DNA of 51,731 nucleotides, taken from contig JAGVUD010000382.1 in the NCBI GenBank assembly GCA_019136435.1, positions 1-51,731 on the forward strand. Reading direction: 5' to 3'. The DNA is from Armatimonadota bacterium. GTDB lineage: Bacteria; Armatimonadota; UBA5829; DSUL01. The translations under genes and the position numbers were made by a program. The notes under the pieces are model-generated. The model was given only the letters and a program-made list of their open reading frames with translations, was not told the origin of the DNA and ran no database searches. Each line of letters begins with the position of its first letter. Position 1 is the first letter of the stretch. Positions 1 through 51,731 of the stretch are shown here, one piece after another.

Positions 1-146
1 TAGTAGGGCATTCCGCAGCCCGCGTACGAGAGCAGATCGCCCCGCTCGATGATCGTGATGTCCGCATCTGGATCCAGCCGGCGCGCTCTCGCCGCGGCTT
101 TCGGGCCACAGGCGACGCCTCCGATTATTACGATTCTGTTGGGCAC
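1..146 (-). CDS. Class III FAD/NAD(P)-dependent disulfide reductase family, 5' part only
   Basis: Only the first 48 codons lie in the window; the gene runs off the left edge. Translation from GTG at 144-146 gives an N-terminal FAD-binding beta-alpha-beta unit (VIIGGVACGPKAAARARRL, residues 6-23) and, at residues 40-48, SYAGCGMPY. The second motif carries the single redox-active Cys (C44) that marks the CoA-disulfide reductase / NADH oxidase / persulfide reductase group. The usual FAD motif is GGVAAG; here it reads GGVACG, giving an extra Cys. A ribosome binding site (AGGAAGA) lies about 8 bases upstream of the GTG, and a promoter-like pair lies further upstream. Substrate (CoA disulfide, O2 or polysulfide) cannot be decided from this fragment. 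Confidence 0.85.
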   Translation of the reverse strand, partial: MPNRIVIIGGVACGPKAAARARRLDPDADITIIERGDLLSYAGCGMPY

Positions 147-190
147 TTGTTGGTCTTCCTTTGCCTCTTGCGCACGCTCAGAGTAGGTGT

Positions 191-220
191 ATTTTACAGC
201 TAACCCCCTTCGTAAGGCAA
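191..220 (-). promoter_or_regulatory. Predicted sigma70-type promoter for the flavoprotein reductase gene
   Basis: Read on the minus strand: TTGCCT (215-220), an 18-base spacer, then TAAAAT (191-196), about 45 bases upstream of the GTG start. Box match and spacing are reasonable for a housekeeping promoter. Prediction only. Confidence 0.4.
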
Positions 221-244
221 GGGCGATCTGCCCCGCCGATGCTG

Positions 245-253
245 TGGTATAAT
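245..253 (+). promoter_or_regulatory. Extended -10 promoter element upstream of the secreted-protein pair
   Basis: TGGTATAAT is a perfect extended -10 (TGN plus TATAAT at 248-253). No good -35 box is visible 17 bases upstream, which is normal for extended -10 promoters. It would give a leader of about 125 bases before the gene starting at 387. The rest of the interval 147-386 holds no other recognisable feature. Confidence 0.45.
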
Positions 254-386
254 CGAGTCACCGCGGCCGGGGTGGCGGAGCGGCTCCTTTTGAGAGAGTG
301 GGGCGTGCCTTCCGCCGTCAGCGCCAGACCGCGGCATCGCGCCGCCGGATCAGACCGGCGGAGCAAGGGCAAAAGGAGGCAGTCAG

Positions 387-1010
387 ATGGGTAGAAGTGG
401 ATGGATTGTAGTCGCGGCGGTAATCCTCGCCGCTGCGATGCCGGCCGCCGCACAGGAGCGCACGACGCCGGTGGAAGTCAAGAACTCGCCTACCGTGGGC
501 ATTAGCAGCTCCGCGAACACCGTGAAGATTGACGGGGCGGCCAACGGCGTGAAAGCCGAACAGAGCGGCGCGTGGAGCGTCGGGATCGCCGGCACCCCGG
601 CGGTGAGTATCAGTGGAACGGCGGACGTGAACGCAACGCAGGCGGGCACCTGGAACGTGGGCATCGTGGACACGGCAAACACGGTGAAGTCCCCCACGCT
701 CTCGAAGACGCTGCAGTTCTGGGCCGCCGATCAGACCCTGGGCAACGCCGCGTCGCTCTCCTCACCCATTGTCGCGTGCGCGGGCTTCAAGGAAGCAAGG
801 GTTGTTCTCACATCGTCTTCTAGCGCGAACACGCTCACCGCGCAGGTGAGGTTCGGTCTGGTCACGGGCGGCAACTTCGTGAAGGCGGGCTACACCTGCG
901 CATTCACGGTTCCCGTGATGGGCCAGCAGATGCAGATACACGTCATCAACCAGACCGGGGGCGATGTGACGCTCTACAACAACGGCTGCTGGGCTCATCT
1001 GGTGAACTGA
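387..1010 (+). CDS. Small secreted protein with beta-rich imperfect repeats, function unknown
   Basis: A 207-residue protein with a Sec signal peptide (hydrophobic residues 7-21, likely cut after AAA near 22). Residues 25-100 are built from imperfect units alternating a short valine strand with a QSGAWSVGI or QAGTWNVGI turn; this pattern is common in surface and tail-fibre-like beta proteins. Residues 100-207 form a separate domain with three Cys (in VACAG, YTCAF and NGCWA). A strong ribosome binding site (AAAGGAGG, 371-378) supports the start. It is followed 32 bases later by another secreted protein on the same strand with its own AAGGAGG, so the two are probably co-transcribed. I do not recognise the family. 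Confidence 0.75.
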   Translation: MGRSGWIVVAAVILAAAMPAAAQERTTPVEVKNSPTVGISSSANTVKIDGAANGVKAEQSGAWSVGIAGTPAVSISGTADVNATQAGTWNVGIVDTANTVKSPTLSKTLQFWAADQTLGNAASLSSPIVACAGFKEARVVLTSSSSANTLTAQVRFGLVTGGNFVKAGYTCAFTVPVMGQQMQIHVINQTGGDVTLYNNGCWAHLVN

Positions 1011-1042
1011 GCGGCCCTCGCGGCAATTTCAAGGAGGCAGAC

Positions 1043-2287
1043 ATGGGAGTCCTCAAGCGGGTACTGCCCGCGTTGCTCGTGATGCTCGCGCTGCCGCCGG
1101 GACAGTGCGCGACGGGCCACACGAACCCGGCCGAGTTCCAGAGCGCCGCGGCGGGAGCGAATTTCCAGTTCGTCACCGATTTCGACCTGCTCGCTCCGGG
1201 GAGCCCGGCTTCGGACTGCGGCATGTTCAATGTGGCGGCGTTCGGGTTTGACGCTGCGAACGAGCGCGTTGATCTTGCTCCGGCGGCATGCGGCCGCTAC
1301 ACGCCGCTCAGTCCCCCGAACGCGCTGGGGCCGCTCGACGGCCTGCAGTTCCTGGGCGGCAACGGAGACACGATCACCTGCACGTTCTCGCGTCCGGTGA
1401 AGGCGTTCGGAGTGCATCTGATCGGCAACCCCAGCCCGACGGGCGACCCGGCCATTCCGTTCTGGAAGATGCGCGTGAACTCTGGCGGGGGTTTCGAAGC
1501 GCAGAGCGCAACAGCGCCCCTGCACACTCTGGGCAGCGGCAACGATCACTACTTTCTGGGTGTCGTCTCGCAGGACGAGCCGTTTGACGAGGTGATTCTG
1601 TACTCCGACAACGACCCGGCCGCCTGCTACAGCTTCAACGTTGACGACATTACTGTCGCCGCCGATGTGCCGGAGAGTTCGATTACCGAAGCGAAGAACA
1701 TGCCGGACGGTGAGATACTGCTTGCCAGCCTGGCCGTGACGCGGCTGCACGAGGCCGATGGCCGCTTCAACGTGGAAGCTGCGGACAGAGCGACGGGGAT
1801 TGCCGTCACCGGCGCAAGCGCGTCACGCGGCGAGACAGTGAGCGTTTACGGCACGACAAGCGTTACCGCGGATGGAGAAGTTGTTCTGAACGCGATGCAC
1901 GTTATGCGCCGTGCGCCATTGCCGACTCCGTATCCTCTTTGCATGGGGACACTGTCGGTGGGCGGCGAGAGCCAGATCGGAGCGCAGATCGGGTGCCACC
2001 AGGCCATCGGGCCGAACAATATCGGCCTCGACATCAGGACATGGGGCCATGTCACCGCCATCGCGCCGGACGGCTCGTGGATGACGATAAGCGATGCAAG
2101 CGTCCGCGACAGCGGAATGGGCTCGCGCGGAGTGAGGATAGTGCCGGCATTTCCGCTCTCCGGCTTCTATGTGGGCGGGTCGGTCGTCGTGACCGGATCG
2201 TCTTCGGTCTTCAAGTCGGGCGGCCTGGCATTCCCGCAGGTGCGGGTGGCGGAGCCGGAGGACATCATCAATGTGAACCCTCTGTGA
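1043..2287 (+). CDS. Secreted protein with a PEP-CTERM-type beta domain and C-terminal OB-fold-like region
   Basis: A 414-residue exported protein with a signal peptide at about residues 1-23. Residues 35-210 resemble the beta-sandwich seen in many PEP-CTERM and Armatimonadota exported proteins: a collective FDLLAPGS start, a TCTFSRPVKAFGVHLIG strand and a closing FNVDDITV strand. From about residue 215 the motif EAKNMPDGEILLASLAVT starts two OB-fold-like units (about 215-285 and 310-410), similar in pattern to the tail of the 1580-residue amidase in this window. There is no PEP-CTERM anchor or transmembrane helix at the C terminus, so the protein is probably released or periplasmic. The start is supported by AAGGAGG ten bases upstream. 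It is followed by a strong hairpin. Function unknown; a binding role is inferred. Confidence 0.75.
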   Translation: MGVLKRVLPALLVMLALPPGQCATGHTNPAEFQSAAAGANFQFVTDFDLLAPGSPASDCGMFNVAAFGFDAANERVDLAPAACGRYTPLSPPNALGPLDGLQFLGGNGDTITCTFSRPVKAFGVHLIGNPSPTGDPAIPFWKMRVNSGGGFEAQSATAPLHTLGSGNDHYFLGVVSQDEPFDEVILYSDNDPAACYSFNVDDITVAADVPESSITEAKNMPDGEILLASLAVTRLHEADGRFNVEAADRATGIAVTGASASRGETVSVYGTTSVTADGEVVLNAMHVMRRAPLPTPYPLCMGTLSVGGESQIGAQIGCHQAIGPNNIGLDIRTWGHVTAIAPDGSWMTISDASVRDSGMGSRGVRIVPAFPLSGFYVGGSVVVTGSSSVFKSGGLAFPQVRVAEPEDIINVNPL

Positions 2288-2330
2288 GGTGACCGGCGAG
2301 GCGGCGTTCAGCCTTTCCCGTACAACAGAA

Positions 2331-2356
2331 GCGCCGGAGACTGCTGTCTCCGGCGC
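2331..2356 (+). terminator. Strong hairpin after the secreted-protein pair
   Basis: Perfect 11-bp GC-rich stem GCGCCGGAGAC / GTCTCCGGCGC with a TGCT loop. It lies 43 bases after the stop of the upstream plus-strand gene and just before the convergent tRNA gene. No U-tract follows on the plus strand, so it may stop transcription inefficiently or act as a 3'-end-stabilising structure. Confidence 0.6.
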
Positions 2357-2393
2357 CCTCTGCCAGAAAGGAAAGGCATATGATGAAGGTATC

Positions 2394-2469
2394 TGGTGGA
2401 GGTAAGGGGGCTCGAACCCCTGACCCCTTGCATGCCATGCAAGTGCTCTCCCAACTGAGCTATACCCCC
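2394..2469 (-). tRNA. tRNA-Ala (anticodon GGC)
   Basis: On the minus strand the sequence folds into a complete cloverleaf of 76 bases. The acceptor stem is GGGGGTA/TACCTCC and contains the G3-U70 wobble pair that is the alanine identity element. The anticodon stem-loop is CTTGC-ATGGCAT-GCAAG with anticodon GGC. The T-arm has GGTTCGAGC and the D-arm starts TAGCTC. The 3' CCA is encoded (2394-2396). Confidence 0.97.
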
Positions 2470-2480
2470 AGGCCGCTATT

Positions 2481-2510
2481 ATTCAACCCCAACTCCTGAC
2501 CGCCTGTCAA
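2481..2510 (-). promoter_or_regulatory. Promoter for tRNA-Ala
   Basis: Minus strand: a consensus TTGACA (2505-2510), an 18-base spacer and TTGAAT (2481-2486). The -10 box ends 11 bases before the mature tRNA 5' end, so transcription would start very close to the tRNA. Confidence 0.6.
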
Positions 2511-2535
2511 GACCCTGTTCCAAACCCGGCGATTC

Positions 2536-3345
2536 TCAGGCGGGCATGATGTCTCGCAGGAGAAGCTCGTGGATGGCAGGATTCGCCGCAAGCAGGTTGA
2601 TGTCGCTGGCGAACAGGTCTATCGGACCACCGCTGAAGCTGGTGACGACCCCGCCGGCTTCTTCGACAAGGACGATTCCCGCGGCGATATCCCACGCGTT
2701 GATTCCGCCCTGAATGTACGCGTCGAACCGTCCCGAGGCGATGTAGGACATCACAAGCGCCGCCGAGCCGATGCGCCGGAACCAGGTAGTGTGCTGGTTC
2801 ACGCGGCTGATTGTCTGCAGGAAGTACGCGCTGTCCTCGCGGTGAGAAGACCAGCTTACCGACACCAGCCCGTCGCAGAGATCCGTATTCTGCCCGACCG
2901 CCAGCGGCGTTTCGTTGACGAATGCCCCGCGGCCGCGCCGGGCGTGGAACATCTCGTCGTGCACGGGGTCGAACACGACTCCCAGAACCGGCGCGCCGTC
3001 CACAACACAGGCGATGGAGACCGAAAACGTCGGGATTCCGAGAGCGAAGTTGCGGGTGCCGTCCAGCGGGTCGAGGATCCAGGTGGGCTGCTCCGGGTCG
3101 CTGCGCACCCATCCGCGCTCTTCGGTAAGCAGATTGTGGGACGGAAACTCATCGGCCAAACGGGCCAGCACGAGATCCTCCACGGCATGGTCGGCTTCCG
3201 TGACGATATCGCCCGGGCTTGTCTTGACCTTCCAGGTTTTGATGGACCCGAAACGGCCCTGCAGAATAGCGCCTGCTTCACGGGCGACGCGGTGGATGAA
3301 CTCCACCTCGCGATCGAGAGAAACCGTGGCTGTCATATCGGGCAC
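2536..3345 (-). CDS. Inositol monophosphatase family protein
   Basis: A 269-residue cytoplasmic phosphatase of the Mg2+-dependent inositol monophosphatase / SuhB / fructose-1,6-bisphosphatase-like family, of normal length. Both family signatures are present: WILDPLDGTRNF at residues 89-100 (metal-binding Asp92, Asp95) and AWDIAAG at 217-223 (metal-binding Asp219). The first metal Glu-Asp pair is also present in the TEADHAVED segment (50-57). Translation starts at GTG, preceded by AAGGAG six bases upstream; the internal ATG at codon 4 is less well placed. The gene is divergent from the MFS transporter. The substrate (inositol phosphate, histidinol phosphate or another sugar phosphate) cannot be told from the sequence. 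Confidence 0.93.
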   Translation of the reverse strand: MPDMTATVSLDREVEFIHRVAREAGAILQGRFGSIKTWKVKTSPGDIVTEADHAVEDLVLARLADEFPSHNLLTEERGWVRSDPEQPTWILDPLDGTRNFALGIPTFSVSIACVVDGAPVLGVVFDPVHDEMFHARRGRGAFVNETPLAVGQNTDLCDGLVSVSWSSHREDSAYFLQTISRVNQHTTWFRRIGSAALVMSYIASGRFDAYIQGGINAWDIAAGIVLVEEAGGVVTSFSGGPIDLFASDINLLAANPAIHELLLRDIMPA

Positions 3346-3443
3346 TGAGGACTCCTTGCCGAGGTTGTCGGTGCTTGCAGATTACCGGATGCCACCGTCG
3401 GCCGCAACTTGAAACGGCGGCGGTAAATGGCTACCATGGGCGG

Positions 3444-4718
3444 GTGACAACCACACGAGAACCGGCCGCGCCAGCCGATCACGCCGCGCCAGCCGGAGCC
3501 ATCCCCGAAAGGGAGCATATCTGCTACTCCGCCGCGTACTTCTTCATGTTCTCCGCGGTCGCCGCCTACATGCTTCTGCCGCTGGTGCTGGTGGGGCGCG
3601 GCATGAGCCGCCCGGAGACGGGCTATCTGCTCGCGATATACGCCGCAGCGGGCGCCCTGACGCAGATGGGTATCGGCAGGCTCTCCGACCGCCTGGGCCT
3701 TCGCAGGCCGCTCGTGATCGCCGCCGCGCTCGTGCTGGCGGCGTGCTTCGCGGTATTCTTGAAGATGGACGGTTTCGGGCAGTACGCGGCGCTGTACTTC
3801 TTCGGCGGAGCGGCGTTCCACACTGCGGGCACAGCCCTGGCCGCCGCCATCGCCGACTGGTCGTCGGAAGGTCACCGCACAGCGACGGCGTTCGCCAGAG
3901 CCCGCCTGTGGGGGTCGGCGGGCTACGTGGTCGCGCTCATCGCGCTGACGCGGTGGGTGAAGAGCGATTCGGTTATCGTCGCGTGGGCAGCGGGGAGCTA
4001 TCTGCTGACCGCCCTTGCGATGATCCCTGCCCGCGAATCGGCGCGGCACACGCGGGCGGCGCTTAAGTTGCAGTCGCGCGCGAGCGAGCTTGTGCGGGAC
4101 AGAAACCTGGCTGTCTTTCTGGTCTGTTTCCTGCTGTTCAAGATCGCGGAGTCGGCGTCGAACGCTTTCGTCGCGCTCAGGCTGGACCAGCTCGGCGGAT
4201 CGCGCGCGCTGATTGCGTGGGCGCTCGCCATCAATGCCATCGCCGAGATACCGCTTCTGGGGCTGGCCGGGCCTCTAAGCGAACGCATCGGGCGGCGGCC
4301 GGTGCTGCTGGTGGCGCTGCTGGTGCTCCCGCTCAGGATGGCCGCCTACGCTTCGATTCCCACAGCCGCATGGGTGTTCCCGGTGCAGCTCTTTCACGGG
4401 CTCACATTCGGGTTTATGAGCGTGGCGAGCGTTGCGTACGTTGCGGACAGGGCGCCGGACGATCTGCGGGCGACTGCGCAGGGGCTGCTGCGGATGGCGA
4501 TGGCCGCCGGGATGTGCATCGGGCCGCTGGCGGGCGGGATGGTGCTGGCCGCCACAAACAGCATGCCCGCGCTCTTCTGGGTGCTGGGAGGCGTGGTGGC
4601 GCTGGGCGCGGCCGTGTTCGCGCTTTTCGTTGCGGAGTCGCTTCCGGGCGCATCGGTGAAGAGCGGCGGGATCTTCGGCAGGATTGCGGCCCACCCGATA
4701 TCAAGGATGAAACAATGA
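3444..4718 (+). CDS. Major facilitator superfamily transporter
   Basis: A 12-helix secondary transporter of about 424 residues. The motif A loop is clear after TM2 (GRLSDRLGLRRP) and is repeated in the second half (GPLSERIGRRP), giving the usual two six-helix bundles. I place the start at the GTG encoding VTTTREP, just ahead of the first helix (YSAAYFFMFSAVAAYML). An upstream ATG at 3375 would add 23 residues of non-membrane sequence lying in the divergent promoter region. Its stop overlaps the next start as ATGA (4715-4718), so it is translationally coupled to the secreted esterase. The substrate is probably a small sugar or metabolite; this is inferred from the neighbour, not seen. Confidence 0.85.
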   Translation: MTTTREPAAPADHAAPAGAIPEREHICYSAAYFFMFSAVAAYMLLPLVLVGRGMSRPETGYLLAIYAAAGALTQMGIGRLSDRLGLRRPLVIAAALVLAACFAVFLKMDGFGQYAALYFFGGAAFHTAGTALAAAIADWSSEGHRTATAFARARLWGSAGYVVALIALTRWVKSDSVIVAWAAGSYLLTALAMIPARESARHTRAALKLQSRASELVRDRNLAVFLVCFLLFKIAESASNAFVALRLDQLGGSRALIAWALAINAIAEIPLLGLAGPLSERIGRRPVLLVALLVLPLRMAAYASIPTAAWVFPVQLFHGLTFGFMSVASVAYVADRAPDDLRATAQGLLRMAMAAGMCIGPLAGGMVLAATNSMPALFWVLGGVVALGAAVFALFVAESLPGASVKSGGIFGRIAAHPISRMKQ

Positions 4719-6715
4719 GAATAACTGGTATGGCGGGCATGCTGATGGCGCTGCTCGCCGCAAGCATATCGGCGGGTCTGCCCGCCGCGGAGGCCGCTAT
4801 GTCGGAACAGACATCACGGGACACGAACACACACCACGAATTCCGTCCGCCAGTGAGCGGACGGCAGTGGGAAGCGCGGGCCAAAGACCTGCGGATGCAG
4901 ATACTCGTCAGCGCGGGTCTGTGGCCGATGCCGCCACGAACCCCGCTTCGTCCCATCGTAACCGGCCGCATAGACGAGGCCGATTACACGGTCGAGAACG
5001 TAGCAATCGAGACGATGCCGGGCTACTACCTGTGCGGAAGCGTCTATCGGCCCAAAGGCATGAAGGGCCCGTTCCCGGCTGTGGCAAACCCTCACGGGCA
5101 TCAGCAGGTGGGGCGTCTGCATATCGCCCCCGATGAGCCGATCGCGGCGCCGCCGCCGGCAGCGCCCGCGCCCGGCAGGGGCAATCTGGTGGCGATCGGG
5201 GTGAATCTGGCGCGCCAGGGCTACGTCGTTTTCGCTTATGACATGATCGGCTACAACGACACGTCGCAGACGCCGGATCACCGGCAGTTCGCCAACAACC
5301 CGGAGTGCTGGCAGTGGGGCATCAGCGCGATGGGGCTGCAACTCTGGAACAGCATCCGGGCCGTGGACTACCTCTGCAGCCTGCCCGAGGTGGACCCCGC
5401 AAGAATCGGTGCAACGGGCGGCTCGGGCGGAGGGTCTCAGACGTTTCTGCTCACTGCTGTTGACGACCGGATCGGCGCCGCCGTGCCCGTGAACATGGTG
5501 TCGTCGTATATGCAGGGCGGTTGCCTGTGCGAGAACGCCCCAGGCCTCAGGATCGGCACGGATAACGCCGAGATAGCCGCGTGCGCCGCGCCGCGGCCGC
5601 TGTCGCTTGTCTCGGCGACCGGAGACTGGACTTCGCACGTGCCGGAAGAGGAAGGCCCGGCTATCGGCAAAGTGTACGAGTTGCTGGGCGCGGCGGAGAA
5701 GGCGGAGTGGCCGCAGTTCAACTACGGGCACAACTACAACATCGAAAGCCGCGAAACCATGTACGCCTGGTTCGGGCGCTGGCTGAAAGGGGACACGAAC
5801 CGCGAGCACTTCCGGGAGAAGCCTTTTGTGCTCGACCCCGAGCGCCTGCGGGTCTGGACAGAGAGCCATCCGAGGCCGGTGCACGCGCTGACCGAACCCG
5901 GGATCATCGCGGCCATAAAGGAGCGCAGGACAAAAGCAATGGCGGACGCTGCTCCGAAGGACGCTGCTGCTCTGGCGCAGTACAGGGAGGCGATGACGCC
6001 CGCCCTGGCCGTGTGTCTGGGCATAGCCCGCAACGAGCTTCCGGCCGTGCGGGCGGCGGGGCGCAAGGCGGGAAAGCCGGCCCGGGCAGTCCTCGTGTTT
6101 GCGGAGGACGCGGCCGCGCAGGCGCGGGAGGCGCGGGAGGCGCGGGAGGCGCGGGAGGCGCGGGAGGCGCGGGAGGCGCGGGAGCTGCGCGACCTTCTGA
6201 TTGCGCGAGGCGTCGAGGCCGTGGAAGTGGTGCTGCCGCCGCTCGATGACGACCCGTCGAGGGCATGGAGCGAGTTCTACACCTGCTATAACCAGACCGC
6301 GCTCGGGAAGGCGACGGCCGTCGCTGTACGCCAGATCCGCGCCGCGTCGGCGCGCTCCGGCGAGTCCCCGGCGATTGTGGGGATCGGCCGGGGAGGCCTC
6401 CCGGCGCTTCTCGCCGCAAGCCTGACCGCGCCGGAGACACGCGTGGCGGTGGACTGGGGCCGTTTCGACCCGTCGAACGACCGGGACTATCTGGAACGTC
6501 TGTGGGCGCCTTGCATACGGGGAATGGAAGGTCCCGAGACGGCCATCCGGATTCTCGCCGGCAGCGATCTGTGGCTTATGAACACAGGCGGCTGGTCACT
6601 CGCCGGAGCGGGCAGGCTTTTCGAGGCCTGCGGCGGCTCTCTGAAGCAGAGCGCGGAGCAGGCGAGCGTGGAGCAGATTGCCGGCTGGCTCACCAGAGCG
6701 CGGCCGTTTCAGTGA
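4715..6715 (+). CDS. Secreted alpha/beta-hydrolase, acetylxylan-esterase-like
   Basis: A 666-residue protein starting at the ATG that overlaps the MFS stop codon. A signal peptide (about residues 1-28) points to export. Residues 85-370 form an alpha/beta-hydrolase domain of the acetylxylan esterase/dienelactone hydrolase type. The nucleophile elbow is GGSGG (Ser237), with a probable acid in SATGDWT (Asp304) and a probable His in NYGHNYN (His339). Residues 390-666 form a second, degenerate domain that recalls the same fold (GIGRGGLPALL has an elbow shape without Ser). Between the halves, 9-base repeats encode seven ALA-ARG-GLU triplets (6122-6184), probably a charged helical linker. The protein probably removes ester decorations from glycans. 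Confidence 0.82.
   Translation: MRITGMAGMLMALLAASISAGLPAAEAAMSEQTSRDTNTHHEFRPPVSGRQWEARAKDLRMQILVSAGLWPMPPRTPLRPIVTGRIDEADYTVENVAIETMPGYYLCGSVYRPKGMKGPFPAVANPHGHQQVGRLHIAPDEPIAAPPPAAPAPGRGNLVAIGVNLARQGYVVFAYDMIGYNDTSQTPDHRQFANNPECWQWGISAMGLQLWNSIRAVDYLCSLPEVDPARIGATGGSGGGSQTFLLTAVDDRIGAAVPVNMVSSYMQGGCLCENAPGLRIGTDNAEIAACAAPRPLSLVSATGDWTSHVPEEEGPAIGKVYELLGAAEKAEWPQFNYGHNYNIESRETMYAWFGRWLKGDTNREHFREKPFVLDPERLRVWTESHPRPVHALTEPGIIAAIKERRTKAMADAAPKDAAALAQYREAMTPALAVCLGIARNELPAVRAAGRKAGKPARAVLVFAEDAAAQAREAREAREAREAREAREARELRDLLIARGVEAVEVVLPPLDDDPSRAWSEFYTCYNQTALGKATAVAVRQIRAASARSGESPAIVGIGRGGLPALLAASLTAPETRVAVDWGRFDPSNDRDYLERLWAPCIRGMEGPETAIRILAGSDLWLMNTGGWSLAGAGRLFEACGGSLKQSAEQASVEQIAGWLTRARPFQ
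6122..6184 (+). repeat. Tandem 9-base repeat, seven copies, inside the esterase gene
   Basis: Seven exact copies of GCGCGGGAG. The unit length is a multiple of three, so copy-number change keeps the frame; each copy adds Ala-Arg-Glu. It lies at the join between the two domains of the esterase. Confidence 0.97.
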
Positions 6716-9147
6716 TCCACCGGGTTCCATGTTGGCGGCGGCTTCGGCAGCATCGCGCCTGTGATTTTGAGCGTGTACTGCCCGGGCTTTGAACAGACGG
6801 CCTTCCAGAACCCTCCGCCGAGCAGAGACACCGTCCACGCGCCGCCCGATTCAAGCGAGGGCGCGGGGGTCTTCGGCGTCCAGAAGATGACCTGATAGAT
6901 GCCGTCATCCGAAAGGCTCGCGGGGCATTCCACGTCCACCACGACGTCTGAGCCCACCATCTTCTGCGACCGTACGAAACAGACGCCCGGATCCACCAGA
7001 CGCGCCCCCCTCTTCGCGAAGCAGTAGAGGCTTGCCGGGCCACTCACGGTGCCCGAAGCGGCCTGCCGCTCGATCATGTCGTAGGCGATGTACGACGACG
7101 GCACGGTCATGCTTCCAGAGGTCTCCATGCACCACAGGCCTTCTGAGTTTACCCGCGCCTGCCCTCGGGCGATCTTCACCAGCCCGGAGTCGATTACCGT
7201 GTACGGCTGAATTCCGAGCCAGCTTGCGGCCAGCTTCGCCAGCGCGTTGTCCGGGCCGTCAGGACGCGACAGCGGCAGTCCCGCGACGAACAGGACAGAC
7301 CCTCGGACAGCGGCCAGCGAATCGCCGCCTGCGCCCTTCACCGGCTCCCAGCCAGAGGTACCCGCCCAGACGGGCCGGGCGGCGGTGCGCACGGGCAGAG
7401 CGGCGCCGCCGGGAACGGCCGCCTGCGCTTCGCCGGGAGTGCCCTGCTCGAATCTGAACGGGAGCGAGGCCGACACCGCGCCCGCTCCGGGCCCTCGCGG
7501 GGCGTCGCAGAAGACGATCGCCTTCTGGCCTTTGCCTGCACTGGTGAGGAACCGGCCAAGGGCTTCCGCCGACTGAGAGTTCAGGTATTCAACCCAGATT
7601 ATTACAGACTTACTCTTGCTTTCGCCGAGAGCGTTGAGCGACATGATATCCAGCCCGAACTGCTCCAGCGCGCGGGCGCCGTTCAGGCGGCCGCCGGACT
7701 CCGGCGAAACGAAGAACCCGGCCGGGCGCGGCCGAGGGACACCGGCGTAGGGCTGCAGCATCTGCAGGAAACCCCGCCATCTGGCGACTCCGGACACAAG
7801 GGGCTCGACATCGAGCATAGCCGTCCCGGGCTCCTGCGCGCCCGCCCTGTGGAAGACGACCGAAGCAGGCTTGTAGGGGAGCACGCGCGCCCAGAACGCG
7901 GCCAGGCTCGCGGGCGAGGCCGTATCGGTGCTGCCCGTGGGGTGGACGCCATTCAGCAGGAACGGCTTGCCCACGGCGGCGCACCGTGCCGCAATGAGGC
8001 CGAGCTTGAGTTCGCAGCCGACAGGATCGAACGTGGCCCCGGTGACCCCCGTAACAACGTCGCGGGGAGAGCCGGACGCGCGGTATCCCGCGCGCATGCG
8101 CCACCAGTTCGTGTGCTCGATGAGCGACGCCTCGCCTCCCGATGCAACGAGCAACGGGTCTTGCCAGTCCGCGGCGTCGCCGGCGGTCTGGCGGGCTTCT
8201 CCGGGGCCAGCCTCCAGACGCAGCTTGATTCTGCTCCCGGCGAACGAGCTCAGGTCAATATCGGCCTCTTGCCATGCCCCGGACTCCGGCGCGCGCGGCG
8301 GCACGCTCTGCTGCCAGACGGTTTCGGGCTTGAGACCGGCGAGAACGCGGACGGAGAGGCTGACGCCATCTCCACCCTGACTCCCGGCGCGGTAACTAAA
8401 CTTGAGGCGAGCCGCGGGAGGCAGGGTCACCGTCCATTCGGCAAACACGGTGGCCGGCTGCGAAGGCAGGCTCATGCGCAGCGCATCCCCTTCGCGGACG
8501 ATGCGAAGGCCGCGCATGTCCTGCGACTCCGGGTGGTCGTCCCACGTTCGCCCGCACCAGAGAGCGACACCCGCTGCGGACCCGGCCCGCCAGCAGGGAT
8601 CCAAGTCCACGGGCTCGTCATCGAGCCATGGGTCGGGCAGAGCTGTCACGACGTCCTGCCCGGACACAAGCGTATTCAGCTTTTCGATTGAAAATTTAAC
8701 AGAGTTGCACTCCGCGGTAGACGCCCCGGGCGCAGTGCGCGCGGAAGGCGGCGCGACAGACCAGCCGCAGACGGGCATGGAACCAGCGCCCTCTTTGAGA
8801 GCGGCGGAATCGGGCAGGGAATCGGCGGAGGATGCGGAAAACTCACCCGCCCACGTGACACCGGCGCGGCTGCAGAAAGCGAGTTCATCGGAGGCGAACG
8901 GCGTCAGGACGAAGTCGGCGGCATCCTTCCACCGTGCAAGCCTGAGCGGCGCGGCCACCGCATCGCCGCCCGACGCGAACCAGACCCCCACCCACGGGCG
9001 GCCCGCGGCCGGAGCGGCAAGACGCACGGGCTCGACAGATGCCGGCCCCGCCGCCGAAGAAGCAGGCGCAAACGTCACATCACCCGAGGCGCCGCAGGCG
9101 CCCCACGCCAGCAGAACCGCAGCGACAGCCCACCATCCGTTCTTCAC
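6709..9147 (-). CDS. Large secreted protein of unknown function, coupled to ccmF
   Basis: An 812-residue protein with a signal peptide (about 1-22). Residues about 225-310 look like a beta-sandwich lectin or CBM domain (FAEWTVTLPPAARLKFSYRAG, then WQEADIDLSSFAGSRIKLRLEAG). The middle part (about 370-640) has a TIM-barrel or Rossmann-like alternation with FLLNGVHPTGS and PAGFFVSPES segments but no motif I can assign to a known family. The start is GTG. Its ribosome binding site (GAGGAGG) is made from the last Glu codons of ccmF, so the two are tightly coupled, with four bases between them. The 3' end overlaps the convergent esterase gene by seven bases. A link to cytochrome c maturation is suggested only by position. 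Confidence 0.75.
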   Translation of the reverse strand: MKNGWWAVAAVLLAWGACGASGDVTFAPASSAAGPASVEPVRLAAPAAGRPWVGVWFASGGDAVAAPLRLARWKDAADFVLTPFASDELAFCSRAGVTWAGEFSASSADSLPDSAALKEGAGSMPVCGWSVAPPSARTAPGASTAECNSVKFSIEKLNTLVSGQDVVTALPDPWLDDEPVDLDPCWRAGSAAGVALWCGRTWDDHPESQDMRGLRIVREGDALRMSLPSQPATVFAEWTVTLPPAARLKFSYRAGSQGGDGVSLSVRVLAGLKPETVWQQSVPPRAPESGAWQEADIDLSSFAGSRIKLRLEAGPGEARQTAGDAADWQDPLLVASGGEASLIEHTNWWRMRAGYRASGSPRDVVTGVTGATFDPVGCELKLGLIAARCAAVGKPFLLNGVHPTGSTDTASPASLAAFWARVLPYKPASVVFHRAGAQEPGTAMLDVEPLVSGVARWRGFLQMLQPYAGVPRPRPAGFFVSPESGGRLNGARALEQFGLDIMSLNALGESKSKSVIIWVEYLNSQSAEALGRFLTSAGKGQKAIVFCDAPRGPGAGAVSASLPFRFEQGTPGEAQAAVPGGAALPVRTAARPVWAGTSGWEPVKGAGGDSLAAVRGSVLFVAGLPLSRPDGPDNALAKLAASWLGIQPYTVIDSGLVKIARGQARVNSEGLWCMETSGSMTVPSSYIAYDMIERQAASGTVSGPASLYCFAKRGARLVDPGVCFVRSQKMVGSDVVVDVECPASLSDDGIYQVIFWTPKTPAPSLESGGAWTVSLLGGGFWKAVCSKPGQYTLKITGAMLPKPPPTWNPVDH

Positions 9148-9151
9148 AATG

Positions 9152-11461
9152 CTACTCCTCCTCGCGCGCGGCTTTCTCGCGGAACCGTCTGACGGCCGCC
9201 AGCAGCGACCCGATGCTCATGATGAGCACGCCGGTCCACATCAGGGTCATCAGCGGCTTGTCCGAGACGCGCAGGCTCACGTATCCGGCCCGCGGCTGGC
9301 CGCTTTCGGGCGGTGCCGCCGCGGCGGCCGGGGCAGGTGAGACTCCGGGACGGGCCACGCGAACAATCAACTCCACCTTCGTGCCCCCGTCTTCGGAAGC
9401 CTCCATCTGACCGAAACTGGCGAACTGCACTTTGCAGCCGTCCACCTCACGGGTTTCGCCGCGTGTGAGGGAGACTTCTTCCGCAGCGCCGCCATCAACA
9501 GACACCGTGAAGCGCACGGTGCGATCCTCGACCGACATGCTGACGACGTCCACGACGACGCGGCCGTCCTGCGTGGCGGCGGACTGGCCCCGCGCTCCGG
9601 CCGCGCCTGCGATAAACGCGGGGGTGATCTCTTCGGAGTTCGCAAGCGCAGGGGTCTCCTCGTCAAGAGCGTCCGCTGCAGCGCCCGATGCAGCGGACGC
9701 CTCCTCCATCTGTTCGGGCGCGAAGTAGGTGTCGCGCAGGGGCCCGCGGTGGATGAACGGCTTGAAGGCGTGCCCGCCGCCCGGCATTTCGGCTCCGGTT
9801 AGCTGCACCTTCTGCCACTTCCCGCGCGGGTTCCGCAGCGACAGGTCGGCCGCCAGTACCCGCGGAGCCGGCGAGTGCACGCGATCGAGCCGAACGGTCC
9901 ATCCGTAGGCGCGGCCCGCCTCTGCGCCCTCTTCCAGGCGCACAGCCTGCGGGGAAAGCCCCAGATTGCTGCCCGCGATTCCGAGGAACATGAGCGCAAA
10001 ACCGGCGTGGGCGAGATACATGCTCGACTGCATGAGCCCCGCGACCATGCTGGAGCGCACAAACCAGAACACGTTGACCCCGGCCGCCAGCAGCGACACC
10101 AGTGCGACCGTGAGCAGCATCCCCCAGGATAGCCCGAACAGAATGAACAGCACCGCGGCAACTACCAGCGCGCCGAGCACGGCGGGACCGATCCAGCGCC
10201 CCTTCGGCGAAGCGGCCTCGCGGGGTCTCGCCTTCGCGGACCACGCCATCAGGGGGCAGAGCGCCACGAGGGCCAGAACGACGACGGCCAGCGGGCCCGT
10301 GGTCGTGTTGTAGAAGTGCGCGTCCACCCCGCGCGGGCGCTCGGGATTCAGCATGGTGGTGATTACCGGCGTGGACGTGCCGATCAGGACAAGCGCGGCG
10401 ATGCCTGCGAGCACCCACTGGGTGAAGTAGAGATTGGACTCCTTGCCGTCCGGGCTCTCGATGATGGGCGGCGCGGCCATCCGCCGCCAGCGCCACACGA
10501 GCAGACCAGCGAACACGATGACAAGAGCGGCTAGCATCGAGCCGAGCACCGCAGTCACGCCGAGGTCGGCAAAGCTGTGCACCGAGAAGTCACCGAGCAC
10601 CCCGCTTCGCGTCAGGAACGTCGAATAGAGCACGAGCAGGTAAGTGAGCAGGGAGAAGATGATGTTCGGGCGCTCGCAGGTCTTCTTGCGGCGCTGCAGG
10701 ATGAGCCCGTGCAGCAGAACCGTGCCCGTGATCCACGGGACGAGAGAGGAGTTCTCGACGGGATCCCATCCCCAGTATCCGCCCCAGCCCAGCACTTCGT
10801 ATGCCCAGAGCCCGCCGAGGATGATGCCGACACCCAGCGTCAGCCAGGCGAATGACGCCCACGGGAGGGCGGCTTTGGCCCAGTTTCCGAAGCGCCCCGT
10901 GAGGAGGGCGCCGGCGGCGAGGCAGGCAGCCACGGTCGCGGCGGCGAAACCGACAAACAGCAGGGGCGGATGTATGGCCATCCAGGGGTTCTGCAGGATA
11001 GGATTCAGACCCTGGCCGTCGTCCGCGGGCTGGCCGAGCGGAGCAAACGGCGACTGCGACACCAGCATGACCAGCAGCATAAGCTGCGCGAGGCACCAGA
11101 AAACCATGGAGGAGTTCTCCATGGCCCTCGCGGAGCGCGCCAGGAAGACTCCCATCCACGCGCCGACAAGCGCCCACAGCAGGAAGGAGCCCTGAGGCCC
11201 GGCCCAGAACGCCGATGTGCGGTACACGAGAGGCAACTCGCGTGACGTGTAGCCATAGACGTAGGCGATGTCGTACCGTTCATTCAGGAGCGCCATCAGG
11301 AGCAGGCCAGCGGCCCCCGTTATGAGCAGCGCCGAGAGGCCATACACCCGGCGTCCGAGCGCAGGCAGCTTCCAGTCGCTCAGAGTCTCGGCGAGATATA
11401 TGAGAAAGGCCGCAGCAGTCGCGCCTGCCGCGAGCCAAAGAAGGACGTCTCCGAATACCAT
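9152..11461 (-). CDS. ccmF: Cytochrome c heme lyase subunit CcmF
   Basis: A 769-residue polytopic membrane protein of the CcmF/NrfE branch of the heme-handling protein family, which attaches heme to apocytochrome c on the outer face of the cytoplasmic membrane (system I). The tryptophan-rich WWD heme-binding signature is at residues 226-243 (WGGYWGWDPVENSSLVPW). Typical CcmF segments are present before it (GPQGSFLLW near 88, NPWMAIHPP near 158) and after it (FLTRSGVLGDFSVHSF). The C-terminal periplasmic region (about 560-735) is larger than in the usual 650-residue proteins and Ala/Pro-rich, followed by a last helix. No other ccm gene lies in the window. GGGAGAAAG precedes the start. The final EEE codons carry the ribosome binding site of the downstream gene. 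Confidence 0.93.
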   Translation of the reverse strand: MVFGDVLLWLAAGATAAAFLIYLAETLSDWKLPALGRRVYGLSALLITGAAGLLLMALLNERYDIAYVYGYTSRELPLVYRTSAFWAGPQGSFLLWALVGAWMGVFLARSARAMENSSMVFWCLAQLMLLVMLVSQSPFAPLGQPADDGQGLNPILQNPWMAIHPPLLFVGFAAATVAACLAAGALLTGRFGNWAKAALPWASFAWLTLGVGIILGGLWAYEVLGWGGYWGWDPVENSSLVPWITGTVLLHGLILQRRKKTCERPNIIFSLLTYLLVLYSTFLTRSGVLGDFSVHSFADLGVTAVLGSMLAALVIVFAGLLVWRWRRMAAPPIIESPDGKESNLYFTQWVLAGIAALVLIGTSTPVITTMLNPERPRGVDAHFYNTTTGPLAVVVLALVALCPLMAWSAKARPREAASPKGRWIGPAVLGALVVAAVLFILFGLSWGMLLTVALVSLLAAGVNVFWFVRSSMVAGLMQSSMYLAHAGFALMFLGIAGSNLGLSPQAVRLEEGAEAGRAYGWTVRLDRVHSPAPRVLAADLSLRNPRGKWQKVQLTGAEMPGGGHAFKPFIHRGPLRDTYFAPEQMEEASAASGAAADALDEETPALANSEEITPAFIAGAAGARGQSAATQDGRVVVDVVSMSVEDRTVRFTVSVDGGAAEEVSLTRGETREVDGCKVQFASFGQMEASEDGGTKVELIVRVARPGVSPAPAAAAAPPESGQPRAGYVSLRVSDKPLMTLMWTGVLIMSIGSLLAAVRRFREKAAREEE

Positions 11462-11527
11462 GCGAATCGCTTTCTCCCAGCGCGCGGCGGCATGAAACAG
11501 ACGCCATCCGCGTCAGCGTGCGCTACA

Positions 11528-11557
11528 ACTAAACAACCGGCAGGCCCCGCTTGTCAA
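11528..11557 (-). promoter_or_regulatory. Predicted promoter for ccmF and its partner
   Basis: Minus strand: consensus TTGACA (11552-11557), an 18-base spacer and TTTAGT (11528-11533), ending about 66 bases before the ccmF start. The -35 box is perfect and the -10 box matches four of six positions. Confidence 0.45.
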
Positions 11558-11692
11558 GCGGGCGAGGGCGATTGGCACGTTTCGAGTGGAGACCAGGCCA
11601 GACTTGCGTCAGGGCGCCGCGTGTTCCACAATTGCGGGCGGCGGCGACGACGCCGCTGCTTCGGACGGGGGCGGGATTGAAGGAGAAAGCGC

Positions 11693-12823
11693 TTGCACGA
11701 CGGTTTTCTTGATCAGTGGCTCATCTGCGGGCCATTCTACAGCGACAGGGGATGGGCGACGCTCGACGAAGACTATCTCTACGGCGAGAGCACGGTGCGG
11801 CCGCGCGAGGGAGTTCGTTCTTTCGGCAAGGCATGGCGGCCGTGGGACACCGAAGACGGCTTTCTGCAGTTTCTGAATGCGCCGTTCGCACACACGCTGT
11901 TCGTGACGGGGTATGCGCACTCGTATGTGCACGTCCCGGAGACTGTGAACGCGCAGATTCTGTGCGGCAGCGACGACGGCATAAAGGTGTGGCTGAACGG
12001 AAATGTGGTGTGGCGCAAGGACGCCAACCGGGCCGCCGTTGCTGGCGAAGATCGCGCGTCCATAATCCTGCAGGCCGGGTGGAACTCGCTTCTGGTAAAG
12101 GTGCGTCAGGGGATGAGCCACTGGCAGTTCGTGCTGCAGCTTGTGGGCGAGAACGGCCGGGAGATCGGCGGCCTGACGAGCGCGCGCGAAGGAGCGATGA
12201 CCGCAAAACCGGCCGCGCACGCTCTGAACGTGCGCCCGCGCTTCACATCCGAGACCTACGAGATCTCCGGCGGCGTCCTCACGCGCACGGTCTCTTTTGA
12301 AGTGGGCAACCCGGGCACGGAGCGAATCGAGCAGGCCGAGGTTCGAGCGGCGGATGCGCGGGTTGCCGTGCCGGCGCTCGGACCCGGCGAAACCAGCGTT
12401 GAGACCGCGAAGCTCTCGATGGAAGCTGTTGCGGCAGCGATGCGCGGCGAGGTGGAGGGGTGGTCTGGCGGCCAGAAGCTGGCAACGCAGGTGATCGTCA
12501 GCGAGGCGTGGAGGCTTCTGAGGGACTTCTTCGCGCCGGTGTTCGTGCGCGGAGGCGGAGAAGCGGCGCTGCCCGACCCGCTGGCGGCATTCGAATGGCA
12601 GCCGTTCACGGCGGACGAGAGCGGAAGCTACTGGATTGCCGAGCCGCCGGGCTTGAGGCGCTATCTGGGCGGTCTCGTCGGCCGGTTTCCGATGAAGGAT
12701 GCGGACACGGACACGGCGCGGGCGGCGTGCGGGAGTCTGCTGGAGCTTGCCCTGACGGGCAGAGCGGAGGAGTTCAGCAAAGTATTGCAGGCGGCGAAGC
12801 TGCCGGCGCAGGAGGCACTCTAG
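11693..12823 (+). CDS. PA14/lectin-like domain protein, partner of the GH116 gene
   Basis: A 376-residue protein starting at TTG, supported by AAGGAG ending seven bases upstream; no ATG or GTG start fits. Residues about 50-155 form the domain often attached to glycosidases in which a sugar-binding-like face is followed by SDDGIKVWLNGNVVW and then GWNSLLVKVRQG. Residues 195-265 form an Ig-like sandwich. The last 110 residues are helical and unassigned. There is no obvious signal peptide, so it may act in the cytoplasm or be exported with its partner. The TAG stop overlaps the GTG of the next gene by one base (TAGTG), so the two are translationally coupled and probably work together. The binding function is inferred. 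Confidence 0.75.
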   Translation: MHDGFLDQWLICGPFYSDRGWATLDEDYLYGESTVRPREGVRSFGKAWRPWDTEDGFLQFLNAPFAHTLFVTGYAHSYVHVPETVNAQILCGSDDGIKVWLNGNVVWRKDANRAAVAGEDRASIILQAGWNSLLVKVRQGMSHWQFVLQLVGENGREIGGLTSAREGAMTAKPAAHALNVRPRFTSETYEISGGVLTRTVSFEVGNPGTERIEQAEVRAADARVAVPALGPGETSVETAKLSMEAVAAAMRGEVEGWSGGQKLATQVIVSEAWRLLRDFFAPVFVRGGGEAALPDPLAAFEWQPFTADESGSYWIAEPPGLRRYLGGLVGRFPMKDADTDTARAACGSLLELALTGRAEEFSKVLQAAKLPAQEAL

Positions 12824-15237
12824 TGGCCCGGAACGGAAAGATTTCACGCAGGACGTTTTTGAAGGCGGGCGCGGGAGTGGTGACGGCAGGCGTCGCGGGC
12901 GCCCCGGTCAAGCTGCACGCAAAGCAGTGCTGTTCTCGGAGCGAAGCCCCAAAACAGAACTCGGGGATTCCGCTCGGCGGACTGGGCGCGGGCACGGTGG
13001 AGATCCGCGACGACGGGTTCTTTCACGACTGGCAACTCTTCGGCAACTGGCGGCACGAGGAGCTTGAGCAGCAGTTCGAAGACGCATTCTTTGCCTTCCA
13101 CTCCAGCACGGACACGGGGCGCGCCGAAAAGCGCATACTGGCCGCCGAATGGCGCCACGGCCTGGCTCCGGTGGAGCAGATCAGCTACACGGGGCAGTTT
13201 CCCTTCGCCACGCTCGATTACTGCTGGAAAGAGGCGCCGTGCAGTGTGCGGCTGGCGGCTTTCTCCCCCTTCGTGCCGCACGATTCCGCGAGTTCGGGCA
13301 CACCGGCCGCTGTCTTCGAGTTCAGCGTGACCAACGAAACCCGGGAGCCTCTGGCCGCGAGCATCGCTTTCTGCCTGCCGAACATGGCCGGCTACAACAC
13401 GCCCTCGCCGAAGCACACTGCCAGACGCGTTTCGGGACGATCCTGGCGCGGGGTGGGCATGTCGGCGGAGGGACTCCCCGCGGACACGCCATCGAACGGG
13501 GAGGTGATTGCGGCGGTAGTGGGACGCGGCGGGTCCGCGGCGTCCGGCGGCCCGAAGGAGCTGCTCGCGGCGTTCGCCCGGACGGGACGAGCCGCGGACA
13601 CAGGCGGCGCGGACGCCGCCCTGGTGTGGAAGAAGCTGGACCTGAAGCCGGGGGAAACCGGAATCGTCACGTTTGTGCTGGCCTGGCACTTCCCCTGCTT
13701 CATTGACGCAGAGAAGATCGATCTGGGGCGGATGTACGCGCACCGGTTCGCCTCGGCGCAAGATGTCGCCTCGCATGTCGCCGCGAACCTCGCCGACGTT
13801 AAGAAGAAGACCGCCGCCTTCCGTGACGTGTTCTATCGCTCCACGCTGCCGAACTGGCTTATGGACGCCATCAACGCGCAGTTCACCACGCTGTTCAAAA
13901 GCTCGTGGTGGACGAAAGACGGCACGTTCGCGATCTGGGAGGGTCTGGGCTGCTGCGGCTTGCAGACCGTGGATGTGGCCTACTACGGGTCCGTGGCGCT
14001 GATCGCGCTCTTCCCCGACCTCGCGAAGCAGGCGATGCGGCTGAGCGCGCGGCATCAGAACCCGTCCGGACGCATTCCCCACTTCTTCCCCGGCACGTTC
14101 GAGTATCCGGACGCCTACCACATGATTGACCTGATGCCCAAGTTCACGCTGATGGTGTGGAGGGACTATCTGTGGACGGGCGACCGGGCATATCTGAACG
14201 AGATGTGGCCGCGCGTGCGGGCGGCGATGGAGCACAACCGGGCGCTCGACCGCAACGGCGACTTCGTCTGCGACAACCACGGCATAGACCAGAGCTACGA
14301 CGGGTGGGAGTTCGAGGGGACGTCGAGCTATGTGGGGCTGATCAACGCGGCGGGCTTCAAGGCGGCGGCGAAGATGGCAGTGCTGTGCGGCGAACCGGAA
14401 CTGGCCGAGGACTACCAGCGTCTGGCAGCCATCGGCGCGGCATCGCTCGACCGGTTGCTCTGGAACGGGGAGTACTTCGACCTGTTCTACGACATTGCGA
14501 CAGACGTGCGGGACACATGCTGCATGTCCGACCAGGTGAACGGGCAGTGGTTTGCCGACCTGATAGAGCTGGGCAGCCTGCTTCCCGATGTGAAGATCGA
14601 GAGCGCGCTGAAGGCGATCTACGCGCACAACCGCAAGGGCGACCACCTCCGCAACGGCGTCTGGCCTCGCGGCGGGGAGCCGGACCACGGCGGGCAGTGG
14701 ACAGCCGTCTGGACGGGCACGGAGTATATGGTTGCCGCGCACATGGTCGCGCGGGGACTCGTGGACGAGGGGCTGTCGGCGGCGAAGGCGGTTTATGACC
14801 GCTACGCAAAGGACGGACGCACGTGGAACCACGGAGAGTGCGGAGACCACTACTACCGCCCGCTTGTGGCGCTGGCGATACTGTATGCGGCGCAGGGGTT
14901 TCATTACTCGGCTGTCGAGGGGCGGCTGACGCTGGCGCCCTGCGTCGAGCCCGGCAACCATGTGTCGCCGCTCATCACGCCGCTTGCGTGGGGCGAGGTG
15001 CGGTACAGGGAGGATGCCCACGGCGCCAGGATCGAGATCGAGGTGATGCAGGGGCGTCTCGCGCTCAGGACGCTGGAGACGCGCGCGTTCGCGGCAGGCG
15101 GCGCAAGGGTTTCGCTTGGCGGGAGGAGGCTCGACGCGTCAACGGAGACGCTGGACGGGACCGCCGCCATCAGCTTCGCCGAGGCCGCGCTGGGGCCCGG
15201 AGACCTGCTCGTCGTCGAGCCAGAAGCGGGCCAGTGA
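12823..15237 (+). CDS. GH116 (DUF608) beta-glucosidase/glucosylceramidase-like enzyme, Tat-exported
   Basis: An 804-residue enzyme starting at GTG within TAGTG. The N terminus carries a twin-arginine signal (SRRTFLK, residues 8-14). The GBA2-type N-terminal beta domain starts at GIPLGGLGAGTVEIRDDG (48-65), the typical opening of this family. The (alpha/alpha)6 catalytic domain covers about 340-740. The probable nucleophile is Glu373 in WEGLGCC, before TVDVAYYGS, which matches the GBA2 segment around its catalytic Glu. The probable acid/base lies in DQSYDGW (Asp489 or Asp493), again as in GBA2. GH116 members hydrolyse beta-glucosides, beta-xylosides or N-acetylglucosaminides; the specificity here is not evident. 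It is coupled to the lectin-like protein upstream. Confidence 0.9.
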   Translation: MARNGKISRRTFLKAGAGVVTAGVAGAPVKLHAKQCCSRSEAPKQNSGIPLGGLGAGTVEIRDDGFFHDWQLFGNWRHEELEQQFEDAFFAFHSSTDTGRAEKRILAAEWRHGLAPVEQISYTGQFPFATLDYCWKEAPCSVRLAAFSPFVPHDSASSGTPAAVFEFSVTNETREPLAASIAFCLPNMAGYNTPSPKHTARRVSGRSWRGVGMSAEGLPADTPSNGEVIAAVVGRGGSAASGGPKELLAAFARTGRAADTGGADAALVWKKLDLKPGETGIVTFVLAWHFPCFIDAEKIDLGRMYAHRFASAQDVASHVAANLADVKKKTAAFRDVFYRSTLPNWLMDAINAQFTTLFKSSWWTKDGTFAIWEGLGCCGLQTVDVAYYGSVALIALFPDLAKQAMRLSARHQNPSGRIPHFFPGTFEYPDAYHMIDLMPKFTLMVWRDYLWTGDRAYLNEMWPRVRAAMEHNRALDRNGDFVCDNHGIDQSYDGWEFEGTSSYVGLINAAGFKAAAKMAVLCGEPELAEDYQRLAAIGAASLDRLLWNGEYFDLFYDIATDVRDTCCMSDQVNGQWFADLIELGSLLPDVKIESALKAIYAHNRKGDHLRNGVWPRGGEPDHGGQWTAVWTGTEYMVAAHMVARGLVDEGLSAAKAVYDRYAKDGRTWNHGECGDHYYRPLVALAILYAAQGFHYSAVEGRLTLAPCVEPGNHVSPLITPLAWGEVRYREDAHGARIEIEVMQGRLALRTLETRAFAAGGARVSLGGRRLDASTETLDGTAAISFAEAALGPGDLLVVEPEAGQ

Positions 15238-15266
15238 GCCTCTCCGGGACTCCGCATCGTGCGGCA

Positions 15267-15283
15267 GTGGCACGCTGTGCCAC
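15267..15283. terminator. Short hairpin between convergent genes
   Basis: Perfect inverted repeat GTGGCAC / GTGCCAC with a three-base loop, 30 bases after the GH116 stop. No T-run follows, so a terminator role is only possible. It abuts the dispersed repeat that begins at 15282. Confidence 0.35.
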
Positions 15284-15354
15284 GTCGTCCTGAACTTGAT
15301 TCAGGACCCACCTCCGGCCGCCCCGTGGATGCCGGATCAAGCCCGGCATGACGT
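15282..15354. repeat. Dispersed intergenic repeat, two-part copy
   Basis: The first part is TCCTGAACTTGATTCAGGA, a 7-bp hairpin; the second is TGCCGGATCAAGCCCGGCA with a TGACGT tail. Both parts recur at 32.5-32.6 kb. They belong to the widely scattered repeat whose translation reads MPDLIRHP or LNLIQDP. The copy fills most of the 146-base gap between two convergent genes. Confidence 0.85.
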
Positions 15355-15383
15355 GGCGCGGGGCCGAAGGGCAGGAGAGCGGC

Positions 15384-17084
15384 TCAGTGAGCCTTCTCCA
15401 GCGCATCCAGAATGCGGGCGCGGGCTTTGCGGAACTCGGACGGGTCGAGCGTGTAGTCGGTCATCGAGCGCACGACCGAATCGCAGATCTGCCGCGCGTC
15501 GGCGTCCTTTGAGCGCGAAAGCAGGCGCAGAAGCTCGTAGTCCTCTATCCCGTCCCGCATCGCCTCCAGCCGGATCGAGAGCAGAAGCCCGCGCGCGCTC
15601 GGGTACACCAGGTGCGAGTCGCCCGGCGGCAGGTGCGTGTCGCCTCCCCAGTTGGGCTCAAGAAGCGTAAACGGCTCGCCCTGCCAGTAGTTGAACCCCC
15701 AGTGCAGGTAGCCGGGCATGGAGTACTTGAAGTTCATCCAGTGCAGCAGGCGCGTACTGAGAAGATGGTAATCAATGAAGCGGTTCATGTAGCGCCCCCT
15801 GGGAGCGAGGCAGGTGTAGAACCAGAGCTGATCGCCGAGCTTCCGGCGGCCGTCGAAGAAGTCCATGTTCTGGTCAATCTCCGGCGGCTGCGGCACCCAG
15901 ATGTCCACCGACCCCGCCACCTCCCGGCACATGGTGGCGTCAATGGTCTTCAGCTTCGGGGCGAACTCGCGCACCATGCCCGCCAGCGTGTTGTAGCTTG
16001 CCGCGTTCGCGGGGATGGGCTCGTCGGCGATGTGCTGGACGTACCTGTCCAGCCACCCGGTCTTTTCGAGATGCGCCTGCAGCGCCGGAAGGAACTGCGA
16101 CAGGAACTCCCGCTGCTCCGGGCTGGTTCCCTTCGGCTTGCCCCAGTCCTTGACCTTGCCATCAGGGAGCGTGGTGCGCACGCGGTGGACATCGAAGTCC
16201 TTCGCCTCCCAGTCGCCGCGCCCGCCGATATGCCCGCCCTCGATGATCTCGAGCGCCCCGGCCTTTTCGAAGAGCGCGACCCAGCGGTCCAGCCGGGAGA
16301 AGTCGAACGTGAGGCGGCCGCCGGCGTCCTCAGTGGCGGTGATCAGGTCGAAGATCGGAGTGATGACCACGTTCTGGCGGTGGCTCGCCATCACGGCGGC
16401 ATAGCCCTCGAGATTCTTCCAGAAAGCCTCGCTCCACAGCGCGGGGCCTTCGCCGCCCGCGATCTTGTGAATCGAAAACCAGTTCGTGATACTCAGCGTC
16501 CGCTCGTCCGGAAGCAGAACGTCCCGGACACGGATGGAGACCGGCACACTGAAGCGCTCGTCGCCGCAGAACACATGCACAGCCGACGAATACTTGCCCG
16601 GCGCGGCGCCCTTCGGCACGTACACGGTCAGCCAGACGGGCTGGTTCTTGCCCGGGGCGCACTCGACGCTCTTCTTGCTCAGAATCGGGTCGGGGATGTC
16701 GGCCGGCGGGGCTGTAACCAGATGCTCGGGCGGGGTGTCCTTCGTGCCGATCTTGACCGGCACGAACCCGAGAAACGCGGCCTGCACGCGGGGCTTCGGC
16801 CCTCCGGGCCCCGTGACGGGATCAATCTGCACCGTCACCTTCGCGGCCTGATCGCCCGCGGTCACCACAACCTGCGCGCTCTCGTATTCGTTGCGCGCGG
16901 CATCAATCGAAATTGCCTCAGGCGACTGAGCCGGCGCTGGCGTGACGGGCAGAATCTTCGATAGCGAGTCGGCCACCCACACCCGCGCCTTCTGCTGCCC
17001 GGCGAAGGCCGGGGCGGCGGACAGGGCAAGAAGCACGAACAGGCTCAGGACGGCAAGCGGCAGACGGTCTGGACAGAACAACAT
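15384..17084 (-). CDS. DUF4091 / GH123-like secreted glycosidase
   Basis: A 566-residue exported protein with a signal peptide at about 1-29 ending APAFA. Residues 35-190 form the beta domain that precedes the catalytic part in GH123-like proteins. Residues 195-500 look like a TIM barrel with HIADEP at 351-356: an Asp-Glu pair at the place where GH123 enzymes carry their catalytic acids. The C terminus holds the DUF4091 signature DGIEDYELL (511-519). The start used (ATG with GAGGAG upstream) is 42 codons inside a longer open frame whose extra N-terminal part has no signal-peptide character. It is probably a glycoside hydrolase, possibly acting on N-acetylhexosamines as GH123 does; activity is inferred from the fold only. 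Confidence 0.85.
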   Translation of the reverse strand: MLFCPDRLPLAVLSLFVLLALSAAPAFAGQQKARVWVADSLSKILPVTPAPAQSPEAISIDAARNEYESAQVVVTAGDQAAKVTVQIDPVTGPGGPKPRVQAAFLGFVPVKIGTKDTPPEHLVTAPPADIPDPILSKKSVECAPGKNQPVWLTVYVPKGAAPGKYSSAVHVFCGDERFSVPVSIRVRDVLLPDERTLSITNWFSIHKIAGGEGPALWSEAFWKNLEGYAAVMASHRQNVVITPIFDLITATEDAGGRLTFDFSRLDRWVALFEKAGALEIIEGGHIGGRGDWEAKDFDVHRVRTTLPDGKVKDWGKPKGTSPEQREFLSQFLPALQAHLEKTGWLDRYVQHIADEPIPANAASYNTLAGMVREFAPKLKTIDATMCREVAGSVDIWVPQPPEIDQNMDFFDGRRKLGDQLWFYTCLAPRGRYMNRFIDYHLLSTRLLHWMNFKYSMPGYLHWGFNYWQGEPFTLLEPNWGGDTHLPPGDSHLVYPSARGLLLSIRLEAMRDGIEDYELLRLLSRSKDADARQICDSVVRSMTDYTLDPSEFRKARARILDALEKAH

Positions 17085-17206
17085 GGGCGCAATCTCCTCG
17101 GGCGACTGGTTCGCGAGCGACGGGCATTTGTCCTTCAGGCGGCGCGGTGGCCGGCGGTGTCCTGGCGCCCGATCGTGGGCAGCCCGATCTCGGCCCATGC
17201 ATCGCA

Positions 17207-18205
17207 TCATCGGGGAATGTCCACCGGCTCTCCTGTCTCCGCCGAAAGGTAGGCGGCCTCAGCGAGCGCAATCGCCGCGCGCCCGTCGTGTCCATCGAAG
17301 ATCATCGGCGTCCCCTGCGTGATGGCGTCCACCCAGGACCGGACTTCCTCGCGGTAGGGCTCCTCCTTCTCGATGGACGCGGGATCAATGACGGTGGGCT
17401 CGGCGTCTCCGGCCGCATAGCGAATCTGTCCGCCGAAGCCCCCGCTCATCAGGGCGCCGCGTTCACACTGAATCGTCACATCGTAAGCTCCGATGCTCGA
17501 GCCGATGCCGCCGTACAGGAACCCCACCCCGCCGTTCTCATACTCCAGTTGCACGAAGGCCGTGTCCTCGTAGTCTATCGGCGCCCCGCTGAAGTTGCCG
17601 GTCTTCGCGAACACCGAACGCGCCTCACCCATAATCTGGCGCATGAAGTCCAGTTCGTGCACGTGGACCTCGTAAAGGATGCCGCCGCACTGCCGCTTGC
17701 TCGCGCGCCACCCGTGCGCGAAGCCACCAACGGAGCCAATGCGAGTCACCGCCATGGCGCGAGGACTTCCAAGCTCGCCCGAGCCGACGATCTGACAGGT
17801 CTTCCAGAAGGGCCCGATCAGGCGAAGGACCTGCCCCACCATCAGCTTCACCCCGGCGTTGTCCGCCGCTTCGATCATCCGGTCGCAATCGCGCACGCTT
17901 AGCGCCATGGGCTTCTCGCAGAAGATGTGCTTCCCGGCCCGCGCGGCTTCGATCGTGATCTCCGGGTGCAGGTCGTTCGGAGTCGCAACGATCACCCCGT
18001 CAAGATCGCCGCCGATGAGTTCGGAAACCGACCCGGCGCGCGCAAGGCCGCCGCCCTCTTCCCCCGCAATCGCTTCCGCGGCCCGCTCGACCGCCTCGGC
18101 ATCGGGGTCGAACAGAGCCACGACTTCCGCACTATCGAGATGGTGGCACTCTCTTGCGACGTGGGTACCCATCCCGCCGCAGCCGATCAGACCAACACGC
18201 ACCAT
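17207..18205 (-). CDS. Gfo/Idh/MocA family NAD(P)-dependent oxidoreductase
   Basis: A 332-residue cytoplasmic enzyme. The N-terminal Rossmann fold has VGLIGCGGMGTH (4-15), the family lysine is in EKP (97-99), and the C-terminal alpha/beta domain has the GGILYEVHVHELDFM segment with the conserved Asp and two His. Members oxidise or reduce sugars and cyclitols, or hydrolyse glycosides through a transient 3-keto intermediate. The ATG chosen has AAGGAG ten bases upstream; a longer frame reaches into the preceding gene. It lies in a run of secreted glycan-degrading genes, which suggests processing of an imported or released sugar. The precise substrate is unknown. Confidence 0.92.
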   Translation of the reverse strand: MVRVGLIGCGGMGTHVARECHHLDSAEVVALFDPDAEAVERAAEAIAGEEGGGLARAGSVSELIGGDLDGVIVATPNDLHPEITIEAARAGKHIFCEKPMALSVRDCDRMIEAADNAGVKLMVGQVLRLIGPFWKTCQIVGSGELGSPRAMAVTRIGSVGGFAHGWRASKRQCGGILYEVHVHELDFMRQIMGEARSVFAKTGNFSGAPIDYEDTAFVQLEYENGGVGFLYGGIGSSIGAYDVTIQCERGALMSGGFGGQIRYAAGDAEPTVIDPASIEKEEPYREEVRSWVDAITQGTPMIFDGHDGRAAIALAEAAYLSAETGEPVDIPR

Positions 18206-18248
18206 TGCTCCGCGCTCCTTGTCCAGCGAAATGAAACCTGCCCGGGCG

Positions 18249-19766
18249 CTACAGGTCGGGCGCGCCCTTGTCAAGCTCGGTGTTGATGTCCGCCGGGAGG
18301 TACGAATACAGGTCGGCGTTCTTCAGGAAGAACCGCACCTTCTTGTCGCCCTCCAGCATACCCCCCGGGAAAGCCTTCGTCTTCCAGGCGATCTGGCCCC
18401 GGACAGAGTCGCCGGCGAACGGCACGCAGTCCTCGCGGGCAAACCCCTTGAGCACATTGTTGTCGCGGTCGAGCAACTCCGCCGTGACGTATCCGCCCGG
18501 CTGCGTGACGGCATTGACGGTGACCCTGGGGGTGCGGAAGACCTCGCGCCGGCTGATGAACGAGCCCTCCGTTGCCCCCGCCCGCATCGAGCAGAACCCG
18601 TCGAGCCGCATCGTCGCCAGCCCGATCTCCGCCTTGATACCCTTGTAGTCGTCGTGAACCTGGTCGAAGCCGCCGTAGTAAAAGTAGAGCTCGTCGCCCA
18701 CGATGACGGGCGCGCGCGCCGTGAAGATCATCCCCGAATCGAAGCTCCCCTTCTCCCCGAGCGCGATGAACGGCTCGCGGTCGCGCGGGCGTGTCCAGTT
18801 GATCAGGTCCCAACTCCACGCCATCTGCACGTCCACCGTGCAGTCGCTGCCGATCTGCGCTTCGTTCATGCGGTTCGCCGAGTACGGCCCGTACTTGAGG
18901 TAACGCGAGTGATACATCCAGGGCAGCCCGATGTACATACCCTGGTACGGAAACACCGGCATTCCGTATACCTGAGTCGCATCCGGGTCGAGGTCGTCGG
19001 CGACGAAGACGGCCGTTTCGACAGGCTTGCGCCACTTGATGCCGTCCTGCGACACCGCGATGCCAGCCGCCCTGTGCCTGCGGCTGGCCGTTTTCCATGT
19101 GGATGTGTACAGCTTTGTGTAAGGGTTATAGAAGAAGTTGGTCACATCGGAGCTCTTGAAGAGCTGCGACTTCTCGGGCGAGGCGTCCCAGTTGAACTTC
19201 AGCCCGTCGGACGAAAAGCCCACCGACGGGCCGCTCTGCCGCCCGAACCCGTACATCGCGTACTCCCGTCCCGGAGATGGCGACAGGTTCTTGATGACGC
19301 TCGAGACGCTGCAGGTGTTGTCGCCGACGATGTTGTTCGCCTTCGACCCCTTCCAGTCAACCAGACCGAGCCGCGGGCGCTCCCACTTGATGCCGTCTGG
19401 CGATTCGGCGTAGCAGGCCATGGTGTGCAGGCCGCTCCCCTCGACATCGGTCAGGCAGTTGTACCACATCCGCAGCTTGCCGCCGTCCCACATCACCGTC
19501 CCGTAGAGATACGGCCCCCACCCCTCCCACTCGTAGGTTCGGGGCAGCACGGGGTTGGCGGGGTGCTTGCGGGGAGCGTGAAACACGCGCTGGAGGCCGC
19601 GCGACTCCTCGACAACCATCGCGTCGAGAAAAAGCCGCCGGAACGGCGCCGATCCCGCCAGCGACTGTTCGAGCGTCAAGGCCGGCCCGGGCCCGGGGGC
19701 CTCAGCCGCGCAACCGGCCGGAGCCATTACGAGCGCCCCGGCGAACAGCAGAAAGCACTTCTTCAC
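18249..19766 (-). CDS. Five-bladed beta-propeller glycosidase-like protein, paralogue 1
   Basis: A 505-residue exported protein starting at GTG with GAGGAG nine bases upstream. The leader may be a signal peptide or, less likely, a lipoprotein signal (PAGC). Residues 40-380 resemble the GH32/43/68 propeller, with repeated SPDGIKWERP, SSDGLKFNW and SQDGIKWRKP strands and a WSWDLINW strand. A C-terminal beta-sandwich ends in the signature VRFFLKNADLYSY. The same two-domain layout and C-terminal signature recur in the genes at 32772-34208 and 37269-38653. Catalytic residues cannot be assigned with certainty. Many proteins of this type are annotated only as hypothetical or GH32-like. Confidence 0.8.
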   Translation of the reverse strand: MKKCFLLFAGALVMAPAGCAAEAPGPGPALTLEQSLAGSAPFRRLFLDAMVVEESRGLQRVFHAPRKHPANPVLPRTYEWEGWGPYLYGTVMWDGGKLRMWYNCLTDVEGSGLHTMACYAESPDGIKWERPRLGLVDWKGSKANNIVGDNTCSVSSVIKNLSPSPGREYAMYGFGRQSGPSVGFSSDGLKFNWDASPEKSQLFKSSDVTNFFYNPYTKLYTSTWKTASRRHRAAGIAVSQDGIKWRKPVETAVFVADDLDPDATQVYGMPVFPYQGMYIGLPWMYHSRYLKYGPYSANRMNEAQIGSDCTVDVQMAWSWDLINWTRPRDREPFIALGEKGSFDSGMIFTARAPVIVGDELYFYYGGFDQVHDDYKGIKAEIGLATMRLDGFCSMRAGATEGSFISRREVFRTPRVTVNAVTQPGGYVTAELLDRDNNVLKGFAREDCVPFAGDSVRGQIAWKTKAFPGGMLEGDKKVRFFLKNADLYSYLPADINTELDKGAPDL

Positions 19767-19799
19767 GTTAGTATACTCCTCAAGATGCAGCCGGGAGGC

Positions 19800-22670
19800 C
19801 TAACGAAGCGGCTCACCCTGGCTGATTACCGTCACATTGGCGCGGGCGGACAGGCCCGCTTTACCCTGGCACGAGAACCCGATCTCGTTGACCCCGCGCG
19901 CAAGCGTCGGCGGCACGCCCCGCGGGGTAACGTCGCGGACGAACGCGCCGCTCTGCGCGAACAGCTTGCAGTCGGTCATGGAGCGGAACTCGACATAACC
20001 CCCGCTTTCGATCTCGCAGGGGAACTCGATGGCGCGGCCAGCGATCGTGACCCTCGGATTGCGCAGGGTGTTGCCCCTCACTGTCAGCGCCCTGACAGGA
20101 CCCATCAATGCTGTGACTTCCCTGCCGGCCGGGATGTTGCCCAGCCACAGGCCAAAATACCCGACCTGATCGTAATGGACGAGTTCGCGGAACATCGCAT
20201 AGACATTACTGGAGTACGGCCACTGGCAGGATTCCGAGCGCTCGCCTTCGGGCTCGATGAGTTCGAAATAGCGCCAGCCGGTGAAGTCAAGATGGATGTA
20301 GTGATCAGCGATGCCAGTAGAAAGATGGATCGGGCTGCGGACCTGCAGGTTGAGCGTGGCGCCGCTGCCGTCGCCGCGCATCCACACACCGAGCGCCTGA
20401 CGGTCGCCGAGGTTGATGGACGGGTCCATCGTGATGCCGCGCTCGCACCACGCCGGCCCCTCTCCCGTCGAACGCTGCCCGTGCTCGATCGGGGAGAACG
20501 CGGCCTCCCCGCCGCCCTCCACGCGCGGAGCGGAGGCCCTGAGCAGTCCATTGCCCGCTCCGTCCTCGTCCGAACGTTCGAGCGCCGCGGTGACCCCGGA
20601 GCTGGCCGAGACCCTGTCGAAGCGCGAAAGGTCGCTGAAATCCGTGAGAGTCACGTTCTCGGGCGCGTCGTAAGCATCGGCCGACCAGAGCGCTTCGACT
20701 CTGATAGCCGGCTCCTGCGCCGCGAACCTGTTCCGCACCGTCCAGGACGCCTTGCCGTTCTTGCCACAGACAGCCTTGTGCTTCGCATAGTCCACCGGCC
20801 GCACCTCCGGCTTGCCGGAGGCTGCCCTGCGGACCGTGAAATCGCTGCCCGGCTCGCGCAGTTTCGCCTTGATCGAGTCGGACAGTTCCCCGGACAATCG
20901 CACGTCCTCGCAGCGCCCGATGACCTCGCCCAGGCGCGCCAGAGCGTCGTTCGCCTTGATCGTGTCCGGGTCAACGCCCATCATCGCGATGCCGCAGTCC
21001 GTGCCGATGGCTTTGCAGCAGAGATACTCGATGTCGTCGCTGAACGTCCGCTCGGTCTGCGAGCTGGCCGCCGGTTTCATCGCCCACCAGCCAAGTTGTC
21101 CCGGCAGGAACATGCGGGAGTTGGCTTCGTTGGACCGGCAGTGGATGTCAATGAACTTCTTGTGGCTGCGGGAAGGATGGTCCCAGGCGCCCATGCGCGA
21201 GCGCACGAACCAGAGATGATGGTGGAAGGTGCTCATCTCCTGCAGCGCGGGGCGCTCGAGATGCTTCCAGATCTCGAAGACGAACTTCGAGCCGTAGTGC
21301 CACGCGTTTTCGTGCCCGCCCAGGATGCCTTCGCCGTCGAGCGCGTCGAGGTAGATCATATCGAACCCGCACTCGTTGAACACCTCGGCGGTGCGGGCGG
21401 CGACCTCTTCGAGCAGCGTCGAGTCGCCGTCGGGCGTGAACAGCCCGAAGCACTCCTTGAGATGCCCGACCTTCGCGCCCTTCGCGTGAGCGGCGGCCTT
21501 CGTGCCCCACGCTCCGCGCTGGCAGCCGGTGAAGCCGTAGGGCGCTGTCTTGGAGACCCCGGTATAGACGATGAGTTCGTCGTCTATCTGCACGGTCACG
21601 CTGTTGTGCACGAAGAATCCGGTGATTGTGGACATCTTCTCGGTGGACTCATCCGTCGGCACAACGGCCGCGTCCGCGGCGATGTCGGCGCTCAGCGTGA
21701 AGACGGCGTCTTTTCCGAGGCGCGGATCGGGCACGGGGCTCACCCATTCGCAGTCTTTCGCGAGGAAGAAGGCGTAGGTGTGCAGACCGGCCTTGATGCC
21801 GGCGGCGTGCAGCATGTCCACAACCGCCTTCAGGCTCTTGCGCCCCTCCGGATACCATCCCGGATGCGGGCGAAGATCACCGAAGCGGTGCGATGAACCG
21901 CCGTGGAAGTCAATCTGGGTGATGCCGAGCTTCTTCGCGAGAGCGATCCACTCGGGTGCGGTCTCCAACGTCAGATTGCCGAAGTTGAAGAGATAGGACT
22001 CGCGGTTGGCGTCCGAGTCGAGCGCCCACGGGCCGCCGATGGACGAGTGGGGCAGTTCCGGGGCATCGGTGACGGCCTGCTGCATAACGCCGCGGAGCTT
22101 CTCCGCGGGGCAGCCGATGATGGCGATGCCCGTACCCTCGAACCCGAAGCGCGGATACGCCAGCCCGCGCAGAAGCTTGTTCGCGCCCGGAAGCTCGGGC
22201 ACGTTGGTTCTGACGTTGCGCGCAAGCGCGCACCCCGCGAACGGGTCTCTCTCGCCTTTGGCCGCGGAATCGAGAGTGATGTTGGCAAGCGACAGCTTCT
22301 CGATGCCCTCGCCCGTGAAGGAGCGGACTTCGAGGATGAGGTACTCCGGCTTCTGCGTGACCTGCACCTCGGCTGCCGCGCCCGTCTCCCCGAACGCGAG
22401 TTTGAGGATGCCGCCGCTGAACGATGCGGAGCTGGCCCCGTACTCTGTGCCGTTCTTCCAGACACTGGCGCACCACGACGGCGCGTCGCTCAGGCGGTCG
22501 CTGCCTGTCTTGCGATCGGCAAACCGCACGTTCCGCCCGTTCGGGCTGATCTCATAGACAAGGTGTCTGGTCTCGAACTTGATTGGTGTTTTCTGCATAT
22601 CCTCTGCGCAATCCGCGGCGAGCGACAGCGCCAGAACAAGCGCCGCCGCCGCACTGAACACACGTGGCAT
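19800..22670 (-). CDS. Large secreted protein with a TIM-barrel glycosidase-like centre
   Basis: A 956-residue protein with a signal peptide (1-22). Residues 30-215 look like an N-terminal beta-supersandwich (VYEISPNGRNVRFADRKTG). Residues 230-620 have TIM-barrel strands: ITQIDFHGGSSHRFGD, GIKAGLHTYAFF and GFDMIYLDALDGEG; the last, with Asp residues at a strand end, resembles the nucleophile strand of clan GH-D and related alpha-glycosidases. C-terminal parts (about 680-950) are beta domains resembling a CBM. The family is not one I can name with confidence. It lies 33 bases upstream of the propeller gene and 73 bases downstream of the amidase, all on one strand. A role in glycan cleavage is inferred. 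Confidence 0.72.
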   Translation of the reverse strand: MPRVFSAAAALVLALSLAADCAEDMQKTPIKFETRHLVYEISPNGRNVRFADRKTGSDRLSDAPSWCASVWKNGTEYGASSASFSGGILKLAFGETGAAAEVQVTQKPEYLILEVRSFTGEGIEKLSLANITLDSAAKGERDPFAGCALARNVRTNVPELPGANKLLRGLAYPRFGFEGTGIAIIGCPAEKLRGVMQQAVTDAPELPHSSIGGPWALDSDANRESYLFNFGNLTLETAPEWIALAKKLGITQIDFHGGSSHRFGDLRPHPGWYPEGRKSLKAVVDMLHAAGIKAGLHTYAFFLAKDCEWVSPVPDPRLGKDAVFTLSADIAADAAVVPTDESTEKMSTITGFFVHNSVTVQIDDELIVYTGVSKTAPYGFTGCQRGAWGTKAAAHAKGAKVGHLKECFGLFTPDGDSTLLEEVAARTAEVFNECGFDMIYLDALDGEGILGGHENAWHYGSKFVFEIWKHLERPALQEMSTFHHHLWFVRSRMGAWDHPSRSHKKFIDIHCRSNEANSRMFLPGQLGWWAMKPAASSQTERTFSDDIEYLCCKAIGTDCGIAMMGVDPDTIKANDALARLGEVIGRCEDVRLSGELSDSIKAKLREPGSDFTVRRAASGKPEVRPVDYAKHKAVCGKNGKASWTVRNRFAAQEPAIRVEALWSADAYDAPENVTLTDFSDLSRFDRVSASSGVTAALERSDEDGAGNGLLRASAPRVEGGGEAAFSPIEHGQRSTGEGPAWCERGITMDPSINLGDRQALGVWMRGDGSGATLNLQVRSPIHLSTGIADHYIHLDFTGWRYFELIEPEGERSESCQWPYSSNVYAMFRELVHYDQVGYFGLWLGNIPAGREVTALMGPVRALTVRGNTLRNPRVTIAGRAIEFPCEIESGGYVEFRSMTDCKLFAQSGAFVRDVTPRGVPPTLARGVNEIGFSCQGKAGLSARANVTVISQGEPLR

Positions 22671-22743
22671 TGTTACCCCCTGAAGCCGGTTCCCGGCATC
22701 AGGGCCTGGTTAGGGATCAGTGCGGCTTTGACCTCCCCCGGCG

Positions 22744-25700
22744 CTACTGTCCCGCGAGATCGTCCTGGCTTCTGAGCAGCAGCACGGGGCCATCTTCGCC
22801 GCTGAGGATGCCCGTGACAACCACGAACGAGCCTGCCGGAGGAGGCGTGACCGACACTCCCGCGTCGGAATACCGGACACTGAGCGAAGCGCCGCCATCG
22901 CTGAGCGTGAACAGACCAGCGGCCGTGTCAACCGAACTGACCCGGCCGGCCGCGCTCATGAGAAGCCCGACTCTGTCCGGGCCTGCCGCGGCGACGAGGT
23001 CGCGGGTGTTGCAGAAGAGCGGCCGAGCGGGCTGTGAGGCGCCCTCGACGTAACGGCACGGGATGACCGTCCAGGCCCCGCCAATGCTTGCCACGCGGCC
23101 GAACACCGTGACGCGCGACCCGCGAGCGGGCACGGGAAGCGCGGCCAGGGCCGTCCAGTTCGCCAGCGCGCCCGCCGAGCGATCGGGCATCTGGACTGCC
23201 GCGAACGGATCGCCCGCGCCGGCCGTCACAGCCAGCGGCAGCAGCCAGGCCTGCCCACCCGCGGCAAGTCTTGCCTGCCCGATGCTGCCAGCGCTCACAG
23301 GATGCGCGGCGGCAGCTTCGCCGCCCGCGCCCGCCCAATCGAAGTACGCACCGCCCGCGCCCGGGCTTCCGCCCGCACCCGGGCTCCGGCCCGCAAAGAG
23401 CCAGCCATAGCCGGGGCCGGGGGGGAAGTCCCGCGCCGCCATTGCCACCGGCCCCGCGCCCGCGTCGTAGCTCGCCTGAACAGTCCCGCCCGAGTGCCAG
23501 ACGCTGAGCGCGACCGGCCCCGGGGAGAGTCCGGGTATCTGCTGCACCGCCTCAGACGCGCCCGGCGTTCTGACGGTCCAGACCGCCGTGACACTGCCTC
23601 CCGGGTCCGTCCTGAGCGCGAGCTTCGCGGTTGAGGCATTTTCCATCGGCAGCCCCTGCCCCGCGACCAGCGCGACCCCGCTTTCGTGTGCGCCGGAGGA
23701 AGGGACTGCCGGTGTGACGCTGGCGCTGACGCTCATCTGCCCGTCGAACGCCTGCGCGGTTATGAGATCGCTGCCCGCATGCCCTCCCGAGCCCGAATAC
23801 GCAATCCCCAGCCTGCCCGACGCAACCGTCGGCTGGCCACCGGCGGCGCCAGCAAGTATCCAGTTGGCGGAGTTGAGCGCACCGCCGGTGAACTCGTCAG
23901 TGAATCCCTCATCGGCGGCGACGCTGATGGGCGAGACGCGCTGGTTGATCACGTGACGGCGATAGTCGCCATGGAACAGCGCGACTGTGTACGCCCCGGA
24001 CGGGGCCCCGGCGGGGATCGTGAGCGCGCACGGAAACACCGCCGATCCGCCCGCGGGAAGCGGCACGTTGCGCAGCAGGTCGAGCACGTAAGACGGGCGT
24101 CCGGACGAGTGCGTCAGCGTCGCCCAGAGATCGAGGCTCAGGGGGAAATCAAGCGAGCTGGAGGGCATCCACTGCAGCGGCAACGTCTGGCCCGGCTTCG
24201 CCGACGCCGGAAGTCCACTGATGCTGATGCCGGCCGACCCGGCTGGCGGCAGCAGGAAGCGTACCGCATCCTCCATCACGCTGTCCCTTGCGTCGCGGGT
24301 CAGGAGCGTCTCGAAGGGATACCCGAGAAACACCACGCGCCAATCGCCCGAGAAGACCGCCGCCGCGCCGTCGGCGGTGCCGCCCACGTAGTTCTGCGCA
24401 ACCTGTCCGCCATTGGCGATGACCCTGTCAGGGAAGGCAACGTCATACATCGCGCCCGAACCGTTGCTGAACCCGAACACGCCCGTGGATGCGGCCGCGG
24501 GGAAGGCGGTGAGCTTGAGCGCCTCCTGCATCTGCGTCAGATGCAGCATATGGTCGTCGCCGGTCGTGCCCTGGTAGGAACGGATCCGCAGCAGGCCCAG
24601 GTCCACCGTGGACTCGAGCGTCATGCCCGTCGCGTCCGTGCCCGAGGCGGCCACGCGGGACGCGCCGACAGCCTGTATGATCGCGTCGGCGCACTCGCGG
24701 GTGCTGGCATACGTGCCCGGCACAAGCTGCGAATGCGTCATCGTGAAGGTGATCCGGCTGTGCGCGGCGCGCAGGGCCATCCGCGCGAACTCCCGTATCT
24801 GGTTCGGATCGGGCACGGTCTGCCCGTTGACCGTCACGTAGCCCGCGTAGAGCGAATCGGCCAGCACGATGTCGGTGATCATCCCGTCGTACTCGGGATA
24901 CTTGAGAATCTGGCGCACCGCGCCGTATCCCGCGCTGAAAGATGTGAGAGCGAGACGGCCGATTCCGATCGGGCGGCCGTACACCTGCGTCAGACGATCT
25001 CGCGCCTCAGCCAGGATGGAGCGGAACAGATGGCGGTCAGAAAACGGCGTCGAGTACGCCGCGGACAGCCCGCCGTAGTTGATGACGATCAGAACCCCCG
25101 ATTTGCCGGACTGCAGCAGATTCTGCAGGGCCACGCTGTCGGCGCCATGGAAGTGAACCGTGACGTCCGCATGATCGAGCGGGGGTTGGTATCCATCCGG
25201 GATGTAGAGCGTGCCCGTCGAGAGCGCATACGACGACGCGCCGCCCGGAGAAGGAGGTGGAGGGTCCGGCAGTGGGGTGAAGGGCACGGCTGTCCCGGTG
25301 ACGTGGTACGTGTTCGCGTCATCGCCGCCATAACGGACTTTGAGCACTTCGCGGACGAACAGGCTGTCGGCGTCCGCCGGGTCGGTGTTGCGGTCCAGGT
25401 CGTAGAGGATCTCCGCGCCGCTCACGAACAGATGCCCACCGCCCTGGGCATACGCGCGGATGAGCGCCTGCTCGGCAGCGGTGAAGGAGTAGTACGTGTC
25501 CGGCTGTCCGGCCACCACATTCGCCTGACGCCCCGCCGCCCAGTCCACGAGAGCGTAGCGGTTCAGGTCTACCTCGCCCGACGACACCGCCTCGTTGGAG
25601 GCCGAATCGAACGCCTTTCCCAGCCGGTGGAGCGAGCTGGCGTGCTGGATGACATAGTCGAACGTGTTGACCCACTCCGGGCGCTCGCGGGCGGGGCTGC

Positions 25701-27486
25701 CGATCTCACGCCCCGAAGCCTTGAGCGGCACGATTGTGCGGTCTACGCGGTCGTAGCCGTTGACGATGAGAATCCCGGGCAGCGTGCCGCCGGGGGCAAC
25801 GCGGACGGCCAGCGTTTCGGACGGCAGTGAGACTCCTCCGGCGTTCACGGCCGCAACCCGGTAGTAGTAGAGCTGGCCGGAGCTGACCACCGTGTCGGTG
25901 AACGACGAGTCCGCGGCCGCGCGCCCGGAGTCGAAGCCCAGGCCGTCCGGGCTGCGATAGACGATGTAGCTCGCGGCGGGATCGCCAAATGGACCGCCCG
26001 AAGGACCCGCGCTCCACGACAGCCTCACCTGTCCCGTGCCTGTGTTTCGCACGGCAAGGTTCACGGGCGGCTCGGGCAACAGGCGGGGCGTGACGCCATC
26101 GCGGGCGGCGTAGTACTTCGCGATTCCCTGATACACCGAACGCGCCACCGCCCGCCGCCAGCACGGGTTACGCAAAGACAGGGCATCGGTGGCGTCGTCG
26201 TGAAAGGCGACTTCGATGAGCGCGGCGGGCATCTCGGGGTTGTTGGAGGGGCTTAGCTCGCCCACCTCCAGCGTGCCGATTCCTCTGTCCGGCCAGGACG
26301 CGTCGAACTGCGCGCGGATGGCGGCGACAATCTGGTTGTGGACGGCGGCTGTCAGCAGGGCGGACTGCGAATCGGCCGCGAGCGTCGAGTGATAGAAGCT
26401 GCTTGTTCCGCGCCCACCGCCCGCGTTCGAATGCCAGGAGAGATAGACTGCGTCCTCATCGGCCAGGTGCTGCCAGGCAGCGTAGCGCGGGCGGGCTGAG
26501 GCGTCGTCGCCCGCTCCGCAGCTTGTCTGAGCGTCGTAGCACGAGCTGACGGGGTTGTACACGGACGCGGGCGCTCCGGCGAAGAAGGCGAAGTAACGCC
26601 CCGCTTCCTCGAAACGAGGATAGCCGCTCGCGCCCGAGCCTCTGTCCACGATGCCCGTGCCTCCGCCGAAGCGCACGGCATCCGCACTGACGGCGCCCGT
26701 GCCGGAGGCGTCGTTCAAAAGCATCACCGACCCGGCGGCGGGGCTCGAGCCGGCCTGGAAGTGGAAACTGCCGAGAGGAACCCAGGTGCTGCCGTGGCGG
26801 GTCTGGTCCAGATAAACGTGCGTGACGCCGCCCGTATGCCGCACGATGTAGTGTGCGCGGGACGCTCGCGAGGCGCCGGACGAATACGACACCGACACGC
26901 TGTAGTATCCCGCCGAGGGCAGGTTGGGTGTCCAGATGGCCGAGGCGCTGGCGGGTGAGGTAATGCTGGCGAGGCGGCCGCGCCCGCCGGAAGCGTAGGC
27001 GGCGAACACCTGCTGACCATCCTGATAGGGCCAGCGGAAGTTGATGAACCCGCCGGAGGAATCCTCGGACCACGCGCCGGTCTCGCTGTACGTGCCGTTG
27101 TCCGGGCGCGACGAGCCGTCCTGATCGTCCACGATCACCATACGCGGGTTCAGGTCGCTTTCGCGGCAGGGCCACACGGCGGCGCCCGCATTCTGGAGAT
27201 ACTGGAGGAGGTGCAGATTGACGGTCTCGGTGTTCGAGAGGTCCTCCACTATGTTGTTCGTATTCCCGCGCTGAACCATCCAGGCATCATACGCCCCATT
27301 GTAGTACCAGCCGTGGCCAGCGCTGACATAGACATGCCTGCCGGTCAGGAAGCCGTCCGCGCGGGCGCGGGGGCCGGTCGCGGCCAGCAGAACCGCGATG
27401 AGAAGCAGCGCGGCAGGAGCAAAGCGGGCGGTGCGTGGTGTCGGCAAGTCTGTTCTGGGTCCCTTCTTCGAAGGCGATGCGCGCAT
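22744..27486 (-). CDS. Multidomain secreted N-acetylmuramoyl-L-alanine amidase fusion with nested domains
   Basis: A 1580-residue protein with a signal peptide (hydrophobic 24-37, cut near ARA 44). An Amidase_3 zinc domain is split in two. The first half has SAGHG (His58) and Glu87 in NTE. After an inserted golvesin/xanthan-lyase-type beta domain (about 140-275) the second half has SWHSNA (His352) and IEVAFHDD (Glu425). Then follow an FN3 domain (472-563) and a ThuA/GATase-like domain (570-1080). The latter is interrupted by a proline linker (738-749) and an alpha/beta-hydrolase (about 750-990) with SFSAGYG (Ser851), Asp877 and DDHM (His979). A beta-sandwich (about 1165-1370) and OB-fold-like repeats (about 1430-1580) end the protein. 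Probable role: cell-wall cleavage outside the cell; the role of the hydrolase is unknown. Confidence 0.85.
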   Translation of the reverse strand: MRASPSKKGPRTDLPTPRTARFAPAALLLIAVLLAATGPRARADGFLTGRHVYVSAGHGWYYNGAYDAWMVQRGNTNNIVEDLSNTETVNLHLLQYLQNAGAAVWPCRESDLNPRMVIVDDQDGSSRPDNGTYSETGAWSEDSSGGFINFRWPYQDGQQVFAAYASGGRGRLASITSPASASAIWTPNLPSAGYYSVSVSYSSGASRASRAHYIVRHTGGVTHVYLDQTRHGSTWVPLGSFHFQAGSSPAAGSVMLLNDASGTGAVSADAVRFGGGTGIVDRGSGASGYPRFEEAGRYFAFFAGAPASVYNPVSSCYDAQTSCGAGDDASARPRYAAWQHLADEDAVYLSWHSNAGGGRGTSSFYHSTLAADSQSALLTAAVHNQIVAAIRAQFDASWPDRGIGTLEVGELSPSNNPEMPAALIEVAFHDDATDALSLRNPCWRRAVARSVYQGIAKYYAARDGVTPRLLPEPPVNLAVRNTGTGQVRLSWSAGPSGGPFGDPAASYIVYRSPDGLGFDSGRAAADSSFTDTVVSSGQLYYYRVAAVNAGGVSLPSETLAVRVAPGGTLPGILIVNGYDRVDRTIVPLKASGREIGSPARERPEWVNTFDYVIQHASSLHRLGKAFDSASNEAVSSGEVDLNRYALVDWAAGRQANVVAGQPDTYYSFTAAEQALIRAYAQGGGHLFVSGAEILYDLDRNTDPADADSLFVREVLKVRYGGDDANTYHVTGTAVPFTPLPDPPPPSPGGASSYALSTGTLYIPDGYQPPLDHADVTVHFHGADSVALQNLLQSGKSGVLIVINYGGLSAAYSTPFSDRHLFRSILAEARDRLTQVYGRPIGIGRLALTSFSAGYGAVRQILKYPEYDGMITDIVLADSLYAGYVTVNGQTVPDPNQIREFARMALRAAHSRITFTMTHSQLVPGTYASTRECADAIIQAVGASRVAASGTDATGMTLESTVDLGLLRIRSYQGTTGDDHMLHLTQMQEALKLTAFPAAASTGVFGFSNGSGAMYDVAFPDRVIANGGQVAQNYVGGTADGAAAVFSGDWRVVFLGYPFETLLTRDARDSVMEDAVRFLLPPAGSAGISISGLPASAKPGQTLPLQWMPSSSLDFPLSLDLWATLTHSSGRPSYVLDLLRNVPLPAGGSAVFPCALTIPAGAPSGAYTVALFHGDYRRHVINQRVSPISVAADEGFTDEFTGGALNSANWILAGAAGGQPTVASGRLGIAYSGSGGHAGSDLITAQAFDGQMSVSASVTPAVPSSGAHESGVALVAGQGLPMENASTAKLALRTDPGGSVTAVWTVRTPGASEAVQQIPGLSPGPVALSVWHSGGTVQASYDAGAGPVAMAARDFPPGPGYGWLFAGRSPGAGGSPGAGGAYFDWAGAGGEAAAAHPVSAGSIGQARLAAGGQAWLLPLAVTAGAGDPFAAVQMPDRSAGALANWTALAALPVPARGSRVTVFGRVASIGGAWTVIPCRYVEGASQPARPLFCNTRDLVAAAGPDRVGLLMSAAGRVSSVDTAAGLFTLSDGGASLSVRYSDAGVSVTPPPAGSFVVVTGILSGEDGPVLLLRSQDDLAGQ

Positions 27487-27624
27487 GTTTGCGCCGATGC
27501 AAGGCTAACACAGCAGGCGCCCGCCGGGCAAGCGGAGGGTCCGCAATGACAGATTGAGGCAGGTTTTCGGCGCGGGCGCGGGGAACGGTACGGGACTGCT
27601 GCTGTTTTCCTACGGAGGCGCCAT

Positions 27625-28890
27625 ATGCTCAGAACCCCATTGATGCTCCTTGCGACTGCCGCAATCGCCCTGGCCCCGTTGTGTGCCAGGACCGCGGAAG
27701 CCGCCGCCACTGCTTCGTTCGGAGCGAAAGGCGACGGCGTCACTGACGACACGGCCGCCATCCAGAAAGCGCTGGACTCGGCCGGGCAAAACGGAGTCGT
27801 GCATCTCGCGGCCGGATCGTATCTGATCTCGGACTCTCTCAAGGTGCCGCAGGGCAAGACTCTGCTGGGCGAAGGCGCCAGGTGGGAGAACAGCGCCACC
27901 CGGATCGTCGTGCGCGCCCCGGGCTTCGCGGCGGTCCGGCTGAGCCACGGGAGCAGCGTGAAGGGACTGGCGCTCACCTATCCCAACAACACGGACAACG
28001 CCAGCCCCGTTGAGTACCCGCCCGCCATCCAGCTCGACGGCATCAATCCGAGCGTTGAGAACATCGTCTTCGACTGCGCGTGGATCGGGGTTTCGACAGC
28101 GCCCGGCGGGCGCAACTCAGGGCAGGGGATGTTCCGCGATCTCACAGGGTTCGTGCACCACATCGGCATGCACCTTTCGGGCTGCCGCGACGTGAACCGG
28201 ATTCAGGACGTGCACTGGTTCGTGGGCGGCAAGGACACGCCCGGCAAGGAGTCTTACTTCCGCAAGAACAGGGTCGGCTTCGATTTCGGGGATGTGGACG
28301 GCATACTGATGGACGGGTGCTTCATCATCGGCGGCAAGACGTTCTACCACCACCATCGCCTCAAGGACACTCCCGACGGCAAGCCCGAGCTATGCCACTC
28401 GCTGGGGCATCATATTGATCAGTGCTGGATCGAGGACGTGGACCGGGGGTTCGTGCTGGAGGGCGCGCTGGGATTCGTTATCAGCGGGACGAACATTCTG
28501 GTGCGCGATGGCGGAGTGGGCGTGCGCGTTGACGCCGACAGCCTGTTCTACAATGCGGTAATCAACGGCGTTCAGGTGCGGCCCTTCAAAGGGCCGATCG
28601 TGGGCATCGAATACAACTGCCTGAGTCCGCATGCCCGCAACCGCCTGAGCATCGCGGACTGCCAGGTGGTGGGCGGGGCGCCGGCCGTGCATCTGAAGAG
28701 CGGCGCTGTTCGCGCGAACATCCACGACTGTCATCTGCAGGGGGGCGCGGAGCATCCTGCGATCAGGATTGACAAAGGCGCGACGCTGTTCACCATCACG
28801 AACAACGTGCTGTCGGGGCAGAAGGCGATTGAGGACAACTCCGGCAAAAGAGCGTCCAAAACCATCTCCGGCAACCTGCAGGAGAAGTAG
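27625..28890 (+). CDS. Secreted right-handed parallel beta-helix protein (pectate-lyase superfamily)
   Basis: A 421-residue protein with a signal peptide (1-27). The family opening SFGAKGDGVTDDTAAIQKAL (about 31-50) is the standard N-cap of pectate lyase 3 / GH28-like beta-helix proteins and some phage tailspikes. The remainder is successive helix turns such as GIEYNCLSPHARNRLSIADC and AIRIDKGATLFTITNN. ACGGAGG precedes the ATG. It is divergent from the amidase and convergent with the GH36 gene. A polysaccharide lyase or hydrolase role is likely but the catalytic type is not shown. Confidence 0.85.
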   Translation: MLRTPLMLLATAAIALAPLCARTAEAAATASFGAKGDGVTDDTAAIQKALDSAGQNGVVHLAAGSYLISDSLKVPQGKTLLGEGARWENSATRIVVRAPGFAAVRLSHGSSVKGLALTYPNNTDNASPVEYPPAIQLDGINPSVENIVFDCAWIGVSTAPGGRNSGQGMFRDLTGFVHHIGMHLSGCRDVNRIQDVHWFVGGKDTPGKESYFRKNRVGFDFGDVDGILMDGCFIIGGKTFYHHHRLKDTPDGKPELCHSLGHHIDQCWIEDVDRGFVLEGALGFVISGTNILVRDGGVGVRVDADSLFYNAVINGVQVRPFKGPIVGIEYNCLSPHARNRLSIADCQVVGGAPAVHLKSGAVRANIHDCHLQGGAEHPAIRIDKGATLFTITNNVLSGQKAIEDNSGKRASKTISGNLQEK

Positions 28891-28908
28891 CGCCGCCCAG
28901 AGGCAGCG

Positions 28909-31497
28909 TCAGCGCCCGAACGGCTTCAGCGCCCGGAGATCCGGCGCGGCCTTCGGCGCGCGTCCCGCCATCTCTTTGTAGCGCACGATGAGGCTGCCGC
29001 GCTTATCCGGGATGCGGAGTTCGAGGCCGGAATCCATCAGGTCGCGCCCGCTTGCTGTTGTGACGGACGGCTTGCGGTCGTCACCGATCATCTCGAGACG
29101 GTACTGTGCCCCGGCTTTCAGGCCGCTCAGCCCGGCGATGATGCCGATGGTGGCGCACTCCGGGCGCCGGAAGGCCGTCACAAGGCCCTCTCCCAGATCC
29201 GGCCGGTGCAGTTGAAACGCGAGAAACTGCTCCGCGGACGGTGCGAGCGTGGTGAGAGGGTAGAAATCGCCGTACCAGTACTTCGCGTTCTCCTTTGCCT
29301 CCGCAAGAGCCGCCTTCGCCTCGGCGAGCGGAAAGGCGGGATCGCGGTAGTCCCATTCGCACAGCAACCCGGCGGTCGCCGACGAACGGACCGTGTAGGC
29401 ATCGGGCGACCATGCCGCCGCCGTATGCAGCGGGACATACATGCTCAGCCCGCACCCCTGAGACTGGCTCCAGTCCTCGGCGCCCGGGCGGCAGTTCGTG
29501 TCGCTGCGCCACAGGGGAACCGACCGTGAGAGCATTTCGAGGTCAATCCGCCGCCCGCCGCTCGCGCAGTTGTCAATCCAGAGCCCCGGATGCCGCGCGA
29601 GCAGATCGTCCCACATCCGGTACAACCCCTCAACGTAGCGGATTTCGGTCATCCCCCTGCGGCCGGGCTCGTCGGCGGATTTCCAGTAGTCGAGCGGATC
29701 TATGTTGAAATCGTTGCGATAGACATCCACGCCGTACTCGCTGATGCGGCGCGAGAGCAGATCGGTCAGCCACTGCCGCGCGGCCGGGTCGTCGAGCCGG
29801 AACAGCCCCCCGCCCTCGCCTCCAAACACGAATTCGGGATGCTCCCGCGCGATGTCGCTTCCGGCGGCTACCCGCTCCGGCTCGAACCAGAGGACGAACT
29901 GCATCTTGCGCGCGTGGCAGGCATCGCTCACGGGCTTGAGGCCGCTGGGAAAGGCGTCCGGCTTGCACTGCCAGTTCCCCACCCCGTTCGGGAATCCGCC
30001 CGGGAACCAGGCGGCATCCAGCCACCAGGTGTCGAAGCCCGCCCTGCGCGCGAACTCCACGCCCTCCTTCTGCCCCTCTTCCGTCGCCCAGCCCGGGTCG
30101 GGGTGGTAGCGGTCGAACGTCTGCAGGGCGACGGGCAGGCGCAGGGGCCGTCCGCCCGATTTCGGCATATAGTGCCACAGCAGCAGTCTGCGGAAGCGGT
30201 TGTGCGCGGCCTGCCGGTCGCCCGACCAGGCGAGAAGCAAAATGCGGGGGCTGCGGATTTTCTCGCCCGGGCGCAGGAACAGATCAATCTCCGCCATGCC
30301 CGCCCGCATCCGCGCCGACCCGCCCGAGGAGCGCTCGACGGACGCCGCCCACTGCCCCGTCCATCCGACGGCGGCGATCACGCCCCGGTCGCCATACTCG
30401 AAGTTGAAGAACGGGAAGGCATCCGCCTGCGAAGGCCGCCCGCCGGCGGAGGCGATCCGGGCGGCGTCGCCCGCCCCCATGCTGACGGCGAACGGCTGAA
30501 ATGACGTCTCGCCGCACGAGTCGCCGCGAAGCTGATGGAGCACGGCCGGGCGCTTGCCGCTACCCGCGCGAACAAGGATATCCAGCGCCTGAATATCGCT
30601 GATAGCCGGGGTGTCGGCATTCCCCCGGTTCTCGAACGTGAGCACCCAGTCCACCGCCGGGTAGCCCGTGAAGCCCGAGGCGACCGCGGTAACAGCAAGG
30701 CCCGTCTGCGGGTCCGTCCAGCTTACGGTGTGCTCGGTGCGGCCGGGAAGAGCGCGCGTGGAGACCTGCCTTTTCCATGTGTTCAGCAGAACGGATGACG
30801 GGCGGCCGCCATAGCTGAACGAGAATGGAGGAGACGCATACAGGAAAGGCAGGACGCTCGACTCAGAGTCGAGCCAGATGGTCTGCCCGGAGTCTGTTTC
30901 CAGCCGCGCGTCCGCCCAGTCGGCCTGATCCCAGCCCGGGCCGTCTTCGGTGGGGTCCGCCTTCAGGAGGATCTCGTCTGTGCCGGAGGGGATCTCGACG
31001 CTCACGGCTTCGGGCTCCTGTCCGCCGGAGAGCGTGGATGTGCGGAAGACCTCGCGCCCGGCGATCTCGACCGAGAACCGCACCGTGCCGTGCCTGCCCT
31101 GCGTGTCGAAGTTGTTGTCCACGCCCACCTCGGCGCGGAACACGGCGGCCCCCGGCGGCAGATGCACGGCGATCTCGCTCGGCGCGTGCGTGCCCAGCCC
31201 GTGCGCGAACGAGCGGCTGCCGATGGTGAGCGGGGTTTCCATGCACGACTGCCCGAACTCGAGCGACGCGAACTCCTGCCGCCGAAGCTCAACGCGCGCC
31301 TGCGCGCCCGCCGCGCCGGGCGAAGCCGCGCCGAACGCCTCCGCGACCCAGCGCGCCATGTCGCGCAGATCTGCGGCGGATGCCGTTATGCCGTCCACAG
31401 GTTCCCGAACAGGGATGTCAGAACTCGCCATTACGTCTCCTCCGTGGGCTAACGCCAGCGCAAGCAGAAACAACGCACCTGCACAGGGTGTTCTCAA
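28909..31497 (-). CDS. GH36-type alpha-galactosidase with NPCBM domain
   Basis: An 862-residue enzyme. Residues 72-205 form an NPCBM carbohydrate-binding domain (FAHGLGTHAPSEI, DNNFDTQGRHGTV). The clan GH-D catalytic part follows: TWWLDAAWF (490-498), WFEPERV (537-543), a nucleophile strand with YRNDFN (Asp596), NCASGGRRIDLEM (643-655) and the acid/base in SDTNC (Asp666). The first in-frame start is TTG (31495-31497), just after an in-frame TGA, and gives a plausible signal peptide (LFLLALALA). An ATG at codon 23 (31431) has a better ribosome binding site (GGAGGAG, five bases) but would remove the leader. I keep the TTG because the neighbours are exported, but this is open. It releases terminal alpha-galactose from glycans. 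Confidence 0.9.
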   Translation of the reverse strand: MRTPCAGALFLLALALAHGGDVMASSDIPVREPVDGITASAADLRDMARWVAEAFGAASPGAAGAQARVELRRQEFASLEFGQSCMETPLTIGSRSFAHGLGTHAPSEIAVHLPPGAAVFRAEVGVDNNFDTQGRHGTVRFSVEIAGREVFRTSTLSGGQEPEAVSVEIPSGTDEILLKADPTEDGPGWDQADWADARLETDSGQTIWLDSESSVLPFLYASPPFSFSYGGRPSSVLLNTWKRQVSTRALPGRTEHTVSWTDPQTGLAVTAVASGFTGYPAVDWVLTFENRGNADTPAISDIQALDILVRAGSGKRPAVLHQLRGDSCGETSFQPFAVSMGAGDAARIASAGGRPSQADAFPFFNFEYGDRGVIAAVGWTGQWAASVERSSGGSARMRAGMAEIDLFLRPGEKIRSPRILLLAWSGDRQAAHNRFRRLLLWHYMPKSGGRPLRLPVALQTFDRYHPDPGWATEEGQKEGVEFARRAGFDTWWLDAAWFPGGFPNGVGNWQCKPDAFPSGLKPVSDACHARKMQFVLWFEPERVAAGSDIAREHPEFVFGGEGGGLFRLDDPAARQWLTDLLSRRISEYGVDVYRNDFNIDPLDYWKSADEPGRRGMTEIRYVEGLYRMWDDLLARHPGLWIDNCASGGRRIDLEMLSRSVPLWRSDTNCRPGAEDWSQSQGCGLSMYVPLHTAAAWSPDAYTVRSSATAGLLCEWDYRDPAFPLAEAKAALAEAKENAKYWYGDFYPLTTLAPSAEQFLAFQLHRPDLGEGLVTAFRRPECATIGIIAGLSGLKAGAQYRLEMIGDDRKPSVTTASGRDLMDSGLELRIPDKRGSLIVRYKEMAGRAPKAAPDLRALKPFGR

Positions 31498-31563
31498 CGC
31501 CGGTCAACATCCTCCCGGATGCGCCGGTAGCGCATCCGGCGTCTGATTGTGATATGGATCGCG

Positions 31564-32293
31564 CTAGGGTTTGAAAGTCTTGAGCATCAGAGCCGGTTTG
31601 TTGGTGGTGATGCCCTCGGCGCCGATGGAGGCAAGCCTCTTTGCGGCCGCCGGCGGCTGTCAGCAGGGCTGTTCCCTGAATATCAATGCCGTTCGCGCCC
31701 ACGGCTTTGGCGGTCGCGATCTGTTCGGTAGCCTTCCCTTCCCGCGGCGAGCAGAGCCAGTAGACCTGAAGCTGCGGAAGGACCTCCTTGACAGCCTTGC
31801 AGACCTCGGATGAGAAGCTGATGACAGCAAGCTGCCTGCTCCGCTTGCCCGAGTCGCCGATCACCTTCACGAGTTCGGGCACGATCTCGGGACCGCACTT
31901 GATCTCGATGAATATGCGCTTGCCGTCCGGGATGGTGGCCAGCACTTCCGCGAGAGACGGCATCTTTTCGCCCGCGAACTTCACGCCCTTCCACCTGCCG
32001 ACATCGAGCTTGCGCAGCTCGTCGAAGGCGGTTTCCTTGATGACGAGCTTCGTGCCGGAGGCGCGCATGGTATCGCCATCGTGGCTGGTGATGATCTGCC
32101 CGTCCTTCGTGAGATACACGTCAATCTCGACGGCGTCGGTGTCGACCTGCCACGCCAGGTTGACGGCGGCGAGCGTGTTCTCCGGCGCGTCGGCCGATGC
32201 GCCCCGGTGCGCGACGATCTCCGGACGGGCAAGAGAGGTCATGGCGGTTCCCCCGATAAGCAAAGCAGCAAGTGCAGGAATAAGTGTTTTCAT
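31564..32293 (-). pseudogene. Glycerophosphodiester phosphodiesterase, internal deletion plus frameshift
   Basis: Starts with a signal peptide (MKTLIPALAALLIGG) and shows the GDPD core: AHRGASADAPENT (His29), EIDVYLTKDG with HDG, and FIEIKCG. The frame is intact up to DIQGTALLTAA. The normal C terminus (AAKRLASIGAEG, then a TNKPALMLK end and TAG at 31564-31566) follows in a different frame. Known GDPDs have about 20-25 extra residues here (the loop and strand usually reading like GLKVYVWTVN). So the sequence lacks a non-multiple-of-three segment at about 31642-31660. The frame as written runs on to 31418 with meaningless sequence. The lost strand is part of the barrel, so the product should not fold. 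An assembly error is the alternative. Confidence 0.85.
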
Positions 32294-32467
32294 GGTGTTT
32301 GTATTACGCGGCCGCCGTTCGCATGCGCTGCGAGGCGCGGCTCTTTGTATGAGTTCGACGCGCGAGGCCCAATCTCCTCCGCCGCCCGGCAGCACGTCCC
32401 GAGGAAGGGCGAAGCTCCTGGTGAGCCTCAGAACCCCGGGCGGCCCCACCCGGCGCTGGCCGCCCCG

Positions 32468-32643
32468 TGGATGCCGGATCAAGTCCGGCATGACGTTGAG
32501 CGGCCCCACCTGCGGCCAGGCCGGCTGGATGCCGGATCGAGTCCGGCATGACGTGTACGGCCTCCGTATTACGTCATCCTGAACTTGATTCAGGACCCAC
32601 CTCCGAACACCGTGGATGCCGGGTCAAGCCCGGCATGACGTGT
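32468..32643. repeat. Cluster of four dispersed intergenic repeat copies
   Basis: Three copies of the TGGATGCCGGRTCRAGYCCGGCATGACGT type (32468-32496, 32526-32554, 32613-32643) and one copy of the TCCTGAACTTGATTCAGGA hairpin (about 32571-32605). They match the copy at 15282-15354. All read in the same direction. Each forms a small GC-rich hairpin (TGCCGG / CCGGCA). They fill much of the 478-base gap between the GDPD start (32293) and the next gene end (32772); 32294-32467 holds no gene that I can support. Confidence 0.88.
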
Positions 32644-32771
32644 ACGATCGTCGGCGAGTTGCGCTTGTCGACGAAACCAAAGGTGGCAAGTTCAACTTGC
32701 CCGGTCTGGCTGGCGCACAAGTGCAACTTGTCCCCCAAAGGTCTGGCTCAGCGGGAGCTACGCACTCCCGG
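32644..32771. repeat. Degenerate short direct repeat in the intergenic gap
   Basis: Two related segments, GCAAGTTCAACTTGCCCGG and CAAGTGCAACTTGTCCCC, each followed by GGTCTGGCT. The first contains an almost perfect palindrome CAAGTTCAACTTG. No coding potential is seen. Role unknown. Confidence 0.5.
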
Positions 32772-34208
32772 TCAGGGCTTCACGCGGAAGGCGTAGAGGT
32801 CGGCGTCTTTCATCACGAAGCGCAGGCGGACGGGCTTGCCGGCGAGGCTGCTGAGGTCGCCGCCGTCATTCCAGCGCACGGGGCGCTCGATCTCGTCGCC
32901 CCAGATGGGCGGACAGGCGGCAAGCTCGAAGCCCCTCACCGGCTGGCCATCGGCTGAGAGCACTTCCACCTGAACCGAACCGATTGCCGAGGTTGAGACG
33001 TTCAGCAGCAACTCCTTGCCGCCGAAGATGAGCGGCTTCGTTACGAACTCGCCGCCCCCGTACGGAGCATTGACTGATGCGAACCCGTCGAGGCGAAGCG
33101 TTCCGCGGCGCACTACGGGCGTCGTCAGATAGTGCTCGGCCCAGTAGATGGACATCTCCCCCGGCCCCGTCTGCACGATTCCCCAGGCGGGCGTGTTGTT
33201 GCCGTGCGCGCTGCCCCAGTTGAGCGGATCCAGCCCCGGCCGTATGAACGCCTCCATGAATGTGCGGTCGAAGTTGACCCCGTCCCGGCTCGATATGAAG
33301 ATACCGTCGGAAAGGCCGTCCGTCTTGCGGCCGTCAACGCCGATGGACGTCCGTTCGGGCACGAAGCGCATGGGAAAGCCGACGTACAGAGACGGCTCGC
33401 GGAAGTATGGCTCGATGGCGTTGGTGTAGAAGTGCTCGTGCTCGCCCGGGTACTCGCACATGACGGGCGGCGTCCACTTGCGGAAGTCGTCCGACCAGGC
33501 GACGTTGACCGCGCGGACTCCGTTTCGTGAGGCGCGGAAGTAGCAGGCGTACTTCTTGCGGTTCGGGTCCCAGAAGGCGACATTCTGCGAGTCGAACGAA
33601 CCTTCGGTTATGACCGGCTTCTGCTGAACGAGCTTCCAGTTGATTCCGTCCGGCGACACGAGCGCGTTCAGCGCGCGCGCCTTGTCGCCGTTGGGCAGGT
33701 AACTCCAGCCGAGCGCGACCGCCTTCCACCGCTCATCGGCCTTCGCGGCCGGGTTCTGGTCGAGGAAGGGCGTGAAGTTGTGGCTCTCGCCGTACGATTT
33801 CCGGTCGGCTTTGTAGAAGAGGTTGTTCTGCTTGCTCCCCCCGAACTCCAGCAGTCCCAGAGCGGGACGCTCGAAGTGGATGCCGTCCTTGCTGGTCGCC
33901 AGCGCGGTGAACTCCTGGGTGGTCTCGCCGCCCGCGCGGTAGTACATCCGGAAGGTCCCGTCGGGCATCTTCAGCATCATCACGTATCCGCTCTCGCCGC
34001 CCTCATACGGCGCGTCGAGCGTGAACACGACTTCGCGCGGCACGGGCGGATGCAGCTTGAGCGACACGCCCTTCATGCTCTCGATGAGAGCCGGGGAGAC
34101 CATAAGCTGCAGCCGCGAGCCGATGTCGGCCGGGCTATCGGCGGCCACGGCCGCGGCGGCAACGCAGAAAACGAGCGCAAGGCAGACAAAGGCGCTGGCA
34201 GGTGTCAT
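32772..34208 (-). CDS. Five-bladed beta-propeller glycosidase-like protein, paralogue 2
   Basis: A 478-residue exported protein (signal peptide 1-23). The propeller strands SKDGIHFERP, SPDGINWKL, WDPNRKKYACYFR and SSRDGVNFDR match paralogue 1. The C-terminal sandwich ends VRLRFVMKDADLYAF. Translation starts at an ATG that overlaps the stop of the preceding gene (ATGA, 34205-34208), with AAGGAG upstream. It is the last gene of the coupled four-gene unit starting at 38653. The role is probably hydrolysis or binding of an oligosaccharide; the active-site acids are not assigned. Confidence 0.82.
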   Translation of the reverse strand: MTPASAFVCLALVFCVAAAAVAADSPADIGSRLQLMVSPALIESMKGVSLKLHPPVPREVVFTLDAPYEGGESGYVMMLKMPDGTFRMYYRAGGETTQEFTALATSKDGIHFERPALGLLEFGGSKQNNLFYKADRKSYGESHNFTPFLDQNPAAKADERWKAVALGWSYLPNGDKARALNALVSPDGINWKLVQQKPVITEGSFDSQNVAFWDPNRKKYACYFRASRNGVRAVNVAWSDDFRKWTPPVMCEYPGEHEHFYTNAIEPYFREPSLYVGFPMRFVPERTSIGVDGRKTDGLSDGIFISSRDGVNFDRTFMEAFIRPGLDPLNWGSAHGNNTPAWGIVQTGPGEMSIYWAEHYLTTPVVRRGTLRLDGFASVNAPYGGGEFVTKPLIFGGKELLLNVSTSAIGSVQVEVLSADGQPVRGFELAACPPIWGDEIERPVRWNDGGDLSSLAGKPVRLRFVMKDADLYAFRVKP

Positions 34209-36070
34209 TGTTCAGACTCCTTGTTTGTGATGATGAACAGCCGGGCGGTGTCGAGCGTCTCCAGCTTGAGGATCGCTTTGCCGCCCGACAGATCGGCTTC
34301 GGCGGGAACCAGCGCGCCGCCGCGCACCTCGCGCACCTGGCAGCCGCGGAAGTGACGCGGAAGCGCACAGGCGATCTCGGCGTTCTCGACCGGGAAATGC
34401 CACTCGAAGAAGCTGCGGGTTTCGTAGCCGATATAGTGCCGCGTGTTGACGGCGACGACCGCCATCGTATCCGGCCCGCACATGATCTGCCGCCACCAGA
34501 CTCCGCCGCTCTCGCCGCCTCCGGCGGGACACCCGGCGGAGAGAAACGGCGCGGCGGCGGCGACGTCTCTGTTGGTGTTCCCCGCCTCTTTCCAGAGATC
34601 GGGATAGTCGCTGATTCCGGTGAACTGCCCCTCGCCCGTCTCTTGCGTGAGGTCTATGAAGTAGCTGATGCCCCTGACGCCCGATCCGAGCGCGTAGAAT
34701 ACCATCGAGCGCAGTTCCTTCCCAGAGGGCGGACGGCGTCCGTAGTCCTTCTCTCTGCCCGTCTCCAGGCTACAGGCCCAGAGCACGGCGACGAGCGGAC
34801 GGGGCGCGGAGGCGTCGCGGGCGGCATCGAGCGCGTGCCACACGTAGTCGAGCTGACGGCCGTTCAGCGGCACGTATGGGTCGGTGAAGAAGACGTCGGC
34901 GATCTGGCCGTACACATACCAGTTGAGCGGCTTGTACGTGTTGTCGACAAGCAGCAGCCCCGGCGCCCACGGGTCGTTTCGCTGCTGAAGCCGGAAGAGC
35001 GGCAGCACTTCGGACTGCGCCATAACGCCGAGGCGATCCATGATGGGCAGATCCTCGCCGCGCGTGATGTCGTGGGCGTCGGGCTCGTCGTGGTTGTAGT
35101 GGAACACGACGCCGGGTGAGCCCTCTTTGCGAGCGCCTACCGGGTTTTCCCATCCGTGGGGAATCGTGTTCATGCCCGCTTTGTCCAGCATCTCTGTGGG
35201 CTGGGCGAAGTAGGTGTTGATGCCGTGCGCCTTCGCGTCGCGGACGTTCTCCTCGTTAAGCTCGCCGAACAGGGCAATCGGGAAGAAGCTGTCCCAGGCG
35301 CGGAAGGGCTGCGCGATGGTCTCGTTTCCCGCGCGAATGGTGAGGAGATGGTAGGCGCCCATGGTGAGGGGCTTCTCCAGCCGGATCTCTCCCGCCGCAA
35401 GGGCCGAGCCGCGCGGGCCTTCGACCCAGCGCTGGCGCGATATCTTCACGCCGGGGATGCCTGCCGCGCCCGGGCGCGGGGCCTTCCCGTCCAGCCCCTT
35501 CAGATACACGAACACGCGGTCCATCGCGGGCGAGAACGCCAGCGACTCGACGCGCACGCGCGGTGCAGCAGCGGAAACCGCAACATCCAGCGGCGCGGAC
35601 GACCCGGCCTCGAAGCGAAGAACCGCCGGGCCCTGGAGCGGCTTGCGCAGGCGCACTTTGCACTCGGCCCACTCGCCCGGCGGCACAATGCGCGCGTCGA
35701 AGGCGTCCTCGTCCTCCCCGGCCTTCACCTGCGGAGAGTCCACGACGTACCAGATGACATCGCCCGCACGGTCGGGTTTCGTAGCCGCTTCGGCAAGCGG
35801 CTTCCCGTTCACATGGGTGAGCCGGAGGGTCCGGGGCTGCCCGGAATCGTTCCGGAGCACGGCGTGAATGCTGCCCGACGGGTGGAAGTTCTTCGGCCAG
35901 AACTGCTCGGCCTCGCGCCACCCCTCGCTCCAGATGGTGCCGTCCCAGGCTTGCGTTTTCGCATGCGGGTTCGCGTCCGGACGCCAGACGGCCGAGAGCA
36001 CCTTCCAGTCTGCCGCGCACGCGGGGAGGGCGGCGGCAATCAGAAACAGCATCGGAACCAGAGGCTTCAT
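34205..36070 (-). CDS. Secreted protein with DEPD and NWYVYGQ motifs, paralogue 1, probable glycosidase-like barrel
   Basis: A 621-residue protein with a signal peptide (1-19). Residues 20-215 are beta-rich; residues 240-560 look like a TIM barrel. Two landmarks are shared with the gene at 47373-49454: HDEPD (327-331; ADEPD in the paralogue) and NWYVYGQ (383-389), plus GVRGISYF. The Asp-Glu pair resembles the HIADEP motif of the DUF4091 protein in this window. The ATG start overlaps the stop of the upstream gene (36067-36070); the longer open frame from a GTG at 36175 lies within that gene and is rejected. Its own stop overlaps the start of the propeller gene. No family name can be given. Confidence 0.78.
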   Translation of the reverse strand: MKPLVPMLFLIAAALPACAADWKVLSAVWRPDANPHAKTQAWDGTIWSEGWREAEQFWPKNFHPSGSIHAVLRNDSGQPRTLRLTHVNGKPLAEAATKPDRAGDVIWYVVDSPQVKAGEDEDAFDARIVPPGEWAECKVRLRKPLQGPAVLRFEAGSSAPLDVAVSAAAPRVRVESLAFSPAMDRVFVYLKGLDGKAPRPGAAGIPGVKISRQRWVEGPRGSALAAGEIRLEKPLTMGAYHLLTIRAGNETIAQPFRAWDSFFPIALFGELNEENVRDAKAHGINTYFAQPTEMLDKAGMNTIPHGWENPVGARKEGSPGVVFHYNHDEPDAHDITRGEDLPIMDRLGVMAQSEVLPLFRLQQRNDPWAPGLLLVDNTYKPLNWYVYGQIADVFFTDPYVPLNGRQLDYVWHALDAARDASAPRPLVAVLWACSLETGREKDYGRRPPSGKELRSMVFYALGSGVRGISYFIDLTQETGEGQFTGISDYPDLWKEAGNTNRDVAAAAPFLSAGCPAGGGESGGVWWRQIMCGPDTMAVVAVNTRHYIGYETRSFFEWHFPVENAEIACALPRHFRGCQVREVRGGALVPAEADLSGGKAILKLETLDTARLFIITNKESEQ

Positions 36071-37269
36071 CGGGCAGCCACCCCCAGCAGAGCGGGGTCC
36101 ACGCGGTTCACCTGAATGAATCGCCACACCGCGTTGTAGAAATGATAGAACCCGCCGTCCTTCTGCATCAGGCACCCGTATGTGAGGTCTCGCCAGCCGG
36201 CCTCCGGCTGGAAGCCGCTGATGTCGCAGAGCAGCTTCGGCTCGCCGAACTCCAGCGGCTGGCCCTCCTTCGATCCCGCTTCGCGCCCGATGCTGACGTA
36301 CACCGGCCAGCGGTTTCTGAGGTGATCGTACGGGTCCGCGCCGCCGTTGAACGTGCCATCGTTGTTGCAGAAAAGCTGCGCATACGTGCCGTTCGGGAGC
36401 TTCGAGAGCGGGCAGGCGGCGTTCGGGTGCAGCATGCGCGCGCCGCCCTCTTTGTAGAGCAGAGGCTGACCCTTAGCCCACGTCCGGCCGTGGTCGGACG
36501 AGACGGTGTAGTAGAGGCATCCGTTGCCGGTGCGGCAGACGCAGAACAGACGGCCGTCCGAAAGCTCCACGACCTGCGGCTCCTGCCCGAGCGACTCGCC
36601 GGGCGTCGCCTCGCGCTCCACATGCACCCCGTGCGGCGGCTTCGGGAAGAAGTCGAAGGCCACGTCCGCCGGATCTTCGACGGTGAACACGTTCTTCGAT
36701 ATGCCGAAAACGAGCTCGGAGCGTATCTCCGACAGTGGCGGAGGGTCGGTGGAGATGTTCATCGGGAGAAGCCACTCGCCCGTGCTGAGCGTGACGCCGG
36801 GCGCCATGAGATGCCAGCCGTCGCTGATGGGCGAGAGCTTGTAGGCGGGCGTCTTGAGTTCGTAGAGCGAACCCGATCCCGACGGGCCCTGCCAGGTGCG
36901 GCCGTCATCGTGGCTCACCGTGTAGCGAAGCTGCCCGAAGCGGGTGTTGGGGTGCGTGTGCTGCACGTGAAACTGGTAGATGCGGCTCTTCCCACCGAAC
37001 TGCCCGGGCACGGGCAGGAGCTGGCCCATCTCGATGGTCTTTCCGGGCTCGAGCTTGCCGGGCGGCATCACGAAGCTGCGTTCGCTCCAGGTCTTCCCGC
37101 CGTCTTCGCTGCGGCGGGTGTAAACGACGCCGCCCTTCGGGGTGTTTCCGGTGACGCTGACGAGCCACGCGCCAGTTCGGGTGATCGTTACCGAGTTGAT
37201 GTACTGCCCCCAGTCCGGGCTGACGTCTATGACGGCGTACGGTTTCAGGGCTGTCGTGCTGTAATCCAT
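36067..37269 (-). CDS. Sialidase-like (BNR) beta-propeller protein, paralogue 1
   Basis: A 400-residue protein without a signal peptide. Three Asp-box (BNR) motifs are clear: SEDGGKTW (54-61), SHDDGRTW (119-126) and SSDHGRTW (257-264). It has the EPQVVELSDGRLFCVCRT segment found in bacterial sialidase-superfamily propellers. The arginine triad that binds sialate carboxyl groups is not obvious, so it may not be a true sialidase. The start codon overlaps the upstream stop as TAATG (1 base) and its stop overlaps the downstream start as ATGA. It is clearly related to the gene at 38795-40063 (matching PHGI/PHGV..E and QEP segments and the LPNG..FNN region). Confidence 0.85.
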   Translation of the reverse strand: MDYSTTALKPYAVIDVSPDWGQYINSVTITRTGAWLVSVTGNTPKGGVVYTRRSEDGGKTWSERSFVMPPGKLEPGKTIEMGQLLPVPGQFGGKSRIYQFHVQHTHPNTRFGQLRYTVSHDDGRTWQGPSGSGSLYELKTPAYKLSPISDGWHLMAPGVTLSTGEWLLPMNISTDPPPLSEIRSELVFGISKNVFTVEDPADVAFDFFPKPPHGVHVEREATPGESLGQEPQVVELSDGRLFCVCRTGNGCLYYTVSSDHGRTWAKGQPLLYKEGGARMLHPNAACPLSKLPNGTYAQLFCNNDGTFNGGADPYDHLRNRWPVYVSIGREAGSKEGQPLEFGEPKLLCDISGFQPEAGWRDLTYGCLMQKDGGFYHFYNAVWRFIQVNRVDPALLGVAAR

Positions 37270-38653
37270 TATGATTCCTCAGTCTGCAGGGCGTAGTTCG
37301 TAAGCTTGAATGAGTAGAGCTTCGCGTCGCGCAGGATGAAACGCACCCGGATATCCTGCGCGAACCTCAGGAAGTTTCCGCGGTGGAAGTACTCGCCGGG
37401 ACCGGCTTTGAAGGCCAGTACCTTGCGGGTGTGGTCGCCGCGGACGGGAATGCAGTCGGCGCGCGTGACGCCCTCGATCGGGTTGCCGTCGAGGTCCACG
37501 ATCTCCGCGAGAATCTCTCCGTCGGAAGCATCCGCGTTGACGATGATCCACGTGGCGGAGTTCGGACGCGGCGGCCGGAACGGCGCGGTCGTGAGCGTGC
37601 CTTCCTTTCCGCTTGCTTCGTAGCAGACGAAGCCGTCCCGGCGCAGCGTGCCTGTTCCGATTGCCCCGTAGCCCGCCTGATAGTGCGGGGTGTTCTTTCC
37701 GCCGTACCAGAACCGCATCTGCTCGCCTTCCGGGTGCGGCTGGTTGTGCGACAGCGCGACATGCCGGGAGTCCCACGAGCCCTCATCGCCCCGGCACAGG
37801 ATCGGCTCGCGGTCCACGCGCCGCCAGTTGAACAGATCGCGGCTCACGGCAAGCTGGTTGTCGAGCACCATCTCGTGCCCGTAGAACATCAGGAGCTGCC
37901 CCAGGTAGCAGTGACCGTACGGGATAACGAGCATCAGATAGAGCTGCGCGTCCTCCGGGTCCCGGTCGTCGGCTTCCAGAATCGTGGTCCCCGAAGTCCA
38001 GTGCAGCAGATCGCGGCTGCGGAACAAAGCGATGTGCCGCTTCCAGGGGTGGTTCCAGCGCTTGCACAGATTCGTGTGCTGGTGCGAACGCGTCGTCAGC
38101 AGGTAGCACTGCCCGTTCGGGTCCCAGGACATGCCGTGGCAGTCGCCCTCCAGCCCGAGCACGGGCGGGTAGTGCATGCGCCAGTTGGCAGCACGTTCCA
38201 GACCTGCTCGCCCAGGTTCGAGGAGCCTTTGGCCGCCTCTTCCTTGAAGCGCAGCATGTTGTTCTGGAGCCGCCCGTCGAACAGCACCTGCCGCACATCC
38301 GGCTTCCGCCAGGTGAGGCCGTCCTCGCTGACAGCCAGGCAGCAGGAGTAGCCCTGGCTCGTGAGCGGCGGGCGCGACATGCGGTTCTGGTAGCGGGTGT
38401 AGGCGTTGTACCAGTAGCGGAAGATGCCCTCGTCCGGGTCGAACAGGCAGGTTCCGTAGAGCGGGTCCTGCAGCGAGTCGGCGGAGCCGTCGGGGTTCAT
38501 CCCCTCCCAGGGGCGGTCGGGAACGATTATAGGGTCGGGGCTCTTTTCGACGCGGCAGAGACGGCGCCGGACGTTTTCGCTGGAGTGGACGAGCTGGTCG
38601 TCCGCCAGAATATACAGATCGGGCTCAGCCCAGGTGTGCGCTAGAGACGGCAT
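37269..38653 (-). pseudogene. Five-bladed beta-propeller glycosidase-like protein, paralogue 3, frameshifted
   Basis: The N-terminal half reads from ATG at 38653 (GGAGGAG nine bases upstream) to VWNVLP near 38190: residues include LAVSEDGLTWRKPDV. The C-terminal half continues in another frame as ANWRMHYPPVLGLEGD and ends with RVRFILRDAKLYSF, the signature of the other two propellers. Adding one base near 38187-38194 (GTGCTG-GCC instead of GTGCTGCC) joins the halves into one protein of about 460 residues. This is a single-base deletion or a sequencing error. It is the first gene of the coupled four-gene unit, so the shift would also affect coupling to the sialidase-like gene. No signal peptide is seen. 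Confidence 0.85.
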
Positions 38654-38794
38654 CGGCAAATGCTCCTCCGGAATCGGGACAGAATTGGTGGAATGATACC
38701 ACAACTGCCGCAACGGGCGGGAGGACTTTTGCAGAGGACGGAGTTTCCCGCACAGGCCTTGCCGCTCGACGCACCGGCCGCTACACTTGCAGGC

Positions 38795-40063
38795 ATGCAA
38801 CACGAGTGGCTACGGACTGAGCCGGACTGCGTCATCTACGTGCCGGAAGATCCCAACGGGCGAGAGGGGCAGAACCAGCATCTGAATGTGATCGCGACGC
38901 CGGGAGGGGCGCTTCTGGCGTCGTGGACGACGGCGTCGGCGGAGGCCGAACCCGACCAGCGGGTGGTGGTGAGCCGGTCGGCGGACGGCGGACGGACGTG
39001 GCCGGCGCCGCTGGTGATTGACGGTGCGGGGCCGCACGACCCGCCGGGCGCCGGGATGGCAAGCTGGCAGTTCCTGATTGCAGGCCGGGACAGAATCTGG
39101 TGTTTCTACAACAAGAACATCGGCATTGACGACGCGCGCGCCGCCGATACAGGCGTGCTGAGGTGCCGATGGTCGGACGACGACGGGGTGACGTGGAGCC
39201 GCGAGACGGCGGACCTGCCCATCGCGCCGAGCGCCATCAGCCACCCCGACCCGGGAGTTCCCCCAACGTGGATCGTGTATCAGAACCCAAGCATGGGGCA
39301 CGAGGGCGTTCCGATTGCGGGCTTCACCCGCTGGGCGAGCAACGCGCACGACGCGGGCGCGGGAATGCTGGAGCGGCTATCGGAGTGCTGCTTCCTGCGG
39401 TTCGAGAACATACTCAACGAGCGCGACCCCCGGAAGCTCATCGTGACGACATGGCCCCGGTCGCCGCACGGGATTCGAGTGGAAAGTCCGTTTCGCCCGG
39501 GTGTGAGCGTCTGCCAGGAACCGACCGTGCAGCCGCTGCCGGACGGGAGGAGCATCTGCGTGATGCGCACGCTCACGGGGCGGGCGTGGTTCGCGCTGTC
39601 GGAGGACGACGCCCGGTCGTGGGGCGAGGCGCGGCCGCTGCGCTACGGACCGGGCGGCGCGGAGGTGCTGAACCCGATGGCCCCCTGCCCCCTGTATCGG
39701 CTGAAGGATGGGCGCTATCTGCTGGTTTTCTTCAACAACGAGGGGAGCGGTCACGGCGGAAGCGGTCCGACGGACGCGGCGAACGTGCGCAATCCGGCGT
39801 GGATCACCGTGGGTCGCTTCGTGCCGGGTGAGAACGACTGCCCCTTGCGTTTCGGGCCGCCGAAGGTGTTCGCGGATACAGGCTGGACGCCCGCGCCCGG
39901 CACGAACCGGACGCAGGTGGCGACCTACTGCAGCCTTGCGGAGACGGAGGGCGGCCGCTGGCTGTTCTACCCGGACAGGAAGACTTATTGCCTGGGCAAG
40001 CGGCTCACGGACGAGTGGCTCGCCGGCTGCGACCCGCTGGAGGCCGGTCAGGACTCGCCGTAG
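38795..40063 (+). CDS. Sialidase-like (BNR) beta-propeller protein, paralogue 2
   Basis: A 422-residue protein with no signal peptide. Asp-box motifs SADGGRTW (62-69) and SDDDGVTW are seen, and SEDDARSW is a degenerate third. It matches the protein at 36067-37269 through PHGIRVE, QEPTVQPLPDGRSICVMRT and FFNNEGSGHGG. I start at the ATG that gives MQHEWLRTEP; the longer frame upstream runs into the divergent propeller promoter region. The ribosome binding site is weak. It ends 16 bases inside the convergent sulfatase gene. It may act on a glycan residue released by the neighbouring sulfatases; true sialidase activity is not shown. Confidence 0.82.
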   Translation: MQHEWLRTEPDCVIYVPEDPNGREGQNQHLNVIATPGGALLASWTTASAEAEPDQRVVVSRSADGGRTWPAPLVIDGAGPHDPPGAGMASWQFLIAGRDRIWCFYNKNIGIDDARAADTGVLRCRWSDDDGVTWSRETADLPIAPSAISHPDPGVPPTWIVYQNPSMGHEGVPIAGFTRWASNAHDAGAGMLERLSECCFLRFENILNERDPRKLIVTTWPRSPHGIRVESPFRPGVSVCQEPTVQPLPDGRSICVMRTLTGRAWFALSEDDARSWGEARPLRYGPGGAEVLNPMAPCPLYRLKDGRYLLVFFNNEGSGHGGSGPTDAANVRNPAWITVGRFVPGENDCPLRFGPPKVFADTGWTPAPGTNRTQVATYCSLAETEGGRWLFYPDRKTYCLGKRLTDEWLAGCDPLEAGQDSP

Positions 40064-41538
40064 ATGCCGGGATAGAGAAACCCGTCAGCGTCCACGATAC
40101 GCCCGTCGTTGAGCTGATACTGCACGGGGCCGTGCTTCATGGCTTCATCGTCGGGCGGCGGGACGGGGAACTGGCGCTGCAGGCGCGCAATGTCGTCCCA
40201 CGACAGCCCGCCGCTCGCGGAATCGCGCAGCCGGGCGAGGTCTTCGGCGGGAATGGGCACGTCCCCACCGCTCAGCAAGTCAAAGTTTTCTTCCGGATCA
40301 TTGACCATGTCAAACAGCCGCGGCGGAGCTTCGGGGAACTCCACGTACTTCCATCGTGCGTCGCGCGCCATTCGGAACGCGGTCTCGGGACGCGGCGTGA
40401 GAAGCTCTGAGCGCGCGACAGTGGGCCGGTAGCCCTCCGGACTGCCGGTGAGCACCGGCAGCAGGCTCGCGCCGTCCATGCCCTCCGGCGGCTCGACTCC
40501 GGCGAGATCGCAAAACGTCGGGAAGAAGTCCGCAAGCTGCACCGGGCGGTCAACGACGGATGAGCCCGTCTGTCCGGGAAGGCGGATGAGCAAGGGAACG
40601 CGCGCGGAGGCGTCGTAGTAGGTTCGCTTGCACCAGAGCCCCTTCTCCGCGGCCATGTCTCCGTGGTCGCTGGCGTAGATGACGCAGGTGTTGCCCAGAA
40701 GTCCAGATTTGTCAAGCTGTGCAATCAGCAGCCCTATACACTCATCGAGGTAACTGACGCAGGCGTAGTACGCCGCGAGGGCGCGAAGATGCTCGTCGTC
40801 GGAGAATGCCTGCAGCCGGAAATCGTCCACGATGAACCGGTCGTGCGGGTGGAGAGCGTCCGGGAATCCGGGCAGCTTCGGCGGAAGCGAGGTGATTCTC
40901 TCGAGCGCGCGCTGGAAGTGGCGAGCGGGCGCGGTGAGCGGGAAGTGCGGGCGGCTGTATCCGGCCATCAGCAGCCAGGGCTTCTCCGGCGAGCGGCTCT
41001 GATGATCGAGAAGGAAGGACACGGCCTCGCGGGTGACAACTCCATCGGCGAGGAGGCTTTCGGGAACCTGCGTTTCACCGGCCCACGGGAAACGCCCGAC
41101 GCTGTGGTCGCACCAGCGTCCGTCCCACGTCTGGGGTGGGTCGGGCTGATGGAAGCAGAAGCGGCCCACCATCAGGTCGCCATAGGGCCGGTGCTGAAAG
41201 CCGCCCATGAAGTTCGGGCGGCGCAGGTGCATCTTGCCGATGGCGGCGGTCGTGTAGCCGTCGCGTCCGAGGAGATCGGCGAAGGTGACGTCGCCGTCCC
41301 GCAGTCCGCAGCCGTTGTTCCACGCGTGCAGGCGGAACGGATAGCGGCCGGTGAGGAAAGACAAGCGGCTCGGGACGCACAGAGGCGTCTGGCAATAAGC
41401 AGCATCGAAGCGTGTGGAGTGCTCGGCGAGAGCGTCCAGGTTCGGCGTCTCCGCCATAGGGTCCCCGGCGAACCCGGCGATCTTCGGGTTGTGCTGGTCG
41501 GAGAGGATGAGCAGGATGTTCGGTCGATGTGCGCTCAT
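40048..41538 (-). CDS. S1 family sulfatase 1
   Basis: A 496-residue arylsulfatase-family enzyme without a signal peptide. The metal-binding start is LILSDQHNPK (10-19). The signature CVPSRLSFLTG (54-64) carries Cys54, which is oxidised to formylglycine in active S1 sulfatases. A second metal-site segment, YASDHGDMAAEKGLWCK, lies near 315. The last 60 residues hold DARWKYVEFPE and a typical DPEEN region. The chosen ATG gives MSAHRPNILL; the frame is open 28 codons further upstream, but that part lacks family character. It is divergent from sulfatase 2 with 75 bases between the starts. The substrate is a sulfated glycan or glycoside; no sulfatase-maturating enzyme lies in the window. Confidence 0.93.
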   Translation of the reverse strand: MSAHRPNILLILSDQHNPKIAGFAGDPMAETPNLDALAEHSTRFDAAYCQTPLCVPSRLSFLTGRYPFRLHAWNNGCGLRDGDVTFADLLGRDGYTTAAIGKMHLRRPNFMGGFQHRPYGDLMVGRFCFHQPDPPQTWDGRWCDHSVGRFPWAGETQVPESLLADGVVTREAVSFLLDHQSRSPEKPWLLMAGYSRPHFPLTAPARHFQRALERITSLPPKLPGFPDALHPHDRFIVDDFRLQAFSDDEHLRALAAYYACVSYLDECIGLLIAQLDKSGLLGNTCVIYASDHGDMAAEKGLWCKRTYYDASARVPLLIRLPGQTGSSVVDRPVQLADFFPTFCDLAGVEPPEGMDGASLLPVLTGSPEGYRPTVARSELLTPRPETAFRMARDARWKYVEFPEAPPRLFDMVNDPEENFDLLSGGDVPIPAEDLARLRDSASGGLSWDDIARLQRQFPVPPPDDEAMKHGPVQYQLNDGRIVDADGFLYPGIYGES

Positions 41539-41612
41539 GATCGGTACTACGATTCTACCATACGCCATGCAGAGGCAGGAGCAGACTCGACAAAGAGCGA
41601 AGGAATCGGCAG

Positions 41613-43094
41613 GTGATTTCAATGAATGTGCTTATCCTCTGCTCCGACCAGCTTCGGGCGGACTATCTCGGTTGCTACGGGCACAACGCCATTGGCACGA
41701 AGCACATAGACGGTCTTGCGGCGCAGGGAGTGCGGTTCGCGCGGGCGTACTGCGCCGCGCCTTTGTGCGGCCCGAGCAGGATCAGCTTCGTGACGTCAAC
41801 GCGTGTCTCCGAGCACGGACACCGCAACTACGGCTCGACGATTGATTTCGGCGTCCCGAACCTCGTGCGCTCGCTGAAAGAAGCAGGCTGCCGGACGGCG
41901 ATGTTCGGGAAGAACCACTGCTTCAACGCGGAGCAGATGAATGAGATATGGGGCGAGCTGCGCGAGGTGTGCGTGGGCAACTACGACGCGCACCCGAGCT
42001 ACCGGCGCTCTTTCGACGCGTTCCCGATGGCGGCGGACGACCCGCTGAACATTGACGCCGGGCTGGCGGACGATGCGGCGGATTTCCTGCGGCGGCAGAC
42101 GGGCGGGCAGCCGTTCGTGTGCTGGGTGAACTGGCAGAGCCCCCACCCCGCCTTCACCTGCCCGGAGCCGTACTTCTCGATGTTCGACCCGGCGGAGGTG
42201 GAGCTGCCGCCTAACTACCGGCAGAGCAAGGCCGGAAAACCGAAGCGTCTGACGAACTGGCAGGCGAACTCGCAGGCGGCTGAGGCGACGGACGATGACA
42301 TCCGCAGGGCGATTGCCGCGTATATGGGACAGGTGCGCTACATTGACGACTGCGTGGGAACGGTGCTGCGAGCGCTGACGGAAAGCGGGCGCGACAGCGA
42401 CACGCTGGTGCTAGTCATGGCCGACCACGGCGAGCTTCTGGGCAGCCAGGGCGCGTTTCACAAAGTCCCGGTGTTCTACGAGCCGCTGGTGCGAATCCCG
42501 GTCATCATCCGGCATCCGGACAGGGCCTACCGGGGCGTGTTCGAGGGGCTCGTGGAAGAGGTGGACCTCGCTCCGACGATTCTGGAGGCGCTTGGGCTGC
42601 CACGTCCTCTGACTTTCGTCGGCGAGAGCCTGCACGGGCGGCTTTGCGAGGGCAGGTTGTCGCGGGCTGACGGACGCGAGACGGCGATGGTGGAAGCCGG
42701 AGTTCAGGCGCCGGTGTGGCCGGGACCATACGGCGAGCCGCAGAAGGCGCCGTTCGCCCCGAACAACTTCGGCCCGGGCGCGATGATCACGGACGGGCGT
42801 CGCAAGCTGTCTGTCTATGCGGACGATGAGCCGGAGCTGTACGACCTGGAGGCGGATCCGGAGGAGTTGAATAACGCGTACGGCAGCCCTGAGTTGAAGG
42901 AAGACAGAGAGCGCCTGACGCTCGATTTGTGCAGGCGGCTGCTCGGCGCGGGAGTTCGCGACATCGGGCGGGTGTTCTGGCCCGAGGGTTACGGCGACCC
43001 GCGCGACGCGCCGCTCGAGACTGCCGCCCGCGGGCCGAACCCTCAGAAGGTTGCGGCGGACCAGGAAGACCGGAAAACAGACGATGCCTGCTGA
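41613..43094 (+). CDS. S1 family sulfatase 2
   Basis: A 493-residue arylsulfatase-family protein starting at GTG (AAGGA eight bases upstream) or at ATG 41622, three codons later; both fit. Metal motif CSDQLRADYLG (10-20); formylglycine signature CGPSRISFVT (Cys52) with TS instead of the usual TG at its end. DHGELLGSQGAFHK supplies the later metal ligands, and LYDLEADPEELNN is the usual C-terminal feature. There is no signal peptide. Its 3' end overlaps the start of sulfatase 3 by 11 bases, so the two are co-translated. Confidence 0.93.
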   Translation: MISMNVLILCSDQLRADYLGCYGHNAIGTKHIDGLAAQGVRFARAYCAAPLCGPSRISFVTSTRVSEHGHRNYGSTIDFGVPNLVRSLKEAGCRTAMFGKNHCFNAEQMNEIWGELREVCVGNYDAHPSYRRSFDAFPMAADDPLNIDAGLADDAADFLRRQTGGQPFVCWVNWQSPHPAFTCPEPYFSMFDPAEVELPPNYRQSKAGKPKRLTNWQANSQAAEATDDDIRRAIAAYMGQVRYIDDCVGTVLRALTESGRDSDTLVLVMADHGELLGSQGAFHKVPVFYEPLVRIPVIIRHPDRAYRGVFEGLVEEVDLAPTILEALGLPRPLTFVGESLHGRLCEGRLSRADGRETAMVEAGVQAPVWPGPYGEPQKAPFAPNNFGPGAMITDGRRKLSVYADDEPELYDLEADPEELNNAYGSPELKEDRERLTLDLCRRLLGAGVRDIGRVFWPEGYGDPRDAPLETAARGPNPQKVAADQEDRKTDDAC

Positions 43095-44463
43095 TATTCT
43101 CGTCCTGATGACCGACCAGCACCGCGCGGACTGGATCGGAGCGTACGGCGCAAGCTGGGTGAGAACGCCGAACCTCGACCGGCTGGCCGCCGAAGGAACG
43201 ATTTTCACCCGTTGCTATACGACGTCGCCCCTGTGCATGCCGGCGCGAGCGTCGTTTCTGACAGGGCAGTATCCGCACAACCACGGCCTCTGGATGAACG
43301 CCGGGCGCGTCAAGGAGGTTGCGGGCACGTACCTGCACGCGCTCCGCGGGGCGGGATACCGCACATGCCATGTCGGCAAGAGCCACCTCCACCCGCACGG
43401 CGGCGGCACAGATCTGCGCACGGAGGAGCCGTATATGCGCGCGCTGGGGTGGGACGACATCTTCGAGTGCACCGGCCCACTCTCGACGCAGAACACGCAC
43501 TCCATTCTGACCGACTGGATGATGGAGCACGGGACGTATCAGACTTTTCTGGATGATTATCGCAGGCGGCGGGAGACAGGCGTGGGGCAGGCGCTCTGGC
43601 CATCGCCGCTGCCCGAAGAGATGCACCCGGACTGCTTCATGGCCGAGAGCGCAATACGATACATCGAAGGCTCGGACACGTCGCAGCCGCTGTATCTGTT
43701 CGTGGGCCTCGGAGGCCCGCACAATCCGTTCGACCCGCCGGAGCGGTTCGACCGCTATCGCATGGAGGATATGCCGCCGCCGCTGCCGCCGGATGAGCCG
43801 CCCGAGTGGCTGCCGGACTGCGCCCGCGAGCATCAGCGGGAGATGATGCGGCACAACCGCGAAGTGACGCCCGGGCAGTGGCTGCGGATGAGGGCGCTCT
43901 ACTCCGCCAGGGTGGAGCAGGTGGATCATCTGATGGGCCGGGTTCTGGACGCGTGGTTCGCCCGGCGGGGCCGGGATTCGTGGGTGATGTTCTGGAGCGA
44001 TCACGGGGAGATGCTCGGCGACAAGAACAGGTGCTCGAAGAGCGTCTTCTACGAAGCGTCCGCAAGGATTCCAATGATACTGCGTCCGCCGAAGGGACAG
44101 GAGGCGTCTGTATCGAACTCGCTTACGAGTCTCGTGGATCTCACCGCCGCGGTGTATGAGGCTTCTGGCGCCGGGCGCGAGACGAACGTGTTCGGAACGT
44201 CGCTGATGGAGGAGGCAAACGGACGCGAAGCCGCGGTCAGCGAAGTGGATGAGCGAACGATGGTGACCGACGGCCGCTGGAAGCTGGTTGTGGATCCGGA
44301 CGGACGAACGCTGAAGCTGTTCGATGGCCATGCCGACCCGGCCGAAGCCGTGAACATGGCGGGACATCCGGATTACGGCGACGAAGACGCGAGGCTGCGG
44401 GAGCAGCTTCTGAGACTGCTGCTCCGGACGGCGGACCGGCAGCACAGAGAGGTCAACTCTTAG
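43084..44463 (+). CDS. S1 family sulfatase 3
   Basis: A 459-residue arylsulfatase-family enzyme. It starts with MPADILVLMTDQHRADWIG (metal motif near 10-14). Its signature is CMPARASFLTG (Cys51): Ala replaces Ser in the CxPSR core, a variant known to be accepted in the family. WSDHGEMLGDKNRCSK supplies the late metal-site residues, and LFDGHADPAEAVN the C-terminal turn. There is no signal peptide. It begins inside the end of sulfatase 2 (11-base overlap) and is followed 19 bases later by the GH172 gene, so sulfatases 2 and 3 and GH172 probably form one operon. Confidence 0.93.
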   Translation: MPADILVLMTDQHRADWIGAYGASWVRTPNLDRLAAEGTIFTRCYTTSPLCMPARASFLTGQYPHNHGLWMNAGRVKEVAGTYLHALRGAGYRTCHVGKSHLHPHGGGTDLRTEEPYMRALGWDDIFECTGPLSTQNTHSILTDWMMEHGTYQTFLDDYRRRRETGVGQALWPSPLPEEMHPDCFMAESAIRYIEGSDTSQPLYLFVGLGGPHNPFDPPERFDRYRMEDMPPPLPPDEPPEWLPDCAREHQREMMRHNREVTPGQWLRMRALYSARVEQVDHLMGRVLDAWFARRGRDSWVMFWSDHGEMLGDKNRCSKSVFYEASARIPMILRPPKGQEASVSNSLTSLVDLTAAVYEASGAGRETNVFGTSLMEEANGREAAVSEVDERTMVTDGRWKLVVDPDGRTLKLFDGHADPAEAVNMAGHPDYGDEDARLREQLLRLLLRTADRQHREVNS

Positions 44464-44482
44464 CTACAGGAAGGAACGACGA

Positions 44483-45574
44483 ATGAGCATAGTGCCAGCA
44501 AACGCACTGAGTGGACTGACGGTTGCCCGGGACTTTCTCCCGGCGCGGGTGAGCAGTTGGGACAAGACGGGACGCAACCGCGACGCCTGGCCCATCGAGC
44601 CGGGCGAGACGAAGGTTCTGGCGGATATCGAGGGCCCGGGCGTGATCAGCCACATATGGTTCACGATCGCATCGCCGGACAACATGTACCTGCGAAAGCT
44701 GATTCTGAGGATGTACTGGGACGGCGAGAAGACGCCTTCGGTGGAAACGCCCGTGGGCGACTTCTTCGGGCTGGGGCATGCGCGAACCTACAGCTACCAG
44801 TGCGCGCCGTTCAACACGAGCTGCCACGGACACGGGCAGATCGGCGGCGGGTGCGCCATGAACTGCTGGTTCCAGATGCCGTTCCTGAAGAACGCGCGCA
44901 TAGAGATCGTGAACGAGCAGAGCGAGCCGGTGCACGCGTTCTACTTCTACGTTGACTATCAGAAGCACAAGTCTCTGGGCGACGACGTGCTGCATTTCCA
45001 CGCCAACTGGCGGCGCGAGAACCCCTGCAGCGGATGGACGGGCGAGGGCAGCTTCTGGATGTCGCGGCCGTGGGCTCTTCGCGAGGCCGGGCCGGACGGC
45101 GTGAACCTGACCGACGACAAGAACTACCTGATCATGGAAGCGAAGGGCCGCGGGCACTACGTGGGCGTCAATTTCTCGATTGACCATCAGGCCAAGGGCT
45201 GGTGGGGCGAAGGCGACGACATGATCTTCATAGACCGCGACGGCGAGCGGACCTTCCCGCCCGACATGCACGGAACCGGCAGCGAGGACTATCTGGCGCA
45301 GGCGTGGGGAATGCAGAAGAACGCGCATCTCTACAACGGCCAGAGCTGGTGCGAGCTGGAGGACAGCTTCAACGACTGGGGCAAGGTGTGCGTGTACCGC
45401 TATCACATACTGGACCCGATTCCGTTCACAAAGGACATCCGGGTTTCGATTGAGCACGGGCATGCCAACGACCGCAGCGACGACTACAGTTCGGTGGCGT
45501 ACTGGTATCAGACGGAGCCGCACGTGCCGTTCGGGCCGATGCTGGCGGCGGAGCTGAGGCTGCCGAACTTCTGA
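44483..45574 (+). CDS. GH172 (DUF2961) glycosidase
   Basis: A 363-residue protein of the DUF2961 family, now classed as GH172. Characterised members act on difructose dianhydrides or on alpha-D-arabinofuranosyl linkages and form trimeric or hexameric jelly-roll assemblies. The family core motif HGTGSEDYL is at 263-271. Other typical segments are GPGVISHIWFT (51-61), SVETPVGDFFG (86-96) and WFQMPFLKNARI (129-140). It has normal length and no signal peptide. AGGAAGGA precedes the ATG. It sits at the end of the sulfatase 2/3 operon. The sugar specificity is not visible. Confidence 0.92.
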   Translation: MSIVPANALSGLTVARDFLPARVSSWDKTGRNRDAWPIEPGETKVLADIEGPGVISHIWFTIASPDNMYLRKLILRMYWDGEKTPSVETPVGDFFGLGHARTYSYQCAPFNTSCHGHGQIGGGCAMNCWFQMPFLKNARIEIVNEQSEPVHAFYFYVDYQKHKSLGDDVLHFHANWRRENPCSGWTGEGSFWMSRPWALREAGPDGVNLTDDKNYLIMEAKGRGHYVGVNFSIDHQAKGWWGEGDDMIFIDRDGERTFPPDMHGTGSEDYLAQAWGMQKNAHLYNGQSWCELEDSFNDWGKVCVYRYHILDPIPFTKDIRVSIEHGHANDRSDDYSSVAYWYQTEPHVPFGPMLAAELRLPNF

Positions 45575-45602
45575 GGGGGCAAACGCCGGGAGGAAAGCCG
45601 GG

Positions 45603-45920
45603 ATGGCGATATCCCAGCAGGCGCGGGACGAGGTGATTCGGCGCATCGTCGAGGCGGTGGATCCGATAAGGATCATTCTTTTCGGTTCCGCCGCCCGCGG
45701 TGAGGAACACGAGGGCAGCGATGTGGACCTGCTCGTGGTGATGCCGGATGGCGCGCACCGCCGTCATACGGCGCAGGCGATCTACCCGAGCCTGCTCGGC
45801 ACGGGTGTGGCGGTGGACGTGCTTGTGGCAACTCCATCGGACCTGGAAAGGTATGGCGACTCGCCGGGACTCGTGTATCGCGAGATCATGCGGGAAGGTG
45901 TAGAACTCTATGCCGCATGA
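45603..45920 (+). CDS. MNT-type nucleotidyltransferase, partner of HEPN
   Basis: A 105-residue minimal nucleotidyltransferase. The motif GSAARGEEHEGSDVDLLVV (28-46) has the two metal-binding Asp residues (Asp40, Asp42) and GS of the DNA polymerase beta superfamily. In MntA/HepT-type toxin-antitoxin pairs such proteins AMPylate and silence a HEPN RNase; related pairs of unclear function are common in many bacteria and archaea. It overlaps the HEPN gene by 11 bases. The partner has a premature stop, so the pair may now be inactive. Confidence 0.9.
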   Translation: MAISQQARDEVIRRIVEAVDPIRIILFGSAARGEEHEGSDVDLLVVMPDGAHRRHTAQAIYPSLLGTGVAVDVLVATPSDLERYGDSPGLVYREIMREGVELYAA

Positions 45921-46347
45921 CGCCACACGAGCCGACTCACCCGAGCGCTGGATCGAATACGCGCGCGCAGACATGGCGCTGGCGGGAGCGCCTCTGCCAG
46001 AAGGGGCGAGGCTGGAGCAACTGTGCTTTCACGCGCAACAGGAGGCAGAGAAGAGCCTAAAGGCCGTGCTGCGTTATCTGGGGCTGGAGTTCCCATTCAC
46101 CCACAGCCTGCAGGCACTGATTGATCTGACCACGGACGGCATTGTTCCTCTGAAGGAAGCAGCCGCAGCCGCAGGCTTGACGCCGTACGCGGTTCTGAGC
46201 AGATAACCTGGCGAGACCGAACCGGTGGACGAACAGGAGTACGCCGAAGCGCTGTCGGCAGCCGCGGCGACGATGGCGTGGGCATCGTCTGTCATCGCCG
46301 CCGGACAGGAAGCATTACAGGACGGAGAGACCGCAGATGATACGTAA
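45910..46347 (+). pseudogene. HEPN domain protein with in-frame nonsense codon
   Basis: The gene reads as a HEPN domain (QQEAEKSLKAVLRYLGLEFPFTHSL, written here in part: FHAQQEAEKSL, then RYLGLEFPFTH) up to AVLSR, where TAA (46204-46206) stops it at 98 residues. Reading on in the same frame gives PGETEPVDEQEYAEALS and a further helix to a second TAA at 46345-46347. In relatives this position is a Tyr in the segment R-Y-P-G-E, so one base change from TAC or TAT to TAA explains the stop. About one third of the domain, including the last helix, is lost from the product. The canonical HepT RNase motif is not evident. Confidence 0.8.
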
Positions 46348-46371
46348 CAGAACGCAGATCGTGGAGGCGTG

Positions 46372-47357
46372 ATGACTGACAATCGGAATGGCGAGCAACA
46401 GCGCAGGCTGGAGTGGTTCCGGGCGGCGCGCTACGGGATGTTCATCCACTGGGGCCTTTACTCCCAGATCGGGCGGCACGAGTGGGTGATGAACCGCGAG
46501 CGCATGCCCATCGAGGAGTACGAGAAGCTGGCGCAGACCTGGCAGCCGGAGCCGGACTTCGCGGCGAAGTGGGCGAAACTCGCGCGAAAGTCGGGGATGC
46601 GCTACATGGTGCTGACAGCCAAGCACCACGAGGGCTACTGCCTGTTCAAGACCGAACACACGGACTACAACTCGGTGGAACAGCGGAAGCGTGGGAATCC
46701 GACAAGCTGAACGCGATGGCGCGCGAGCTTCAGCCGGACATCATCATCAACAACCGTTCGCGTCTGCCGGAGGACTTCGGCACGCCCGAGCAGCACATCA
46801 CTCCCGAAACGGAAGGCCGCATGTGGGAGGCGTGCATGACGCTGAACGGAAGCTGGGGCTACACGCCGATTGACAAAGACTACAAGAGCGCCCGCGCGGT
46901 CGTGGCGATGCTGCGGCAGGTGGCCAGCGGCGGCGGAAACCTGCTGCTGAACATGGGGCCGCCGCCGGACGGAAGCATTCTGAAGGTGTACCGGAAGGTG
47001 TTCGGCAAGGTGGGGCAGTGGCTGGAGCGCTGCGGCGAATCGGTGTACGACGCCGCCGACCCGGTGGACGAGATGGACTGGCAGATCACCGGGACATGGA
47101 CGCGGAAGGGGTCTGCGGTCTACTTCCACTGCCGCTGCTGGCCGGGAACCGAACTGGTAATCGGCGGGCTGAAGAACAGGGTGCTTTCGGTGCGAATGCT
47201 GGGGGGAGACGAGGTCGCGTTCGAGCAGTCCGCGGACCGGCTGGTGCTGAAGGGCCTGCCCGAAAAGGCGCCGAGCAAACTGGCGACGGTGTTCCGGATT
47301 GACGTCGAGGGGAAGCCGGTGCAGAAGCTCGGGGTGCTGATGACAGCGGAGGCCTGA
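46372..47357 (+). pseudogene. GH29 alpha-L-fucosidase, catalytic centre deleted
   Basis: The 5' part is a clean GH29 start: EWFRAARYGMFIHWG, MPIEEYEKLA and TAKHHEGYCLF, then TDYNSV near 46677. The next recognisable GH29 text is WESDKLNAMA and PDIIINNRSRLPEDF in another frame from 46692, then TPEQHITPETEGRMWEACMTL and NGSWGY to the stop at 47355-47357. Full-length enzymes have roughly 100 or more residues between these points, including the Asp nucleophile in a WYDG-like segment. Both a deletion and a frameshift are present, so it cannot be active. The first ATG is preceded by GGAGG. GH172 and sulfatases lie upstream. Confidence 0.88.
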
Positions 47358-47372
47358 GGCCGGACCATCCCG

Positions 47373-49454
47373 ATGACGAAGCCTTTGCTTTCGAGAGGTC
47401 TGGTTGCACTCGCGGCTGTTGCCCTGATGTGTGCCGGGACAACGGCCGCCAATGCGGCAGTCGAAGTACTGGCGGCTCAGTACAGGGCTGATGTTGCGTA
47501 TCCTGAGGCAGATGCGCTCTGGGCGTCCATGTCGGCGGGGGCCCTCGACCCGGTGCTGCATCCGGACCGGCAGTTTTCGCGTCCCGTGCTCGGAGGCGGC
47601 ATCCATGTCTATCTTCGCAACGGCGGACAGTCTCAGGTGAGGATAGAGGATGCACTTCTCGACGGAATCTCGCTGAAGCAGGCCATCGCATATTCGGACC
47701 AGCGCAAGTTCAAGAAGCAGGTTTACGCCGCCAGCATCTACTTCTCCAGCCTTCCGCAGGACCAGATTGCGAAGCTGGCCGGTCTCGGCGAACCGATCTG
47801 GTGGCGGGCGCAGCCCGCACAAGCTGCCCCGAGCCAGACTATGGAGGTGACCGTGCGCCTTCGGCGCCACCTCCCCGAGAGCGGCGCACGTCTGACACTG
47901 AAACTTGAGGGAGGCGGTCAGGTGGAAGTGGCCGTGCCGGGCACGCACGCAACAGCCCGCATCACGGACATTGCGTTCTCTGAGGACCTGGCCTGCGCCT
48001 GGCTCTACGTCCAGCGGGACGGCAAGGCAGGAAGTCCCGGCAGAATTCTGCTTGACGGGCAGGACGTCACTGCATCCTGCGACATCGGCCATGATGCAGA
48101 GCTGCAGACGACGCCTGTGGTGTTCAGGCCCGTCCGCAAGTTGGAGCACGCCCGGCTCTACTGCTTTCAGGCTGTGTTCGACGACGGGACGATGGCGGCC
48201 GCTGCACGCAGGGCGTTCTCTCAAGACATGCGCTACGGGGTGTGGGGAGCTCGTCCGGGTTCGGCCACGGACCTGGACACCGGCCGGTCTTTCGTTCAGG
48301 AGATGGCGTCGCTCAACCTGAACCTGCACATGGTCAGCGTGGGATCCGCTGCTGTGCAGGAGTATTTCAAGAGCGATGCGGGCCGCGGGGCGCTCGCGGA
48401 TGCCGATATCCGCCGCGTCATCGAGACTCCGGGCAAGCAGGGCACCACGAATCCCTATGCTTACTACCTTGCCGACGAGCCGGACACGGGCGACTATCGC
48501 GTCGAGAATGTTCCCGCGGGCAAACAGGTTGGGTGCCTGGCGCAGGGGCTTGCAGAACGCGCCCGCGACCTGTGCGCGCTCGATCCCCGCACACCCTCGA
48601 TGCTGAACCTCGATCTCACATTCACACCGCACAACTGGTATGTGTACGGGCAGGTGCCGGACATATTCGCCGCCGACCCCTACTACCAGCCTCGCCTGCG
48701 CCAGGCCTATGAGGGGGGGCCCGGTCGCCTGCCGCTCTATGCGAAGGCGGGGTTTGTGTACGCTGAGTCGCGGATCTGCAAGCTTGCCTGCGCGCCCAAT
48801 CCGCTGCACATCATTCTGTATGCGAACAGCTATGACGGCGATGACGGGCAGTTCCGCGGCCCCACCCCGGAGGAGAAGCGCATCGAGCTTTACTACGCGC
48901 TTGCCGCGGGGGCCAAGGGTTTCTCTTACTGGTGGTATGTGCCGGGGAGGCCGGCCCGCGGACTGGGAGCGGAGGATGAGGCGACGCGGAAGTTGCGGCG
49001 CGAGGTCGGACTTATGGCCGCGGAAATGAGAACCGCCGGCCCACTGATCACCCGCAGCGCCCCGGTTGATGTGCCCATCACGCACGCGCCGCGCCTCTGG
49101 GTTCGCGCGCTTGCGTGCGGGCTGGACAGCATGCTGGTGGTTGTGGTCAACGACGACTATGTGAACGATCGCCAGGGTACTGTAATCAGGCCGGTGGAAA
49201 AGTCGAGCGTCACTCTCACACTGCCGTCGTGGATGAAAAACCCGAAGGCGTTCGAGGTTTCGGCGGACGGGGTGAAGGACGTCGCGGCGAGTGTGCAGAG
49301 CGAGGCGATAAAGCTCGACCTCGGCACGGTCGAGGTTACGCGGCTGATTGTGGTGACGGGCGATCCGGCGCTTCGCGAACGGCTGGCGCGCATATACGCA
49401 GACGGGTTCGCGGAAAACGTCCGCAAGCTCCAGACGCAGGAGCAGCCGCGCTAA
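47373..49454 (+). CDS. Secreted protein with DEPD and NWYVYGQ motifs, paralogue 2
   Basis: A 693-residue protein with a signal peptide (1-28, ending ANA). The layout matches the gene at 34205-36070: beta-rich N-terminal region, then a probable barrel with ADEPD (367-371), NWYVYGQ (421-427) and AAGAKGFSYW. The N-terminal VYLRNGGQ (79-86) also parallels HAVLRNDSGQ of the paralogue. The acidic pair sits before a helix as in the DUF4091 protein here. The ribosome binding site is weak. The stop overlaps that of the convergent UroD-family gene by four bases (CTAA). A glycosidase-like role is inferred. Confidence 0.78.
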   Translation: MTKPLLSRGLVALAAVALMCAGTTAANAAVEVLAAQYRADVAYPEADALWASMSAGALDPVLHPDRQFSRPVLGGGIHVYLRNGGQSQVRIEDALLDGISLKQAIAYSDQRKFKKQVYAASIYFSSLPQDQIAKLAGLGEPIWWRAQPAQAAPSQTMEVTVRLRRHLPESGARLTLKLEGGGQVEVAVPGTHATARITDIAFSEDLACAWLYVQRDGKAGSPGRILLDGQDVTASCDIGHDAELQTTPVVFRPVRKLEHARLYCFQAVFDDGTMAAAARRAFSQDMRYGVWGARPGSATDLDTGRSFVQEMASLNLNLHMVSVGSAAVQEYFKSDAGRGALADADIRRVIETPGKQGTTNPYAYYLADEPDTGDYRVENVPAGKQVGCLAQGLAERARDLCALDPRTPSMLNLDLTFTPHNWYVYGQVPDIFAADPYYQPRLRQAYEGGPGRLPLYAKAGFVYAESRICKLACAPNPLHIILYANSYDGDDGQFRGPTPEEKRIELYYALAAGAKGFSYWWYVPGRPARGLGAEDEATRKLRREVGLMAAEMRTAGPLITRSAPVDVPITHAPRLWVRALACGLDSMLVVVVNDDYVNDRQGTVIRPVEKSSVTLTLPSWMKNPKAFEVSADGVKDVAASVQSEAIKLDLGTVEVTRLIVVTGDPALRERLARIYADGFAENVRKLQTQEQPR

Positions 49455-50476
49455 GCATACGAGCCGTGCTTTCGGGCGGCGCGCAGCATCGCGGCGAAAT
49501 TGCCCGGATTGACCGAACTGTGGATGCTGTTCGAGCTTGAAAGGATGAAGCCTCCGCCCGCCGCGGCGTCCGCGACGGCCTGACGGACAGCCTCCTCGAC
49601 CTGCTCCTCGCCTCCGTGCGAAAGCAGCTCTCCGCAGTCAATGTTGCCGACGAGGCAGACGCGATCACCCACCAGGCGCTTGACAGTGGCAAGATCCATC
49701 CCGGCGACAGGCTCAATCGGGTTCAGGCCGTGGCAGCCGGTCGAGACGATCATATCGAGCAGAGGATAGATGTTGCCGTCGGAGTGCTTGACGCACAGCG
49801 CGCCCTCGTCGCGGATCATCTGGACCATCCGGGCGAGCCGGGGCAGAATAAGCCGCCGGAACATGGCGGGGCTGAAGAGCGGCCCGTGATTGTGCGCGTA
49901 GTCGTCGCCCAGCACAATCACCTCGGCGCCGGCGCGGATGGCGTTTCGGACGATCTGCATGTTCGTCTCCAGCACCTTGTCCATGAGATACTCCGCGAAG
50001 TCCGGCTCGCAGGCCAGCGCGGCGAGCAGGTTGTCCAGCCCTGTCAGATAAGCCGACCACATGAACGCCGCGCGGTGATGAAAGCAGATTGCCCGCTTTC
50101 CCTTGTAACGGGCAACAATGTCGCGCAGTTTCTCGATGCGGTGCGGCGCATCGGGGTCGGGAGGTGTGAAAGAGCGCGCATCAGCGATGCTCGAGACAGG
50201 CCCGCGCAGGGGGTGCGCCACGGCTTCCACGCCGCCGGATCTGTATGTGACACCCCATTCGTCCACGTACGTGCCGTCGCTGTGCTCACATACAACGCGG
50301 AACGAAGCGCCGCAGCCCACGCCGTCCATATCCATCCGATCCATAAAATCGGACTGATCGCGGATATCCGGAATGAGCGCGCGGGCGACTGTGTCATCAA
50401 TGATGAATTCGAGCACCGGCACCCGGTCGGGCTGTTCGAGTTGAAGCGCCGCGCGAACGCGATCTGTTGAGTTCAT
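49451..50476 (-). CDS. Uroporphyrinogen decarboxylase (UroD) superfamily protein
   Basis: A 341-residue TIM-barrel protein of the UroD/methyl-transfer superfamily. The start MNSTDRVRAALQLEQPDRVPV is the standard opening; GGAGG five bases upstream of the ATG supports it, and the longer open frame upstream is antisense to yebC. Later features are VKHSDGNIYPLL, LNPIEPVAGMDLATVK, GNIDCGELLSHG and FILSSSNSIHSSV. These fit the branch related to corrinoid-linked methyltransferases (MtaA/CmuA-like) better than hemE. The sequence gives no clue to the methyl donor. Confidence 0.85.
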   Translation of the reverse strand: MNSTDRVRAALQLEQPDRVPVLEFIIDDTVARALIPDIRDQSDFMDRMDMDGVGCGASFRVVCEHSDGTYVDEWGVTYRSGGVEAVAHPLRGPVSSIADARSFTPPDPDAPHRIEKLRDIVARYKGKRAICFHHRAAFMWSAYLTGLDNLLAALACEPDFAEYLMDKVLETNMQIVRNAIRAGAEVIVLGDDYAHNHGPLFSPAMFRRLILPRLARMVQMIRDEGALCVKHSDGNIYPLLDMIVSTGCHGLNPIEPVAGMDLATVKRLVGDRVCLVGNIDCGELLSHGGEEQVEEAVRQAVADAAAGGGFILSSSNSIHSSVNPGNFAAMLRAARKHGSYA

Positions 50477-50520
50477 GAAGTCCTCCATAGCCGCGCCCGG
50501 GCTTGTACCGCGGCGCTTTT

Positions 50521-50550
50521 TTGACCGTGCCTGACGCTGGGTGATATAAT
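50521..50550 (+). promoter_or_regulatory. Sigma70-type promoter for yebC
   Basis: TTGACC (50521-50526), an 18-base spacer, then TATAAT (50545-50550) preceded by TGA, giving an extended -10. It would place the transcript start about 60 bases before the yebC ATG. Confidence 0.75.
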
Positions 50551-50617
50551 TCGCTTCGGCAAATTGTGCGGGCGTTGGGCCCGAAGGCACCATCGCCCCG
50601 ACTGAAAGGCAGGTCGG

Positions 50618-51367
50618 ATGTCCGGTCATTCCAAATGGCATAATATCCGTCTCCGCAAAGGCAAGCAGGATGCGGAGCGCGGAAAGATTTTCACAAAGGT
50701 CGCGCGAGAGATCATCGTAGCCGCCCGGGAGGGCGGCGGGAGCCCGGACACGAACCTGCGGCTTCGCATTGCCGTTCAGAAGGCGCGGGACGCGAGCATG
50801 CCTGCCGACAACATCAAGCGGGCGATTCAGCGCGGCACGGGCGAACTCGAGGGCGCGCAGTACGAAGAGGTGCGCTACGAGGGATACGGTCCGGCCGGGG
50901 TTGCCGTTCTGGTCGAGTGTCTCACGGACAACCGCAACCGCACGGTGGCCGACCTGCGCACCATCTTCAACAAGTGTGCGGGGAACCTGGGCGAGAGCGG
51001 CTCGGTCGCGTGGATGTTCCACCAGAGAGGCGTGCTCTCCATCCCCGCGGATTCCACGACAGAGGACGATGTGCTGCTTGCGGCGCTGGACGCGGGCGCG
51101 GAGGACATCCGCACCGAGGGCGACTCGATTGAGGTGGAGTGCGCGCCGGAGGCTCTTCCGGCGGTGCGCCAGGCGCTGACGGATGCCGGGATCGCCTTCA
51201 ATATGGCCGAGCTTTCGATGATCCCGCAGAGCACCGTGCAGGTGGAGGGAAAAGAAGCATCGCAGGTGCTGCGCCTGATGGACGGTCTGGAAGACCACGA
51301 CGACGTACAGCACGTCTATGCGAACTTCGACATCCCGGACGACGTGCTTCAGGCGGCCGGCAACTAG
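50618..51367 (+). CDS. yebC: YebC/PmpR family (TACO1-type) protein
   Basis: A 249-residue protein with the complete family N terminus (MSGHSKWHNIRLRKGKQDAERGKIF, given here in two parts: MSGHSKWHNIRLRKGK and QDAERGKIF) and the three-domain layout of YebC. The segments YEGYGPAGVAVLVE and LTDNRNRT are typical. YebC proteins were first described as transcription regulators; members are now linked to translation of proline-rich stretches on the ribosome. It has normal length. AAAGGCAGG precedes the ATG. Its TAG stop overlaps the lipB stop in the palindrome CTAG (51364-51367). Confidence 0.97.
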   Translation: MSGHSKWHNIRLRKGKQDAERGKIFTKVAREIIVAAREGGGSPDTNLRLRIAVQKARDASMPADNIKRAIQRGTGELEGAQYEEVRYEGYGPAGVAVLVECLTDNRNRTVADLRTIFNKCAGNLGESGSVAWMFHQRGVLSIPADSTTEDDVLLAALDAGAEDIRTEGDSIEVECAPEALPAVRQALTDAGIAFNMAELSMIPQSTVQVEGKEASQVLRLMDGLEDHDDVQHVYANFDIPDDVLQAAGN

Positions 51368-51731
51368 GCAGCCCCGAGCGGCGCAAGCGCAGAAGCGGGC
51401 ATCTCCACGATTTCGCACTGAAATACGTGCGCAAATGCAGCAGCAGAGTTGTGGCGGGCCTCCCGCATTGGGGGTTTGCGGCCGGTCTCGCGCTCGACTG
51501 AGGTGGCCTCGCGGCCGTGCAGCCCGCACGGAACGATGAGCGAGAAGCCTTCGGACTGGTCTTCCACGTTCAGCGAGAACCCGTGCGACGTGACCCACCC
51601 GCGCGCGTGCACCCCTATCGCGGCGATCTTCCGGCCGTTCACCCAGACGCCGGTCAGCCCGGGCGTCGCCTCTCCGGTCAGCCCGAACGGAGCAATCGCC
51701 TGGATGAGCACCATCTCCAGGCCCCGGAGGT
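51364..51731 (-). CDS. lipB: Octanoyltransferase LipB, C-terminal part
   Basis: The 3' part of the gene that moves octanoyl groups from acyl carrier protein to lipoyl domains. The gene enters from the right edge, so the first visible residues are LRGLEMVLIQAIAPFGL, a helix typical of LipB. TGVWVNGRKIAAIGVHARGW is followed by VTSHGFSLNV and LIVPCGLHGREATSVE; the Lys of RKIAAIG and the Cys of VPCG are the known catalytic residues of LipB. About 121 codons are visible. The stop overlaps that of the convergent yebC gene. Confidence 0.93.
   Translation of the reverse strand, partial: LRGLEMVLIQAIAPFGLTGEATPGLTGVWVNGRKIAAIGVHARGWVTSHGFSLNVEDQSEGFSLIVPCGLHGREATSVERETGRKPPMREARHNSAAAFAHVFQCEIVEMPASALAPLGAA

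Follow-up and report, generated by a model that had tools for sequence, protein, structure and literature searches.

The 51,731-nucleotide stretch of an Armatimonadota genome analysed here (the window) carries a gene for a 1580-residue protein that had been read in an initial annotation as an amidase with a complete hydrolase nested in a loop of another domain. The question is whether one enzyme has indeed been inserted into a domain of the other, where the inserted part came from, and what the combined protein might do. The predicted architecture is listed in Table 1, in which residue n of the amidase starts at position 27486-3(n-1) of the minus strand. The N terminus is hydrophobic and signal-like over residues ~20-44, as seen in the sequence, and the protein is probably exported. 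Pfam gave no match in the window protein between residues 560 and 1090. The last ~190 residues form a domain common on other proteins of the same genome and class. No match to the C-terminal part as a whole (1091-1580) was found in the uninterrupted amidase relatives, and none to residues 1093-1428 in 20 related genomes.

Table 1. Predicted features of the amidase gene in the window
Feature	Position	Strand	Size or basis
Whole gene, predicted exported amidase with nested hydrolase	22744..27486	-	1580 aa
Predicted Amidase_3 catalytic domain, residues ~48-458, split by golvesin domain	26113..27345	-	Pfam match on 343-456
Golvesin_C, residues 177-273, nested in amidase	26668..26958	-	Pfam PF25275, 4.3e-26
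Putative fibronectin type III domain, residues 473-560	25807..26070	-	Pfam fn3, 2e-4, under curated cut-off
Predicted ThuA-like host domain, first half, residues 570-736	25279..25779	-	Comparison with uninterrupted relatives
Predicted inserted alpha/beta-hydrolase domain, residues 737-1001	24484..25278	-	Free-standing relatives, conserved residues, fold
Predicted ThuA-like host domain, second half, residues 1002-1085	24232..24483	-	Comparison with uninterrupted relatives
C-terminal part, residues 1091-1580	22747..24216	-	Last ~190 residues match other proteins

The Amidase_3 assignment comes from a Pfam match over residues 343-456 (4.9e-11; 43.4 bits against a cut-off of 27). His58, Glu81, His352 and Glu425 sit in matching Amidase_3 motifs of the window protein, and we take them to be the zinc-binding or catalytic residues, assuming the roles that these positions have in the family. 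The arrangement in which Golvesin_C is nested in the amidase and is followed by the fn3 and ThuA-like domains was confirmed. Since an amidase split by a golvesin domain is also present in Bacteroidota relatives, in a Marinicella relative (L112) and in a Verrucomicrobiota relative (L130), this split is ordinary for the family; the fn3 domain is likewise found in amidase relatives. The protein is thus predicted to be a golvesin-type N-acetylmuramoyl-L-alanine amidase.

To examine the proposal that the segments flanking the hydrolase are two halves of one domain, residues 565-736 were joined to 1002-1090, as the initial annotation had suggested, and used as a query. The joined sequence gave a continuous match in four Bacteroidota proteins (27-30% identity), two of which are annotated as 'xanthan lyase'. 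It also matched continuously in 80 loci, kept out of 352 relatives that the genome collection yielded; their sources include Verrucomicrobiota, Sumerlaeota, Planctomycetota, Marinicella and Bacteroidota. One such match covered query residues 6-253 at 39% identity (E 5e-45). The hydrolase insert was found in none of the 80 kept loci, and compared with them the window protein alone splits at host model position 202-206. Tyr727 and Phe1006 are separated by 278 residues in the window protein, against 16-20 (median 17) in 47 aligned relatives with a continuous host domain, which belong to other phyla. The loop of one relative (L091) reads VQGIAGSIFEGLSFSFDDG, and the corresponding region of the window protein reads VTGTAVPF-[insert]-STGVFGFSNGSG. 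An AlphaFold2 model of residues 562-1092 placed both host halves mostly at pLDDT ~85-95, with lower values in loops and low values in the insert. These comparisons indicate that a single predicted ThuA-like domain is made up of residues ~570-736 and ~1002-1085.

For the alternatives, in which the flanks are two distinct domains in succession or the insert has long been a fixed component of the family, the only point in favour would be that the flank halves carry no Pfam annotation in the window protein. Such readings are refuted by the 80 loci, which match the joined flanks continuously without an insert, and we consider them extremely improbable. The initial annotation had itself named the lack of any uninterrupted version as the observation that would count against an insertion; many uninterrupted homologues were found, and the insertion stands. 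Its naming of the host domain as 'ThuA/GATase-like' has support for the family, as Pfam ThuA matches 11 of 48 host-domain relatives (best 6.6e-7), but not for the window copy taken alone, which gave no match. A search of the genome contigs with residues 570-1090 as a single query gave no match; the peptide patterns used had probably been drawn from regions peculiar to the window protein.

The coordinates given for the hydrolase in the initial annotation proved right, and its motifs were located where they had been placed: a proline stretch at residues 739-749, SFSAGYG at 849-855 with Ser851, Asp877, and DDHM with His979. An oxyanion-type HFHG motif lies at residues 778-781. Ser851, Asp877 and His979 show no variation in 32 aligned rows of the family, in which His780, Ser849, Phe850, Gly853, Ser878 and Gly973 are also invariant. 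Together with the amidase residues in their matching motifs, this bears out the earlier view that both catalytic sets look intact. Structure prediction covered the window protein, not the free-standing hydrolases. Modelled alone, the insert showed the canonical strand-helix order, in which strands 5, 6 and 8 are followed by Ser851, Asp877 and His979, respectively; the geometry is rough, since the model was built from one sequence (mean pLDDT 52). The place of Asp877 counts against the assignment, as the acidic residue usually follows strand 7.

A Foldseek search with the insert alone listed 50 matches, all of them alpha/beta-hydrolase enzymes by description (esterases, lipases, cutinases, thioesterases and dehalogenases), the best listed being a Streptomyces lipase (3.3e-4, probability 1.00). 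The same search with the two-domain model, in which the insert part is low in confidence, gave no match under 0.001. A sequence profile of the insert compared with the PDB had esterases as its best matches; these were weak (3doh, 0.0047), with the alignment lying at the oxyanion-hole motif. The inserted hydrolase reached the curated cut-off of no Pfam or NCBIfam family. We conclude that the insert is a predicted complete alpha/beta-hydrolase domain of ~265 residues with a candidate Ser-Asp-His triad, and that the enzyme is probably an esterase, as suggested by the modelled fold.

Free-standing relatives of the insert were found close to the source genome. A sister genome, G002, which belongs to the same family, encodes a 276-residue free-standing protein with a signal peptide; this protein is 54-56% identical to the insert and matches it over residues 752-995 at 56%. 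The source genome itself contains two more distant free-standing copies (L002 and L003, best 38%), and signal peptides are visible in the free-standing hydrolases of both genomes. Of the 291 genomes of the phylum, 45 contain a match to the family, nearly always as one copy each, and in none of these matches was the hydrolase seen joined to an amidase. No relatives were found with the hydrolase profile among viral contigs or plasmids. A maximum-likelihood tree groups the insert with the G002 protein as its sister, with support of 100/99; their end branches are 0.44 and 0.48, and thus show no sign of decay. On these sequence comparisons the insert is native to the bacterial family of the source genome. 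These free-standing relatives and the 80 continuous loci together uphold the initial annotation's central proposal of a complete hydrolase nested in a loop of an otherwise uninterrupted domain.

Among the members of the hydrolase family (L002, L003, L009 and L172-L195), most have a proline-rich segment, for example LPVPPPM, behind the signal peptide. The proline stretch described earlier as a linker may therefore belong to the captured protein and not be a linker in its own right; the closest free-standing relative (G002) has no such segment, unlike most of the others. One minus-strand open frame of 607 aa (L050, ~3570-5390) contains two hydrolase units in tandem; the second is more distantly related and has SSHSGG as its nucleophile motif.

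The host domain has a different distribution. In the source genome and the phylum (291 genomes) no uninterrupted copy was found, and matches to the profile were short and confined to long open frames of unrelated content; the closest relatives of the joined host are Sumerlaeota and Marinicella proteins with ~40% identity. As the complete host domain was not found in the rest of the 291-genome set, the host amidase looks foreign to the phylum. A prepilin-type N terminus encoded in the source genome suggests that this phylum is probably Armatimonadota. Most simply, the lineage would have taken up an amidase gene from outside and rebuilt it with native parts.

The existence of both an uninterrupted host and a free donor family implies a domain insertion of the form A1-B-A2, and we hold with high confidence that the gene arose by insertion of a secreted hydrolase into the ThuA-like domain, a degree of confidence which covers the insertion and the anatomy and excludes the substrate. 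A whole secreted-hydrolase domain, minus its signal peptide, would have entered a surface loop of the ThuA-like domain. The host domain would still fold from its two separated halves, and the insert, tethered at its two ends, would fold on its own into a serine hydrolase (Ser851-His979-Asp877). The two insert junctions are not flanked by any clear direct repeat. Only one metagenome-assembled genome (80.7% complete, in 548 contigs) has the fusion, with no second instance among the phylum genomes and the 80 kept host loci, a point in favour of an assembly error that joined a free-standing hydrolase fragment into an amidase gene. Such a chimera would, however, need two junctions, each in frame and each at a domain border, with the signal peptide removed. 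GC content (0.66-0.67) and GC3 (0.83-0.86) are the same in the insert and its flanks, and the source genome has no near-identical second copy of the insert (best 38%). A chimera is accordingly very unlikely.

What the two enzymes do together is less certain than how they were joined. The Amidase_3 site would cleave the amide between MurNAc and L-Ala, and the insert would most likely hydrolyse an ester, or an acyl linkage of another kind, either on that surface polymer or on one next to it. Joint action of both sites on peptidoglycan (amide and ester) is plausible. In its specific form, in which the amidase cuts the stem peptide from MurNAc and the insert removes an ester decoration such as O-acetyl from the same glycan, the proposal fits the two catalytic sets, which are intact in sequence, the signal peptides of the free donor family, which mark it as exported, and the fold of the insert, which matches esterases. 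Against it, nothing found ties the free-standing hydrolase family to peptidoglycan, and its G002 copy adjoins endonuclease IV-like and serine acetyltransferase-like genes (named by eye). We regard this specific form as possible but less likely than not.

The gene neighbourhood bears on the same point. Around the amidase (window 15384-37269) are genes for GH123, a Gfo/Idh/MocA oxidoreductase, a pectate-lyase-like protein, an NPCBM-melibiase, GDPD and BNR proteins. The GH123, melibiase, GDPD and BNR genes point to other glycans too, so that, with these or unnamed genes as neighbours, the esters of other glycans are also possible substrates. The substrates of the hydrolase might thus be esters of polysaccharides or of other compounds that have nothing to do with peptidoglycan, with the amidase and its golvesin and ThuA-like domains serving mainly as an exported, surface-binding scaffold. 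The abundance of glycan-degrading genes nearby favours such a role, as do the cutinase, PETase-like, feruloyl and acetyl-xylan esterases among the fold matches listed; the amidase residues, on the other hand, are still intact. We consider this role a serious possibility, though short of an even chance. The gene that adjoins the amidase (window 19800-22670) encodes a 956-residue, exported-looking protein, parts of which read like a glycosidase barrel. It has no Pfam match, and this one neighbour to be checked has no homologue in three sister genomes of the same family, which counts against a role read from the neighbourhood and makes gene context weak evidence. The most far-reaching scenario, a single-step, lineage-specific capture of a free-standing secreted esterase from an unnamed family by a surface loop of a cell-wall amidase, giving a doubly nested, exported two-enzyme protein that trims both a cell-wall amide and an ester, is in our view possible but doubtful.

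As an example of a gene captured through domain insertion the locus is unusually clear, since the fused product can be compared with both the host lacking the insert and the free donor. It also brings to light a hydrolase family that neither Pfam nor NCBIfam models, and a ThuA-like loop able to accommodate a 265-residue enzyme; should both activities act together, the product would be a two-step wall-processing enzyme. No relevant paper on golvesin-type amidases or a ThuA-nested hydrolase was found in the literature collection searched.

Compared with known golvesin-domain amidases, such as the Bacteroidota 'xanthan lyase' WP_195399325.1 and the Marinicella protein L112, the window protein has the same order of Amidase_3 split by Golvesin_C, fn3 and ThuA-like domain, and the best relatives are 38-41% identical to it over the joined host. 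Unlike the window protein, they lack the hydrolase insert, and their C termini either lie at or shortly past the ThuA-like domain or consist of different parts. In the Sumerlaeota relative L090 (2835-8861) the ThuA-like domain is followed by a glycosyl hydrolase-like GHL10 domain, which shows that such amidases can gain a second enzyme terminally as well. The ThuA family (Pfam PF06283) may likewise be related through those host relatives that match it, whereas the window copy is without a match and is interrupted. The free-standing secreted hydrolases (G002, L002 and L003) correspond to the insert over the entire mature domain, including Ser, Asp, His and the further invariant residues, but are independent proteins with their own signal peptides, whereas the window copy is nested.

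The ThuA-like domain of amidases is also split in two Verrucomicrobiota relatives, L130 (~4823-6112) and L160 (1354-2631), by an extra ~160-175 residues. As in the window, an additional stretch interrupts the domain, but it does so in another loop (model position ~238 versus ~204 in the window) and no hydrolase motif was seen; part of the L130 stretch matches Pfam FlaA. These insertions appear to be independent of that in the window, with a seemingly non-enzymatic domain, and suggest that the host domain tolerates such events. Domain insertions, in which one domain interrupts another as in the window, occur in about 20% of multidomain proteins (PMC13114784), so the kind of event is already known. 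What is new here is the predicted pairing of an amidase with a hydrolase, the hydrolase family, which has no name, and the fact that both parents can be had in unfused form: in comparison with domain insertions in general (PMC13114784), the window protein can be set beside an insert-free host and a close free-standing donor.
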